A stretch of 64,000 nt of DNA from Aurantiochytrium sp. KH105. Lineage: Eukaryota > Sar > Bigyra > Thraustochytrida > Thraustochytriidae. Positions within the stretch are counted from its first letter, which is position 1; each line of letters begins with the position of its first letter. The notes beneath the pieces were generated by a model. The model was not told the origin of the DNA, did not search any database, and saw only the letters and a program-made list of their open reading frames with translations. Location of the stretch: NCBI GenBank assembly GCA_003116975.1, contig BGKB01000020.1, positions 682,001 through 746,000 of the forward strand, in the 5' to 3' direction. Position numbers and translations under genes: made by a program. Positions 1 through 64,000 of the stretch are shown one piece after another.

Positions 1-1087
1 CCATGGGAAACTCTGCATCGATTGCTCGGGAAACATCCTTGACAAGCTGCTGTGAGAGCGTCCGCACGTGGTCGTAGTTAAAGATGCGGTCGGGGAATTT
101 CTCCTTGACCTCTTGCTTGAGGCGCGCTTGTCCGCGTCCCGCGTGCTCGTTTTCGGCCTCGTACGCGGGAAGATCTGCAGCCGGAATCTCGTCGGCCATC
201 TTCGCCTTAAAACCCTCGTGATCACGAAAGTAAAAGGTGACAAAGTCAGCCATTTCCGGATTGCGGAGCGCGCCGTGCAAAATCTCAAGCTCCGTCACGG
301 AGCGATCGCGGTATTCGTACACCCAAGGGTACCGGGCTTCGCCAATGTCCATGGTTTGCTCCAAGAGTTCGTCAACGTAACCTCCAGGCGGAGCAAGATG
401 CCATCCATAGCGTTCGCCTAAAAGGCCGACAAAGAAGGGTCGGCAGGTATCAATTTCTTGAAGACAGAGACGGACCACGGCTCCGCTGCTGCTTTCTTCG
501 CTCGTCACGCCCCACCGCAGATCCACAAAGACCACAGTCACTCCGCGAGACTCTCCAAACTTGCGCAACTCGGGCAGCGCGTGGCGCATGAGGTAGTCGC
601 GTTCCAGGGCAAAATCTCGAAATGTACTCGAGATGAAGACACGGACTGTTCGCGACTCTGCAAGTCGCGCCTTGTTCAGATTCAAGTATTTGGCGGCATC
701 TGGAGCAGGTTCGACGCCAGCAATGCTCTTTCTTTCGCGAGTTCGAGGCGTATCATCGATGACAGGTTTCTTCTTTGAAGAGGGTTTCTCTTGCGACGGG
801 ACTACTTGATGTTCTTTTTCTTCTTGGTCTCTTGGAGTTGGTGGCGAGCTCTCCTTTGCGTCGTCAGCTTTCGCGGGAGTGGTCTCGGCATGCTCTGTAG
901 GCGCCTTAGTCGTGAGGGGCTTGCCATCGTCATCCTTGGCTTCGTTTTGTTCTTTTTCTGCCACCTCCTTCTTTGACTGTTCTTTGATGGCTATGTCTTG
1001 CTGTTGCTGTTTGGTGGGCGAGATGGCCTGGTTGCTCGTCGCCTCAGCTTTGTCCGAGGCGTCGACTTTGCTGGCGCACCCCCCCAT
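1..1087 (-). CDS. Nephrocystin-3-like DUF4062 protein, N-terminal part (runs off left edge)
   Basis: The open frame has no stop from the ATG at 1087 to the window edge (362 codons). It starts MGGCASK, a classical N-myristoylation signal (Gly2, small residue at 6) with a palmitoylatable Cys4, so the protein is probably membrane-anchored. Residues 10-145 are charged and disordered (K/E/Q-rich). From about 148 a DUF4062 domain begins: RVFISSTFRDF, then ERDYLMRHALPELR, FVDLRWGVTSEES, GLLGERYGWH and YEYRDRSVTELEILHG. This domain sits at the front of NACHT/TPR or NACHT/WD40 STAND proteins such as nephrocystin-3, NWD1 and TEP1; a NACHT domain would be expected beyond the left edge. Human nephrocystin-3 is also N-myristoylated and ciliary, which with the other cilium genes here favours that assignment. 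The domain call is firm; the family name is inference. Confidence 0.82.
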   Translation of the reverse strand, partial: MGGCASKVDASDKAEATSNQAISPTKQQQQDIAIKEQSKKEVAEKEQNEAKDDDGKPLTTKAPTEHAETTPAKADDAKESSPPTPRDQEEKEHQVVPSQEKPSSKKKPVIDDTPRTRERKSIAGVEPAPDAAKYLNLNKARLAESRTVRVFISSTFRDFALERDYLMRHALPELRKFGESRGVTVVFVDLRWGVTSEESSSGAVVRLCLQEIDTCRPFFVGLLGERYGWHLAPPGGYVDELLEQTMDIGEARYPWVYEYRDRSVTELEILHGALRNPEMADFVTFYFRDHEGFKAKMADEIPAADLPAYEAENEHAGRGQARLKQEVKEKFPDRIFNYDHVRTLSQQLVKDVSRAIDAEFPM

Positions 1088-1513
1088 GGTGCGTCCAAGG
1101 TTCTCGCAGCGGGCCCTTGGCTTGCAGCGACCTACGACCAGAGTATGCTCGCCTGCCTTCGCGGAACTTTGTCGAGAGAAACAATTATACTTGCACAACC
1201 CATTTTCACGTAACGGTCTCAAGAACTCGACACACACACGAACTTTATGCGCGAACTCTTGAATGAAGAGAGAGGAGAGAGATGAGAATCGAGTTTCTGC
1301 TGGGCTGCGAAATTGCATGAAAAAACTCGAAAGGGTCTTCTTCGGGACCAAGAGAGAAAATCAAGAACGTTGTGAAACCATGGGCATGGTGAAAACTGGT
1401 GTTATACAACTTGACATGATGCTGGGAGGTGAGGGTTAGGTGGCAAAGAGAAAGAAACGCAGCTCACGCGTGGAGCGGAGCACGCGATGAATAGTTTGTT
1501 CATGAGAGTCACT
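1088..1513. other. Spacer between AGC kinase stop and nephrocystin-3-like start
   Basis: This 426-bp stretch lies downstream of one minus-strand gene and upstream of the next, so it should hold a 3' UTR and a promoter. I see no convincing coding frame, and no TATA box or poly(A) signal that I would call. Confidence 0.5.
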
Positions 1514-3658
1514 TTACGCGACAGCGAGGGTATGCTTTGATGCAGGCTTCGATTTGGCAGGCTTGGAGGAGGAGGAGGCGGAGGAAGAGGGTGGAGAAGG
1601 AGAAGCCGAGGTCTGGGGACGTTGCGATGCTGCACGTGTCCTTTCGGGAGCAACGTAGTTCCATGTCTGCAAGAAAGTGCTCGACTCGGAGAGTACACGA
1701 GGACTGGGATCATGGAACCCACCACGACGGCGACGTGGATTCGTCGTCGGCGCAGCCGAAGCAGAGGCACGAAGCGACTCCGCAACCGAAACTTCGGTAA
1801 AGTCGGAGTGGAAGTTACGGATGTCAAAGGCAGCGGCACGTTCACCGCCGGGGCTTCCTCGCGGGTGACAGGCCCGTGAGGGGTTTCGCAGTAATGGCAT
1901 AGACGGTGCTGAGGAGGCATTGCTTACAAGATTGGCCCAATCGACGGTCTCAAAGAAGGGGTGCTGCACCACGGCCTGAAAGCCGCCTGCGGTCGATGCA
2001 CCAAGGCGCTGCTCCGGTTTGCGGCGCAGAAAGCGACGAATGACGTCCCGTGCCGGCAAGGTGAGATGCGTGCTCGAGGGAAAGGTGAGTTGGCGGTTGA
2101 GGATGTTCTCGCACATCGTGTCCATGCTCGAGTTGTAAAAGGGCGGGTGGCCCACGAGCATGTCGTACATGAGGGTACCGAGCGACCACCAGTCGACGCA
2201 GTAGCCATAACCGAGCCCCGAGCGCCCACCCTGTCGAATCATTTCGGGAGCAATGTAGGCTGGTGTTCCGCAGACGCTTCTTGCGCCACGCCACTCGCTG
2301 ACGTTGGGCGCAGCGAGCCCAAAGTCGGCAAGTTTGATGTGTCCATTTGCATCGACAAGTATGTTCTCTGACTTGAGATCGCGGTAGGCGATTCGATTTT
2401 TGTGAAGATGTACTAGAGCACAGGCGATTTCCGAGCAAAAGAAGCGAACTTGAGCCTCTTGAAAGCGTCCTGCGCGATCGAGATGGAAGAACATTTCGCC
2501 ACCTCCGCAGAATTCAGACACGAGACAGATATGGTCCTTTGTCTGAAAAGATTCCAAGAGCCCGAGGATGAAAGGGTGGTGGCCACACTGCACCATGACG
2601 AGCTTTTCATCAGAGACGAGACGCTGTTTGCGCCGGGTCTGCAGACGGGACTTGGGAAGGACCTTGACAGCGACGGGTTCGTCACCGGGACCGCGCGCCA
2701 AAAAGACCATGCCAAAGGAACCTTTGCCAATGAGCGCGAGGCACTCGTAGTTTCCGATCCGGTTGCCTTCGACAGAAGAGATTTCAAGGCGCGGGGTGGG
2801 GCGGGGACGTTCGTTGCCAGACGATGTGCGCCGGGAGCCCGAGGGCGAGGAGGCCCTGGACCTCCTGGATCTTGCCACCGCGGCAGCAGAGTGTTCTGGT
2901 GAGGCGGGATCGGGCGAAGCTGGTCCCGGCGAGGCGGCAGGATTGGGGGAGGATGCCTGCATCAAGGTGCGGTTGGACGATCCTTCCGAGGAGCTCGCGG
3001 GCGAGAGCGTGCGCGCAGAGTTTTCTCGAGACTGAAGTGTGCGAGTGGAGCGATCTGGTGTTGCGCTTCCATTGCTCGAGTGCCCGGAGCTCCTTGGCGT
3101 AGAAATGGCCGAGGGAATGTCTGGGATCTCGAGAGTGAGAGGCATATCTTCGGGAGCAGGTGGGACGGCGATGCGGAAGAGGTCTGACTGGGTGCGGCCC
3201 ACTGCGATGGTATTATTTTCAGACGCTGCTGCTGTTAATGCTGCTGCAGCAGGGGGTCGCGCAGAGGGGCTCGCGGGGATGTTTTCCGGTATCCTCCCAA
3301 AGTCGGTGGTGGAATTTCGCATTGAGGAGATGGTCTCGCCGCTTGATGATCCGGAGTCCGACTTGCCGCTGCCAAAACTTGCGCCGCTGAAGCTGAGTTG
3401 TTTGCGCCACGAGGAGAGCGCATTAAGCCTTCGTCTTCGCGGGAGCTTGCCCGCCGGTGCGGACGCGTGTTGGAGGAGCGGGTCCGTGCGCGGGGGTCTG
3501 GCCTGCGCGCTCTGGTCCGACTGGCTCTGCTCTCGCTGCGCCGGTTGTTGGTGTTGTTGTTGCTGCTGCTGCTGCTGCTGGCGCCCCAGCTTGGTCTTGT
3601 GCGTCTCTTCACGCGATTCGGCCCTGGCCCCCATGCACGGGAGGCAGCCGGACATCAT
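1514..3658 (-). CDS. AGC-family Ser/Thr protein kinase with long disordered N-terminus
   Basis: 714 residues from ATG 3658. Residues 1-300 are low complexity: a poly-Q block near 27-38, then Ser/Pro/Arg-rich sequence. The kinase domain spans about 304-575: glycine loop GKGSFGMV, Lys in VAVKVL, catalytic loop YRDLKSEN (HRD written as YRD), metal site ADFGLA, and activation segment CGTPAYIAPE, with WWSLGTLMYDMLVG typical of AGC kinases. The C-terminal tail keeps FHSDFTE, resembling the AGC tail turn region, and FLQTWNYVAPE near 660, resembling the hydrophobic motif with Trp in place of the usual Phe. The family is probably S6K/SGK/AKT-like; no PH or C2 domain is visible, so I give no ortholog name. 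All catalytic residues are present. Confidence 0.9.
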   Translation of the reverse strand: MMSGCLPCMGARAESREETHKTKLGRQQQQQQQQQHQQPAQREQSQSDQSAQARPPRTDPLLQHASAPAGKLPRRRRLNALSSWRKQLSFSGASFGSGKSDSGSSSGETISSMRNSTTDFGRIPENIPASPSARPPAAAALTAAASENNTIAVGRTQSDLFRIAVPPAPEDMPLTLEIPDIPSAISTPRSSGHSSNGSATPDRSTRTLQSRENSARTLSPASSSEGSSNRTLMQASSPNPAASPGPASPDPASPEHSAAAVARSRRSRASSPSGSRRTSSGNERPRPTPRLEISSVEGNRIGNYECLALIGKGSFGMVFLARGPGDEPVAVKVLPKSRLQTRRKQRLVSDEKLVMVQCGHHPFILGLLESFQTKDHICLVSEFCGGGEMFFHLDRAGRFQEAQVRFFCSEIACALVHLHKNRIAYRDLKSENILVDANGHIKLADFGLAAPNVSEWRGARSVCGTPAYIAPEMIRQGGRSGLGYGYCVDWWSLGTLMYDMLVGHPPFYNSSMDTMCENILNRQLTFPSSTHLTLPARDVIRRFLRRKPEQRLGASTAGGFQAVVQHPFFETVDWANLVSNASSAPSMPLLRNPSRACHPRGSPGGERAAAFDIRNFHSDFTEVSVAESLRASASAAPTTNPRRRRGGFHDPSPRVLSESSTFLQTWNYVAPERTRAASQRPQTSASPSPPSSSASSSSKPAKSKPASKHTLAVA

Positions 3659-3720
3659 CGTTTAATCTCAGACTTTTTTTCTCCACGAGAAATCCAAAGC
3701 AATGCAATGGTCGGATCCTC

Positions 3721-3753
3721 GAGCTTGAGCTTGAGCTTGAGCTTGAGCTTGAG
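3721..3753 (+). repeat. GAGCTT hexanucleotide repeat
   Basis: Five perfect tandem copies of GAGCTT plus a partial copy, about 60 bp upstream of the AGC kinase start codon, followed at 3834-3863 by a TC tract. Confidence 0.9.
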
Positions 3754-3832
3754 AGGATCGTCCCGCACGAGCACGTTTGCTACAAGCAGACTTGCGCTCG
3801 CGCCGGTTTGGGATACCTGACAACAGTGCGCT

Positions 3833-3865
<33 letters not shown>

Positions 3866-5131
3866 TGCGGCTTGCACGCTCAAGCTGGCGCTTAGGCGCT
3901 CAAGCTCGCGCTCGAGCTCGCGCTCGCGCTCGGGCTCGCGCTGGGGGTCCCCGTGATGGATGGCGGCCGGCACGCGCTGGCGGGGTTCTCTGCCTCGGCC
4001 TGGCCCTCGCGCGCGCGGGTCCGGCGGGGCGCGGGCGGCGTCGCGGCTGCCGCGCGGCGGGGCGGGGCGTGGGTCGGGTCGGGTCGGGTCCGGGTCGCGG
4101 CGCCGGCGCGGGACGGACGGGCGGCCGAGGGATGTTGTGGTTGATGGGCGGGGTTGGGGGTGGCTCTAATCGCCCCCTCCCCCTTTCCCTCGCTCCCTCG
4201 TTCGCTCGCTCGCTCGCGCGCGCTGCGGACGAGCGCAGCGCGGGCTTGCGCGCTGCGCAGGCGAGCGCTGCCGCCGCCGCTGCGCGTCCTCGCGCGCGGC
4301 CTCGCTCGCGCGCGCAGGGCCTCGAGCGTTGGTCTCCGTTTCAAATCAAATCAAATCAAATCGCCCTGTTGTCGACGCGCAAATCGCCCGACCGCCGCGC
4401 GATCTCGCGCGGCCTCCTCTCCGCCGCCGCGCCGCGCTGCGCGCCGCGCTCGCTCCCTCCGCGCGCCGCCGCGCTCCGCGCGCTCGCTCGCTCCCTCGCG
4501 CGCTGCCGCCGCGCGGGTCGCCGCGCCGGGTCGGCTCGGGTCGCTCGGCTCGGGTCTGCCTGCGCCCTGCTTCTGCATGATGCCGCCAAGTGCCGGTTAA
4601 CCCCCGCTTAGCGCGCCCCGGGAATCCGCCCTCGGACCGGGAAAACCAACCCGGCCACAGCGCGCGCGGGCGCCGGCTCGCCTCGCCTCGCGCGGACGGG
4701 CGCGGCGAGGCGGGAGGGGCGGGAAGGGGGAGGGGGGGGGGGAAGGGAGAGCGCACACGCAGCGCGCACGCGCCAGCGCGGAAGCAGTGCGTGCGTGTTG
4801 ACACTCGTGCTCGCCCGCCCGCTCACACCGCCGCAGGGAGATATATAGCTATAGCTGGCTGGCATGGCTGGTAGAGGAGGGCCTATACTCCACTGCCGGG
4901 CGCGCGCGCAAGGGCGTTATTCCCTCGCGGAAAGTGGGTTATTCGAGTCACGGTCACTCACGGCGACGCTGCCTCGCCAATAAAGGAAAAAAAAACTAAA
5001 AACTTCCAGGGCGTGTGAAAAAAGTTGAAAAAAAGAAACTGACGAGAGAAGGCAAAGCGGCACGCGCCAGCCCGCCTGCGACGCGCGGTTCGCGCCGTCT
5101 GCGCAGCGCTGCGCCAGCGCGGCGCGCCAGA

Positions 5132-5168
5132 GCAGCGCAGCGCAGCGCAGCGCAGCGCAGCGCAGCGC
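5132..5168 (+). repeat. GCGCA pentanucleotide repeat
   Basis: About seven tandem GCGCA/CAGCG units in the GC-rich spacer between the AGC kinase and methyltransferase genes. Confidence 0.85.
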
Positions 5169-5607
5169 GGGCGCGACGCGGGGCGCGCGTCGATCTCGCA
5201 CCGCGCGTCGAGGCCACGGCCAGCGGCGGGGTCGGGGCGGTGCGCGCTCGCTTGGTCGCGCTGGCTGGCAGGACCAAAAAGGAAGCGGGTGTGCGCTCGC
5301 GGCGGGACCACGTGCCAAGCAAGAGAGCGAGGCGTACGAGCTTGGCTTGAGTTTGGAGGCGCGACGAGGAGAACAGCCTCGTGGCGAGCGCGCGGACGGG
5401 CGGGCGGGCGAAGAAGCAGCCAGAGCGGGCTTCGAGGTACGAGGCTGCGTCCGCCGGGGGGGGGGGGGGGCTTTGCTCGCTTGATTGCTGGATATCTTGC
5501 GAGCTTGCTTCGAAGAGAAGAGCTTCGCTCTTTGCGGCCCAGCAGTCTCTTCCGGGACACGGAAAAGCGACGCAAAAAAAGCGACGCAAAAGAGCCAAAA
5601 AAACAGA

Positions 5608-6675
5608 TCACAGGAGCAGCCCCGCCCGCGCAGCAGCAGCGGCAGAAGGAGCCCGCGTCCCCGAGCGAGAGGCCGCGCGACGCACGCCCAGGAGTCGAAC
5701 GAAGGCGAGGTGCTGCGCGGAGAGGAACTCGATCGCGAACGCGTCGTCACCAACCGCAGCAGTACCTTCAAAACCCGTAGGAACGGGCGCGGGAACGGGC
5801 AGAGGCAACGCATCCGCCTCCATGCCGTAGGAGGGAAGCAGACGCTCTGCGAAGACCTCCTCGGCAGCGGGAGATCGCACCTGGTACGCCAGGATCACCG
5901 AGGCCTTGGGCGAGATCGACAAGCAGAAATCGAGTGCCATCACCAAGGCCAGGTGACTCGCCTTTTGATAGAGAAGGTCGGCGCCGACAATCAAGTCAAA
6001 CTCGCGACGAACTTGTGCAGGAGCCTCCTCGAGACGCGACCAGTCGAAGCTGGCGACGTTGACAACGCCCCCGCGCGTCCCTGTGACTTGTACGTCCTCT
6101 TTATCCGTGGCAACGACCTCGTGGCCCAGCGCCGAGAGCACCTTGGCCACGAGCCCGAGGCCGCAGCCGAGCTCAAGACAGACTAATTTGCGTCCAAGCT
6201 CGCGCTCGAGTCTCCGCGCACGCGGAATGATAGCCTGCGCGAGAACAAGCGAGCTCGGCCATACCGTCTTTGCCAAGACTGAGCGCTCTTGGGAAAATGT
6301 AAAGATTTCCACATCGTTCTCGTCATTGTCGTCACTCGCCAAGCCTTGCACGCCGATCTTGCGCTCGCGACTCCAGAGCTTTTCGAGGAAAGCGAGATCA
6401 GACCCCGTCCCGCTTGCGCCTCCGCCTGCGCCCGCACTCTTGCCGCCGCTGCTACTGCTGCTGCTGCTGCTGCTGTTCATGCCGCTCCGGGTTGGCATGG
6501 CGGCTGTCTTGCCTTCACGTGCCGATGCCGTGGCTGTTGACGACCACGGCGACGACGACGTCGTCGTCTCCCTTGACGCGGGTTGCCACCGCTGCTCGCC
6601 ACAGAGACACCCGATCGAGCTCAGGCGCCGCTGCCCGCACCCTTCGCACGTGGCGTCGTGGACAGCGAGGTCCAT
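5608..6675 (-). CDS. METTL21-type (Methyltransferase_16) protein methyltransferase
   Basis: 355 residues from ATG 6675. The frame stays open 36 codons further to 6783, but that part lacks protein character. Residues 10-25 hold CEGC followed by CLC, a possible small metal-binding knuckle. About 30-95 is Ser/Gly-rich linker. The class I SAM-dependent fold then appears: motif I LELGCGLG at 167-174, acidic residue in VVATDKED, and DLIVGADLLY at 227-236, the signature of the METTL21/FAM86/METTL18 lysine or histidine methyltransferase group, which modifies chaperones and translation factors. The substrate cannot be read from sequence. The 5' neighbour across a 1.5-kb divergent spacer is the calcineurin-B-like gene. 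Confidence 0.85.
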   Translation of the reverse strand: MDLAVHDATCEGCGQRRLSSIGCLCGEQRWQPASRETTTSSSPWSSTATASAREGKTAAMPTRSGMNSSSSSSSSSGGKSAGAGGGASGTGSDLAFLEKLWSRERKIGVQGLASDDNDENDVEIFTFSQERSVLAKTVWPSSLVLAQAIIPRARRLERELGRKLVCLELGCGLGLVAKVLSALGHEVVATDKEDVQVTGTRGGVVNVASFDWSRLEEAPAQVRREFDLIVGADLLYQKASHLALVMALDFCLSISPKASVILAYQVRSPAAEEVFAERLLPSYGMEADALPLPVPAPVPTGFEGTAAVGDDAFAIEFLSAQHLAFVRLLGVRRAASRSGTRAPSAAAAARAGLLL

Positions 6676-8179
6676 CGTATCAGGTCGAGGTTTGCAAGAT
6701 TTTACTATACGATTTACTAGTACACTTGGTCCCCCTTTTTGGCTCACAACAGACAAACAAAGCACATCAAACAAACAAAGCACATCGACGAGTTGTGGAG
6801 TGTTAAAATGTAGGACCCTTCTTTTTATCCTGCTGGCGTCGTCATCGTCAACTATAATAGGATTACGTCGAGCAAGTCTTGTTGTTTCCTCTTGATTGCT
6901 TCCTCTACTTTGTGAGCATGTATTTTCGTAGGCGCAAGTCTATAGATAAACTTTGACCAACGAGTTCATTGTTAGAAAAGAAATGGTGTCTTTTTGATTG
7001 TGCAAGCGGCAGCGGCGTGAGTGAACCTGCGATCTTGTTCACTGCGTCGGCGAAAAGGTTGTCTGCTTCGTCTCTGTCTCTGTCTCTGTCTCTGTTTCTG
7101 TCACTATCCCTGTCTCGATCTCCGTCTCTGTATACTTTGACAAGCATTCATATTTTCGTCTCCCCTGAAACAACGGCTTCTGGCATCCAAAACGACCTAT
7201 TCAAAGAGGTCTTTTGCCTTCTATTTTACGCCTTCCCTCTGCTTTTGCCGCCAACAAGGAGGACGCGAGTAGCGCTTTTGGGTTCATTGCTTCGTTCACG
7301 TCTCTTGGCTTTGCCATTCTATGCTTCCTTGCGAATCCATTTACATGCTTACTCCTTCACGGGACACAAGCGCGCTTTCCCAAGCGGACCTCAAGTGCTG
7401 AGTGATCAGTGATCAAAATTACACGATTGCATTCAGCCTTCCTTCCTGGGCCCATCTATAACACCTACCATTATTCTCCCGCGAGCTGGTCTTGTTACCG
7501 GTCGCTGTCTCGCTCTCACTGCTGCAGCAGCAGCTGCTGCTGCTGCTGCGTCTCCCACTCGAGCGCGTCTGCCTCGTTGTCCTCCGCCTTGGCGCTGAGA
7601 GGCGGCCAGGGTCAGCGAGCAGCCTCCGCAAACCAAACCTAACCTGCAGCCCCGAACCTAACCCGGCGTGGCGCGGAAGTCCACTTTAGAGGAGACCAGC
7701 ACGTTGAGTGAACAGTCTGCGCCACTCGGGTGCGCAGTCCCGCGCCGGCGAGCAGCGTCTGCGCGGCAGCAGAGCGCCAAGCAAGCCCCCGGCGCGCCTC
7801 TCGCTGCTGTCTCCCGCGCCGCGCCCGCGCGACCCCGCCGCGATCCGCGCGCGGTCCCGGACGCGTTGGAGAGATTCGGGGGGCGAAGAGGTCCCGAGAC
7901 GACTTGCGAGCGCGCGCCCACGCTAGACGCCTGCCGCGCGGCGACGGCTGTGCTGCTACTGCTGCTGCTGCTACTGCTGCCGCTGCTGCTGCAGGACGTG
8001 GAGGTGGACCTGAATCTGGACTCGCACGCGAGCGCCAGCGCAATCAAAACCTTGACCCGTGAGCGCTTGGGAAAAGGACAGCAAGCGCCCGCGGACGGAC
8101 CAACAGCTTGCGGGCTTGGGAGGAAAAGGTCGAGTTCTCGCTTGAGCGCGTCACCACCACCACCACCACCACCACCACC
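6676..8179. other. Divergent spacer between methyltransferase and calcineurin-B-like genes
   Basis: 1.5 kb between two divergent start codons. It holds a degenerate GTCTCT array (about 7069-7130), short CTG runs near 7525-7560 and 7960-7993, and an ACC run (about 8151-8181) ending directly at the calcineurin-B-like ATG. Base composition at 6700-7450 is more AT-rich than the flanks. I find no convincing gene or tRNA. Confidence 0.45.
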
Positions 8180-8954
8180 ATGGGTCAACGCGGTTCGTCC
8201 ATGGGTACGCTGAAGCGTAGGCAACTCAAAGAGCTTCAAGTGCAAACCCACTGTAAGTTTTTCGTCAAAGCCCGAAGATCTGTTTGCTTGCGGATGCCCC
8301 TTTTTACCTGATCATCAACTCGACTAGAGGTGTTCATTGACTGACGACTGCGAACGCGATGGCACAGTTGACTCAGAGGAGATCTTGGCGCTGTACTCGC
8401 ACTTCAAGTCAATCGCGTCCAGCCAGACTGATGACGGCCAGATTGACCGCAATGAGTTCAGAGAGGCGATAGGTCTGACCGACAGTCTTTTTGTCGATCG
8501 ACTGTTTTCTCTCTTTGACGAGAACGACGATGGCTACATCAACTTTCAGGAATTCATCTGCGGACTTTCAATTCTCTGCGTGCGTGGCACGCTGGATGAA
8601 AAGACCCACTTCTCGTTTCGCATCTACGACTTTGACAACGACAACAAAATCTCCAACGAGGAGCTGACCTCCATGCTCAAGACCAGTCTTGGGGAAAACG
8701 GCGTGGTCCTCACCCCAACGCAACTCGAGCTCATCATTCGAGCTACCTTCGAGGAGGCTGACGTCAACCGCGACGGCTTTATCGATTTTGATGAGTACAA
8801 GGCGTTGGTCGCCAAGCAGCCCTCCATTCTCAGCAACATGACGCTCGATTTTGCCCGTGTCATTGAGCAGCGACTCGAGACGGCTCGCGCGACGGCTTCG
8901 GGCTCCAGCCGGCGCTCTCGAGGCTCCACAGCACAGACCACCGAGGTCAAGTAA
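8180..8954 (+). CDS. Calcineurin-B-like / CBL-type EF-hand Ca2+ sensor (2 exons)
   Basis: 219 residues in two exons, 8180-8252 and 8368-8954. The 115-bp intron starts GTAAGT, ends CACAG and has a TGACTGAC branch-like site. Splicing gives QTHFDSEEILALY, exactly the CBL/calcineurin B helix, which validates the junction; reading through the intron does not. The N-terminus MGQRGSS is a good N-myristoylation signal (Gly2, Ser6), as in calcineurin B and plant CBLs. EF-hands: a weak first one (SQTDDGQIDRNE), then DENDDGYINFQE, DFDNDNKISNEE and DVNRDGFIDFDE, all with full ligand sets. It could be the regulatory subunit of calcineurin or a CBL-like partner of a CIPK kinase; the LKRRQLKELQ N-terminal helix leans to the CBL-like group. 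The ACC repeat just before the ATG is 5' UTR. Confidence 0.9.
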
Positions 8955-9488
8955 TCAGAGTGACTCCTGCCAAGGGCTCACGCTCACCGTGTTCATGATT
9001 TACGGCCAAGACATCTAATTTGGCTCTCGGAAACGCTACGCTAGCTCCACCAACAAAAACAACCTCGAGGGCGAGCTTTCTTTCGCTCGCCCTGGTCCAT
9101 AGTATACATAACCACAGCAATTTCTCAATGTGTCGTTCATTCGTAGTCACTCACTCCCTCACTCACCCACAGCCACTGCGCACGATCACTATATGAATGG
9201 AAGCAAGAGAGCTCGAGCTAGATCGAATGTAAGGAAGACTAAGAAACCCTGTCATGATGCTTGATGCTTTTATTCTTGAGGCATAAGCCGACATCTTCTG
9301 TTCAAGCAGTAAAAACTGGGAGAGACAAGAAGAACTTCTTTGAATACTGAGGTCAATTATCGTTGCCACCATGGCGCGAGCTTCTCCGACCAAAGTGTCC
9401 ATCGCGGCAGGCAAACAAGAAATACAAAAGGAAAAGAAGAAGTCTGGGGGAAAATGGAAAAAAGGAAGAAAAAAAAGTCAATCACATA
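8955..9488. other. Convergent 3' region
   Basis: 534 bp between the stop codons of the convergent calcineurin-B-like and bHLH genes. A-rich from 9410 to 9485. No gene seen. Confidence 0.5.
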
Positions 9489-11066
9489 TCACAGATCGGC
9501 ATACTGGCCGCGCGCATAGCCAGCAGCAGTCGCTGCGTGCGCATGCGCTGCGTGACGAGAAGCCTTAATTGAGGAAGAAAAGCGCATATCGTACAGCACT
9601 GGTGGAGCCATCGTCATCGCGAGAGCAGCGCCCTCGGCAATGCACGAACTGGACCGTCCCCGTCCTTTGCGCGGGGGATCGCCACTGTCAGGGCCGCTGC
9701 CGTCGGCAGCACTAGCAGAGCGATACGAAGACCTCGGAGAGACTTCCTCAAATTTGATATAAGAAGAACTATCGCGCCGTGAAACGTCAGTGTCGATGAA
9801 CTGTATGAAACTCGGGTCATCAGCAAAACTATTTGCCAAATGTGAGGGCAAGGGTTCCGTGAAAATATGCGTAAAATCTGTCGTCGAAGCATCGCTGATG
9901 CGACGTGAGTCTCCTGGGACCGGCAAGGTGTCCGTGTACGCCCCCGAAGAGTCGCGGCGACCATAAAGCGAATTACGCCGTGCTACGCTTGTGTCTGCAT
10001 TCCACTTGTGCGTGTCGCCATACATTCCACCTTCATACGAAGCTGGAAGTGGCATGACCACGGGCGACGGCATTCCTGTGGGGGGTATGTGGGCTTCTTC
10101 GGGTGAGAATCCCTTGATGTGAACATACGACACGTGATGACGCGCGTCTGAAGGATGCGTGGAGAATCCCTTTACGGATGGCGGGGTACACGAAAGATCG
10201 GCCGCAGTCATGCCCTTCCGGGTGTGCATCGTGCTCACGGTTCCGTCCGTGCTGACGCTGCTCATGCTGCTGCTGCCGGCTCTTCCGTTTCCTCGTGCTG
10301 TTTCGCGAAGGAGACCATCGTCATCTCTACTGGCATCGGCTTCGCTATGATGCGCGTTCATGCTGAGCGAGGCCGGCATGGAGCCTGCAGGACCGAGATG
10401 GTCGGGCTCCTTGAGTTTTTTGATGGCGGCCGCGAGGACGTGCGTTTGGTCGAGCGCGGAATTGTCGCCCTTTTCCCGCAGCTTCAGCTCAACAGAGATG
10501 GCAAGGAATAAGTTGCGCACCGCGGCTCGCCGCTCGCGCTCGCGCTCGGACTTGATGACCTTGCGAGAGGCGCCCGACTGCGATTCCTCGAGCTGCTGCT
10601 GTTGCTGTCGCTGTTGCTGCTGATGTTGCTGAAAGCGCCGCTGCTGTTGTTGTTTCTCTCGCAAGAGTTGCTGCTGTTGCTGGTGATGGTGCTGCTCTGC
10701 CTGAGAGGGAAAGAATCGTAGTTGCTGCGGATGGTGTTGCTGGTGCTGGTGCTGATGTTGGTGCTGCTGCGGCGGTGGCGGCGCTCCGTCGGACGTGAGT
10801 TGAGCCGGGCGCTTGCGCGGTTCGTCGTTGTTGCTATTTGCGCGGGTGCGCGGACTATGCAGCGAGGGGCCCGAGACATCCTTCTTGCGCTTCTGCGAGC
10901 TCGCTCCGGAGGACGGCGAGTCGGTCTGGGTCGAGTTCGTCTCGGAGAGGTCGAGTCGCGGCGCCCGGCGCGAGCTGCGCGCTTTCGACCGCGAGGTCTT
11001 GGAGCGCGACGCCGTCGTCGTCGCCGCCGACGAGGCTGCTGTGCCTCCGTGCATGGGCGGCTGCAT
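9489..11066 (-). CDS. bHLH transcription factor with poly-Gln tract
   Basis: 525 residues from ATG 11066. Residues 1-95 are basic, Ser/Thr-rich and disordered. About 98-160 is a His/Gln tract, with (QH)n and long Q runs encoded by mixed CAG/CAA/CAC codons. At about 170-220 lies a single bHLH: basic region KSERERERRAAVRNLF (Glu/Arg positions that contact E-box DNA are present), a short loop, and helix 2 SALDQTHVLAAAIKKLKE. The remainder is Ser-rich with repeated RRDSS and RRNS sites that look like basophilic kinase targets. There is no leucine zipper or PAS domain. The DNA target would be expected to be an E-box. The 1.4-kb GC-rich divergent spacer upstream is shared with the PG-repeat gene. 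Confidence 0.85.
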   Translation of the reverse strand: MQPPMHGGTAASSAATTTASRSKTSRSKARSSRRAPRLDLSETNSTQTDSPSSGASSQKRKKDVSGPSLHSPRTRANSNNDEPRKRPAQLTSDGAPPPPQQHQHQHQHQQHHPQQLRFFPSQAEQHHHQQQQQLLREKQQQQRRFQQHQQQQRQQQQQLEESQSGASRKVIKSERERERRAAVRNLFLAISVELKLREKGDNSALDQTHVLAAAIKKLKEPDHLGPAGSMPASLSMNAHHSEADASRDDDGLLRETARGNGRAGSSSMSSVSTDGTVSTMHTRKGMTAADLSCTPPSVKGFSTHPSDARHHVSYVHIKGFSPEEAHIPPTGMPSPVVMPLPASYEGGMYGDTHKWNADTSVARRNSLYGRRDSSGAYTDTLPVPGDSRRISDASTTDFTHIFTEPLPSHLANSFADDPSFIQFIDTDVSRRDSSSYIKFEEVSPRSSYRSASAADGSGPDSGDPPRKGRGRSSSCIAEGAALAMTMAPPVLYDMRFSSSIKASRHAAHAHAATAAGYARGQYADL

Positions 11067-12507
11067 GTGTCTCGTCTGCGGCCAGGTCGACGAGCTCCAG
11101 GTCCAGGTCCTGCAGGTCCAGCTCTCGTCTCGTTGGCCTCGCGATCGCTGATCGCCCGCTCAATCGCTCCCGCGTCTGCGCGACGCGCGCGGCGCCTGTC
11201 TATGCGCGTCTGCCGCTCGCGCGCCTCGCGCTCTCCTCCCGCCTCGCCTCCGCGCCGCCGCCAGCCCGGCTGCTCTCCCCCGCTCGCCGCGAGCGCTGCG
11301 CAATCTCCGTCTGCCTCGCCTCTAAGAGCGCCTCGTTGGCGAACTGGACTCGCGCGGCCTCCCCCGCTCGCCCGCTCCACTCCGCTCTGGCCGCTCTGCG
11401 CTGCGCTCTGCGCGCTCCGCTGGCTCGCTCGCTCGCTCGCTCGCGGCGTGGCGTAGCGCGGCGCGGCGTGGCGCGGCGTGGCGTGGCGTGGCGTGGCGTC
11501 GCGTCGCGGTCGCGCTTTGTGGTTTGCTCGCGTGCTTTTGCGCGCTCGGCGGGTCCCGCGTCCCCGCTCTCAGCCGCGAGAGAGAGTCGGTCTTGCGGGA
11601 ATGATTTATGCCTGCGTCTCTGCGAGACCCGGCGAGGACTGTCTCCGAGGCCGGCTGCCCGCGCCTGCTCGCTCGGCCGAAGCGGCTCTGCCTGCCTGCC
11701 TGCCTGCGCTGCGCTGCCCGTCGGCCGGCCTGCCGGCCTGCCTGCCTGCCTGCCTGTCTGCGCGCGAGCGCGGGAGCGCGGGCGAGCGAGGGCGAGGCGG
11801 CGTTTCGTCCCGAGCAGACTCGACAGAACCGCCGATCAGGCGCGCCTCGCCAGGGCTTGCTTGCTTGCTTTGCCTGCCTTGCCTGCCTTGCGTGCTTGCG
11901 GCGAGGCTGGCGGAGGGAGGGAGGGAGGGGGGGAGGGAGGGAGGGGGGGCGGAGGCGGAGGGGGGCGCCGCGCCGTGGGGGGCAGCCGGCGGGCGAGAAA
12001 GTGGACGCCCGGCGCAGCGGCAGCGTTCGAAGCCGAGTTCGGGACTCGCGCAGAGTCCAGTTCTTGGGGGCGCACACCTGAGAACGCGGACCCCCGCGCC
12101 GGACGACGGGGAACCTATAAGGTTAAGGATAGGAAGCGACTAGGACCGCGCTCGCGCCGGCCCAGCTCGAAAGGTGTGCACCTGAGAGCGCTTTCTCGCA
12201 TTTCAAGCGGCAGCCCGAGGGAAGAAACGAAGTCGGAGGAAGAAAGAAAGAAAGAAAGAATGAATGAATGAACGGAAAGGAGAAAGGAAGGAAAGAGGGA
12301 GGTAGAGAAGTGGGGAGAAGTGAGCTCGCGATAGCATAGCATTGCTGACTGGCGCAGCGGTGCAGCGGATCCTTTCCCCCTTTCCTGCGCGGGGAGAAAA
12401 CAAGGACTCGCGACATTGCCAGTTTGACGCGTCAGACTTGAGGTCGGTGCTGGCTGGCTTGGGCGCGTCTGCACTGCAGCGGTGCGTCGCGGGGAGCAGC
12501 AAGCACA
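11067..12507. other. Divergent GC-rich promoter region, bHLH / PG-repeat genes
   Basis: 1.4 kb between divergent starts. It carries tandem repeats: GGCGT units at about 11454-11505, CTGC units at about 11697-11760, GGGA and poly-G at about 11914-11955, and GAAA/GAAT at about 12240-12270. Long ORFs through it are composition artefacts. No gene supported. Confidence 0.5.
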
Positions 12508-13965
12508 ATGAGCGGCGGCGGCCCCGTCGTCAAGACCGTCAGGAGCAGACGGCGACAGCGACCAGGAAATGTCGAGATCGAGACGAGGCAGGCAAGCGAG
12601 CGCCGTCTGCAAGGGAAGCGCAATACACAAGCGGATCCGAGGCGCAACAAAAACGCAGGATCAAAGCGCAACAAAACGAAGGCTCTGCGTCCACGTCAAG
12701 AACAGATATGGGACCGAGAAGGCGAAGACGATGATAGCCGGGAGGATGTTGAGGAAAAGGACACCTTTGGTCGCGACGAAGTGCAGCGGGCCTACGATGC
12801 GGTCCTGCCTCTTTCACCCAAGGCAGTCATTGGCAGAGCGCCTCGCGATGATGTGCTCCGAATGTACCAAGGCAAACCCGTTCCAGAGGTCCTTCCACTC
12901 GATACGCCAGGCCCGGCAAGGTATATGCCGCGACGTTCGCCGCAGCACCAAGACTTTAGTTTAGAGGATCACTCGTCTGCCTTTTCTGGTCAACGGTCTG
13001 ACATTCGTGCAGGCTGTCTAGGTAGCGCTGGGGACCTGGGTCCAGGACATTATGAGCTCGCACTCGAAGCAGAGGCTTATGTTGCGCCATCATCGCCTTC
13101 CTTTCGCATCAGTACGACAAAAGCCGAGGACTACGACAAGCTTTACACGGGCAATTGGGCATCCTTGAACGGATATCGACAGAGCCCCGAACCAGGTTTC
13201 AAGTACTCTTCGGCTCAAAGCACGATGCTCGATCCATTAACGAGAGGACCTGCCTTCACAATCGGCAAGGCATCGCGGGAAAGTGCTCTTGTCGAAGAAA
13301 ATGCATCCAACACGCAGACGCTTGCGCGACCACACACAGCTCCCGAAAAGGAGACAAGATCAAAACCAAGGCCTTATGAGTGGCTCGATCCAGAGCGCCA
13401 GACCAAAGCCAAGCGCGAGCAAGAGGCCGAGGCGTACAAGCGCGTGCCGCATAACTTGGGCAAAAATCTTGGACCGTCACCCAAGTCTTGCATGTTTGCC
13501 AAGGAAAGCATGCGTCCCGACATTCGGGACTTTACGGACACTCCAGGACCTGTGTACAAGATTCCAGCTTGCTTCGGAGCGAACATTGCAGGATCGGCAA
13601 GTTTCTCGAAAGCCAAGCGCATGCCTTCGCCTCGAAGGCTCCCGTCCGAGACGCCGTGCTGTAAGCCAGCGCCAGTCTCTACGGTCGGCGGAACTGGGGA
13701 GACGTGCAAGCCTATTCAGGTCACCAAGTGCGATGATGAAGAAGATCAGAACTCGAGATCTGACGACACCACCGGCAGCTTGCCGCATGAGAAGACCACC
13801 ACCACGCTGACCGAGGCCGACTTTGACGCGCTTGACCCCAAACACGCGCTTCTCGAGCTGGACAATGACATTGACAGCCTTTTACGCGGGCTGCGCCGTC
13901 GGCCGCCGTCGCGGATTCCCTCTGATACAGCCAGTCTGACCAGTTCGAACTCCAGGAATTCGTAG
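12508..13965 (+). CDS. Sperm-tail PG-rich repeat (SHIPPO-type) flagellar protein
   Basis: 485 residues from ATG 12508. At least three spaced Pro-Gly-Pro repeat cores are visible: DTPGPARY near 132, LGPGHYEL near 176 and DTPGPVYKIP near 345, with further degenerate ones such as EPGFKYSS and GPAFTIGKAS. This is the STPGR/SHIPPO pattern of proteins bound to axonemal or other stable microtubules in cilia and flagella. The N-terminus (1-75) is highly basic and the C-terminus acidic, ending in RRPPSR and a Ser/Thr tail. No enzymatic domain. The assignment rests on repeat shape rather than a specific ortholog. Confidence 0.78.
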   Translation: MSGGGPVVKTVRSRRRQRPGNVEIETRQASERRLQGKRNTQADPRRNKNAGSKRNKTKALRPRQEQIWDREGEDDDSREDVEEKDTFGRDEVQRAYDAVLPLSPKAVIGRAPRDDVLRMYQGKPVPEVLPLDTPGPARYMPRRSPQHQDFSLEDHSSAFSGQRSDIRAGCLGSAGDLGPGHYELALEAEAYVAPSSPSFRISTTKAEDYDKLYTGNWASLNGYRQSPEPGFKYSSAQSTMLDPLTRGPAFTIGKASRESALVEENASNTQTLARPHTAPEKETRSKPRPYEWLDPERQTKAKREQEAEAYKRVPHNLGKNLGPSPKSCMFAKESMRPDIRDFTDTPGPVYKIPACFGANIAGSASFSKAKRMPSPRRLPSETPCCKPAPVSTVGGTGETCKPIQVTKCDDEEDQNSRSDDTTGSLPHEKTTTTLTEADFDALDPKHALLELDNDIDSLLRGLRRRPPSRIPSDTASLTSSNSRNS

Positions 13966-16283
13966 GCCTAGCAGAAACCGAAGTACTAACAGAAAGTCGT
14001 GAACTCGAGTAAACTAGGATTCTCCTTTTTTTGCATGTGTGTGATCTTCATTCAGCCGAAGCTGGCAAAGAGAATGAGAGAAAAAAAAGAGTGAGAGAGA
14101 AAGAAAAGGAAAAGGAAAGGGAGCAGGGCGGATGTCTTTCGCACCTTGACGCAAAGACGCCTTGTCCAGGTCAGAATCCACATCCTGGCTGACCGCCACG
14201 AAGGCCCCAGGGCGAGAGAGTGGTTCGCGGGATCGATCGCCAGGTCCATTCGGGCATTTATTCGAAGAAGGAAAGAGGCAGAGACCGAGACGGCCTCCGC
14301 CTTGCTTACCCGCGGGGGGGGGGGGGGGAGGGGGAGCCGTTGACACGACAATCCGAGCACGGGGATGTTTTCTTGACCAGATCGCGTCCTCAGCCTCAGC
14401 TATCTTTCTCATCCGCAGAAGAAATATGTGTCGAGGGCAAGGCCGTAATGGAGGATGATTTTTGGCCGCGCCGCCGATCACACGATGCACTGTGGTGTTG
14501 AGGCCTCGCGTGCTGCTTCCTCTTTGCTTGGCTCTACTACCTTCACCATCACGTCAATGCGGTGGGTGCGAGTGCACTGCAAGAGTCAGGCTAGGAGTCC
14601 CTGGGGGGAAAGGTCAACGTTTTACGCAGCAGAGATTCTTTCCTTTCGCCTGGCTAGCTGGCTCGGCTAGCTGGCTGAGACATCGCGGCCAATCATCTGC
14701 AAAGGCTTCTTTCTCTGTGTCCCCCGGCGCCTGGCTGAAAACGTTTATCATTCTCATGAGACCCATAAGGATCACCGCGGGCCGCAAGCAAGAGCTCGAC
14801 CTGCCCACAAGCTTTTGTAAGCGCAGCTTCGCGTTGAGACCCTGTGATCGGCAGCGGCTGGCGCGAGGCAAATGATGCCACAATCCTTTTTTTAGCAAGT
14901 AATCTCGAGCGCTGGCGATCGAGCAATCAATCCCTAGTCCAAATGACGGCGCGAGGACGCTTGCGATCAAGCCGTCTCGCCGCGACCTCGCGAGGCGCGA
15001 CGCACGTCGTCGTACGTACGCGTCGAGAGGTACGCGTTGCGAGACGTTGACGCCGCCGCGTGTTTCCTGCCTGCTTGCCTGCGCAACTGCCTGCGCGCTT
15101 GCCGATCAGAGATGCCCCACTCGCGCGAACAGACAGCGTGACCCACGTGACCCGGTTCAGGACCGCACTAACGCGCACGTGGACGCTGGCGCACGGCAGG
15201 CGCGCTTGATCGCGCGCGAGCGTATCCCTCTCCCTCTCGCGGCCGCGGCCAAGCGACGCGACGCGACGCGACGCGAGCGAGCTCGAGTTCTGCGCGCAGC
15301 AGTGGCAGCTGCGTCAAAACATTTTTTATCCAAAAAAATCTTCGTGCACGTGCCGGCCTCTAGGCCTACTCAAACAAGCAGAACCACGCAAGTTTTCATT
15401 CGCTTGCACTAGGACCATCCGTCAGAGCGTCAGAGCGGGCTGCACCTGCACCGAGGGCCGGCGACCGGAGTCATGGCCTCTGACACTCGTTCGCTCCACC
15501 GATCGACCGGACTTCCGTCCTGCGGCCGAGGTCTGGATCCTTGTTGGATTCTTGTTGTTGTTGTTGCTGCTGTTGTTAATTTTTCCCGTCGCGGATTCCG
15601 TGTCTTCTTCTGTGGCTGCTATAGCATCTCTGCATCGCGTACGCGCGCTGGGAAAGTCGCCGTTCTCGGCGATTTATGCCCCGCCACCCCGCCGCCATGC
15701 CGGACTCGGCGCCGCGTCGCCGGGGCCGCGCGGTCGCTGGATCCGCTGGCCGTAGTTGGGCTCCTGCGCCCGTCGCTTGGTCGGTCGGTCGGTCGGTCGG
15801 TCGCTGGTGCGCCATGAGGTGCAGTGCGTGCCATCGCCATGGAAAAGTCGCGCCCCGCCGTCCTGCTCCTTTCGCTCCTCGCTCGGACCCGACGATGCTT
15901 CTGACGCGGAAAGAACTCGACGTGAGCGCGGGCGATCGAGACGGCTCAGCCTGCGTGCGTGCGTGCGTGCGTCAAGTTGTCGCGCCAGGATCCATCGTGT
16001 AGACGCGGCAGCAGCTGCAGCTCGCGACGCGGCTCCCGGCCTGTCCAGGCGTGCGTGCATCCATCGGCCGCCCGTTCGTCCTCCCCGGGGCGCCCCAGCC
16101 CAGCCCGCAGACGCCGCAGACGCCGTAGACGTCGACCCCGCTCGAATCGCGTGCGCGAGGAGCATCTTGCGCGGCCCGATCCGGCATTTCTGGGCTCACG
16201 TTGGTCGCGCTGCCAAAGTTTGCGAGGAGCTCGATCCCTTCGATCCCTCCCTCCCTTCCTCTGCGCGCCATCAACAGACCCAG

Positions 16284-16320
16284 CAGAAAGAAAAAGAAAA
16301 AGAAAAAGAAAAAGAAAAAA
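16284..16320 (+). repeat. AAAAAG hexamer repeat
   Basis: About six tandem AAAAAG units in the spacer, unlike the GC-rich surroundings. Confidence 0.9.
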
Positions 16321-16858
16321 GCGAAGTCTTTATCGAGAGGCAAAACGGGATCACGCGCACGGGCAGAGCTAGTTGACGGGAAGGCGGCGGTGGCGGTGGT
16401 CCAGCAGTCCTCAAACGCACGCGAGCGCATCGTCGTTGTCGTCGTCGTCGCCGTGGTTGGCGCCGTCCTCGTTGAGGTTGTTGTTATTGTTGTTGCTGTT
16501 GTTGTCGTTGTTGTTGTTGTTGTTGGGCTTGTTGTGCACTCGCCCGCCTCGCTCGTGGCTCGCGCAAAATAAGGAAGCCGCGCAAGCACAGCAACGACCG
16601 GAGTCGCCGGCTGAAAGGAGAGCGCCTCCATTCATCTTTGGGCAGGGCTGACGCCGCGAACGGCAGCGTCATCGCGGAGCTCTCGCGCCATACCTTCTTC
16701 GCCTCGCACCAAACCGCACCGCACCGCACCGCATCGCGTGGCGCAGCGTTGATTCGACCAGGTCAGGGAGTCGAAAGAGAAGCGGCGGCGCAAGCGGGAG
16801 CCAAGAAAGCGCGACGGCTGGCTGGCAGGCACGCCAAGCAGGCAGGCAAGCAGGCCGT

Positions 16859-17523
16859 GGGGTCTTTCAGCCTCACGTGCAGCCCGCATAAGCGCGAGCG
16901 TACCGGCTGCGGGGGCGGCAAAGCAGTTAGTCAGGCCCCGTGCACGGCCTGGTGGCGACGGTGGGGGAACTACGGGGTACCGGGGCCCGTTCGGGGTCTT
17001 TCAGCGGCGCGGGCGTCTGCTTGTGCGGCGCGCGGCGGGGTCTTTCGCGGGTCTTTCCCACTCATTCCACGGGGCGGGGACCTCACGCGCGGGGCGCGTC
17101 TTTCACCGTCCGTTCCGCGGACGTTCTCGCGGGCTCCTGCTTGGCGCACGGAAGCGTTCTTGTGAACGGCGTCCGGTGATCACGCGCGGTGGCCTGCTCC
17201 TGCACTGGCTGCGGGGGCTTTGTGAGGAGGCAGGCGCAGGCTCTGTGGGAAATTCCGCGCCCGTTGCGCGCGCGCTACCGCGCAAGGAAACAAACCCCGC
17301 CTCGCCCTCCCACTTCCAGCCACCCGTCCCAGCGTCCCAGCCCAGCACGCACGCACGCCCCGCCCCTCGCGCCGCCCCTCGCGCCGCCCCTCGCACCGGA
17401 CGCCTCCGCGCGCAACCCGCCGCCGGCCAGCCTGCTGAGCGGCCGAGGGAACGTGCGCACGGTCTCGCGGCGGCGAGAAGAGGAGAAACGAGGCGCGACG
17501 AGACCGCGCCGGGCGGGTCTTTC
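16859..17523 (+). promoter_or_regulatory. Cluster of GTCTTTC boxes upstream of the amidohydrolase-like gene
   Basis: Six same-strand copies of GTCTTTC, mostly preceded by CGG or GGG, lie at about 16861, 16996, 17040, 17050, 17098 and 17517. All are within 830 bp upstream of the ATG at 17685. They could be promoter elements, or the remains of a degenerate repeat. Function is inferred only from clustering and orientation. Confidence 0.3.
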
Positions 17524-17684
17524 GACCTTCCCGTCGGTGGTTGACTGATTGACCCGCGCTTCCTTGCGCGCTTTTCCTGCTTGTCTACGGGAAAAGGCGA
17601 GTGGGGCTGTCGTTGTTTTCCGGCGGCGTGTTTTTCCCGCGAGGAAGGAGAAAGGAGAAAGAAGGAAAGAAAGCGGGCGAGAGG

Positions 17685-20600
17685 ATGCTGCAAATCCGCG
17701 CCGAGGAGGACGACCTCGGCGCCGCGACGCGCGCGTGGGCAGCCGTGGGCGCGATGCGGCGAGCGCCGGCGCGCGCGGAGGTCGGCGCGTGCCGCAGCGG
17801 CGCGGAGCCCGGCGTCTCCGCGGCGGGCGCGGACGCGGAGATGAGCATGAACGCGAGCGCGACCCCGGAGAGGAGCGCCGGCAACCACCTGCTGCCGCGC
17901 CGCCACCGCCGGCGCGGCTGCGCGGGGACGCGCGCGCAAGGCGAGGAGGACCGGGGCGAGGCGTGGGACGCCCGGAGGAGAAACGGACGTGCGTGCGAGC
18001 CCGAGGCCGATGAGGCCATGGGCGCCGGAGTGGAGAAGATTGGCGGCACGGCGAACGGTAGAAAACGCAGACTCAACGACAGCTGCCGCCTCGTGCAAGA
18101 GACGTCTGCGCGCGCAAGCTCGCACCAGCGCTTCGCCGTCGTCAGCCGCAACGTTCTTTTGCAAGAACCCGCAAACGCATACACAAACGCAAACGCAAAC
18201 GGAGACACAGCCGCCACACGAGGGACCAGACGTTCGCGCTGGGCCCACGCCGTGCTTGTAATCAACGCCCAGACGGGCACCTTTGAGGCTGTCGTGGAGA
18301 TACCCGAGAATCCAGAGCAGAACGGGACTCCGCACTCAGTACAAACCGTCCTCGATGAACACGACGTTGCACACGTCCAGGACGCCGGCGATGCCATGAT
18401 CATCCCGGGCATCGTTGATGTGGGATACCACTTTTTGCCCGCGCTCCGAAGCCAAGACGCTTGCGTCGAGGACGTCGACGCCGCGCTGGCGCAGGCCACG
18501 GCACTGGCCGCGAGCGGTGGCGTGACCACCATTGTAGACACCCCCCGCGAGGCGCTCCCCGCCGCGCTCGCACTTTCGCTCCTCGGCAAGCGCGCGACGC
18601 TCTTGCAAAAGTGCTCGCTTCTGTACGTCGATGTCGGCATGCTGAGTCGGGTCGATATGCGCAGCAACCTCGAAATCGGACTGCTCTCACACATGCGTAA
18701 TGGAGGCTGTCTCGGCGTAGCCGTGCACCTCAGCACGCTCGGTACCGACACGCTCAGCAATGCCATGTTGATAACCAAGACGGCTGCGCGGCGTGCGCAC
18801 GGCCCTGGCGGAGTTCCTGCCGCATCGAAAAACAAACCAGGATCACCTCTTCGCGGCGCGTCCTCGACCTTTGCTTCTCCAGCCGCGCCAAGTACCGACA
18901 GCAGCGGAGCGCATGTTCGCCCCTCGCGCAGCGCGCTGCTTCTCAAGGCGCTTAGTCAGCTGAAAATGGCCTTTGTCGTTGACATTGGCAAAGTCGCTCG
19001 TCCCTTGGGCCACGACGCTGCGCCGGGCGATACCTCGAACGATTGCTCGCCGGCGTCCGTCGCGAGCACCTGTATTGCCGACACTCCTTCGCGGCGCAAG
19101 GCCATGCGAGTTGCGGCATCCTCTTCGGCTGTCGAGAGCCCCAGCGTTCATGCTGTCTCGATCAATCAGGATCTTGCGCCTCGACTTGGAAGGCTCGTCA
19201 TGAACGACGAGGACGACGAGGACAATGACAGTCTGCGTCATGGTGAAAACACAGCGGCTGACAATGATGATAGTAACACGGACACACTGCACGAGGACTT
19301 GCGTGACCTTCGACGTCGCCACATGATGAACAGTCTTCGATCGAGCCCGGCCTTTAAACATGCTCAGAACGTAGAAACTGGGCATGAGAATACACTTAGT
19401 AGTAGTGACAACCGTTTCGCTGATACGCCCGAGCGAGCCTCGGTCGCCTCGCAGTACTCGACGCCGACGCGAACACGCCCTGCTGTGCGTCGCGTGCCGC
19501 AGTCCACGCGCTCCTGTGGGACGTTTACCATGGGTCAACGAGGGGGAAGTCCTTCGTCCGTAACCTCGAACTCTTCGCTTCGTTCTTTGCGGCGCCAGCG
19601 TCGGAGTTCCTCGTTCAACCTTCGCAGCTGGCGTCTCGACCGCGACGAATTCTGCTCCGAGGAAAGCGACACGCAGGCCTCTGCTAGCAGCCCCTCCTCT
19701 TTGCTCGCGAGCGACTCTGTGCATGGCACCCCATCCCGACAGAGCAGCGTGCGAAGTTCCGCGGACGCGACGCCGACGCCCCGTCAGACGCTTTGGGCGC
19801 GTCGTCGGCGCCACAACTCGAGATCCATGCAGCGTTTTCAAACAGACTCTCCCGAAAGCGCTGCAGGACGCGGGACCGAAGACGTTGAGGACTATGGCCT
19901 GCATGCTGGAAACCAACAGCCTCACCGATTTCGCGATGCTCTCGGGCTTGCTGATGATGATGATGATGACGAACTCCCCGCCGGCGCGCTCGAGCTTTCT
20001 GATTCGGGTTTCTTCTCCGATGCGGCACATCTACAGCAGGACCAAGAGCGGGAGCAGCAGGCACAGCAGACAGTCGCATCCGTACCAGCAGGTTCTCGCT
20101 CTGGGCCACATGGACTGCCTCCCGTGGGTCAGCCGCCGTCGCACGCTTCGGCTCGTCGTCAGCGCTTCGCAAGCCGGCGCTCTCTAGTAAGCACGACGCC
20201 CGAGCCGGGTGAGCCCGCGCATGAGTCGAGTGATGCAGAGGATGGTGTGCTCCTTGATGAGGAGGAAGAGGCTCCGGAAATTTCCTACCCTGATGTCACG
20301 TCTAGCGCGGCACGCCGTCGTGCATTTGCCAAACACGCCAGCCCGCGCCTTAGTGTGAGCAGCTTCGCGAGTCTCGGTTCGAACAAGCCCTCCAGTGCGT
20401 CAATGCCGCCTTTGGCGCCTGGACCGCTGGGCCCGAACTCTACGCAATCCTCCTCTTCAGGAAGTGGCTTCAGCGCCTTGCCCGCGCGTAGATACAGCGC
20501 ATTTTCCTCGCCGGGAAGTGCCCGCTCGGGATCTTCCCCTGCGCGCCGTGCAGCTGTTCATCACCATCACAATCATCATGAAAATGGAGTGACGCAGCAG

Positions 20601-21623
20601 TCTCGGCCGGCCTTGCTGACGGGTAGTCTCGGTTCTCCTCAATCTGTCCCCGGTGGCGAGGGCTCTTTTACGCGTGCGACAGCCTTTCAGCCCCGGGGTC
20701 GCCTCGCCTCGGGAGATCTTGCTCGCCTGCAGCATCGTTTTACTGCTCGGAATGCATCGAATGGGCCTTCTGTCGAAGATTCTGCAAACGTGGCAGGTCC
20801 TCGCGCAAGGTTTCAAAGTCCCATGGGTCCTGTCCGTCTTACCAACCAACGTCGTTCCGCCGAGGAAGTTGTCCGATGCTCGCAACAGGATGAAAACGAG
20901 GGCGTCTTGGACCGCGACTGCACGCTCGCAGATAGTACTGGTGCGGGCGGTGGCGGCGGCGGCGCTGCGTCCTTGTCGTCTTCGTCAAGTTCGAGCTCGT
21001 CTTCATGGTGCAACAACTCGAGTGCCTCATCAGCCACGCTTTCGTCAGCAGCAGCCATCGTGCCATCTCGGAGCAATCAGGGCCGCTCGGGCCTCTTGTG
21101 CACGGGTGGACCCAAGTTGAACGCTTTGCAAGCTTTGGTGAAGCTGTTGGCCTCTGCGCAGCGGACCCGTGGCGCCAGTGCAGTGTCCAAAGTGCGGCTC
21201 ACCCTTGGCGAAACGGACGCTCTTGTACTAGCCGAGGAGCGCCAGGTGGTTCAGAGTGCGCTGCGCGATGCCCATGTTCATGAGGAGGGCGTCGTTGTCT
21301 CCGCTCGAGCATTTGGCCCCATGCAGCACGTTCTCAAGGACTCATGGATGGGGTCGGAAGTAGAAGCTCTCGAGACAGCCATTGATCGGGTCACGTGTGA
21401 TGCAGCTGCAACGCTCGGCCTCCAGGCCAGCAAGGGATGTCTTGCTCCCAGTTTTGATGCCGACTTTGTTATTTTGCAATCTGACACTTCGCGCGACGAC
21501 TTTGCTGTGTGCAAGACATTTTGTCGTGGTGTCCTTGTCTATTCACGAGCGGAGCCGCATGCATCCCCTACATTTCCGCCGGGTCGCCTCTTGCGCCCAG
21601 AGATGATGCATCCTGATCACTAA
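17685..21623 (+). CDS. Amidohydrolase (allantoinase/dihydropyrimidinase)-like protein with giant disordered insert
   Basis: 1,312 residues from ATG 17685; the frame is open upstream to 17601 without another ATG. Residues 190-370 resemble the start of the allantoinase/dihydropyrimidinase fold: MIIPGIVDVGYHF at 239-251 matches the usual PGLIDxHxH strand, and ASGGVTTIVDTPRE at 276-289 matches the AAGGVTT helix and strand. The end (about 1160-1290) carries the usual C-terminal strand KGCLAPSFDADFVIL near 1250. Between them lie about 750 residues of Ser/Arg/Asp-rich disordered sequence in place of most of the TIM barrel. The first metal-binding pair HxH reads GYH (Gly247, His249), so one ligand is lost and the barrel histidines and Asp are not evident. 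I infer a non-enzymatic, CRMP-like relative. Very long antisense frames overlap it and are shadows. Confidence 0.65.
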   Translation: MLQIRAEEDDLGAATRAWAAVGAMRRAPARAEVGACRSGAEPGVSAAGADAEMSMNASATPERSAGNHLLPRRHRRRGCAGTRAQGEEDRGEAWDARRRNGRACEPEADEAMGAGVEKIGGTANGRKRRLNDSCRLVQETSARASSHQRFAVVSRNVLLQEPANAYTNANANGDTAATRGTRRSRWAHAVLVINAQTGTFEAVVEIPENPEQNGTPHSVQTVLDEHDVAHVQDAGDAMIIPGIVDVGYHFLPALRSQDACVEDVDAALAQATALAASGGVTTIVDTPREALPAALALSLLGKRATLLQKCSLLYVDVGMLSRVDMRSNLEIGLLSHMRNGGCLGVAVHLSTLGTDTLSNAMLITKTAARRAHGPGGVPAASKNKPGSPLRGASSTFASPAAPSTDSSGAHVRPSRSALLLKALSQLKMAFVVDIGKVARPLGHDAAPGDTSNDCSPASVASTCIADTPSRRKAMRVAASSSAVESPSVHAVSINQDLAPRLGRLVMNDEDDEDNDSLRHGENTAADNDDSNTDTLHEDLRDLRRRHMMNSLRSSPAFKHAQNVETGHENTLSSSDNRFADTPERASVASQYSTPTRTRPAVRRVPQSTRSCGTFTMGQRGGSPSSVTSNSSLRSLRRQRRSSSFNLRSWRLDRDEFCSEESDTQASASSPSSLLASDSVHGTPSRQSSVRSSADATPTPRQTLWARRRRHNSRSMQRFQTDSPESAAGRGTEDVEDYGLHAGNQQPHRFRDALGLADDDDDDELPAGALELSDSGFFSDAAHLQQDQEREQQAQQTVASVPAGSRSGPHGLPPVGQPPSHASARRQRFASRRSLVSTTPEPGEPAHESSDAEDGVLLDEEEEAPEISYPDVTSSAARRRAFAKHASPRLSVSSFASLGSNKPSSASMPPLAPGPLGPNSTQSSSSGSGFSALPARRYSAFSSPGSARSGSSPARRAAVHHHHNHHENGVTQQSRPALLTGSLGSPQSVPGGEGSFTRATAFQPRGRLASGDLARLQHRFTARNASNGPSVEDSANVAGPRARFQSPMGPVRLTNQRRSAEEVVRCSQQDENEGVLDRDCTLADSTGAGGGGGGAASLSSSSSSSSSSWCNNSSASSATLSSAAAIVPSRSNQGRSGLLCTGGPKLNALQALVKLLASAQRTRGASAVSKVRLTLGETDALVLAEERQVVQSALRDAHVHEEGVVVSARAFGPMQHVLKDSWMGSEVEALETAIDRVTCDAAATLGLQASKGCLAPSFDADFVILQSDTSRDDFAVCKTFCRGVLVYSRAEPHASPTFPPGRLLRPEMMHPDH

Positions 21624-22279
21624 GATTGGGCTCGCAACAGCATCATCATCATCATCATCAACATCATCATCATCACTACATACTAAAAAATGCGAAAGCT
21701 CATTTTCTTTTTTACTCAAACTAGACAAGTGGTATTTGTTGCGAAAATTTGCTTGCAAAATGAGGAACCAACGATCGAGATACAGAATGTGCCATGCTGC
21801 AGCTCTTCTCACAATAAAACGACTGTTCTTTTATATTTCGAGGCGAGGAAAGGGAGGATGACAAGATAAAAGTATGGCTCTTTCCTTCTTCACGCAACAG
21901 CAAAACATCAAGATGGTCGATGTGACCATGAGCCAAGGCATCTCGTTGTTTCACATTCTGCCTAGAATCTATGGGTAATCGGCAGTGTGCGTGAGTGGTA
22001 TATCTTTTCTTGCACAGATCAAAACGAAGGCAGTCCGCATCAATCGAAGGTAAGCGCACGGCCGCTGATGCTCCAGAGCAGCGCGGCAGCGAAAGGGGGG
22101 CAGGGAGGCAGGAAGCAATCAGGAAGTGCTCGATCACGCCGCGCCGCGTGTGGGGCGAAGAGACCTTGAAGGAGGGCTAACGCTAGAAACGTGGCCATGG
22201 ACGATGTGTTCATCTTTTCGCGAAACGTAGCCAAAACACAAGCGAGAGTCACAGCGCGTACGTAGCGCAGGAGAGCATC
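21624..22279. other. Spacer between amidohydrolase-like and HINT genes
   Basis: 656 bp. It begins with an ATC trinucleotide run (about 21641-21676) in the 3' region; the rest is moderately AT-rich and should contain the HINT promoter. No gene seen. Confidence 0.5.
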
Positions 22280-22678
22280 ATGGGAGACGAACAGGCTGCG
22301 GCCGCCGCTGCGGCCAAGGAGGAAATCCCTGAGTCGACGATCTTTGACAAGATCATCGCCAAGGAGATTCCCGCCGACATTGTCTACGAGGACGATGAGT
22401 GCCTCGCCTTCAATGACATTAGCCCGCAGGCGCCGACCCACATTCTTGTGATTCCGAAGAAGCGCGGAAACCTCGCCAAGCTTTCACTCGCTCAGGAGTC
22501 TGACAAGGCGCTCCTCGGCCACCTCATGTACGCGTCCAAGCTCGTCGCGGAAAAGGCTGGCATTGCCGAAAGCGGCTACCGTGTCGTCGTTAACGATGGC
22601 AAGGAGGGATGCCAGAGTGTCTACCATCTTCACTTGCACATCATCGGCGGTCGCCAGCTCACCTGGCCTCCTGGCTAA
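22280..22678 (+). CDS. HINT-type HIT-family nucleotide hydrolase
   Basis: 132 residues from ATG 22280. Full HIT domain: [38 protein letters not shown], and the catalytic triad HLHLHII (His116, 118, 120), ending [10 protein letters not shown] as in HINT1 orthologs. Such enzymes hydrolyse adenosine phosphoramidates (AMP-NH2, AMP-lysine), and some resolve aminoacyl-adenylates. The first 12 residues add an Ala run. Single exon, plus strand, followed 556 bp later by the phosphatase gene. Confidence 0.95.
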
Positions 22679-23234
22679 GATGGGCTGGAATAAGCGTTGT
22701 CTTAGCTCAAAACTACCAGCATAAATCAAAGGCAATCTCCACTTTGACGTTCTTCTTGTGAAAAAGAGCACTGCCTCCCATGTACGCGATACCAGCCTGC
22801 CTGATTCTCTTAAACTTTATCACTTTTTCGCACAACCTTTTTTATTGTTCTTGCTGCTGTTGCTGCTGCAGTCATATTTGATTAGCATAGCAGCGACATA
22901 TCCGGCATCCCCAGCTTGAACGATGATCGCCAGTCACCTTGCTTTTGACTTGTATGCAATGCTGCACGAGGCGAACTGATCCTTGCTTCACAGTCAAGAC
23001 AGGCTGGGGCGGGTAGACAGAATTGGCCTACTGCACAGCAACAACAGCAAAGATTATCAAGTTTCAAGCTTGACATTTGTAGCTGTTTCCCAAGTCCGTC
23101 ACTGTGTCAAGTCATGGCAATCTTGCAAAAACCTATCGCCGACGCGCACGATCGTGCAAAGAGCAGCTGGCTGAGGAGGGGAGGACGAGGACGAAGACGA
23201 GGAGAAGCAAAAGAAAAGACCGCTAAGAATCAAG
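22679..23234. other. Spacer between HINT and phosphatase genes
   Basis: 556 bp with a CTG run near 22850-22868 and no supported coding frame. It presumably holds the HINT 3' UTR and the next promoter. Confidence 0.5.
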
Positions 23235-23933
23235 ATGAGCGTCAACGAGGGCGATAAGCCGCGGCACGGAGATATCTTGCTGGTGCGCCATGGTGAGACG
23301 GATGGGAACAGAAGCAAGATCTTGCAGGTGCCAACGCTGCCCTTGAACGCGAACGGGCACGTGCAGGCTCGCAAGGCCGGCGAGAGGATCTCCAAGACCT
23401 TTCATGTGGGCAAGATTCTGTGCAGCGACCTGCAGCGTACCCAAGACACGGCAGCACCCATCGCCGAGTTGACCAAGGCGCCGCTGGACCTCACTCCGCT
23501 CCTGCAGGAACGCAGCTTTGGCGACCTGCGAGGGCGACCTTTTGCGGAGCTGCAGGCCGAGGGCATTTCGGTCTTCTCGGAAGACTACGCGCCGCCAAAC
23601 GGGGAGTCGCCGGCCATGTTCCGCGAAAGGGCTCACAAGGCCTGGGCTGCGGTCCTCGAGGCCGTGCGCGAGGTCCCTGCCGGTCAGGTCCTGGCCGTCG
23701 TCACGCACGGCCTCGTGTTGAATCATTTTGTCAAGCACTATGTGGAAATCGGGGCCGAAGATGCTTCGGCGGCCATCATTGCCTTCAAAAACACGAGCGT
23801 TTCGCTGCTGGACGCCAACGTGCCCGCAGGCTCGCGGCTTCGTATCATGAACATCTTCAACGACGATTCGCACCTTTCGGACGAGGAACGAGATCCGACT
23901 TTTGGCAAGGTGCTGCGCGCGGCGCACATTTGA
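23235..23933 (+). CDS. Histidine-phosphatase (phosphoglycerate mutase-like), TIGAR-type
   Basis: 232 residues from ATG 23235. The branch-1 histidine phosphatase core is intact: phospho-acceptor LLVRHGETDGN (Arg18, His19), SDLQRTQDTA (Arg68), acid/base QERSFGDLRG (Glu92) and second histidine VVTHGLVLNHF (His158). Spacing and the ERSFGDLRGRPFAEL segment resemble TIGAR/fructose-2,6-bisphosphatase-like phosphatases more than classical phosphoglycerate mutase. The substrate is not determinable. The C-terminus ends in an acidic HLSDEERDPTFGK tail. Convergent with the CHCHD gene. Confidence 0.9.
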   Translation: MSVNEGDKPRHGDILLVRHGETDGNRSKILQVPTLPLNANGHVQARKAGERISKTFHVGKILCSDLQRTQDTAAPIAELTKAPLDLTPLLQERSFGDLRGRPFAELQAEGISVFSEDYAPPNGESPAMFRERAHKAWAAVLEAVREVPAGQVLAVVTHGLVLNHFVKHYVEIGAEDASAAIIAFKNTSVSLLDANVPAGSRLRIMNIFNDDSHLSDEERDPTFGKVLRAAHI

Positions 23934-24237
23934 TGCCGCGGCCCTGGACAAATTAGAATTCGATAATCACTGTTTGAGTTGATCATAGGTCTACTAGAGC
24001 GAGAAAGCGGGAGAGAGAGAGCGAACAAGAACAAATGACATGAAAAAAGGGAAATCAAGAAAAGATAAAAAGCTGGACGAAAAAAAAGAAAGTCTGGTGC
24101 TAGGCTATTCAGGAGTCCGCTACAGTATTTTCTGCCCTGCAAAGACGAGAGAGCGAGCGAGGGCTCCGTCAGGAGCTAGCGGGTCACCAGACCACTCTAC
24201 TAGCTAGAGAGGACGAGCCAAGGAGAGTGAATGAAGC
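23934..24237. other. Convergent 3' region
   Basis: 304 bp between two convergent stop codons, with GA-rich tracts at 24001-24100. No gene seen. Confidence 0.5.
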
Positions 24238-25051
24238 CTACTGGTACTGCTTGTTCTCCTGGCAAGCGCGGAGCGCCTGAAAGTAAAAGTCGCAGGCCGC
24301 AGCGTTGTTGTTCTGCTCCTGCAGGCACTGGTACAGCTGCTTCTGGTCCACGGCGCAGGCATCACCAGCGTCGAGGTTGTAGTTCTGAGCGGGCACCTGG
24401 GGGTAAGCCTGCTGGGGTGCGGCCTGCTGCTGGGGTGCGGCCTCCTTGTCGTCGCCAGAGCCAGAGAACATGTTCATGGCGCCGTTGACAGCGTGGTGGC
24501 CCATCGAGCTACCGACACCGAGGGCCATACCTTGGGCAACCATGCCGCCACTGTTCATCGTCCAATCGTCATCGTGCACACACAGTTTTACATGCGGTGA
24601 AGCGCGCACTCTCCGCGTTAGTTTCACTGTTTTCATTCATTCATTTCTCCTTCATGGGCTCGAGGCCAAGCGCGACGCAAAGAGCGGTACACGGAGAGAG
24701 AGAGAGGGAGAGTACACGGGCTCCGCGAGCGCCATGGCATCTCCCTCCGCGTGGCCTCAGTGGCCGTCGTCGATCCATGACCGAGGCGGTTCGCGAAAGA
24801 ACTTACAATCCAGACATCATGCCGCCGCCCGAGGCAGGCGCGGCCGCCGGGGCAGCGGCGGGCGCCGGCGCGGGGGCGTGGTGCTGCGCCGGAGGAGGGG
24901 GCGCGTGGTGCTGCTGGGCAGCGGGCGCGGGCGCAGGCGCGCGCTGGGGCGCGGGCTGCGCGCGGGCAGGTGCGGGTGCGGCCTTGCGGCCAAACATGCC
25001 GCCGCCGCCGCTGCTGGAGCTGCCGCCACCGCCACCACGACGCCGGCCCAT
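24238..25051 (-). CDS. CHCHD2/CHCHD10-type twin-CX9C mitochondrial protein (2 exons)
   Basis: 185 residues in two exons on the minus strand, 25051-24807 and 24550-24238. The 256-bp intron has a GTAAGT donor, an ACTAAC branch site near 24610 and a GAACAG acceptor. Joining gives MMSGFGGMVAQGMALGVGSS, the conserved CHCHD2/10 hydrophobic segment, which confirms the junction. The N-terminus MGRRRGGGGGSSSS is basic and looks like a mitochondrial presequence, followed by an Ala/Pro/Gln-rich stretch. The C-terminal CHCH domain has two exact CX9C motifs (CAVDQKQLYQC and CDFYFQALRAC). The family stabilises MICOS and cristae in the intermembrane space, with nuclear roles in stress. A strong hairpin-forming inverted repeat lies about 155 bp upstream of the ATG. 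Confidence 0.93.
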
Positions 25052-26086
25052 CTTGCTCGGGGGAGAGAGCGAGGTCCTTCCGCTGCCTGTGCTGCTGCTG
25101 CTGCTGCTGCTGCTCGTGCTGCGCGTCGCGAGGTTCGTGTCTGTGCGCGCGGGGATCGATCGATCGGAGTCTGCACGCCGCCTTTTTTCGCCGCCTTTGT
25201 CGCGGCGCGCAAGTGAAAGATGCGCGCCGCGCAAGGGCGACTTCGCGAAAGTTCCACTTGCGCGCCGCGCATCTTTCACTTGCGCCGGGCTTTTCGAGAA
25301 GTCAATCAATCCAGCGGCGCGGGGCTGGCGGGCGGGGACTAGCCCGCGACTAAGAGGGGGGCACGCGGCGCGGCTGCCCCCCCCTTACTGGTGTAGTAGT
25401 AGTCGGAGACTTGATTTCTTGGAGAGAGCGCTGAGTCACGACGATCGGAGGAGAGAAATTCATGATCATGAATGGCCTTCTTGCGAAAGATGGTCCCGGG
25501 GAAGAAAGCAGCCGCACCGGCCATGGTGGCTGCAGCGACGACGGCATTGACGACGAGCGGAGAAGTAAATGTCAGCAGGGCATGTCGAGATCAACATGGC
25601 TCACCAACGAGGGAATGGAGAGTCGTTCTTTCTCTCTCGGTGAAAGCTGGCTCTCCTCTTCGGTGGAAAGCAATGACGCCTTGTAGGTTGGTTATCGAAA
25701 AAGCTTATGAGCAGCAGCACCGCAGCTGCAGCACCTGGTCCGAAGCGCGGAATCCAAATTCCTTGTTCCCCTCGAGACGACATTCGCGAGACGGAGAACC
25801 GCGGCACGCGCTGCACGGACGATGCAGAACCTGCAGCTGGCTGGTGAGGCAGCTGCCACTGCAGCTCGCAATGCACGGAGTCATGCTCGAATCGAGAGCT
25901 GCAGGTGCCTGCAACTGCTGAGGCAGTCCAGCGACTGTCTTTACTGCCACCGAATGCTAGTGGTGACTAGACCAGACTAGTTCTGAGACTAGATAATGTG
26001 CTGTCGCGATTGGCGAACCCGGCGATCTCGTCAAGGCACGTGGTGCGCGCGATGCAAAAACGCCGCGCGGCAAGCACGGAGCGAGG
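25052..26086. other. Divergent spacer between CHCHD and SNARE genes; possible small unresolved gene
   Basis: This 1-kb region has the hairpin at 25207-25285 and then ambiguous short frames at 25350-25950 on both strands. On the minus strand a frame starts MAGAAAFFPGTIFRKK at 25524 in a good start context (ccaccATGG), and another encodes GPGAAAAVLLLISFF. On the plus strand a frame starts MAFLRKMVPGKKAAAPAMVA at 25472 and reaches a GTAAAT site. A small spliced protein gene is possible, but I cannot decide strand or exons. Confidence 0.35.
25207..25285. promoter_or_regulatory. 29-bp inverted repeat (hairpin) upstream of CHCHD gene
   Basis: Arms 25207-25235 and 25257-25285 are reverse complements with one mismatch, separated by 21 bp. 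Each arm contains GCGCAAGTG and CTTGCGCG-type words. Depending on the transcription start, this could form a stable 5' UTR stem or act as a paired protein-binding site. Confidence 0.8.
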
Positions 26087-27064
26087 ATGCGCGACGCGGT
26101 GAACGCGCGGCGCCTCGCGCGGGCGTGCGCGGCGATCGTGGGCACAGCGCAGCCCACAAGGCGAGATGCGAAACGACTGAAAAGCTACCTCGAAGTCCTG
26201 CGTGCCCACGTGGACACCCTTCAACGTGCCCAGAGCGCTGCGAACGAGGGGGGGCATGACGAGAGCGAGGCTGTCGCTCTGAGCGGGATGGAGATTGACG
26301 AGCTGGCAGAGCTTACGCAAAAGCTGGCGCTCTTTGAGTCCTTTGTGCAGGACCACGTCCACGTGCTTCGTCGCGGAGAGGCTTTACCCGAGGCGCCTCC
26401 GTTGGAGCGCCAAGCTTCTCAAGAGCGCGAACGTCTCAGTCGCGCACGCACTGCTTCCCAAGAGGATATCCGCTTCGGGGATAAGGATTCGCAGAACAAC
26501 ATCATTAACAGCAGCAGCAGCATCAGCAGCAGCAGTTATAGTAGCGTTAAGCCACAGGATGCAACAGACTTGCACGAGAAGTCATTGCACCCGCCGTCGC
26601 TTCCACCACCACCACCGCAGGCTGCCGGGCTGGATTCAGGCCCGAGCGCGTCACGTGATCACGAGCAAGAACTCGAAGAACTTCTCGGTAGGGCACCGCC
26701 GTCTAGCTTTGCAGACTTTATGGCCGGCAATGGCGCTGGCTCTCATGCAGTAGAGGACCAGCTGCGACAGATGGAGGTAGAGCAAGAAACGCTCAAGGAT
26801 GATGTGAGCGAAATGGTGGGCAGCATTCGACAGCGACTTTTAGGGATCAATGAAGATTTGCAGACGGACAAGCAAAAGCTCGATATGGTCGAGGAGCGCG
26901 CAGACCGGAGCCTCGACATGCTGGGCACCATGTCGAAGCGATTGAATATTACTATGGCTTCGTCCTCGTACAATTGTAAAATGTGTGCGCTGGGCGTTAT
27001 CATTGTGCTCGCTCTGTGGGTGTTTGCGTACTTGGTCATGCGGATCTTTCCAAAAGTCAAGTAG
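26087..27064 (+). CDS. Use1-like tail-anchored SNARE
   Basis: 325 residues from ATG 26087. N-terminal helical region 1-105, an acidic/Ser linker with poly-Ser and poly-Pro (about 130-205), then a single SNARE-type coiled coil (about 222-290: LRQMEVEQETLKDDVSEM, continuing through IRQRLLGINEDLQTDKQKLD and ERADRSLDMLGTMSKRLN). A single C-terminal transmembrane helix (ALGVIIVLALWVFAYLVM) and a short RIFPKVK tail follow. Layout and hydrophobic spacing match USE1/p31, the ER SNARE of Golgi-to-ER traffic; another Q-SNARE is possible. Convergent with the repeat-protein gene, 258 bp away. Confidence 0.7.
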   Translation: MRDAVNARRLARACAAIVGTAQPTRRDAKRLKSYLEVLRAHVDTLQRAQSAANEGGHDESEAVALSGMEIDELAELTQKLALFESFVQDHVHVLRRGEALPEAPPLERQASQERERLSRARTASQEDIRFGDKDSQNNIINSSSSISSSSYSSVKPQDATDLHEKSLHPPSLPPPPPQAAGLDSGPSASRDHEQELEELLGRAPPSSFADFMAGNGAGSHAVEDQLRQMEVEQETLKDDVSEMVGSIRQRLLGINEDLQTDKQKLDMVEERADRSLDMLGTMSKRLNITMASSSYNCKMCALGVIIVLALWVFAYLVMRIFPKVK

Positions 27065-27322
27065 AGGTCTCGAGCAAGGTGCGTGTGTACAAGCCATTTG
27101 TTTGTAGAAACGGTATGGCGTGTGCCTCCCACCAGCACCAGCTAGCTAGTAAATGTCCAGAGCGAGGCAGGCCAAAGCAAGCCAGGCTTCGCGTAAGTTG
27201 GCACAAGAGGTCAAGCTTATGAAGCGTGGCGGCTTTCGTTTGTTTGTGTGAAACTGTAGATATGCAAAGAATCTTTCATTGTCTGGGATGTGGGCTGGAA
27301 GGAGAGAAAAATAAACACTTGT

Positions 27323-29677
27323 TCAGCGTCGTGACCGCTTGTGCTGCTTGCCGCCATGTTGCCTGGACTGCTTGCCCTGGTTTCGCAGTCGGGCCTTGTC
27401 GGCGCGCTTCTTGCCCTTGGCAAAGACGCCCACGCGAGTCTTTGTTCCTGGAATCACATTTTCTTTCTCGAGAAAGAGGCTTGCAGAGAGAGCCTCCTCG
27501 AAAACAGCTCGCTGCTTGGCCACGCGAGCGTCGAGCGAACGCCGCCGCTTGGCCTTGAAAGCCTCCTCGAACTGATTTGCTTCTGAATAAAGCTCGCTCT
27601 GCTCGCGCTTTCGCTTGCTGCGAATTGCTTCGAGGTTCGAGACCAGCGCCTTTTGCTTTGCCAAGGATGCCTGCGCCTTGGCCATGGCTTCGCGTGCTTT
27701 GTCGGAAATTTCAACTTTGCGCGCGTCTTTGGAAGTCGTCGAAGATGACGATGACGATGACGATGACGACACGGCCGCCAAGACAGCCTCATCGACTTCC
27801 ATGGCATCCTGTTCTTCATCACTTTCCTCCTTCTTCTCTACTTCTCTGTCCTCTTCTTCATCTTCTTCGTCCTGTTCATCCTCTTCTTCATCATTGTCCT
27901 GTTCCTCGACTTCTTCCTTCTCTTCAACCTGAATGTCGTCACTTTGCACCATGTCTTCAGAAGCTGACTCTGCAACATCGGCCTCAGAAGTGTTCCCTGG
28001 CAGATCTTCCGCGACAGCTTCCTTTTGGGCATGCGACTTTTCAGCTACGATCGCGGCCTCTGTAGCAACTTCAAAGCCAGCTTTGCGAACAGCCTGCGCT
28101 TCTTGGATGCGGGCAGTGTGCTTGAGAGCTTTGCTAGCAGCGTCAATGGCAACCTGGGTGCCGGCACGTCGCACTGCCCGCTTTGAGGTCTGCTCCCGCG
28201 CTTCGGCAGCGGCTGCACTCGCAACCTTGCTGCCAATTTGGCGAACAGCCCGTGACTTTGCAGCGCGAGTCGAGCGCTTGAGTGCCTCATCTGCAGCTTC
28301 GACGGCTACCTTGGCGCCAGCGTTGCGAATGGCGCGCTTTGAGGTCTGCTCCCGCGCTTCAGCAGCGGCTGCACTCGCAACCTTGCTGCCAATTTGGCGA
28401 ACAGCCCTCGACTTTGCAGCGCGAGTCGAGCGCTTGAGTGCCTCATCTGCAGCTTCGACAGCCACCTTGGCGCCAGCGCTGCGAACAGCACGAACTACAG
28501 ACTGATCTCGTGCCTCAGCAGCAGCCGCTGCCGCTACCTGGCTGCCAAGTTTGCGGACGTTGCGCGAGGTTTCTGCACGAGCAGATTGCACAAGAGCCTC
28601 TGCAGCGGCCTGACGTGCTGCAGCTCGAACTGTACCGCGCTGTCTTGCGACCGCGGTTGCTGCCTTGAGAACAGGTGCAGCAGCATCTTCATGCGCACGT
28701 CGCGACGCACGATTTTGCTCCCGAATGAAGCCCAGAACAGCACCTTTGTCCGCGGCCTCTTGAATGGCAATCTTGCTCAGGTTACGCAGCTTTGTCTGCT
28801 GGAGCGATTGTTTGGCCATTTCGACGGCGCTGAGCGTCCGTGGTGCATCCTGGGATTCCTTCATGGTGGCAGGGCTGCCCTGCACCTTGGCGGGCGCAGC
28901 GGCGTCGGCTTTCTTGAGCGCAGAGGGCTTCTTTGTGGTCTTCTTTGACTTCTTTGTCTTTGTCTTGATCGTCGTCGAGAGCAGCATCTCGGTCTCCGGC
29001 TGCTGGTCGCAATCCTGGTCTTGGGTACGAGCAGCGGCGGCGGCGGCAGACTTACGCGTCCTGGGCTTTTTTGACGGGTTCAGAAGAGTCTTCAGCAAGT
29101 TTGGCGCGCTTCTTCGTCTTGGAGACGGGCGCTTGCTGCTGCTGTAGCGTATTCGTGGCTTCCTTGAGCTGCGGCTTGAGCCCCGACTTTGAGGTCTTGG
29201 ACAGGGCGCGAGGGTCAACGTTTTCACCGTCGTGAGGCTCCCATAGCTTGGCCTTGGCCTTTGACGACTGCGGCTTGGCCTTGGAGCGACGCCTCGGCTG
29301 CGCAGCAGTCCTCATGGCGTCATCGCATTCCATGTCTTCAGGAGCCTGCGCAGGCGCGAGTTTGCGCAGCTCATCAATGATGGCCGTAGTCTTCATATTT
29401 GCCTTGACGCCATGCTGCTTTGCGAGGGCCTGGAGGTCTCTGCGGTTGAGGTCATCGAGACCGCGTAGCACTGCGTCGGTGAGCATGTTGTCGTTGTCTC
29501 CGCCAGCCGCGTGGGCAAAAGGTGCCTGCGTAGAAACGCCGCCAGCCTTGGCGTTGCTCGCGACGTTGGTATCGCAGTACACGAGAAAGCTTNAGTAAAA
29601 GGTGCCTGCGTAGAAACGCCGCCAGCTTTGGCGTTGCTCGCGACGTTGGTATCGCAGTACACGAGAAAGCTTGGCAT
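27323..29677 (-). CDS. Alanine-rich tandem-repeat protein with SAP-like N-terminus (at least 2 exons; contains an assembly scar)
   Basis: Exon 1 begins at ATG 29677 (MPSFLVYCDTNVASN) and crosses a single-N contig join with a duplicated 76-bp end (29517-29672); without the extra copy the frame is continuous. It contains a SAP-like helix pair (LDDLNRRDLQALAKQHGVKA), as at the front of nucleolar/spindle protein NUSAP1, and a DGENVDP motif, and ends at a GTAAGT donor (exon end 29056). Exon 2 uses another frame down to the stop at 27323; its acceptor is unresolved, and GGCAG near 28880 fits in phase. It encodes a K-rich segment, seven 24-28-residue alanine-rich repeats (two identical 52-residue double units), an acidic E/D block, poly-Ser and a basic C-terminus with ENVIPGTKTR. 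I suspect a nuclear or spindle protein but recognise no ortholog with certainty. Confidence 0.6.
28175..28486 (-). repeat. 156-bp coding tandem duplication
   Basis: Two nearly identical 156-bp units, 28175-28330 and 28331-28486, each encode one 52-residue double repeat of the alanine-rich protein. Few differences suggest a recent duplication or ongoing homogenisation. Confidence 0.85.
29517..29672. other. Assembly scar: N flanked by a 76-bp duplicated contig end
   Basis: Segments 29517-29592 and 29597-29672 are identical except one C/T difference (29547 versus 29627), with a single N at 29593. Both lie in exon 1 of the repeat-protein gene. Unmerged overlapping contig ends are the simplest explanation; the one difference may be an allele. 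Confidence 0.85.
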
Positions 29678-30600
29678 CTATTCTGGGTCCGGGGCCCGCT
29701 CTACAGACGCGCGCTACGAGAACAGCTCTTTGTGGACCCTGAAAATGGCGTCACGCCACGTTCCCGCACCGTGCCGCGGGTTTCCGACCTGGTTTTGGCT
29801 TTTGCAAAAACAGGGGGACGCGGGGCTCGCTTTTGCTCGCAAAAGGCCTAGACCTCGCTTTTGGATCAGGACCGAGAAGCGATGCGCCGCGCCTTCAAGT
29901 CACGCGCGTTGCGTCGGGCGCGTGCAACGTTTGAGTCCGCAGCCCCGGGCACTGAGCGACACTTCTCAAGGTCTGCGTGCTGTCTGGCTGTCTGTCTGTC
30001 TGTCTGCCTGCCTGTCTGCCGCGAGCCGAGGTCGAGCCTGAAGAAGCAAGTGCGTGCCCCAGAAAAAACCGTCCGTTTCATCCATCTTGCCGGGACAGAG
30101 ACCATGAGTCCCTCAGCACGGGAATAAGCAGAGCTGAGCAGAACAGCTGCAGCTTGCGCAAGAAAATAAGCAAAGGGGGGGGGGGGGGGGGGGGGAGATA
30201 AGCACGGGCTGCGCAGCGAGCATTGAAAGCGAGTGAGATGAGAAGTGTCATGAATGAAAACGGCAAGCCCGACGTTGAATGTGTATCAAGGAGCAGAAGG
30301 ACTATCTTTCTATGGAGAGACGAGCGAGACAACGAAGGCTACTGACTGCGTGACAGGCACGATGCGGCTGCAAAATGCTGGTACAACATACATCATGATG
30401 GTCGTACAATGATTCAGGAGATTTTAAAGATAATACTGAAGCTGCTGATCATCATCGATAGGCAAGGCATCCGAACCAAGCGTCCTACGTGAACTCGTGC
30501 AAGACACGTCCTCGTCAATGCATATATAAGTAAGCAAGAAAGCAAGCGAGCAAGCAAGGAGTAAAGAAACGAATAGCAGATCCAAACAGTTCCTAAAAGA
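29678..30600. other. Spacer between repeat-protein gene and RPS18
   Basis: 923 bp, holding the promoter of the repeat-protein gene and the RPS18 3' region. It has TGTC/TGCC repeats near 29985-30020 and a 21-G homopolymer at 30175-30195. No gene supported. Confidence 0.5.
30175..30195 (+). repeat. 21-base poly-G run
   Basis: An uninterrupted run of 21 G, the longest homopolymer I saw in the window. Its exact length is doubtful in any assembly. Confidence 0.9.
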
Positions 30601-31661
30601 TTAGCGGGGACCCACAGTGCGGCCACGGCGGCCAGTGGTCTTGGTGTGCTGGCCACGGACCTTGATGCCCCAGTAGTGGCGGATACCACGGTGGTTGCGG
30701 ACCTTCTTGAGGCGCTCAATGTCCTCGCGAAGCTTCTGCTCGAGGGTGTTGGCAACGAGCTGCGAGTACTTGCCCGTCTTGTAGTCATGCTGACGGTTCA
30801 GAAACCACTTGGGCACGCGGAAGTGAAGGGGGTTGCTGATAAGAGCGACGAGACGCTCAATCTCGTCGGGCTTGAGCTCACCGGCGCGCTTGTCCATGCT
30901 GATTTCTGCCTTCTTGCAGATCAGGTTGGCAAAGCGGCGGCCAATACCCTTGATGGAGGTAAGGGAGTGCATCACCTTAACGCGACCATCGATGTTGGTG
31001 TTACTGTGAACGTTTGAAATAAAATCATGCGCAAGCGCCGTCATAAAGTTAGTCCATCGTGATTCATGTACCCTTTTCTTTTCCTTTTGGACCTCCCCTC
31101 TACCAGGAAACGACACCAGCGAGCGCGAGCGCGAGAGCGAGAGAGTGATCCGACGGATGAAGGTGACGAGATCTATTCAGGCCGCAGAACAAAGACCAAG
31201 ACTCTTCGTGCAGTGCAAAATCGCGAGAGAGAATGTTGCCACGCATGGCAGCAGACTTTATCGATCGATGAAGCACCTCCTCCCGGTCGACGATCCACCT
31301 AACTGGCTGGCTGACTTGACTGGCCACGATTGCTTCGTGACCCAAGCTCGCCTTTCCGCTGTTCCGATGCGAGAGCGTCTGCTGCGCGAATGAAAACCAC
31401 GCAGCATGCGCTCCTTCGCCCGACTCAGGTTCTCGCCATAGCCATTCCTCATCTCCCTCTCGTCGTCGTCGTCGTCCTCCGAGGCCCCGCGCTCGTGGGT
31501 GGCTGCATGGCAGCATGGTCGCTCATCGTCGTTTCCAAGGTCTCGCGCGCGGGCGCTTGGCGAGCGCCCGCGCGCGCGAGGGACGCCGGCGCGTCCTCCG
31601 CGGCAACGTACAGAATACGGAGAATGTGCTGGAAGTCGGAGCCCGCGATGAGAGCGCTCAT
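30601..31661 (-). CDS. RPS18: Cytosolic small-subunit ribosomal protein uS13 (RPS18), 2 exons
   Basis: 150 residues. Exon 1 is only 50 bp (31661-31612, [16 protein letters not shown] plus a split Leu codon) with a GTACGT donor. Exon 2 (31003-30601) follows a CACAG acceptor that has an ACTAAC branch site about 45 nt upstream. The join yields [15 protein letters not shown], the invariant start of eukaryotic uS13, and the length fits the family (about 152). The rest is canonical: [53 protein letters not shown]. The protein lies in the 40S head and contacts the P-site tRNA and the 60S bridge. Exon 2 read alone shows a false extended N-terminus made of intron sequence. Confidence 0.97.
31004..31611 (-). 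other. 608-bp first intron of RPS18
   Basis: GT-AG intron with branch site ACTAAC near 31050. It is the longest intron resolved here. Ribosomal-protein introns often host snoRNAs; I looked for paired C (RTGATGA) and D (CTGA) boxes and saw none convincing. Confidence 0.85.
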
Positions 31662-32667
31662 GGTGCCGTCGAGCGAGTCTTCGTGCCCGTGCTCGTGCGC
31701 GCTTCTTCAAGAGTCTGCTGCCTCTCGCGCCGCCTCGCCCCGCCGGCCTCGCCTTGGGCCGCCCTCTCTTTGCGCCACTTGCGCCGCCCCGCTATAACCC
31801 ACTTGCCGCCCCCGCCCCAAGTGCGCTATCGCCCCGCGCCCCACTTGCGCGCCGCGCCCTTTGCGCCCCCGCCACCACCGATTCGAAAGCGCCCCGCGTT
31901 CCCGGCGTTACCTGCGTTCCCGGGGCCAACGGGAGCTAGGGTTAGGGCTTGGCGCGGGGTCTGGTGGTGGGTGGTAGGGGGGTGGGGCTCAGAGATACGG
32001 GAATGAGGGGCAGGGGGGGGGCGATGTCGAAGGGGATGAGAGAGAGAGAGAGAGAGAGTCTGATGGGAGAGACGAGCCAGAGAAGGGACAAAGGAGGAGG
32101 GAGAAAGGAGAAAGGAGATCGTGGCAGTGTGCGCGACTGGTTTCCTTACTTAACCTGTGTGATGACTTGTCTTCTTGCTTGCTTGGCCTTGCTTTCTGCG
32201 TTTTGCCATCCATACTGCGACATCCATGATCTTCGCCATGGAAGATTTTTGCCATGCATGTATTTTTCGCCTATGAATTTTGCGATCCGTGGTTTTTTTG
32301 CGATGCTTTTCATCGAGCTTTTTGTTATGTTATACTCATGCTTTCGGCCATGATGCTTCGTGTCTTTGCTTCTTCCTTGTCTTGCCATTGCTCTTGGCCC
32401 GGCCAGCCCATAGCGTTTTGTGTATAATTGGAACGCAACTGTGACCGTGCGGAGTTCCACTTGCCTGGCCAGACTTGGCCTACTGTTTTACAGTCGGCTA
32501 CAATAAAGTGAAGTGACAAGAGCGCCCCGGGCCGCCTGCCAGCTGTCTCTCCGACTCTGACACAGTCAACACACAAGTGCTGGACCGCCTCGCTGAGGCG
32601 ACTAGAATCGCGAGGCCGACCCCGGCAGGCCCGAACGCCGAGGCAGGGCGCAGCGACCCCGCGTGCC
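31662..32667. other. Divergent spacer between RPS18 and mannosyltransferase-like genes
   Basis: 1 kb. 31770-31860 carries three or four CACTTGC(G/C)C-type words in both orientations close to the RPS18 start. 32040-32060 is a GA dinucleotide run. 32200-32330 is AT-richer with loose repeats of ttttgc/ccat. No supported gene. Confidence 0.5.
31774..31858. promoter_or_regulatory. Cluster of CACTTGCGC-type elements upstream of RPS18
   Basis: CACTTGCGCC at about 31777, ACTTGCCGCC at about 31801, AAGTGCGC (reverse orientation) at about 31819 and CACTTGCGCGCC at about 31842, some 115-200 bp upstream of the RPS18 ATG. The same words form the arms of the hairpin near 25.2 kb and recur near 57.45 kb. 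Confidence 0.4.
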
Positions 32668-34143
32668 ATGATGGCGCACATCGGCGTGAGCACACGGAAA
32701 CAGACCTGGCTGGATGCCATCGGCCTGGGAGAAGAGTCACCGCGAGGGCATCAGCGGCGCAAATATGCATGCGTCTTTGGCGGCCTCTTCGTGCTCGTCT
32801 TCGGGCTCTGGGCTGTGCTAGGCAGGAGGGACAGCGCCAGCGAACTTCTCCGCTCGCAGCATCAAATTCTTCACAGCTACTGCAATGGCGTGCCTTCCGG
32901 CGACCCTGTGGCCCCCCAAACCAGCGACAGCGACAACGCATACTTGGCCTGGCTCAAGCACCAGGATGCGCAGTACAAATCCAGCGTGTGCAACACGCAA
33001 CCGCGCTTTGTAGAAAATCTCCGAGAACATGTTCCTTTTGAGCGGGACTTTATCGAGAAGAACATGCTTCAAACGCTCCCCAAGTTCGAGGAAGGGCCCT
33101 TTGAGGCTAATTCGCGAGGCTACGTCTTCACCACGCCACCCAAGCCAGAGATGATGGACATGATTCTGCGTACGGTCAATGTCATCCTTGAGCTCGAACC
33201 TGAAGCTGGCATGGAGGTATGGTTCACCTATGATGATTATCCACGCGATCATCCCCTATGCAATGGCGAGCTCTTGCACGTAGATTGCAAAGTTTTTTAC
33301 AGCGAGGAGACGGGCCTCACCCCGGACACATTGCCTCCCATTGGTTACGCATTTTGCATCTATGCTATCGTTCTCAGCCGCTTTCAGCATGTCTTCTTTC
33401 TTGACCTCGATGCCGTGCCCATGGCGAGCACCAAGTACCTTTTCGATGAGCCGGCCTACAAGGAAACTGGCCAGCTTTTTTGGGCCGATCTCTGGGGCAC
33501 AGATTCTCTTTTCGATGCTGGAATGACCGCGTGGACGGATAGCCAGCTATGGGATTTTGTGCGTGTCAATCCGTACAACACTCGCGAGATGGAATCATCA
33601 ATTCTGGTGATCGACAAGGCGCGCAACTGGAAAGAAGTGAATCTTGCCATGCACATGAGCCGCCACCAACAATTCATGTATCGCAAAGACACCAACCTAG
33701 GACCTCGTGGCCAGCAACTCACTCTCCATGGAGACAAGGATGTCTGGCGTCTTGCCTTTCTCTACTTTCGCACGAAATTCCACATGGCCCATCCCGTCAG
33801 CTTGGGCCGCGTGTACGCTTTCTTGGCCTACCGTCGAAACAGCATCGGACATATTGGTCTCCGTGATACTGATCACGTTCTCTTTGTACACCAGCCAAAG
33901 GACATGGCGCTTCCTCGCGCCCCGTATCTGCGTGTCGCCCTCCTCGACACGCACTGTAATGATCCACAACGTGCTTTCTACCACATTGGCTTTTCCAACT
34001 ACTGGCCTTGTTTGCAACCGTACGATTATCAGACAGGCCAGCTCCAACCGGAATCCGTCCCGTCATGGCGCACGCACAGCTGCGCATCTTCGGATCGTTC
34101 ACGAATGATCAGCTGCGATTCTGTCATCCTACGCACAACGTAG
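32668..34143 (+). CDS. Type II membrane mannosyltransferase-like glycosyltransferase
   Basis: 491 residues from ATG 32668. A short cytoplasmic tail with RRK is followed by a single signal-anchor helix (about 33-52, ACVFGGLFVLVFGLWAVLG) and a lumenal domain. The catalytic part resembles the MNN1-type 'Mannosyltransferase putative' family (PF11051): HVFFLDLDAVPM with a DxD metal site (Asp246, Asp248), then FDEPAYKETGQLFWADLWG, a possible acceptor region MESSILVIDKARNW, and HGDKDVWRLAF. The enzyme would act in the Golgi on protein or cell-wall glycans with a nucleotide-sugar donor. Linkage and donor cannot be read from sequence. Single exon. Confidence 0.82.
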   Translation: MMAHIGVSTRKQTWLDAIGLGEESPRGHQRRKYACVFGGLFVLVFGLWAVLGRRDSASELLRSQHQILHSYCNGVPSGDPVAPQTSDSDNAYLAWLKHQDAQYKSSVCNTQPRFVENLREHVPFERDFIEKNMLQTLPKFEEGPFEANSRGYVFTTPPKPEMMDMILRTVNVILELEPEAGMEVWFTYDDYPRDHPLCNGELLHVDCKVFYSEETGLTPDTLPPIGYAFCIYAIVLSRFQHVFFLDLDAVPMASTKYLFDEPAYKETGQLFWADLWGTDSLFDAGMTAWTDSQLWDFVRVNPYNTREMESSILVIDKARNWKEVNLAMHMSRHQQFMYRKDTNLGPRGQQLTLHGDKDVWRLAFLYFRTKFHMAHPVSLGRVYAFLAYRRNSIGHIGLRDTDHVLFVHQPKDMALPRAPYLRVALLDTHCNDPQRAFYHIGFSNYWPCLQPYDYQTGQLQPESVPSWRTHSCASSDRSRMISCDSVILRTT

Positions 34144-34908
34144 TTATCCATTCAAAAAGAACGATTGAACCATGATAGGCCTAGCACTAGCCCCAGCACC
34201 AGTAGTCTGGATAAGAAATGTGGATATACCCTCGAAGTAAGCTTCTACTATACACCAAAAAAGAAAACTCTCGACATTTTTTTTTTAAGAGGGAACAGAA
34301 AACTAAACTCAAGAGCTCAAATCACTCACTGGCTTTCACGTCAGCTGAGCGGCCCACACGACGGCGCGGCGATTTTTAAATGATCTTATACTCTGCGTGA
34401 CGCCTTGGCTGCTTCCTCTGCGAGTATCGACGGCCCGGCCAGGCCAAGGTGACCTTGATCGACAATCAATCCACCAAGTCTGGCGCCGGGGTTCACATGA
34501 CGCGCAAAATTCGCGACAATACTTGTCATTTTTATTTTTATTTTTTTTCTCGTTGGAAGGTTTTCCACGCGGCTTCGAGGCGGCGAAATTTAACAGACCC
34601 AGTGCGCTTGCCGGGGGGGGTAGCATGGAGAGGAGGGGGGTAGGAAAAAATGGGCGCACAGCGAGGCACAGCATGAAAAAAACGACCAAGTACACCCTCT
34701 GTAGCAAGGGTGAAAAATGAGTCGATCATCAAAAATATGACGAAGGCCGCCCTCTGTGGCAAGAGTGTAGAATGGCTCCAATCCCTGCAGTAAAGGGGTG
34801 GAGAGGAAAATGAGCCCAAAATTCGACAAAGTCCAACTGATGTAGTGAAGGGTCGTACAAAGACACTGCAAATGCAAGAAGGAAACGTTTGTACACAAAT
34901 GATTTCGT
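34144..34908. other. Spacer with a degenerate tandem array
   Basis: 765 bp, AT-richer than usual. At about 34680-34860 there are three degenerate copies of a unit of roughly 55-65 bp built around CTCTGTAGCAAGGGTG and AAAATGAG. No coding frame supported. Confidence 0.5.
34680..34860. repeat. Degenerate tandem repeat of about 55-65 bp
   Basis: Recognisable copies carry CTCTGTAGCAAGGGTG (34697), CTCTGTGGCAAGAGTG (34752), CTGCAGTAAAGGGGTG (34784) and GATGTAGTGAAGGGTC (34838). The array lies just downstream of the partial gene beside the gap. Confidence 0.5.
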
Positions 34909-35244
34909 TTAAGCAGTTTCGGAAGTGGTAGCACGGCTCATAAGAACTACCTTTACGGGTCTTGAAAAGCGTTCTCGCCATCCTTGCGTCTTCTGCTTGA
35001 GATGCTCGTACGATCTGTAAACGGTGTCTTCCACACTGTATAAGGAGTCTCCGAAACCAATCTTGTTGCGAATTGTATCATCGGTGATGGGATCCTTACG
35101 TGTCACACGCATCTCTTGATCAAGACAGTCGAAGAACTCCTTAAAGTTGACGGTCAGTGCCATTTGTCTGCCTGCATACTCGAGCCCAAAGCCAACATTC
35201 GTCTGCAGGTTCTGGTCAAGATGGGGATGAAAGGACTTCCCCTG
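34909..35244 (-). CDS. Unidentified protein, C-terminal fragment cut by an assembly gap
   Basis: An open minus-strand frame of about 111 codons runs from the N gap to a stop at 34909. It has ordinary protein character (FHPHLDQNLQTNVGFGLEYA, KDPITDDTIRNKIGFGD, YEHLKQKTQGWRERF), but I recognise no family. Across the gap a frame starts MAPTWLGAVCALPRTSARVA at 35434 and could be its 5' end if the gap length keeps phase, but that is unproven. Its 3' side runs into a degenerate tandem array. Confidence 0.4.
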   Translation of the reverse strand, partial: QGKSFHPHLDQNLQTNVGFGLEYAGRQMALTVNFKEFFDCLDQEMRVTRKDPITDDTIRNKIGFGDSLYSVEDTVYRSYEHLKQKTQGWRERFSRPVKVVLMSRATTSETA

Positions 35245-35331
35245 NNNNNNNNNNNNNNNNNNNNNNNNNNNNNNNNNNNNNNNNNNNNNNNNNNNNNNNN
35301 NNNNNNNNNNNNNNNNNNNNNNNNNNNNNNN
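35245..35331. other. Assembly gap (87 N)
   Basis: 87 undetermined bases. The true size is unknown. The gap interrupts a minus-strand coding frame. Confidence 0.98.
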
Positions 35332-35927
35332 AGGGAGTCTCGCGCACCCCTCTCCCGTCCAGTGAAGCTGCCGTCGCCACGCGCGCCGACGTGCGCGGCA
35401 ACGCACAGACGGCTCCAAGCCACGTCGGGGCCATCGCTATCTGCTATCTCTTACCCGCCCGCTGCCGCATGCTGCAGCCTCTGGCCGACCGCAACCCACC
35501 TGACGATACGGGGTCTCGAAATAGAAAACCCTCCTCAATGGGGAGGCCCGATCAGAACCAAACGGAACGAGCAAGCTGTTTATTGTCGCGAATGATCAGA
35601 TCCAGGGGTTCACAGTCGTCGCCGTTCCAACTTTGGACTCTCGTTCTGTTCTAGGCGTAGGCCCTATACTGCCGGTAGTAGTAGGCCTAGTAGGCCTCGG
35701 CCTAGTCGCGCTTGCACGTGACGAGATGAGAGAGCCAATGACAATCATTCACTGTCAGTCTCAAGTCGCAAGAGTCCCATCTTGGAGCGAGGGATGACCA
35801 CGAGTACAGCTTCCAGTTTGCGAGCGAGGGAATGGCGACGCGAATCGAGGGATGAAGTGCGACATGTCCAAGCGGGTCGAAAGCCAAAGCCGAGCGAGCT
35901 GCGTCCTTCACGAGAGTGCACTCTACG
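35332..35927. other. Spacer between the gap and the actin/Roc-COR/TIR gene
   Basis: 596 bp that should contain the promoter of the fusion gene and possibly the 5' end of the minus-strand gene broken by the gap. CTAGTAGGCC-type short repeats lie at about 35650-35705. Confidence 0.45.
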
Positions 35928-38900
35928 ATGGCAGAGGCCGCGGTCGTGACGAACGGGAACGACAGAGACGAGCCTGAGCACGAGGAGGAGGAGGAGGAGG
36001 AGGAGACGTGGCCCGTGGTGGTCCACCTGTTCGAGGCAAAGGTGCAAGCCGGGTTTGCAGGATACGACGAACCTCAAGTCGTCTTTCCTCTTGTTGCATC
36101 CCTGACCGAAGATGGCTTCGCTGTCGGCGATGCCGCAGCAGACGCAGCCGATCTCATCTGGCCCATTGAGCGAGGTATAGTCAATCACTGGGACGCGCTC
36201 GAGGCTGTCTTCGCTAAAATTTTCTCTGAGTTAATGATCAATCCAGAGAAACACAAGATTATTTTGGGCGAATTTGCCCCAGGGTCCAAGGAGCAACGCG
36301 AGCGTCTCATGACCATGCTCTTTTATTCTTTCGGGGTGCAAGGGATTGCATTCTTGCCAGTGTCGTCTCTCTTATCCTCGGGGCGAGCTATTGGTGTCTT
36401 TGTCGACGTATCCTGGGACGTTACACAGATTATTCCAATGTCTGAAAGTGTGCCCATTCCCGGAGCCACGATTCGTGCAGAACTTGGAATGCGGGATGTT
36501 GTTCAAGCATTTCTGAATAATCTTGAAGCGCAAGACGGTATGCAGACCTGCCGTAACCTTTACGAAGCGATGATCCTTTTCGAGAAACTCGCTGATCGTC
36601 ATGTTCTTCTTGGCGACCCCCTTTCCTGCAACGTGCTCCTCAAAGACTTGAGAGGGATCGGTGAAAATACTGTATTGAACGAGTCATTTACTCTCTCGAG
36701 CGACGACCTGCAGCAAGCTGCTGCAACGCTCCTTACAGGTACCTCGGCAGTCCCGGGGATTCTGGACCTCATTCTGGAAGCCATCTCCAAACTTCCACTG
36801 GATGTTCGCGAGCTCTTGACCTCCAGCATCGTGCTCTCCGGGAGCGGCACGTTAGTGTCAGGGTTTGCGCAAGAACTACAAAAGCGTCTATCCAAGGCTG
36901 CGCCAAGTACTTTGCGAGTGAAAACCCTTGCAAATCCTGATCGTCTCTACGCGTGGTGGGTATCTGGCTCGATTCTCGGATCTCTATCTGGCTTTGCCAA
37001 CGAGTGTGTATCAAAGAATGACTTTGTACATGATCCAGCCATGGCTGCGTCTGGGACTAGCGTTCAGTGGCATTCGTTCCTCCTCTCCAGGCAGTACGTT
37101 GGCCATAGAGCTGTGGAGAGGCGCTTCATGCTGAGGCTTAGCCATCCCATTGCTACGATGAATGATCGATTCGCAGAAATTAACGAGGTGCCCATGGTGG
37201 AGGAAACCGATGTTCGTCCTGATGTAGACGAGCTCCTCGAGTACCTTTTCCTCGTTGAACTTCAGGGTACTTCCATCAAGGGGCCGCTGGTTCTGAGCAC
37301 CGCGAATACGCATCCCGCTGCAATCTCGATGCTTATGCAGACTGCCTTCGCTCAGGGTTTCGACAAGGTAACAATGGTTGACGCCGCGAGCGCCGCTCTT
37401 GTCGCCTTAGGTCGGTCCACCGGACTCATTGTCGACGTCGGCCATCAATCAACTCGAATCACGCCCATCGTAGACTCTACTGTTCTCGAAGCAGCACGCA
37501 AAATTGTCCCGTGGGGCGGTAGAAACGCTTCTGCTACGCTCCAAAAACTGCTTCGTACTCTTGATCACGGCGAGAGAGGCAGAGATGCTGCAAATGAGAT
37601 CACTCTTGTCGACAACATCAAGGAAGAGGTTGGCTACGTACGCGCCGAAAGCAATGAGGAAGCTGATGTTGAAGTGATGTACGGGCTACCTGACAATCGC
37701 GGCATTGTGCTGCGTGAAGAACGATGGCGGATCTTTGAAGCTCTCTTTCAATCAAGCGAAGCGAGCGGATTCAATCTTGCCGAGGCAATCTGTGGGTCCA
37801 TAGAAATGGTCAACGATCTGGATCAGCGTCGAGAGCTTTATGCAAGCATTATTCTTGTTGGAGGAACTTCCATGTGCGAGGGTTTTTCGTCGCGACTCGA
37901 GACTCACTTGCGCGCATGTGTTAATCAGCAAGTGAACGTGATTGTTCCACCAGAACGAAGACATTTAGTCTGGCTCGGAGCCTCGATCCTCGCTGACTCC
38001 TCGAGTTCATCACAAAGGTTTCACGCTCTTTCGTACAGTTGTGACAAAACTATCTTTGACGCGAGTGGGCCAGGGGACTGTGGCATGAAGCATCAGGAAG
38101 TCGTGATCAAGAGCTCGCCAGCGGCGGCAGTCGATCTCGGCTCGCACATAATCAAAGTGGGCCAGGCAGGTGAAAAGACTCCACGTCGAGAAGTGGCTTC
38201 CGTCGTCGGTCGTGAACGGAGTCCGTACTCTGCAGGCTTCGAAGATCTGGTAAGATGGGCGACCGTATACCGCCAGGTAAGTGGTAGTGAGGCAAAGCAG
38301 TACCGTGCATTATACAATCTCGCATTGGACGGCGAGCTCTGTCCGCTCAACCGTAGTCGTCTCTTCCTAGTTGGGCAGAGCCAAGCGGGCAAATCGGCGC
38401 TGTCGCGATCACTCCTTGGTGAATCTTTTGGAGAGCTACCACAAACTCTCGGTGTGGATATAGCAACAGTCACTGCCACAATTTCAGAAAAAGCGACCAC
38501 ATGGGAAGAGAAGGATTTTGCACACAGTGAGTTTGCCATCCATTCAGCACGTACCGTTGCTGCGGCAGCTGCAGGAACACGGTCCAAACCTTCAGAGGGG
38601 TCAGCGTCTGCAGGACAAATGCGCAACCCCGAAAGCGCACGAGATCTTCAGGTGTGCTCCTCTTTCTTGCCGCTTGAAGCTATGGAAACGCTCCGTCGAC
38701 CCGAAAGTATGGCAGGAGTGCCCTCGTCGCGGAGACGTGGTGTGGCAGACCTGGTTCGATCGCTTGCACGAAACGTGTCGAGCCGGCTGCTCTCTACATT
38801 TCGTGGGGTGTTCCTCTTGGATCAAGACAGAATTCCTGTTGCTGATCCAGAGCCAATATCTCTTTCAGCAACGGAAGAAATCATGAGCAAGCTGGACGAT

Positions 38901-41135
38901 CAACTCGTGAAAAAGTTTGTACACGCCAAGGAAACGCTGGGACGCGATCTCACACTCACAATATCCTCGTGGGAATTATGTGGACAGAATACCTTTTCCC
39001 CATTACAGCACATCCTCTTGAGTCGCAGTGCAGTATATTTGGTTGTCTTTGACATGCGCCACGTGCTTAGAATCAAAGACCGTCCCCAGGCGCTCGAAAA
39101 TCTCCTCTACTGGCTTCAATGTATTGACGTTTCCACCTCGGGCGCTCGCGTGCTCCTCGTAGGGACGTATGGGGACCAAGTGCATACATCTAATGAGCTA
39201 GCACTCATCGACTCGGTTTTGCGCACGGAGCTGAGTCTGTCAGCCTATGCATCGACTCTTTTTCAAGAGTACGATCCAAAAGGTCTTTGCTTTTGTCCCG
39301 TAGACAACACACTGGAGGACGAAGATGCAGGAGTACGATGGCTGCGAGCTCTGGTGACGAGGATTAGCTTGCTGAAGCCGCATGTTGCGCACCCTGTTCC
39401 CCTCGCGTGGTCTAGATTTTTTGATTTGCTAATCGAGACAGGCGAAGAGTATCTAGCTCTCGAGGACGCCGAAGCGATTGCAGCTGAGGGCTGTAATATC
39501 TCGGACACGGAACAAGTGCAAGTCGCCCTGGCGCTATTCCACGAGCTCGGGATGCTCTTCTATTTTCGCGAGGTTGCTGGCCTTCGAGATTTCGTCGTAC
39601 TCAATCCTCAGTGGCTCATCCGCTGCTGTTCCATGGTGATACGTGACGTTCGTATGCACCCATATTGCTTGCCTGTACGTAAACGTCTTCAACATGCATG
39701 CCCGGAGGACCTTGTCCTTCTTCGCGTACAAGGCATTGCAACACGCAAGCTTCTCTACTCCTTGTGGGTGGACCAGGACCAAAATTCTAATGATCAAGAC
39801 TTTACGCGACGGCGATTTCTAATTGCAATGCTAAGGCACACGATGCTTGCCTGCTCGTTTGAGTCAGTCAACATGAAAACTCTTCATCCCTCCCAAACGT
39901 CCTCTTCGGACTGTCAACGAGCTTTTGTTCCTGCGGGTGGCGTCTTGCCCCAGCCAGATACGTTTCTAATTCCTTCGCTCCTATGTCCACAACGTCCGGG
40001 TGACAAGGACGTGGCGCAGCGGCTGCAACAAATTGAGGAGCTCATGCCTTCGACAGCGTCGGGACAGGCGTTAGTCTTCTACTTGACTGTCGAAGGGACT
40101 TTTCCTTGGCCCAAAGGTCTCTTTGAGCGTCTGGTCTGTCTGGCTGTGGAACACTCGCATGCTGCGGCCTTCTTGGGCGCCTCGCGGGCACCTTTGTCAG
40201 GACCAGGTGAAGTGCTCTTTTGGCTGGGCGAAGCCAGTTGCCGCATGACAGAGGAGGTCGAGGAAGGGCGCATTCGCTGCATTGTGGACGAGTCACGTGC
40301 GCAACTTGCATTTGTGGATGAACTCCTGTCAATGCTGGCTCGCCTCAATGAGGAAGTCATGCACAATCAAGCAACCTTTGCTGCGCAGCTTCAAGTAATT
40401 GTGGATCGCCTCGGCACGGTTCAGGTGGACTACGATGAAGCCAAATATACTTGGTCCAAGAATCGCAAATACGCGCGCGGGTCCTGTCATCAGAAAGTCC
40501 CGCGAGCCTCTTTGGCAAGATGGATGAGTGCGCAAGACTTAGGCGATGTCTTTGATGCTTGGCGGGACGAGCTCCCAGGGTGTTTTGGTCTCTCGCGAGC
40601 ACAGCACCAGAGCGATGTTGTCGGACATATAAGGACTGCAGGTAGCGTACCGCTGCCTTCCAAGGCGGACTCACACGTTTTCATCAGCTATCGGCAGGCC
40701 AATGCAGGCGAAACCTGCACATATATCAGAGATATCCTTGAAGGTCTCGGACTCGAGGTTTGTCTGCGCTCCGATACCGAGAATGTACCCAGCATAGGCG
40801 GTGTGGTCAAAAATGTTCGCAATAGCATCGTACTTTTACTTTTGCTGTCTGACGGGGTTCTTCTCGAGTCATCAGTGCAAGAGGAAGTTCGCACCGCAAT
40901 GGATCTTCGCATTCCAGTCATCGTGGCTCACGACGGGGACTCAGGCTACGAGTCATTTTTGGAGATATACAATGCGAAAAGGCAGTCGCCTGAGGACTTG
41001 CGCGTACTCTTTGACGAGATCGAGTCTCTTCCTCTTCGACGTCGTCTTTTCGAGCGTCGTGCGATGGAGAGTGAGCTCTTTCGCCGCGTGCTCGTTGAAG
41101 TGAAGCGCCGCGTTTCCAGCGACGGTACCTTTTGA
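35928..41135 (+). CDS. Actin-actin-Roc-COR-TIR fusion protein
   Basis: 1,735 residues, one exon, from ATG 35928. Order: acidic N-tail (17-28); actin-related domain 1 (about 29-368: VQAGFAGYDEPQ, PIERGIVNHWDA, IVLSGSGTLVSGFAQEL); actin-related domain 2 (about 397-712: GLIVDVGHQSTRITPI, IKEEVGYVRAE, ILVGGTSMCEGFSSRLE, DASGPG end); an actin phosphate-1-like fragment (about 733-765: VDLGSHIIKVGQAG, VVGRERSP); a Roc GTPase (about 806-1110) with P-loop GQSQAGKS (816-823), WELCGQ (1015-1020, Glu where Roc usually has Asp) and VGTYGD (1078-1083); a COR region (about 1130-1420: ALFHELGMLFYF, LNPQWLIRCC); and a TIR domain (1582-1720: HVFISYR, QEEVRTAM with the NADase-position Glu1652/1653). Domain 1 lacks the usual DxGS and DxGDG phosphate loops. 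I infer a cytosolic signalling or cell-death protein whose GTPase switch gates TIR, with actin-like domains as scaffold or sensor. Confidence 0.85.
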   Translation: MAEAAVVTNGNDRDEPEHEEEEEEEETWPVVVHLFEAKVQAGFAGYDEPQVVFPLVASLTEDGFAVGDAAADAADLIWPIERGIVNHWDALEAVFAKIFSELMINPEKHKIILGEFAPGSKEQRERLMTMLFYSFGVQGIAFLPVSSLLSSGRAIGVFVDVSWDVTQIIPMSESVPIPGATIRAELGMRDVVQAFLNNLEAQDGMQTCRNLYEAMILFEKLADRHVLLGDPLSCNVLLKDLRGIGENTVLNESFTLSSDDLQQAAATLLTGTSAVPGILDLILEAISKLPLDVRELLTSSIVLSGSGTLVSGFAQELQKRLSKAAPSTLRVKTLANPDRLYAWWVSGSILGSLSGFANECVSKNDFVHDPAMAASGTSVQWHSFLLSRQYVGHRAVERRFMLRLSHPIATMNDRFAEINEVPMVEETDVRPDVDELLEYLFLVELQGTSIKGPLVLSTANTHPAAISMLMQTAFAQGFDKVTMVDAASAALVALGRSTGLIVDVGHQSTRITPIVDSTVLEAARKIVPWGGRNASATLQKLLRTLDHGERGRDAANEITLVDNIKEEVGYVRAESNEEADVEVMYGLPDNRGIVLREERWRIFEALFQSSEASGFNLAEAICGSIEMVNDLDQRRELYASIILVGGTSMCEGFSSRLETHLRACVNQQVNVIVPPERRHLVWLGASILADSSSSSQRFHALSYSCDKTIFDASGPGDCGMKHQEVVIKSSPAAAVDLGSHIIKVGQAGEKTPRREVASVVGRERSPYSAGFEDLVRWATVYRQVSGSEAKQYRALYNLALDGELCPLNRSRLFLVGQSQAGKSALSRSLLGESFGELPQTLGVDIATVTATISEKATTWEEKDFAHSEFAIHSARTVAAAAAGTRSKPSEGSASAGQMRNPESARDLQVCSSFLPLEAMETLRRPESMAGVPSSRRRGVADLVRSLARNVSSRLLSTFRGVFLLDQDRIPVADPEPISLSATEEIMSKLDDQLVKKFVHAKETLGRDLTLTISSWELCGQNTFSPLQHILLSRSAVYLVVFDMRHVLRIKDRPQALENLLYWLQCIDVSTSGARVLLVGTYGDQVHTSNELALIDSVLRTELSLSAYASTLFQEYDPKGLCFCPVDNTLEDEDAGVRWLRALVTRISLLKPHVAHPVPLAWSRFFDLLIETGEEYLALEDAEAIAAEGCNISDTEQVQVALALFHELGMLFYFREVAGLRDFVVLNPQWLIRCCSMVIRDVRMHPYCLPVRKRLQHACPEDLVLLRVQGIATRKLLYSLWVDQDQNSNDQDFTRRRFLIAMLRHTMLACSFESVNMKTLHPSQTSSSDCQRAFVPAGGVLPQPDTFLIPSLLCPQRPGDKDVAQRLQQIEELMPSTASGQALVFYLTVEGTFPWPKGLFERLVCLAVEHSHAAAFLGASRAPLSGPGEVLFWLGEASCRMTEEVEEGRIRCIVDESRAQLAFVDELLSMLARLNEEVMHNQATFAAQLQVIVDRLGTVQVDYDEAKYTWSKNRKYARGSCHQKVPRASLARWMSAQDLGDVFDAWRDELPGCFGLSRAQHQSDVVGHIRTAGSVPLPSKADSHVFISYRQANAGETCTYIRDILEGLGLEVCLRSDTENVPSIGGVVKNVRNSIVLLLLLSDGVLLESSVQEEVRTAMDLRIPVIVAHDGDSGYESFLEIYNAKRQSPEDLRVLFDEIESLPLRRRLFERRAMESELFRRVLVEVKRRVSSDGTF

Positions 41136-41208
41136 TAAGCTTTCAAAGCCTGTTCCGCTCAAACTTCTCTTCTCGTGCTTCCCTGGCGCGATTTCAAGCT
41201 TACTCGGT

Positions 41209-42432
41209 TTACTCAATTGTGTCGATCAGGATGGAACAAGCTTTTTCTTGCTCTTGCTCTTCCTCTTCTCCTTTTTCAAAGCCTTTATGCAGGTTACTGT
41301 TTGATTTCTTGCGCATCCCCAATCCTCGCGAGACAAAGTGAGACCCGCGAGGTTCGATAGCAGACCTTGGGCGCACCCTTTCGGCGGCCGATGCGGGACG
41401 CGGTGGCACAGCTCTGGTTCTCGTAAACGTCCTTGACGTTTCTATTGCAGATGCAGGTCGCGCATACGTTGTACGCGAGTGATGGATGGTTTTTCGGGGC
41501 TGGGTCTCATGAGCTGCGACACGGGATCGCCGATGTGATTTGGGTCGGCTCAATCGAGCGAAAATCGTTGTAAAAGCCTCTTCACAATCCCTGTCGTTGT
41601 CTGGTCTTCGCGCAGGTGCTGTGCGAGGTCTTGTTTGTCGTCGTCTGTCGTGTTTCGCAGACCTTGCATTTGCAGTTTTTGGACGCTGTCCATAGAGCGA
41701 GCGGGACTTCTCCACACCAAGGCCTCGGGTCTGCGTGGCTACAGAGACAGTATCATTGGCTTGTTGCTTGCACTCCTGCAAAAACGTTTGCTCAGAGGCT
41801 GCCTTCCATGCCGCAGCATCAGCAGCGAGAGCTTCCATCATTTGCGCTTGCCGTTTGATTGTCCGCTCGTCGTCGAGCTTTTGTCGAGCATACTCGTCGA
41901 GCGCCTCGGTTGCCTTTGTGCGTGTGACTCGAAGCGAACGCTCCGCACGATCGCGCTTCTCACGTTCCATTTTCTCGGCTTGCGTTGAAGTAAACGCAGT
42001 CTTTGCGAGCTCATTCCGTTCAGCCTGCGCCTGATCGTACTTGTGCAAAAAGACACCAGCTTGGTCAAGGTCATGTGCAAGTTTTGCATTTTCGCGCTCG
42101 AGAACGACGATTCGACCCTGCGCATCCAAAAGTCTGCTTCGATGACGAATCATAACTACCTCAACCGCGCGTCGCTTGACGATAAAGCTTTGCTTTTCCC
42201 TCTGTGCGATGAGCAGCGCTTGTTCCAGGGCGGTCAAGAGCGCTTGCACGCCGCCGGCAGCGACGAATTCATCATGAAAATCTGCAAATGTATGCAGCTT
42301 CTTTTGCTGGCCACGCACGATGTCGAGCTTTCGCTCAAGGCTCTCTGATGCATCACGCAAGACGCTGGCATCACCCTTTGGGTCAACCCCGAGGACACCG
42401 CGCAGTTCCTCGCTGCATGAATGTTGAAGCAT
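41209..42432 (-). CDS. Coiled-coil protein of unknown function (5' end uncertain)
   Basis: 407 residues from ATG 42432. The same frame stays open to about 42558 without an ATG (…CFGKGAVAFSQTSKVVGDF) and looks coding, so an upstream exon is likely, with an acceptor perhaps at AATGTAG near 42559. Residues 20-230 are a continuous coiled coil (SESLERKLDIVRGQQKKL, KMEREKRDRAERSLRVTR); 260-380 is basic and disordered with repeated RPKTA, RPRTAPARR, RPASA and RPRSA words, seen in several microtubule or ciliary proteins. The acidic E/Q run EKGEEEEQEQEK lies near the end. No enzymatic domain. Convergent with the fusion gene, the stop codons only 73 bp apart. Confidence 0.6.
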   Translation of the reverse strand: MLQHSCSEELRGVLGVDPKGDASVLRDASESLERKLDIVRGQQKKLHTFADFHDEFVAAGGVQALLTALEQALLIAQREKQSFIVKRRAVEVVMIRHRSRLLDAQGRIVVLERENAKLAHDLDQAGVFLHKYDQAQAERNELAKTAFTSTQAEKMEREKRDRAERSLRVTRTKATEALDEYARQKLDDERTIKRQAQMMEALAADAAAWKAASEQTFLQECKQQANDTVSVATQTRGLGVEKSRSLYGQRPKTANARSAKHDRRRQTRPRTAPARRPDNDRDCEEAFTTIFARLSRPKSHRRSRVAAHETQPRKTIHHSRTTYARPASAIETSRTFTRTRAVPPRPASAAERVRPRSAIEPRGSHFVSRGLGMRKKSNSNLHKGFEKGEEEEQEQEKACSILIDTIE

Positions 42433-43062
42433 CGCAACGATGGAGTTCTCCTCGAAGTCCCCAACCACTTTGGACGTTTGGGAAAATGCCACAGCACCTT
42501 TTCCAAAGCAGGATGGAACGAGAAAACGTGGCGCATACGCACGCGCCTACATTATTGACCTTACCCCCGCAAAACAAAGGAGACAGGTAAAAGAGGCAAG
42601 TCGCTCGTTGGAAGACGAGCTCTTGCAAAACATCTTCATGACACCGTGCACGATACTAGACCGTAACGGCTAGCCAGTGTGCTATCGCTACTACTGCAAG
42701 AGGCAGGCAGATAGGCTGAGACAGCGAATGTGACAAGCGGCAAGCCCATCTACCCACCCACTTGCACCCGCAAGCACGTACGCACGCACGTACGCATGCA
42801 GCCAGGCAGGCAAGCAAGCAAGTAAGCAAGCACGCAAGCGAGCAAGCAAGCAAGCACTCAGACAGCTAAAACTTTGGCTGTCCTTATTGGGAGCCAAGGC
42901 CCCGACGGCCCATGGCGCGCAGCTGAGACGAATTTTGGGGGCGCACATTGTCGTAGACCGGCGAGAACCTCGCCGCTGCTGCGTCTTGAAAACAAGACAT
43001 TGTACGCCGGCGCAAGCAATAAAGACGCAAGCCCCAACTAGTCAGCCTCGAGGGAGGCCCGA
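42433..43062. other. Divergent spacer with CAAG/CGTA repeats
   Basis: 630 bp between divergent genes. It has GCAAGCAAG-type repeats at about 42805-42858 and CGCACGTA repeats at about 42775-42797. It probably contains an unresolved 5' exon of the coiled-coil gene. Confidence 0.45.
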
Positions 43063-46000
43063 ATGAGCGAGCCCCAAGAAGGCCTCTCCTTTGCAAATGT
43101 AAAAAGCTATGTTCGAGACGCCATCGGTCCGAACGCGCGAGCAAAGAGCCCCAACGAAGACTATGTAGGCGGCCTGAACCTCACCCAGCTTCGCGAGCAG
43201 CTTACAGCAGCTGCTGCAGATCGAAAAGCCGATGTCTCAGCCACAGATTCCTTGCTGGATCTGGTCAAACAGAAACGCGAGCGGGAAAAACTGGAAGAGC
43301 TCCGTCAGGTCAAAATTCGACATCAAGAGCTTCGTGCGCGCAAACGCCAAGAATCAACAGAGATCTCCAAAGTCATGATGGAACTTGAAAAACGTAAGCA
43401 GCAGGAACTTGAGCTTCGTCTGCAAAAGGAACGTATTCAGCAGGGGCTGGAGCGCGTGGATCGCACCCATCTTGGACAGCTGGAGGCAGAAAAGCGCAAA
43501 GAGCTAGAGTCTCTAACCAAGGAACGCCAATCCCTCCAAGACAAGGAAGAGGCCATCTTGCGGCAAGTCGAGGAGCTCGAGCAAAAGATAATTGAGCAAG
43601 AAGAGCTCAACGCAAAACGCAAGCAAGAGGTTGAAGACGCACTCGTGCGCAGGAAAGGCTCGCGTCTCGAGCACAAAAATGCCGAGCTTTTACGCCTTGC
43701 GGCTGCCCACGGACAACGTACGTCTACACTCCTCGTAGAGCGAAACGAACTTGAAAAGGAGCGGCAGCGCCTTCAAGACCAACTCGAGGAGCTTGCAGGT
43801 GACAAGGGGGCAGCGACGTTGCGTCAAGAAGGTGAAGAGCTTGATGCCTTTGTAGATGCTGTGCAAAATCGAATCTCGGAGCAGCAGGAGCGTGTGGCCC
43901 TGATGCGCATCGAGCACGAACGAGCACAAAAGGACTGGGTCGTGTCAAAAATTGCTGACGAGAGCGACACAAAGAGGCTTCGACCCGAAGGCCTCGACAA
44001 TTCGCTTCCATTTACGGTGCAAGCAGAATCATTTCTGAATGAGTGGCTCAACGAAGATCCGAACCGTGCCCCGGCACTCGGCCAGGCGCGCGCCACGCTT
44101 GATGATGCCGTCGCTGACAACCCCGTGCACGGTCATCATCGGGCTTCTGATCTCAAAGATCAATCCTCACCTGCCGCTTTGCCACACCCAGAGGTGCACT
44201 TTGATTCTAATGTAAATGTGGAAAGCGGAGAAGCCTCACTGGCGCACAAAGCGCGGCACACAAAGAGACATCGAGGCCGTCAGACCAAGACGTGGAACGA
44301 GTCACGGAGCAAATCAGCCCTCAAGAGCACATCGGAGACCTCGGAAGAGCTGACACCCGAGGCGCGCCGTCAACTCGAAGAAGAGGTGGATGTTCTCAAA
44401 GAGGAATATGCGACTTTGGGCATGGCTAGCCCCAGCCTTTGGCATCAGATTCAACTACTCGAGAAGCAGCTTGGATATCGCCCATCAAAACGGCCGCCAA
44501 TTCGTATTCAAGTGCCAGCGCAACCAGCTGCTCCTTGGGCAGGCCCACACACGTACCCGTCTCCAACTTCGCAGGCGGGGCTCGCCAGTCCTATGGTCGA
44601 ATTTCAGATCGAAAAGCAGCAGCGCATGCTCGATCGCCAGGCCAAAACCTTGCGCAAGATTGAACTAAAGCAGGAGAAAGCCAAAATCAAAGCTGACCTC
44701 GAAGAGCGCACGCGTGGCCGTGGATACGGGAGACGAAGAGATCCTTCTTCAAGACGCCACCGAAAAAGCTCGCGTCGCCATCGCCGCCACCGGTCTGGCG
44801 CCTCACAGTCATTGAGCACGTCGTCCGACTCCTCCTCCTCGTCGTCGTCACAGATCTCATCGGCTTCGTCTTCTGACCAAGACTCATCGTCCCTGTCGAG
44901 TACCTCACAGCATCGGTCGCGACGTCATCATCCACGACGAAGAGAACGTCGTCCTCGTCGTGATCGAGGCGTTCCGAATTGGCACGATAACGGGCAGTCT
45001 GTTTTAGATGAGGTCACCTTGGGTCCGGGAAGCGGCTTTCAGCAACAGCAACAGCAGCAAGTTGCTGGCGAAATGGTGCAGCTCGAACAGCAGCAGCGAG
45101 TCTTCACGCGCACCATGGAGTCGCTGACGCGCAAACTTCAGGCCCTCGGCGGGGCCGATCCCCTGCCTGGTGCAATGTTTGGGACCACAGCTTCGACAGG
45201 ACAACACGGTTGCGATGGTGAAAAGAATAAACTTCTTGAAGAGCTCAGTACACTTGATATGATCCCGCGTGATTCGGAATTATACGATATTCAAGTCGAG
45301 CATCTCAAGATGATTACCCGTATGCGGATTGAAATGGAGGAGCTTCAGCAGCAACAGCGGGTGAGTGCCATGAAGGGGAATCTTGAGCGCGAGCAGCGAG
45401 AACTCGAAAAGAAAGCGGAATTTGAAGAGCGCAAGCTGGACCAGGAACGCGAGCTCGAACTCGCCAAACTGCGCAGAGCACTCGCGCGAGAAAATGTGGA
45501 CATGAATTGGAATGGACACAGCGGACCAAGTGGCAAGTCCTACGACGCGCAAGCTGGATTTGCTTGTTACTTTGATTATGCAACAGGAATTCCCAAGCGT
45601 TTCCACATGGTGAGAGTTGTCTATTGTATATATGAAGACGAGACCGTGCGGTCGAGCGTCAAGGCTCTCTCAGCATGTGAGACCGAAGCTGACACGGCGA
45701 CACGAAGCACAGCTGTTTTTGCAACGCGGAAGAAGTTTGCGCGGATTCCTGCTGTTGAGACCTTGCGCGTGGTCATGGAACTTCAGTGCGTGCAGGACGG
45801 TCCGCAAGGGCGAGCGTACCAGAGCATTGGTTGGACCGTGCTCAGTCTTTTCCAGAATGGACCACCCGGAAGCGCAAGTTTGTGTCTAAACGAGGGCCCA
45901 CATCAGCTCCGCTTCCATCGTCCCCCCTTCAAGGTGACAGATATTGCAGGAGCCATTCAGCCCGGTGCCGATCCTGATGATGGCGCCGCGGGTGAACCAA

Positions 46001-48849
46001 TGCATTTATTTTTACGCATGGTTCACATGGTGGACATAGACGTCTCTATGGATTTCGTGATTGACCCGTGCGTGACGCAGCACCTCTACAAGCGCTGGCC
46101 ACCACGAAAAGAGACGAAAAAGGGCCCAAGTTCGCGGCGCAAGGAAAAGTCGACCTCGAGACGCAAAGGGAACAAGTCGAGGCACTCTGCAAAACATGGC
46201 GACGACGGTGCCTCGGAACTGGGCTCCGTTGCGGACCGGTCTATCGTTTCAGCAGATTCGGCTGGCGCACAGACGTTGACAAGTTCTGCTTCGCGGCGTA
46301 AAAAGTCCACATCCCTGAAGTTGAAAAAGAAGCGTCGCGTGAATCTGCAGCTTGACCACGTCGCGTTCGCTCGCGAGAGCCCCGCGCATATGATTTTTGT
46401 TCGTGTTATTGCTCTTGGTGACGCATCGTGTGTCAACGCAGCTATCCAAGCAGAAGCGGAGGCACTCAAAGCTTTTCCCAGCACGAGTGCAGTCATTGAC
46501 TACTCTGGACTTCCAGGAAATGCACGCGTCTGGGAATCTGAAGCTCGCGACATTCGTGTCAGCACGGGCCAAGTCTCGTGGACGCGAGCATGCACAAATC
46601 CGACATTTTTTGATTCGATCAACATTGACGCCCAAGGGATATTACTTGTCAAGATTTTCGAGCGCCTGCCTGAAGGACTGGACAATTCGAGCGAAAATGC
46701 GGAGGCCAACGTGGCAGATGGCAGCGGAGCAAGCGCTTCGATGGTTAACAAAAGCCTCGATGGCGCGAGCGTGAGACTTGTAGGCTGGGCCGTGAAACCT
46801 TTGCTCGATGAGGAAGGGCGCGTTGAGAGCGGATCAGCTCCAATATCTTTGGACCTGCTTCAACCTCCCGTTGTTGTCCCGGGCGACGATGACCGCGCCG
46901 AATCTCTTGATGCGCGCATCATTTTTTCCATGACAAAAATACCAAGTAGCAGCAGCAGCGTTGTGAGCGCTGCTTCATCCTCTGCAAGTCGACGAAATGG
47001 ACGACGACGGCGGAGGTCGGTGGCGAGTATTGCCTCGATTGCTGAGGAAGACGAAGACGATATGATGAGCAGCGAGGAAGAAGATGACTTTGACGACGAT
47101 GAAGCTGACGCAAGTGGAAGGAAGCGGCACGATGGCTCGAGCGTTGGCGATTCCAGGCGCAAGCGGTCTCCGCACGCCAAAGAAGACCCAGAGCCCGCTG
47201 TGGATGACCATGCGCCTTTTGTGGAGAACAAAGTCAAGCTTTCGCGCAATCCGCCTCTCTTTGAGCGGGGTGAGGACGGATTTGACGTCTATATTGATGG
47301 GGCTCGTTGTCTTCCAGACTATGCGACGATTTCTGCGGTGCACGTGAAGCTGCTGGCTCCAAATTTTGAGCTTATTGGCGAGGAGCACCGAGCCCATGCA
47401 TCTTTGAGTGACAGTGCTTACAACCCGAAATATAGGTTGCGAGCGGAGTTTCGGGGCGAAGCCGTTGCAAATCCGGCGGGAACTCTGCTCTTTCGCATCG
47501 ACACGGTCGACCGTTTCACCAAGGCAACCAAGGCCATTGGGTACACGTGTCTAAATCCCTTTTGCATGCCGAATGGCACTGATGAGCAGGCATCCAAGTC
47601 AACGACGCAGGAGTACGCCTTGCTGCGTGGAAGCTTTCAGTTGCCCTTGTATCAGGAGCGACCTGATACCACGCAGACATTTTCCTCCAAGCTGTTCGAG
47701 AGCTCGCATCGCGTTCCCTGCGCAACCTTGCTCGTGCGCATCCTGCCAGCGAAAAAGAGCAAGGACAATGTGCACATTTTGCGTCTCGATGAATTTCCGC
47801 AAGACGAATGGGAGCGGAGAGGTCTTGTAGTTCCAGCGCCACGCTACGGCCCGCGTGCTGGCTACGACACGAGCCGTTGCGAGCCGCTATCCTGTGAGCA
47901 AAAATTGTACGCGGTGCTGGCGGACCGCGAAGAGGTTCTGGTTGGAGAAATGGTAACCCTTGCGCGACGACCGGGGGTCGCCGAAGACAAGCACGTCGAT
48001 GTGATGGAGGACAAAGAATTGCAAGATTGGGTCGTCAAAAGGCTGAGCCAGCCTCAGGGCATGATGCCGCTCGACCATGCAGCCCAGTATCAGCCAGAGA
48101 CAGGGTTTGCGGTTGCCATCGAGGGCCTTACGGGTTTGCGCTCTCGTGATGTCGGCAAGAACAAGCTGCACAAGGTAATCTTTTCCTTGAACCCGCCTGG
48201 CGCGTACTACGGCGATCCCCGACTCACTGACGTCGTAGCGTTTACAACGACGCATGACTTTGATGCAGCAGTCGGGGCGCCGCGTTTTCTTGATGAGCTG
48301 CACGTATTTCGAGACGTCCCTTATGACCCCAAGATGGTGCTGATTGTAGACGTGCGAACGGTTCGGACAGATCGGATGGATCAAGAGGTTTTTGCGTGGG
48401 CCATTGTTCCCATCTTTAGTCGCCACGGGCCGTACACGTGCAATGGGCGTCTTCACGCGCCTCTATTCGAAGGTGGTGTGCAAGTCGATGTGCTCGCTGA
48501 CTTGCAGAGCTCCGATCTCGATCCAGAGACCTTTATCTTGAACGAGATGAATAAGGGAAAACTCGCGCGATTGAAGCTTTCTAAAGCTCAGGCTTCGGTT
48601 GTCGTGCGCTTGGTGGACAGTCTTGTGCGTGACTGCATGCAATTCGATTCGACGCGAGAATGTGGCATGCCGGAAAAACTCGTTTCGAAGTTTGTGACGC
48701 AACTCGCGGCGAGTGAAGGTCCCGTGAAGAAGGGCAGCACGCTTGGGGCAGTTATTCCCAAGACACATCGGCAGCAGCCCGAGGCTTTTGAGCGCGTTAT
48801 TAACGAAGAGTTTGCCAAGCTCACCGGGATTAGTAATTACACATTTTAA
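43063..48849 (+). CDS. Giant coiled-coil protein with C2-like C-terminal half (CCDC17-like)
   Basis: 1,928 residues, single exon from ATG 43063. Residues 60-290 are an uninterrupted coiled coil rich in E/K/R/Q; 290-530 is mixed; 530-640 is a basic/Ser low-complexity tract (RRHRKSSRRHRRHRSG, poly-Ser); 640-820 is a second coiled coil with Gln clusters. From 825 come beta-rich segments that read like divergent C2 domains: GFACYFDYATGIPKRFHMVR (about 830), a second around 1090-1260 (LDHVAFARES, ILLVKIFERLPEG), and a third around 1400-1520 (GFDVYIDGARCLPDYATISA, TLLFRIDTVDRF). A final domain spans about 1680-1830. The first of these plus the coiled coil resembles vertebrate CCDC17. I infer a cytoskeletal or ciliary scaffold; no catalytic motif is visible and the family name is tentative. 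Confidence 0.62.
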   Translation: MSEPQEGLSFANVKSYVRDAIGPNARAKSPNEDYVGGLNLTQLREQLTAAAADRKADVSATDSLLDLVKQKREREKLEELRQVKIRHQELRARKRQESTEISKVMMELEKRKQQELELRLQKERIQQGLERVDRTHLGQLEAEKRKELESLTKERQSLQDKEEAILRQVEELEQKIIEQEELNAKRKQEVEDALVRRKGSRLEHKNAELLRLAAAHGQRTSTLLVERNELEKERQRLQDQLEELAGDKGAATLRQEGEELDAFVDAVQNRISEQQERVALMRIEHERAQKDWVVSKIADESDTKRLRPEGLDNSLPFTVQAESFLNEWLNEDPNRAPALGQARATLDDAVADNPVHGHHRASDLKDQSSPAALPHPEVHFDSNVNVESGEASLAHKARHTKRHRGRQTKTWNESRSKSALKSTSETSEELTPEARRQLEEEVDVLKEEYATLGMASPSLWHQIQLLEKQLGYRPSKRPPIRIQVPAQPAAPWAGPHTYPSPTSQAGLASPMVEFQIEKQQRMLDRQAKTLRKIELKQEKAKIKADLEERTRGRGYGRRRDPSSRRHRKSSRRHRRHRSGASQSLSTSSDSSSSSSSQISSASSSDQDSSSLSSTSQHRSRRHHPRRRERRPRRDRGVPNWHDNGQSVLDEVTLGPGSGFQQQQQQQVAGEMVQLEQQQRVFTRTMESLTRKLQALGGADPLPGAMFGTTASTGQHGCDGEKNKLLEELSTLDMIPRDSELYDIQVEHLKMITRMRIEMEELQQQQRVSAMKGNLEREQRELEKKAEFEERKLDQERELELAKLRRALARENVDMNWNGHSGPSGKSYDAQAGFACYFDYATGIPKRFHMVRVVYCIYEDETVRSSVKALSACETEADTATRSTAVFATRKKFARIPAVETLRVVMELQCVQDGPQGRAYQSIGWTVLSLFQNGPPGSASLCLNEGPHQLRFHRPPFKVTDIAGAIQPGADPDDGAAGEPMHLFLRMVHMVDIDVSMDFVIDPCVTQHLYKRWPPRKETKKGPSSRRKEKSTSRRKGNKSRHSAKHGDDGASELGSVADRSIVSADSAGAQTLTSSASRRKKSTSLKLKKKRRVNLQLDHVAFARESPAHMIFVRVIALGDASCVNAAIQAEAEALKAFPSTSAVIDYSGLPGNARVWESEARDIRVSTGQVSWTRACTNPTFFDSINIDAQGILLVKIFERLPEGLDNSSENAEANVADGSGASASMVNKSLDGASVRLVGWAVKPLLDEEGRVESGSAPISLDLLQPPVVVPGDDDRAESLDARIIFSMTKIPSSSSSVVSAASSSASRRNGRRRRRSVASIASIAEEDEDDMMSSEEEDDFDDDEADASGRKRHDGSSVGDSRRKRSPHAKEDPEPAVDDHAPFVENKVKLSRNPPLFERGEDGFDVYIDGARCLPDYATISAVHVKLLAPNFELIGEEHRAHASLSDSAYNPKYRLRAEFRGEAVANPAGTLLFRIDTVDRFTKATKAIGYTCLNPFCMPNGTDEQASKSTTQEYALLRGSFQLPLYQERPDTTQTFSSKLFESSHRVPCATLLVRILPAKKSKDNVHILRLDEFPQDEWERRGLVVPAPRYGPRAGYDTSRCEPLSCEQKLYAVLADREEVLVGEMVTLARRPGVAEDKHVDVMEDKELQDWVVKRLSQPQGMMPLDHAAQYQPETGFAVAIEGLTGLRSRDVGKNKLHKVIFSLNPPGAYYGDPRLTDVVAFTTTHDFDAAVGAPRFLDELHVFRDVPYDPKMVLIVDVRTVRTDRMDQEVFAWAIVPIFSRHGPYTCNGRLHAPLFEGGVQVDVLADLQSSDLDPETFILNEMNKGKLARLKLSKAQASVVVRLVDSLVRDCMQFDSTRECGMPEKLVSKFVTQLAASEGPVKKGSTLGAVIPKTHRQQPEAFERVINEEFAKLTGISNYTF

Positions 48850-50139
48850 GATTTGAGAACTCAAGAGATTGTTAGCGCAAGGGTGCGACAGGGGACTATT
48901 ACCAAGAGCAAACGTATCGCATGCCTGCGTGGCAAAAAAAACAAACGAGCAAAGCCGTCTTGCTGCCCCCATCTCTCCACGAACTCTTTCGTGTGCAAGA
49001 CGGCACGCCCAAACTGCCTGCCGGCCTTTTCTCTCACGGCTATGATTGCGCTCAACAACCTGACAATACGCAAGCGCTCCGTCGCTCAGGCTCCGAGCCT
49101 CGCTCCCTACGTCTTCCCCTTTTCAGACGCAAGTTGTCTCATGTCGTGTTGGCGGCCCGTCTCGGCCGGGGGCCCGCGAACGTATAGCCTCCTCCTGTCG
49201 GTGCTGTGACGCGCCTTCCTTCGCTGGCTGCACATGTCCTACTTGCAGCAGCTTCAGCAGTGGCAGATCGGACGGTCGCACGCGAAATGGGCCAGTAAAT
49301 CTTACGACGCGCCTTACTAAAAGTTACGTAGCACTTTGGTTCTGCAAAGAAGGAAGACTCGTGTAGCTGTGGTGCCAGCCAGTCCAGCGAGCGGGGGAAC
49401 TCCGAAGGGGAACCCTGGAGGGCGAGTCCGAGATGATGCACCGACAACTTGCTACACCATGACTACACCATGGCTAGGCCCAGTGCTATGAGTGCGGCTG
49501 GTGCAGCTGCGAGGGGAACGGAGCTGCACGAGAGCTTTAAAGCACCCGACTCGGCTCGAACCTAGTAGGCTAGTAACAGAACATCTTACTTTGAAATTTC
49601 GGTGTATTTTCGCAGCCGGTCGCACTGCAAAACTTTCCTCGATCACAAAAAGGTCTTTCGGAACAAAGTGCTGGACAGATCGATTCGCGAGTTTTCTTGC
49701 CGCCCACATGGCTGCAACTATGGCTGCTAGCAGCCGCGCACACGTATGTTCTGGCTGGCAATGTCCAGGCCATTGCGGAACCTGCGCAATTTCTCGAATC
49801 TACTACTGCAGCCCGAGGCTCTTTGCGTTCCTCAAGCGGGTGTGCCGCTCGTCGTTGTCCGAAGTGCGCGGTGTGTGTATGCGTGTATGCGCGTGTGCGA
49901 GTGCGCGTGTGCGCGCTACGCGCAGTTAGCGATTTGCAGTAGCGTTGTCAAGTTTCACGCGACCTGACAACCACCTTAAGGTGCATCTCCCCCTTTTTTT
50001 TTATTTTAAAATTTAAGCTTTAACCCCGCTCGAAGCGAGGTCCATACTAGCAAGTAGATTCGAGGATACGTCCACGATGGCTTGGCATTTCAGAACCCGA
50101 ACGTGTAGGCATTGGACGACTCACATCAGACTCTAAAGT
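48850..50139. other. 1.3-kb spacer, no supported gene
   Basis: Mixed composition with a GTGTGCG/GCGTGT run at about 49868-49912 and an AT-rich island at about 49990-50020. Short frames near 49690 begin with a hydrophobic stretch (WLQLWLLAAAHTYVLAG) but end in the repeat. Not convincing as a gene. Confidence 0.45.
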
Positions 50140-51537
50140 ATGGCGGGGACCATTTGGGTACTGGCCACGATGATGGCCACAGCGGCCGCCGTGGCGCAGC
50201 AAGCGCGTGGTGACGTTGTTGTGGGGTGCGACCCGTACCAGAGCGTAGATGAAGCGCGAACGGCTTGTGGCGGGTCGTTCAGGATGTGGGGCCAAACGTA
50301 CGAGAATTCTTCGCTGTCCTTCGGGGATGAAATTGGCGTCCTGACCGACGGACCGTACTATTGCAGCTCGTGTGGAGTTGGCTTTGTGTGCACGGCAGGA
50401 ACTTCGAACTGCCCCCCTTCATTATTGTCGGGCAGGTGCCCGAAGATGCCCTCTAATTCGTCCTGCTTTGAGTTGAGCGAAGCATGCTCCTCCAATGGAT
50501 TTGGTTGGCTCGAATCTGCGGATGTCGGCCCAGATATTACTGGTGATTACGACTGCGCCGGATGCTGGGGTGGCGAGACGTTCCTTGGATATTCTGCATG
50601 GGAGCCGTTCAGCACACCCGAACTCGTCATTTTTTACCCCTGTGTTTGTGCATTCTTCATCCTTGCGACTGCACTCGAATTTTACTCATATGCCAAGAAA
50701 GACAATTACAAGGAATACTACATCCTGCGCACGCTTGGGTACCTCGACAAAGACGGCCAAAGACAGCCAATCCAGTTTCGGTGCCCTAGTCCCCCAAGGG
50801 CGATGGTACTACCGATCCTTGGAGCAGTAGCAGGGAGCCTTGCAATCTCGGCATGCATTCAAAACCTCGCAAGCGGACACGGCTTCGGGGAAGATGTTGA
50901 GGCTTCTTGCTCAATGAGAGCAAATCTTCGTTATCATGTCGATTCAAACCTGCAATCGGCCTTTGGAGACACCTACTACGCGTGGGACATCGAAAACGTT
51001 TTCGAACAGAGCGGCTCTGTAAATGACACAGTAAGAAGCTATGGGCGATCGTATTGGATTGAGATTTTTGTTATAGGGGTTTTTGTCCTTCTCTTCCAGC
51101 TCGGACTTACATCTCTGGCGATCTCTCTCAGTAACTTCGGTCTTATTGGTGATTGTGGTATGAACATGGTCAAAATCGCGATCCCTTTGATAGTCGTCAT
51201 TGTTGTCATGGTGATGCGCAAATTCACCGCAGGCGATACTTGGATGTTGATACTCGACTGGTTCATCTCGCTCTCGACCTATCTGTTTTGCACTGGGCCG
51301 GCTTCTTATATTTTTATGAAGCTTTTGGGTGAATTCTTGGTTTCAAACCGATTCCTAAAGGCACCACCTCAGGTGCTAAATCCAGGAATAATGTGGCAGA
51401 TGCCCGTTTCCCCTTCCGGATACCAAGTACAGGTGATTGGCCAGGACGCATCATACCCGGCTCAAGTAATCTTTATTGATCCGTCATTTAATACTGGACA
51501 AGTTCTTAGTCCCAATGAACGCTCTTCTGCTCGCTAA
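50140..51537 (+). CDS. Cys-rich multi-pass membrane protein, unknown family
   Basis: 465 residues from ATG 50140. A cleavable signal peptide is likely (1-24). Residues 28-145 form an extracellular or lumenal Cys-rich domain (about 15 Cys, with pairs such as YYCSSCGVGFVC and DCAGCW). Five transmembrane helices follow: about 163-183 (VIFYPCVCAFFILATALEF), 220-243 (VLPILGAVAGSLAISACI), 305-330 (EIFVIGVFVLLFQLGLTSLA), 342-361 (KIAIPLIVVIVVMVM) and 368-396. The tail is Pro/Ser/Gln-rich and cytoplasmic or lumenal. No channel, GPCR or transporter signature is recognised. It may be lineage-specific. Confidence 0.75.
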   Translation: MAGTIWVLATMMATAAAVAQQARGDVVVGCDPYQSVDEARTACGGSFRMWGQTYENSSLSFGDEIGVLTDGPYYCSSCGVGFVCTAGTSNCPPSLLSGRCPKMPSNSSCFELSEACSSNGFGWLESADVGPDITGDYDCAGCWGGETFLGYSAWEPFSTPELVIFYPCVCAFFILATALEFYSYAKKDNYKEYYILRTLGYLDKDGQRQPIQFRCPSPPRAMVLPILGAVAGSLAISACIQNLASGHGFGEDVEASCSMRANLRYHVDSNLQSAFGDTYYAWDIENVFEQSGSVNDTVRSYGRSYWIEIFVIGVFVLLFQLGLTSLAISLSNFGLIGDCGMNMVKIAIPLIVVIVVMVMRKFTAGDTWMLILDWFISLSTYLFCTGPASYIFMKLLGEFLVSNRFLKAPPQVLNPGIMWQMPVSPSGYQVQVIGQDASYPAQVIFIDPSFNTGQVLSPNERSSAR

Positions 51538-52501
51538 AGTGCGTGCATGCGTTGCGAGAGCTGTTGGATTCATTCCACCCATGAAAGTTTCCAAGGTCAC
51601 GGAGTCGAGCATGCGACGAGCGTTGATGGAGTTCGTTGCCACAGATGTTCCGGAATTCGTTGGTTTTGGTATTGGCGCTACATTGTCAATCGCCGCGGCT
51701 GTCTGTCAGTGTCACCTTTGGGCGCAAAATTCGCCACGGCAACGTTCACACCCACGATCGCAATAGATGAATAAGTTTTTTGTTCTTTCCGGCATGGCAT
51801 CCATCTTCTGATCAATTTACTTGGCTACCTTTAGGCCGATCTGCGAGAACGGTAATTGCTGGGCTGAATTCTTGTGCCCAAAGAACCAATGATCGTCGCG
51901 CAACTTGCAGAAAAAATGCTCTCCTCGAAAGCTCTGCGGTGAATGAACCGCGCGCAAGAGGCGTTCAGAAGGTGGCGAGGCCTGCCTACTACCTTGTAAA
52001 AGTTTGCGGCGGGCTCCGAGGACTCTTGGTGCACTCGAATATAGTTGGACATAGCTTTGGAGAGGCGCTCGCGTACTGACCCCTCGCAATCGACCCCGCG
52101 ATCGCACGTCGGCTCGTCGGCTTTCAGATGCACCGATTGCTTGTCTTCACCGCCACAACCCCGCCGTCTCGACATGTGCAAAGTAGCAACATTTTCGTCG
52201 GGCCAGACCCCGGAATTCTTTCGCCAGCAATAAGAGGTCACGAAATACGTTTCCGCTCCTTTCCCGCAACTTCTCTCTCTATTTCTCTCTTCTGCAAAGT
52301 ATTCAATGAGGCTGGAGAACTTCTTTGTGTACACAGAATTTATCCTTTTGCTATAAGGAAGAAGAACAAAGCTTTCATTCCAGCAGGAACACATGTAACG
52401 CGTATGCCAGCTCACACGCCAGTATACCGCAGACTGCATCATTGCATTTGCATTTTTGCCAAAAAGGTTCCTTGATTTCTTGGGATGTCGTGTTCGTGGC
52501 A
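51538..52501. other. Convergent 3' region between membrane protein and RIO1
   Basis: 964 bp. One frame overlapping the membrane-protein end (MNALLLAKVRACVARAVG from 51515, ending 51766) includes a hydrophobic stretch but has no supporting homology. Otherwise no gene is seen. Confidence 0.4.
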
Positions 52502-54193
52502 TCAAGCTTTGCCCTTTCGGTACCGTTTCTTGATGTGTTTGGGCACCTTGGTCTTGCGACGTTCCTGCTTTTCCTGCTTGACTTGCTTCTTGTGCGCCTT
52601 TCGGGCATCCTTGTCGGCTTCCTTTAGCGTGAAAGCGTCTCCGGTGGCGCCCTCGTCTTGTTCCTCTTCTTCCTGAGAACCGCTGTCTGCATCTTGGTTA
52701 CTCTCGTGATCCTCGTCGTCATTCTCGTTATTATTACTGGGATCGGCCTCGGTGCCATTCTTTTCCGAGGTTGATCCACCATGAACGGCCGCGTCCGCTT
52801 GTGTATCGGCAGCCTCGGAAGTCTCGATTGGGCCCTTATCGAGGCCCGTCATAATATGAACGAGAAGCCGATCTGTGTCAGAACCGGCGGCCACGAGCGC
52901 ATACTCGCGCTCGATATCGTGAACCTGGGACAGACTGGTGGGAATGAAACTGTTGAGAAACACGCGATTCGAGACCTCGAGCTCATTCGACTCCTCTTGT
53001 GTGAGGGCGCTTGCCCCGTTCATGGTCTCTTGAATTTTGTCGAGGGCTGCGTCCATTTGCTCTTCGCTGCAGTCAAAGCTACGATCCACAATGAATTGGA
53101 ACGCGTGCACCAGATGCATCACTTGAAGGCCCTTCTTGCTAAAGAAAGCATTTGTGTTTTCGATATCAAGACGCAGGAATTCGAGGGCGCGAGGATGCTC
53201 CATTTCGACGGACTGCGACACGTCAATAACGTAGATCGTACGATCGAGGTAGAGGAGATTGTACTCACTGAAATCGCCGTGTACGAGCTTGGCCATCTGG
53301 TACATACGGCGCAAGATTTTGAGACATTGCACATAGGCGCTCTGGACGCGGCGGGTGCTGAGCGTTGCATCCTTGAGACGGGGCGCTGGCCATCCATCGA
53401 CACCAATAAAGTCCATGACGAGAACATGAGAACGAAGCATGTGCGGCTCTGGACAGGGGATGCCGCAGGTGTGGAGGCGCTTGAGGTTACGAAGCTCCTT
53501 TTCGGCCCAGAGCTTGACCATTTTCCGAGGGTTGCTGCGACCATAGCCTCCGCGAAACCGGTGTTCGCCACTCACGTACTTGTCGCGGTCCTTGAAGACC
53601 AGAATGGATGTCTTGAAGACCTTGACGGCAAGATCCTTGGATTCCTTGGTGCGCGCGTGATACACATTGGCCTCCTTTCCGGTACTGATGCAGCCGTTGA
53701 TCTCCTCAAAGGTGCCACGACTGAGCATTTTGAAGAGGATAAGACGTGTGCGCGGATCCATGACTTGTTCCGTTGTACTGCGGTCGTCCCGACCTTGATG
53801 CCGGTTCTGACCTTGTTGTTTGCGTTCGCCGCGAAGTACATCGTTTTTGGCCGTCTGCGACAAGTTCATTTTGCCCAGATTCACGTGGCGGTCGATGCTT
53901 GCGAGACTGTGTTCACGGGGCTGCAGCGCGGTTGACGAAGCGCCGCTAAAGTCTCTGGACGTCTCGAAGCCGTCGTAGTATGCTGCTTCCTCTTCGGCGT
54001 TTGCCTCCGCGTCGTCGTCATCTTCATCGTAATCGCCGTTGCCGCCATTGTTGGCCCCGGAGCCGGAGCCGTACATGGCGTTCTCAGCCCACGCATGTTT
54101 TTCGGCTTCCGCGCCCCCAGCCCGTGGTGCCGGCGTAAAAAGGGCCGCATGGAGGTCTTTGGCCAGCTGCCTCTTGGCCGCCTCCGACGCCAT
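52502..54193 (-). CDS. RIOK1: RIO1 atypical Ser kinase/ATPase
   Basis: 563 residues from ATG 54193 (MASEAAKRQL), matching the roughly 570 residues of other RIO1 proteins; the frame stays open upstream to 54619 but with no ATG and no family resemblance. Acidic N-terminus, then the RIO domain: flexible P-loop ISTGKEANVYHA, Lys in LAVKVFKTS, catalytic loop LVHGDFSEYNLL and metal site YVIDVSQSVEMEHP. The acidic linker near 470-520 and the basic C-terminus (KVPKHIKKRYRKGKA) are also typical. RIO1 acts as an ATPase in the last cytoplasmic steps of 40S maturation. The divergent partner is the amine oxidase. Confidence 0.96.
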   Translation of the reverse strand: MASEAAKRQLAKDLHAALFTPAPRAGGAEAEKHAWAENAMYGSGSGANNGGNGDYDEDDDDAEANAEEEAAYYDGFETSRDFSGASSTALQPREHSLASIDRHVNLGKMNLSQTAKNDVLRGERKQQGQNRHQGRDDRSTTEQVMDPRTRLILFKMLSRGTFEEINGCISTGKEANVYHARTKESKDLAVKVFKTSILVFKDRDKYVSGEHRFRGGYGRSNPRKMVKLWAEKELRNLKRLHTCGIPCPEPHMLRSHVLVMDFIGVDGWPAPRLKDATLSTRRVQSAYVQCLKILRRMYQMAKLVHGDFSEYNLLYLDRTIYVIDVSQSVEMEHPRALEFLRLDIENTNAFFSKKGLQVMHLVHAFQFIVDRSFDCSEEQMDAALDKIQETMNGASALTQEESNELEVSNRVFLNSFIPTSLSQVHDIEREYALVAAGSDTDRLLVHIMTGLDKGPIETSEAADTQADAAVHGGSTSEKNGTEADPSNNNENDDEDHESNQDADSGSQEEEEQDEGATGDAFTLKEADKDARKAHKKQVKQEKQERRKTKVPKHIKKRYRKGKA

Positions 54194-55215
54194 CGTACGC
54201 TGCGGCTTGAGCTGGACACTCCTCGCTTCGCGCCGTGTCTGGGTTCTGTGGCGCGCGGGCGCCGAGTTCTTCTGGCACGGCCGCCAACAATGAAGTGATC
54301 GCGACAACGCCCTCGCCGCACGCAGGCTTTCCCTTTCTCCTTGGCCCGGCCCTGTGCCTGTTTCTGATCCTGTTCCCGGCGCTCCTCCGGTGCTCGCCGC
54401 GCAGCAGCAGCAGCAGCGGCGGCAGCAGGTGTTCGTGGGTCTGGCCGTCCTCTCTCCCAGCGAGTGGCTGGCTGCCGGCCGTCGCCGCTCGCGCAATTTG
54501 CGTTGCGCAAAAAGATCGCACGCAGAACGGATGCGGAACCACAGCTGGCTGGACTTTCTTGCGCTTGTGGAGCTGCCTGCGGAGCTGCCTGCGGAGAGCC
54601 TTGTCCGTACAGCCTTCACAGTCAGTCAGTCAGTCAGTCACTCGCCGACGGCGCCTGCGAGAGCGAGGCTAGTCAGTTGTGGCGCTCACGCGACGGGGGG
54701 GCATCTCCTCCCGTTGGAGGGCAGAAAATGTGAATGACTTTGGACGCGGGCGCTGCAGCTGGGTAGTAAGTACTAACTACTAAGAAAGAAAGGTCGCCGC
54801 GCACCCCGACAAATCCTTTAGCTAGCATAATATTAACCACCTTTAAACAAAGGATATACTGCGGTACCCCTTGCACCGAGCTGGACGCGTGATCCCCCTT
54901 CACCAATCTGCGAGAATATACTCTATTATGAGTTATATAACCGCCAAATATTCTCTATCATGATAGTATATCCTTGCTCAAACCGCAAACTGCGTTGCGC
55001 GGCCTAGGATCGGGAGGCCGGTGTGTACCTGAGCTGGACAAGAGGATGGACGGCGCGTGTGTGCAGCACGTGCACGTGCTCCGCGTGCACATGAAGCGGC
55101 ACGGCGAGGGCGCGAGGGGCGCGAGGTGCGGCGGCATAAAAGCGCCGGAAGGAGGCCCGGGCGGACGCCGCTTCGCTCGGTCTCGGTCTCGGTCGGGGCG
55201 GTGGCCGGCGGTGGC
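54194..55215. other. Divergent spacer with an AT-rich island
   Basis: 1 kb between RIO1 and amine oxidase start codons. GC-rich ends enclose an AT-rich segment (about 54760-54990) bounded by an 11-bp inverted repeat. AGTC repeats lie at 54621-54640. No gene supported. Confidence 0.5.
54850..54975. repeat. AT-rich island with 11-bp terminal inverted repeats
   Basis: AAGGATATACT at 54850-54860 is the exact reverse complement of AGTATATCCTT at 54965-54975. The 126-bp interval is clearly AT-richer than its flanks. It could be a MITE-like remnant or a promoter palindrome; no target-site duplication is obvious. Confidence 0.45.
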
Positions 55216-56847
55216 ATGACGCCGGAGCAGTTCCAGCGCGCGAGGAAGGAGTCTGCGGCGAGGGAGAAGGCGGCACGCGAGCAGGCGCGCGCAGCGATGC
55301 AGAGACACGCGTACGAGCAGACGGCGCGCGGGCGCAGCTCGGCGCCGGTGGAGCCCAGGCCCAGGGCCGGCCTCCTCTCGCGGCTGTCGGTCCTGCGCAA
55401 GCGCGTGTCCAAGCGGAGGGCCGCGCGCAAGGCGCAGAGCCTGCTGGGGGAGAACGACTACGAGGTTGTTATCGTCGGCGGGGGGTTCTCCGGCGCCTAC
55501 TGCGCGTACGAGCTGCGCAAGGAGTTCCCCGAGCTCAAGGTCGTCATCCTCGAGGGGGACAACGACCTTGGCGGCCGCCTCTTTAGCGACGACAATGATG
55601 ACAACCCATACAACATGGACGAGCTCGGCGGTATGCGTATCTTCCCCTCTGTGCAGCCTCGCGTGGCGGAGATGGTTACCGAAATGGGCTGCGACCTGGT
55701 CCCGGTGAAACTCGAAGACAGCTCAAACCTTTTCTACTATGAGGGCAAGCGCGTGCGCAAGGGAGACTTTCGCCTCACCGACTGCGGCCTCACACCCAAA
55801 GACTTTCTCCAGCAATGCTACGACGCGTACGAGGAGGCCATGCCCGAGGACGCGGCACGCCCGCCGCTCGAGCGCGAGGAGCTCTGCATGCTCAGCTTGC
55901 CAGCCTTTCTTGAAAAGTATGGCGCCTCGCGCGCAGACATCAAGGAGTTCTTCTCGTACAGCGGCTACGATATCTTTTCCGACGAGAGCGTGGCCGCCTC
56001 GGTCTTTGTGCAAGAGGGTATTCTCTACGGCCCCGAGCTGGACGAAGACCAGCATTACGTGCGGGAGGGCTTTGAGGAGGTGGTGAAGCGCATGGCGAAG
56101 GCAAGCGAAGCCGAGGTCCGCCTTAACGCCAAGGTCTCTGCCATCGCCGAGCCTGACGCCGAGGGTTTCTCTGCTCTTTCCGTACGCGAAAATGGCGCGC
56201 CCGTCACACTTCGCGCCAAGCGTGTGATCATTGGTCTCCCACAGGACGCCGCCATGAAACTCGCCAAGCGCTCGCCTGCGCTTTCGGGCGAACGTCTCGA
56301 CCTCATTTGCAACGCTGTCAAGCTTATCCCGCTCTTCAAGGTCTTTCTTGAATTTGAGCTTCCCGATTCTTCCGATGTATGGTGGCGCGAGGCCGGATTC
56401 AAGTACGGAAAGTCCACCACCGATTTGGAGGTGCGCCAGATCCACTACTATGACCGCGAGGATCTTCTCTGCTATGCTTCGGGCAAGTACGCCGAGTACT
56501 GGGATCGCGAGTTCCGCGCGAACTGGCGCAACGCTGCGCACGAGGTTTACGATCAAATCAAGGACATGCACGGCGAGCATGCGGCCAAGGCGCCAGATCC
56601 CATCTGGGACAACACCATTTTCCGCTTCTGGAACAATGGCAGCCACAAATGGCGTAAAGGCGTCGAGATTGGCGCTGCCCTTCACACCATTTGCCACGGC
56701 GGCACGTCTGCGATGGAGCCATCTCAATCGCCCATTCTCCTCGTGGGCGATGCCTTTTCTACGCAGCAGGGCTGGGTGGCTGGCGCCATCGAGACCAGTG
56801 ATTTGGCTCTCGTGCATGCGAAAGCTGGGCTCCGCGCCGTGCAGTAG
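55216..56847 (+). CDS. FAD-dependent amine / L-amino-acid oxidase
   Basis: 543 residues from ATG 55216 (MTPEQFQRARKE). The first 80 residues are basic and helical with a KRRAARKAQ patch, perhaps a targeting sequence. The FAD-binding Rossmann core follows: VVIVGGGFSGAYCAYEL (GxGxxG), the acidic end VILEGDNDLGGR, and MDELGGMRIFP. The C-terminal FAD motif is LLVGDAFSTQQGWVAGAIET. Residues between fit the flavin monoamine oxidase / L-amino-acid oxidase family. It would oxidatively deaminate an amine or amino acid with release of H2O2 and ammonia; the substrate is unknown. The frame is open further upstream without an ATG. Confidence 0.88.
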   Translation: MTPEQFQRARKESAAREKAAREQARAAMQRHAYEQTARGRSSAPVEPRPRAGLLSRLSVLRKRVSKRRAARKAQSLLGENDYEVVIVGGGFSGAYCAYELRKEFPELKVVILEGDNDLGGRLFSDDNDDNPYNMDELGGMRIFPSVQPRVAEMVTEMGCDLVPVKLEDSSNLFYYEGKRVRKGDFRLTDCGLTPKDFLQQCYDAYEEAMPEDAARPPLEREELCMLSLPAFLEKYGASRADIKEFFSYSGYDIFSDESVAASVFVQEGILYGPELDEDQHYVREGFEEVVKRMAKASEAEVRLNAKVSAIAEPDAEGFSALSVRENGAPVTLRAKRVIIGLPQDAAMKLAKRSPALSGERLDLICNAVKLIPLFKVFLEFELPDSSDVWWREAGFKYGKSTTDLEVRQIHYYDREDLLCYASGKYAEYWDREFRANWRNAAHEVYDQIKDMHGEHAAKAPDPIWDNTIFRFWNNGSHKWRKGVEIGAALHTICHGGTSAMEPSQSPILLVGDAFSTQQGWVAGAIETSDLALVHAKAGLRAVQ

Positions 56848-56964
56848 CTACATTCTTCCTGCGCACGCACTTTTGCCAGCGAGTCAGCCAGCAAGTCCAG
56901 GATCTCCTCTTCTTTGTTTCTCCATTGCAGATTCTAATCGATGATAATTCTCTCACTCTTTCTT

Positions 56965-57185
56965 TTGCATTGCATTTCATCGCATTTCATTGCATTTCAT
57001 TGCATTTCATTGCATTGCATTGCATTGCATTGCATTGCATTTCATTGCATTGCATTTCATTGCATTTCATTGCATTTCATTGCATTTCATTGCATTTCAT
57101 TGCATTTCATTGCATATCATTGCATTTCACTGCATTTCATTGCATTTCATTGCATTGCATTTCATTGCATTTCATTGCATTGCAT
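56965..57185 (+). repeat. TTGCA/TTTCA pentamer satellite
   Basis: About 221 bp of pentamers alternating mainly as TTGCA-TTTCA, with a run of five or six TTGCA units near 57000-57040 and rare variants (TCGCA, TATCA, TTTCACTGCA). It reads without stops in several frames and so creates spurious His/Ile/Phe-rich ORFs. Confidence 0.95.
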
Positions 57186-57426
57186 AGCCATACCATGCCC
57201 CTCGAGCTGGCCAGCCGTGGAGAGCAAGTCGCGGAGTCTCCGGAAACCTCATCAATCAACCTCCGTCGTCAACCTCCGCGCACCAGGGATGACGATCAGC
57301 AACTCCCACTTGTAGCACTCCCATCGCCGATGGTCACTCGTCCCCCCTTCCTCCCTCCCTCCCTCCCTCTCCGACGGTGCGCGTCCGGGGGGAAAAATCG
57401 CGCGCCGACTTGGCGCGCCCATTGTC

Positions 57427-57496
57427 GACTTGCGCGGCGCGAATACCCGACTTCGCGCGGCGGGCGGCAAGTGCGCCCCGCGCGGCGCAAGTGGGC
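57427..57496. promoter_or_regulatory. CACTTGCGC-type elements upstream of the STK36-like gene
   Basis: ACTTGCGCGGCGCG (57427), GGCAAGTGCGCC (57467) and GGCGCAAGTGGGC (57484) lie 200-270 bp upstream of the ATG. The last two form a loose inverted pair like the hairpin at 25.2 kb. Confidence 0.35.
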
Positions 57497-57697
57497 GGCC
57501 GCGGTGGTTAGTCATTCGTGCGGAAGCAGAGTCAATGACCGTCTGTCTCCGTCTCTCTCTCCCTCCCTCTCTCTCCCTGTCTGTCTGTCTGTCTGTCTGC
57601 CTGTCTGAATGAACGTCTCCATCGTCGAGATCGCGCCCGAAAACCCGAACCTGCGACGATCGCGGCGCGGCGCCGCGCGCTGCGTGGGCGCGGCGCG

Positions 57698-60600
57698 ATG
57701 GCGAGGCGGCGCGCGGAGGAGGAGGAGGCCGAGGGCGGCGAGGCCGAGGCCGAGAGCGGCGGCGGCGCGATGAGCAGGAGCGGCGAGGCGGCCGGCGAGG
57801 ATGATGGAGATGAAACCTCGAGGCGCCGCCGCGAGCGCGAGCGCGAGCGCGAGCGCGAGCCTGAGCGCGAAGCGAGGCGGCGGCGGGGGCTGCGACGGGA
57901 CGCGGAGGAGGGCGAGGCCCACGCGCAGGTCCAGGTCGAAGACCTCGACGAGATCGCGAGCCCGCGCAAACATCGCGAGCGCGAAGCGGACGCGGAGTCC
58001 GGCAAGCGCGAACCCCCTGGCCAGGTCGAAGACGACAACGACGAGGAGCAGCGCAGCGACACGGAGCACCCTGAGCCAGACGCAAAAGAAGCGTCTGCAG
58101 CCGCCGACGCCTCTTCGCTTTCAAAAGGGAATGGCGACAATCGTGCGCAAGAAACATGGCAGGATGGCGACAGACAAATGGACCCGAATGGGCAGAACTC
58201 CACGCGCAGGCACAGGCAGTGGACGCCGCGCCGCGGACGGAGGAGACCCGAAGAGGTGGTTGTGCCTGCGACAGACGTGGCAAACCCAATGGACAACTAC
58301 GTCGTGCTCGATATTATTGGCGAGGGGTCTTTCGGTAAGGTGCACAAGGGGAGGAGGAGATTCACAGGTCACATTCTTGCGCTCAAATTCATCAGCAAAC
58401 ACGGAAAGTCCGAAGCAGAGCTCGCCAAGTTACGAAGCGAAATTGAAATCCTTCGACCACTCGACCACGCGAACATTGTGCTCTTACTCGACGCGTTTGA
58501 AACGCGACGAGAGTTTTGCGTCGTCACAGAGTTTGCCCAAGGTGATCTCTTTCAGCTTCTCGAGGATGACCGTCGTGTGGCCGAGCCGCAGGTACAAAAC
58601 ATTGCCAAACAGCTCGTCCAAGCTCTTTATTATCTCCACTCGCACCGCATCATCCATCGAGACATGAAACCACAAAATATTCTTATTAGCAGCGAAGGCC
58701 GCGTCAAACTGTGCGACTTTGGCTTTGCGCGTGCGCTCTCTGCAAAGACCATCATGGTCACTTCCATCAAAGGAACGCCTCTTTATATGGCCCCGGAGCT
58801 CGTTCGCGAGCAGCCGTACAATCATACGGCCGACCTATGGTCGCTGGGTGTGATTCTCTACGAGCTCTTTGTGGGCCAACCTCCCTTTTTCACCAACAAC
58901 ATTTACACGCTCATCAATCTCATTGTCAAAAATGAGGTGCGCTACCCTTCGGAAATGTCGCAGCTCTTCAAAAGCTTTTTAGCGGGCTTGCTTACCAAGG
59001 ACAGTCGGCACCGGCTGCAGTGGCCCAAACTCTTTGACCACCCATTCGTGCGCGAGACCCCAGAAGAGGTCCAGGCCCGAGAAGTCGTGGAAGCGAATCA
59101 TCTCAATAACCCTCGCTACCGTCTCGAGCAGTTTCTTGGCACACGACAGCCTACCGTGCCACCAACACCAACCATGACCTCGCCTGTGCGCATGAGCGAG
59201 CCACGTAGCCCGCGTTGGCCAAATCCCTCGAGCGCCGAACGGCAGCGCCAGCGCCAGCTTCAGCAGCGGCTCGACGTCTCCGATCAGCATGATCTCCTAT
59301 CCATCGCCTCATCTCGAGACGAGGCGCCCTCGCCGCGACTTCGCAGGCGTAATTCTATTGCAAATGTCGACCAAGACTCTCGCACAGCACCCGAACGCCC
59401 CCCGGTTGATGGGGAACTCATTCCTTATGAGCGCGGCGTCCCGAGCCCGGCCGCTCGTCTCCCCAAACGTACGCAACGTGGCCATCGTCGCTCCTCGAGC
59501 TCCAATGCTGCGCTTCTGCGCCCAACAGAAGAGCATCCTCACGACGTGGGTTCATCAAATGGTGGCACAGACCGTTCTAACCAAGCCTCAGATGTGCGTC
59601 GCCGTGCAATTGCTTCGTCGTCTTCTTCCTCTTCGCCAACAGCATCATCATCATCATTGCCATCATCACCATCATCATCACCAGGTGGCGCTGGGATCCA
59701 GGAAAGCGAAGACGATGACGCATCAAGACACCCAAGGAAAGATGCCGCGCAACCCACACCTGGAAGCTTTGGAGCAAAGACGACAAATGTAGAGCCTGGC
59801 AAAGATGAGCACGACTCAAATGGTACCAGTAGCAATACCTCAGATCCCCAACACGATCTGGCTCGACTTGCGGCTCGAGCCGCGGGCACTGGAGAGTCCT
59901 CGTTGGCGATGCGGCACGATGTTCGCGTGTTGGAGCAAATTTGCGCCACGCTCGCAAACGAGCGCGCTGGTGCCGAAATGGTACGCAATGCGCTAAAAAC
60001 GATCATCCTGCTCGCAGCCAAGCCTGTGGAGCGCCTTGGCGCCTCGGCGCGAGGCGATGTTCTGCTCGATAGCGACCTCTTCGCAGTGCTGGTGCGCTTT
60101 TGCAAACAGGAACTTCGACGACGCTCGCGTCGCACAGCACCACTCCTTGCCGATGCTCTCCATGCACTTCGATGCCTTTTGCGCGAGCACATGCGTGAGC
60201 AAGAGCCTCTACGCGTGGACAAACGTATCGGCGAACTCTGCGTCCGTGCCCTCTCTCCTGCCGTTGAGGCATTTCAGACTGTGCAGGGCGCCCAGACAGA
60301 TGCCATCAAGTGTGTGCTTCTCATTTGTAGCTTTTGCACCGTGTATTCGCCTCGTCTATGGATCAGTGTACACAAAGAGGTCTCATCAGAGGACTTTTGC
60401 AATGCGCTCGTTGTCGTCCTGCAGCACAGCAATGTGAAGCGACGCGGGTCTGTCGATCAGCGCAACAAGGAGGCGCGCCTTGCACTTCGTGCCATGGCAC
60501 TCCTCGTGCATCCGGCGGGGAGCAATGGCGGCGAGGTTGCTTTGGAGCATTTTCCCTTGTTCGCGCCCTTTGACGAACGCGACGAGTTCGAGGTTGATCC

Positions 60601-63214
60601 TTCCGACTGGTTCGGGGGGATCTTTCAGACGGATCGACCAGCCAAACTTGAGGATCGTGCACGTCAGGCCGACGCTATTCTCGCTTCGGGAGAGCGTTTG
60701 CGCCAGCGAATCGTGACAGCTATCGAGTCTGCCGGCGCTGTTTTCGACGTTCTCGTCGCCGCAGCCGTTTCCTTTGATGGCGGCAACACCTCACCGGCAG
60801 CCTTGAGTGGCGTCGCAGGTGCTTTGCATGCCAAGGATGCCTTGCGCGTGCTCCTGCACGCCTGTTCTTTCTCGGTTGATGTGGCGTATCGACTCGCAAA
60901 AGACGCCCAGGCCTTGCAGGGCATCATGACGTTGGCTCGCCAGTCAAAGGAGGAAGGCCAGCTCGCATGCGTGCTACTCTCTGTATTGAGCCGCCGTCGC
61001 CTACTCACAGTGGCCATGAGCTCGGCGAGTATCGAGCTCTGCATCAACGTTCTCTCGGACACACGCACCCCGAACGAGGCGCTCCCTGCCAAGGCGTCGC
61101 TCCTCGCTGCAGTGCTCAATCGCTTTTCTCTCGAATTCAAGGCCTTTGAAGGCTCGCTGGTCTCTGAAACCTCGCAGCGCTCACGCGCAGGAAGTCTCTC
61201 CAAGCTGCATCACGTCACGACAAAGCTACTAGAGCATCTGATTCGGTCGCAAGATCTGCGTCGAGGGATTCATGCGCTCATGGCCGCTTGCGAAGGTTCG
61301 GCGCACGCGCGGGTTGTGCACCCAATGCAGGGTGTTGGCTTTGTATTCCAAGAGTTTAGCGCGCACGACCTGCCATCCACCCTGCTCCTTGCCTTTCTCA
61401 AGCTCGCGCGCCGCTCTGCGCTTCCAGATTACGCGGCGCGTGTCTCGCAGAGTATCCTCGAGTCGGGGCTCTGGCATCATCTCATGGAGCTTGTAGTTCC
61501 GCAAACAAGCGTGGCCGATCGCGAGTTTGGCACGGCAACGACGGGCCGTGCTGCTGCCAATCTTTCCACGCGAGGGGTTCTCTCTGTCTTGCAACTCACT
61601 ACCGAGCTCGTCAGTGCCGATCCGCCTTCCAATGCGAGCGTTCTTTTTGGCAGCGATGGGGCGCTCTATTGGGTCGTGGACCTTTTGCACAGTACTCATT
61701 TGCAGCGTCTCTTAGTGTGGCCGGCTACTCTTGGAGGTGGGGCTCACGGGATTGTTGCAGTCTTAGATCATGTCTTTGACGTACTTGCGCTAGTCTTTGC
61801 GTGTGAACTTCAGGCCCCGGAACAGCGCCAGTTGCAAATGGTGCTTTCTAACTGTGGATTCATGCGCAAGTCGATGCGGGCGCTGGCACTCGTGGAGCGC
61901 CTCGGGCTCGCAGCCGATCGTCCTGAATTCTCTTTGGCTCCACTGAAGCTGCACGCAATTCTCGTATCCGAGTCAGAGCTCTTTGCTCGCCAATTTGTCG
62001 AATTTGGCGGACTGCAGCAAGTCAAGGAGCTTGGCTTGCTTGACCTGGCGCGTTACGTACGCATGTATAGGAACTCTACAACCGCTTCAACTCCGGCACT
62101 GAAAGATACCAACGAGCAAGAGCATGACAAAGATGAGAGCTCGTTGGCTCTGCAAACTTCAAATCCACGCGGGCCGCTCTCGCCGCGCAAGGGCGAACCC
62201 GGATCAGTTATGCCCGAGTCCAAAACATCTGCGAGCATTGACTCCAGCAATGGGACGGGTGTGATTTTGCAGGTGCGCATGGACATGACAATTCACGCAC
62301 TCTTGCTTCTGAATCAGCTCGCGAGCCAGGGCGACGCGTACCACCAAGCCATCCTCGCGGCAGACTATAGCGCGGACCTACACTACCTTCTTGGATATCC
62401 GAATGCCATTGTGCGCTCAGAAACATGCAGACTCTTTGGGAAACTTTGCAAGAACTCGTCTCTCTTTTACCCAGCACTTGCGCGGAGCTTTTCGTCTGGT
62501 CCGACATTGGGCAAGAACAACCCCTCGGGGTCCAAGGCGGAAAAGGGAGTCAACAATGATGTTGACCAAACGGAGTCATTGGCAGCATCTTCGTCGTCCT
62601 TTTCACCGCCAGCAGCAAGTTCTCCGCCTCAAGCAACGACTTCTTCTACTTCTTCTGCTTCTACTTCTTCTTCGACACCCGCGACTACCCTTTTAGGGCG
62701 ACTCGTGGCCTGTTGCCAAGACGAGGACCCAGAAACACGGAAGCTTGCGTGCTTTGCCGTGGGCAATGCTGCGTATCACTCGGACTATTTGTACAAGCTT
62801 TTGGCGCCGGCCGTTCCTCTTTTGGTTCATCTTCTGAGCGACCGAGAAAAGAAAACACGTGCGAACGCTGCGGGAGCGCTCGGAAATCTCGTGCGTAATT
62901 CAAGTGTTTTGAGCGCTGCACTTTTGGACGCTGACGCCCATGTTAATCTTTTATGGCTGGTTGCAAGAGACCCCGCCATTCAGCCCCAGCGTATGGCGCT
63001 CTTTTCCATGGGCAATCTTTTGGCCCACAAGGACTGTCGCGAGGCGCTTCTGGCAGCGTGTGCAAAAGACGCTGTCCCTCTGGAAGAGTGGCTGGAAGAT
63101 CTCGAAGAGTCGGCCTCAGACAAAGTTCTGCGCTCATACGCCTCGCGAGCACTCGCCAAGCTCCGTGCTGCACCTCGTTCACCACCAACGCGACCTGCTT
63201 CCATCTCTGCATGA
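57698..63214 (+). CDS. STK36: Fused/STK36-type kinase with ARM-repeat C-terminus
   Basis: 1,838 residues from ATG 57698. Residues 1-197 are an R/E-rich disordered extension that STK36 proteins normally lack; M198 (58289, [18 protein letters not shown]) lies where the family usually starts. Kinase about 200-455: [12 protein letters not shown]-type Lys in [27 protein letters not shown] and [12 protein letters not shown], very close to animal Fused/STK36. A disordered Ser-rich linker (470-725) follows, then a long helical-repeat region (about 740-1838) with ARM-like units near the end ([34 protein letters not shown]). In most eukaryotes STK36 is needed for motile cilia (central pair), and in animals it is tied to Hedgehog signalling. 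All kinase residues are intact. Confidence 0.93.
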
Positions 63215-63750
63215 CCACAAGTACAGCATACTTGCCATGACTTTTTTTACCTTTTTTTCTTTTTCTCTTTCTCTTACTGGCTTTTTCTTTTTGCTATTTT
63301 TTGTTTCCTTGATGACATGGCGGGCAGGGACGATGGGAAAAGGGTCCTCTGCGGGCTGGGTGTCTGGCTGGCTCATGGGACCATTCCTTGGCCACCTCAA
63401 GCCGCCTCACAAACAACTTACTCACTGACCATCGACTAAACGACTGTGGATAATGTCCCGGAACAGAACTCGAACGTAAAGAGAACGTTCCGGATGCGTT
63501 CCAAGAAAAAATCACGATGGTTTTTTTCTTTTTCTTTTCTTTTTTTGAGCGCAGCGGCGCTTGCAAAGCTCGAGCAAAAACGAATCGCAAGCGAACGAAC
63601 GTAGAAAAGCAAACAAGTCGAAGGCTAGCAGCAGCGCACCAAGACCAAGACAGAGAGACACCCATCTACGCACGCGCACAAAGTCTTGAGGCAAGTCGCC
63701 TCAGGTCGACGTTGTCAAGCTTCAAGTTGCTCGCGACAGCTCGAAGGGTG
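63215..63750. other. Spacer after STK36-like gene
   Basis: 536 bp with T/C-rich tracts just after the stop (63240-63300 and 63515-63545), which may be 3' UTR and termination sequence. No gene seen. Confidence 0.5.
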
Positions 63751-64000
63751 ATGGAAAGCCCCATGGAAACCCCGACGAGACCACCGGTGCCACCACAACC
63801 CAAACTTTTCGACAGGGAGCATCTCGCGCAAACAACTGAGAAAATGCGAGAGGAGCTCGGACAAAATGCTACGACAGACCTTGTTTCGATCTTTTCGTGG
63901 AATATTCTTGCAAACTCTATGGCCCTGACACGGCACGGCAGAATAATCTACTCCAACTGCGCTACAGAAACAGTCCCGTGGACGTGGCGCATGCCACGGA
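63751..64000 (+). CDS. CCR4/nocturnin-like endonuclease-exonuclease-phosphatase, 5' end only
   Basis: An open frame starts at ATG 63751 and runs off the right edge (83 codons). After a Pro-rich start (MESPMETPTRPPVPPQP), residues about 47-82 read DLVSIFSWNILANSMALT then YSNCATETVPWTWRMPR. This matches the first strand and following segment of CCR4/nocturnin/angel deadenylases (SYNILA…, Y..C....L.W..R.P). Catalytic residues would lie beyond the edge, so deadenylase activity is inference. Confidence 0.7.
   Translation, partial: MESPMETPTRPPVPPQPKLFDREHLAQTTEKMREELGQNATTDLVSIFSWNILANSMALTRHGRIIYSNCATETVPWTWRMPR

Follow-up and report, generated by a model that had tools for sequence, protein, structure and literature searches.

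What does a single reading frame of Aurantiochytrium sp. KH105 encode if it begins with actin and ends with a TIR-like domain? The frame occupies positions 35928..41135 on the plus strand of the window, the 64-kb stretch of DNA analysed here, and its translation comprises 1,735 residues and a stop codon. Given its own base composition, a stop-free frame this long has a chance probability of about 3 x 10^-33, and the start codon is flanked by A at −3 and G at +4. The original prediction of one ORF in the order actin-actin-Roc-COR-TIR is borne out, as the frame is uninterrupted and its actin, Roc and COR-A domains exceed the Pfam cut-offs. From N- to C-terminus, it reads actin 1, actin 2 (apparently permuted), Roc, COR-A and a TIR-like domain, and all eight motifs named in advance are present in the translation, among them PIERGIVNHWDA (aa 79-90) and VGGTSMCEGF (aa 644-653). 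We rejected a split into two separate genes because no stop codon separates the actin part from the Roc-COR-TIR part. Scans of the 64-kb window for Rfam families and tRNAs gave no matches. An 87-N assembly gap is found at 35245-35331, 5' of the ORF and outside the frame. The distance of 0.6 kb to this gap and the degeneracy of several motifs might suggest an assembly artefact or a decaying pseudogene, but we consider this extremely improbable, as the 5.2-kb frame is open with a broadly steady codon-position composition, and family matches extend over most of its length.

The first actin domain (aa 25-368, 36000..37031) matches Pfam PF00022 with 145.2 bits (E 2.8e-42; cut-off 27; segment search) and is 30% identical to yeast actin. 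It has the ordinary N-to-C order, its best profile score being obtained with the uncut profile (179.7 bits). Its D-loop is shortened in the residue map and its ATP site is degenerate, with the replacements D11H, G13F, S14E, G156S, D157W and K213A. A linker defined by profile boundaries (aa 369-389, 37032..37094) separates it from the second copy, to which it is identical at 69 of 318 positions. Both domains match actin far more strongly than the bacterial actin-like families, and for each of them the best 60 PDB matches listed are actins. In the actin tree, the two domains sit on very long, unresolved branches (2.2-2.4 changes per column), and the tree is therefore silent on whether one copy derives from the other.

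As for the second copy, its actin order appears to be circularly permuted, with the break in the DNase-I-binding (D-) loop. Its first part (aa 390-726, 37095..38105), which is 33% identical to yeast actin and scores 132.5 bits against PF00022 (E 2e-38; cut-off 27; segment search), corresponds to actin residues 53-375 according to the Pfam match, the residue mapping and the fold match to actins. It is followed by a third actin piece that the original prediction had overlooked (aa 727-764, 38106..38219), which corresponds to residues 1-39 in profiles and in the guided model described below. On this mapping, aa 390 is the counterpart of actin residue 53 and aa 726 that of residue 375, while aa 727 and aa 764 correspond to residues 1 and 39. 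The two parts are complementary in this order: no residue is duplicated, and only the D-loop residues 40-52 are missing. When the actin profile was cut at successive sites and run against aa 370-815, cuts at residues 40-50 scored best (140.5-140.8 bits), compared with 115.4 bits for the best single match of the uncut profile and 129.0 bits for its two matches summed. The exact break site rests on the residue mapping because the optimum is broad, with cuts at residues 60-80 still yielding 138.8-139.8 bits.

The moved piece is short, and its match to positions 4-39 of the PF00022 profile (23.1 bits, E 3.3e-5) is under the cut-off of 27. With our own actin profile, it scores 16.4 bits, the best of 5,000 shuffles reaching 8.6; our actin profiles used 15 of 23 loci, and L008, L011, L013 and L019-L023 were excluded as broken or partial. 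The piece includes phosphate loop 1 (VDLGS, with D736). Permutations usually originate by tandem duplication, and a remnant of a third actin is therefore an expected intermediate. Accordingly, aa 727-764 might be a non-functional leftover of a third actin in tandem, with actin 2 truncated at its N-terminus and forming no working permuted fold. The 129.0 bits reached by two separate matches, for which one fold is not assumed, would agree with this, and over actin residues 5-40 the overall conservation of the piece does not exceed that of the actin 1 N-terminus, with consensus matches at 15/35 and 13/32 positions, respectively. We nevertheless regard a dead remnant as rather unlikely, since the pieces join without overlap and lack the D-loop residues only, and since the moved piece retains D11, G13, S14 and K18, all of which are lost in the complete actin 1.

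Structure prediction bears on the same question, with two different outcomes. A stringent AlphaFold2 model, for which no alignment row covered the moved piece, left aa 727-764 unplaced and disordered (pLDDT 25-28; overall pLDDT 55.4), as a remnant would be. A second model reached a pLDDT of 72.4 and a pTM of 0.73 and formed four strands inside aa 733-763, which argues against a remnant; in ten-residue blocks over aa 735-764, its pLDDT was 78, 88 and 80. With Foldseek, the best matches listed for it are to actins (E 1.4e-19; query TM 0.58). We call this model guided because the fragments of its alignment were shaped onto the piece. In this alignment (A5), N-terminal actin fragments, one of them supplied by L011, were placed over aa 727-764, and the residues before D11, as well as the tails of the C-terminal parts, were trimmed until the fragments aligned on the piece; in the earlier alignments A3 and A4, the N-terminal fragments were split or the C-terminal tails displaced. 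Since N-terminal actin fragments were aligned to the moved piece, the guided model is not independent evidence; moreover, its query was shorter and its alignment deeper than those of the stringent one (28 versus 11 rows). That the permuted pieces build one fold is hence supported, not proven, because the guided model placed the piece and the stringent one did not.

The two actins are separated by their ATP sites only. Over 25 positions that we take to be the ATP contacts of actin, the permuted copy is identical to yeast actin at 14 and actin 1 at 4 (Fisher P 0.004). For the permuted copy, this exceeds its 33% background (P 0.016, uncorrected for the six residue sets tried), and 11 of the 25 residues are altered. 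By conservation as a whole, the permuted copy has no advantage, as it retains 28/61 near-invariant actin positions versus 34/61 in actin 1.

The original prediction also held that the actin modules may copolymerise with the cytoskeleton, and this part fares poorly. In the residue map, actin 1 has a shortened D-loop and actin 2 has none. With residue lists that we take to represent the longitudinal and lateral contacts of the filament, conservation is at or below background identity at the pointed-end subdomain 4 (1/13 in actin 1, 4/17 in actin 2), at the barbed-end subdomain 3 (4/15 and 3/14) and at the lateral contacts (4/16 and 3/18). Copolymerisation thus appears unlikely, because the filament contacts are mostly not conserved. 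An arrangement in which the modules copolymerise with or cap actin filaments, so that the protein senses the cytoskeleton directly, would find some support in the clear kinship of both modules with actins over bacterial actin-like families. It would also agree with the subdomain 1/3 cleft of actin 1, where 10/24 positions are kept, above its 30% background, and with the way in which the C-terminus of actin 1 meets the D-loop of actin 2, which resembles a longitudinal filament contact. Set against the shortened or absent D-loop and the three poorly conserved sets of contacts, we give such direct sensing little probability.

Downstream of the actins, the sequence is that of a Roco protein, with a COR following directly on a Roc that has G1, G3 and G4. 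The Roc domain (aa 806-1157, approximate bounds; 38343..39398) was identified by PF08477 (42.5 bits; cut-off 27; segment search) and by matches to Roco and LRRK structures in the PDB. Its P-loop GQSQAGKS (G1, aa 816-823, 38373..38396) is supported by a PDB match, and G3 (WELCGQ, aa 1015-1020, 38970..38987) and G4 (VGTYGD with D1083, aa 1078-1083, 39159..39176) by hhalign, G3 having E in place of the D of the bacterial Rocos compared. G1 and G3 are 199 residues apart, versus 46-52 in 13 bacterial Rocos, a spacing that points to an insertion of about 150 residues (38475..38942, approximate bounds). Aligned with bacterial Roc-COR, aa 1012-1358 gave an hhalign probability of 97.9% (E 3.6e-13). COR-A (aa 1158-1313, 39399..39866), with the motif LNPQWLI (aa 1225-1231), was found by hhalign and by PF16095 (53.9 bits; cut-off 35.3; segment search). 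The region expected for COR-B (aa 1314-1580, 39867..40667) has no family match; Pfam returned none in 39900-40670, and hhalign was not significant.

The junction between actin and Roc harbours a perfect splice-donor consensus, CAG/GTAAGT (38274..38282, plus strand). It is the sole occurrence on both strands of the window, with 0.19 expected per strand, and a pyrimidine tract and an AG are found 94 bases downstream of it. Splicing from 38277 to an acceptor ending at 38370 would shift the frame to a stop at aa 813 and yield an actin-only product, while the unspliced transcript would encode the full protein. That the gene makes two such products seems hardly probable to us, as the reading frame is open throughout, and the putative intron covers aa 801-814, which match the lead-in to the P-loop of the Roco structure 4wnr, although this match is weak alone (17.9 bits, independent E 0.007).

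The C-terminal domain (aa 1581-1735, 40668..41132) is best described as TIR-like. Of the profile matches expected from the original prediction, those for actin, Roc and COR-A pass the Pfam cut-offs, and that for TIR falls short: the segment scores 25.2 bits with PF13676 (TIR_2; E 2.4e-5; curated cut-off 28), and 20.5 bits with the whole protein as query. Our own profile of bacterial TIR domains gave 19.4 bits, compared with 6.2 for the best of 500 shuffles. Of the 57 TIR loci L051-L107, it includes the 16 with an [FL]ISY-type motif in the central ORF, and two of these sequences (L100 and L101) are bacterial Roco TIRs by their coordinates. The domain begins with HVFISYR (aa 1583-1589). The glutamate predicted at the NADase position in QEEV (aa 1651-1654) is confirmed by alignment to this profile and can be narrowed down to the second one, E1653 (40884..40886), at a position that we assume to be that of the catalytic glutamate of NAD-cleaving TIRs; S-V replaces the usual W-C before it. 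A single-sequence search of 285 ORFs from TIR loci found nothing below E 2.2.

How does this protein compare with known ones? Its two actin domains score above the PF00022 cut-off but differ from ordinary members of that family in that copy 2 appears to be permuted, the D-loop is reduced in copy 1 and lost from copy 2, actin 1 is without an ATP site, and both are fused to a signalling protein. Paired actin folds are found in chromatin remodellers and in Arp2/3, where actin-related proteins serve as nucleotide-bound, non-polymerising scaffolds; unlike here, those are separate chains of ordinary order with no Roc-COR-TIR. The bacterial LRR-Roc-COR-TIR proteins, represented by the cyanobacterial loci L030, L040, L042, L046, L048 and L049, share the order of Roc, COR and C-terminal TIR-type motif. 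Their sensor is an LRR, with 7-12 LRR-like motifs before G1 as against none in the actin-Roco protein, their G1-G3 spacing is 47-50 residues rather than 199, and the TIR examined here is not detectably close to theirs (hhalign not significant, E 0.03). Among eukaryotes, the red alga Chondrus crispus has a TPR-ROCO-TIR protein, and the sensors named for it and for brown-algal ROCO proteins in the accessible part of that report are TPR or LRR, with no actin domain among them (PMC11378527). Excerpts of two other papers name no actin-Roco fusion (PMC6337361, PMC7159879).

We found no relatives of the same architecture in IMG/VR viral contigs, where none of 49 peptide-pattern matches is a relative, or in phage or plasmid records, and no viral actins for a deeper alignment (4 and 12 stretches matched). 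As the collections searched hold prokaryotes, phages, plasmids and viral contigs, with few or no eukaryotes, this absence says little about eukaryotes. The claim that no protein of this order has been described agrees with the open-access literature and the database matches listed, in which we found no published circularly permuted actin either. LRR-Roc-COR-TIR in bacteria and TPR-ROCO-TIR in a red alga are known; what is novel in this protein is its actin head and the permutation.

We lean towards a Roco-TIR signalling protein with a paired actin-fold sensor at its N-terminus in place of LRRs, its second actin being permuted. That Roc-COR is the switch and TIR the output, as first proposed, is supported by the profiles and by the bacterial LRR-Roc-COR-TIR proteins. 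Actin 1, with its ruined ATP site, would be a pseudo-actin serving as a scaffold or binding surface. Actin 2 would rebuild much of the ATP site from loop 1 (aa 736-743) and loop 2 (aa 503-508), the adenine side being supplied by aa 565-566 and 645-649, and we infer that it probably binds ATP, with poor hydrolysis given the replacement of Q137 and H161. Owing to the permutation, actin 2 would be connected to actin 1 and to Roc alike at its D-loop, and Roc would therefore feel movement of subdomain 2 directly. Such movement might be set off when a ligand binds, the nucleotide is lost or the protein is chemically damaged. The GTP state of Roc would then change, COR would alter oligomerisation, and the TIR domains would be brought together for NAD cleavage or signalling, possibly in stress or immunity. 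It is tempting to go further and see a natural, D-loop-opened permuted actin to which ATP binding has passed from its dead partner and which forms the sensor head of a Roco-TIR receptor for immunity or cell death; with both of its connections at the D-loop, its nucleotide state would drive the GTPase switch. We hold this more specific proposal only tentatively.

A special case of the sensor explanation, with its input fixed, is that the actin pair serves as integrated bait in a Roco-TIR immune receptor, which would fire when actin-targeting pathogen factors act on it. As far as the accessible parts of the sources go, the decoy principle has been proposed for plant NLRs (PMC4246468), and brown-algal ROCO proteins have been proposed as candidate immune receptors (PMC11378527). 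Plant NLRs with integrated decoys, as partially described there, are alike in combining an immune-type switch, a TIR and a possible mimic of a pathogen target; their switch is NB-ARC, which is not among the eight Pfam families matched here at E up to 10. The strong divergence of both actins could be expected of such a bait. Their surfaces are also poorly conserved, so that binding by factors adapted to actin is not obvious, and we find the decoy doubtful relative to the broader reading of an actin-fold sensor on a Roco-TIR switch.

Few eukaryotic proteins are as constrained as actin. If the broader reading is correct, a permuted natural actin would demonstrate that the D-loop is a site at which the fold can be opened, and it would offer a ready-made test of how far the ATP site, subdomain 2 and the filament contacts depend on chain order. 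An actin sensor on a Roco-TIR switch would represent a new kind of input for the family that includes LRRK2, and it would tie the integrity of actin to signalling through NAD in a protist.

The frame at 35928-41135 (+) runs for 1,735 codons without a stop, as the original prediction had it. From its base composition, a frame this long would stay open with a probability of about 3 x 10^-33, and its translation contains all eight motifs named in that prediction. The start ATG is flanked by A at -3 and G at +4, and codon-position composition is broadly steady along the frame, with two deviating bins, aa 1-87 (GC1 0.77, GC3 0.67) and aa 871-957 within the Roc insertion (GC2 0.63). Pfam searches with separate segments of the protein supported the proposed actin, Roc and COR domains: actin at 145.2 bits in aa 1-400 (actin 1, aa 25-368) and 132.5 bits in aa 381-730 (actin 2; best stretch, profile positions 75-389 of 410), Roc at 42.5 bits in aa 801-1159 and COR-A at 53.9 bits in aa 1155-1401. 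TIR_2, at 25.2 bits in aa 1565-1735, stayed below its cut-off of 28, and aa 1325-1581 matched no Pfam family. The solved-structure matches of both actins are actins (best 60 of 179 and best 60 of 158) and those of Roc-COR are bacterial Roco and LRRK1/2; the same search gave no useful match for the TIR segment. Upstream of the gene, an assembly gap of 87 N (35245-35331) leaves the region partly unread. Just downstream, a 1,928-codon frame (43063-48849, +) matches no Pfam family at E of 0.001 or below. Another frame, of 1,838 codons (57698-63214, +), encodes a protein kinase at its N-terminus and HEAT/Arm repeats at its C-terminus and resembles Fused/STK36.

The second actin appears to be circularly permuted. 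It does not begin with an actin N-terminus; the missing N-terminus comes after its C-terminal end, where aa 715-810 score 23.1 bits against Pfam actin (cut-off 27; E 3.3e-5; profile positions 4-39). A profile of 16 actins (yeast actin and 15 of 23 actin loci) was cut at successive residues and rotated. Actin 1 scored best unrotated (179.7 bits), whereas aa 370-815 scored best with the cut at residues 40-50, in the DNase-I-binding loop (D-loop), at 140.5-140.8 bits, compared with 115.4 bits for the best match and 129.0 bits for both matches to the unrotated profile. About 14 bits of the gain thus come from the second piece alone and about 12 from the fit to a single continuous model in permuted order. 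The score changes little around the optimum, cuts at 60-80 costing just 1-2 bits, and residue mapping is sharper: actin 53-375 correspond to aa 390-726 and actin 1-39 to aa 727-764, without overlap, the sole omission between their ends being D-loop residues 40-52. The actin C-terminus joins the N-terminus directly, without a spacer, as might be expected after a head-to-tail duplication. Against an actin profile built for this analysis the small piece scores 16.4 bits, a score reached by none of 5,000 shuffles (best 8.6 among the reportable matches listed).

When the alignment rows covered only the large part, AlphaFold2 modelled actin 2 at pLDDT 55.4 and pTM 0.55, and the small piece came out disordered (pLDDT 25-28). 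When 14 N-terminal fragments were placed on the small piece, beside 14 rows for the large part, the values rose to 72.4 and 0.73, with four strands within aa 733-763 and blocks spanning aa 735-764 at pLDDT 78, 88 and 80. Because this alignment was guided, the model indicates that a single fold of the permuted pieces is feasible, and no more than that. The matches that Foldseek lists for it are actins (best E 1.4e-19, TM 0.58 on the query); as we take Foldseek to be a sequential aligner, this says nothing on permutation.

It could be argued that the small piece is a dead remnant, and in overall conservation the permuted copy has no advantage: it retains 28/61 nearly invariant actin positions (actin 1, 34/61) and matches 15/35 consensus residues in the N-terminal stretch (actin 1, 13/32). 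A remnant would, however, be hard to reconcile with the phosphate loop 1 that the small piece retains and the intact actin 1 alongside has lost. Of 25 ATP-site positions, actin 2 has the yeast actin residue at 14 (P 0.016 against a background of 33%, uncorrected and for one of six residue sets) and actin 1 has it at 4 (Fisher P 0.004 between them). Actin 2 keeps D11, G13, S14, K18, D154, G156, G182, R183, K213, E214, G301, G302, T303 and M305; N12, G15, M16, Q137, S155, D157, G158, V159, R210, F306 and K336 (to R) are changed, as is H161, outside the set. Since Q137 and H161, which serve hydrolysis, are lost, the sequence suggests ATP binding without turnover.

The window's only perfect splice donor, CAG/GTAAGT (CAGGTAAGT, 38274-38282), falls between the actin and Roc parts and is followed by 94 intron-like bases. 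Splicing from it to the AG at 38370, just ahead of the P-loop, would yield an actin-only product of 813 residues. We consider this less likely, and the full, unspliced frame the more likely product, because the would-be intron encodes residues within a match, weak by itself, to the stretch that leads into a Roco P-loop.

The predicted copolymerisation of the actin modules with the cytoskeleton was not borne out. Actin 1 has a shortened D-loop and actin 2 has none, and of the filament-contact positions, most sets are kept at or below background identity in actin 1 and actin 2 (subdomain 4, 1/13 and 4/17; barbed subdomain 3, 4/15 and 3/14; lateral, 4/16 and 3/18); copolymerisation therefore seems unlikely. 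The exceptions are the subdomain 1/3 cleft of actin 1 (10/24; actin 2, 8/24) and, in actin 2, the small number of subdomain 2 positions that could be mapped (3/7). Small actin-binding proteins might bind in the cleft.

Two actin homologues in bacterial MAG contigs, L012 (929-2119) and L014 (860-2101), start with stretches that look by eye like signal peptides, that of L014 bearing a twin-arginine-like motif, and are possibly exported; phosphate loop 1 of L012 is degenerate. Three compact MAG actins of 328-329 aa (L015, L016 and L018), from which most of subdomain 2 is missing and the D-loop with it, cluster together in an actin tree (support 100/100).

The Roc domain keeps G1 and G4, has E in place of D in G3, and is enlarged by an insertion of some 150 residues, the G1-G3 spacing being 199 here and 46-52 in 13 bacterial Rocos. 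By hhalign, aa 1012-1358 match 13 aligned Roc-COR proteins of bacteria at 97.9% (E 3.6e-13). The TIR domain scores 19.4 bits against a profile of 16 bacterial TIR domains (best of 500 shuffles, 6.2), and we take it as real but divergent. The LRR-Roc-COR-TIR order is common in bacteria. COR-A is present in 14/98 cyanobacterial genomes, and a TIR-type motif follows COR in six of the 13 Roco ORFs (27 loci) readable by a simple motif script, these six (L030, L040, L042, L046, L048 and L049) having 7-12 LRR-like motifs ahead of G1. In one cyanobacterial genome, G031, PF13676 exceeds its cut-off three times, at places that by contig and ORF length correspond to Roco ORFs. A survey of 11,268 ROCO proteins reports TPR-ROCO-TIR in Chondrus crispus and ROCOs in Schizochytrium aggregatum, and its section 10 names no actin domain (PMC11378527). 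Among the matches listed from the open-access literature, in the portions of text available, no Roco, TIR or multidomain protein is described with actin in this order, in agreement with the claim that none had been described, and we found no description of a permuted actin in that literature.

The best reading is a receptor in which an actin-fold sensor would act through a Roc-COR switch on a TIR output. Permutation places both connections of actin 2, to actin 1 and to Roc, at its D-loop, which forms the tip of the mobile subdomain 2; a nucleotide- or ligand-driven movement of subdomain 2 would for this reason be a natural signal to Roc. The input might be a pathogen factor, with the actins as decoy, an actin-binding protein or the nucleotide level. 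Where the bacterial proteins have an LRR sensor, this one has an actin head: the LRR-Roc-COR-TIR order is already known, and what is new, on the open-access literature searched, is the head made of actins and the permutation of the second one.
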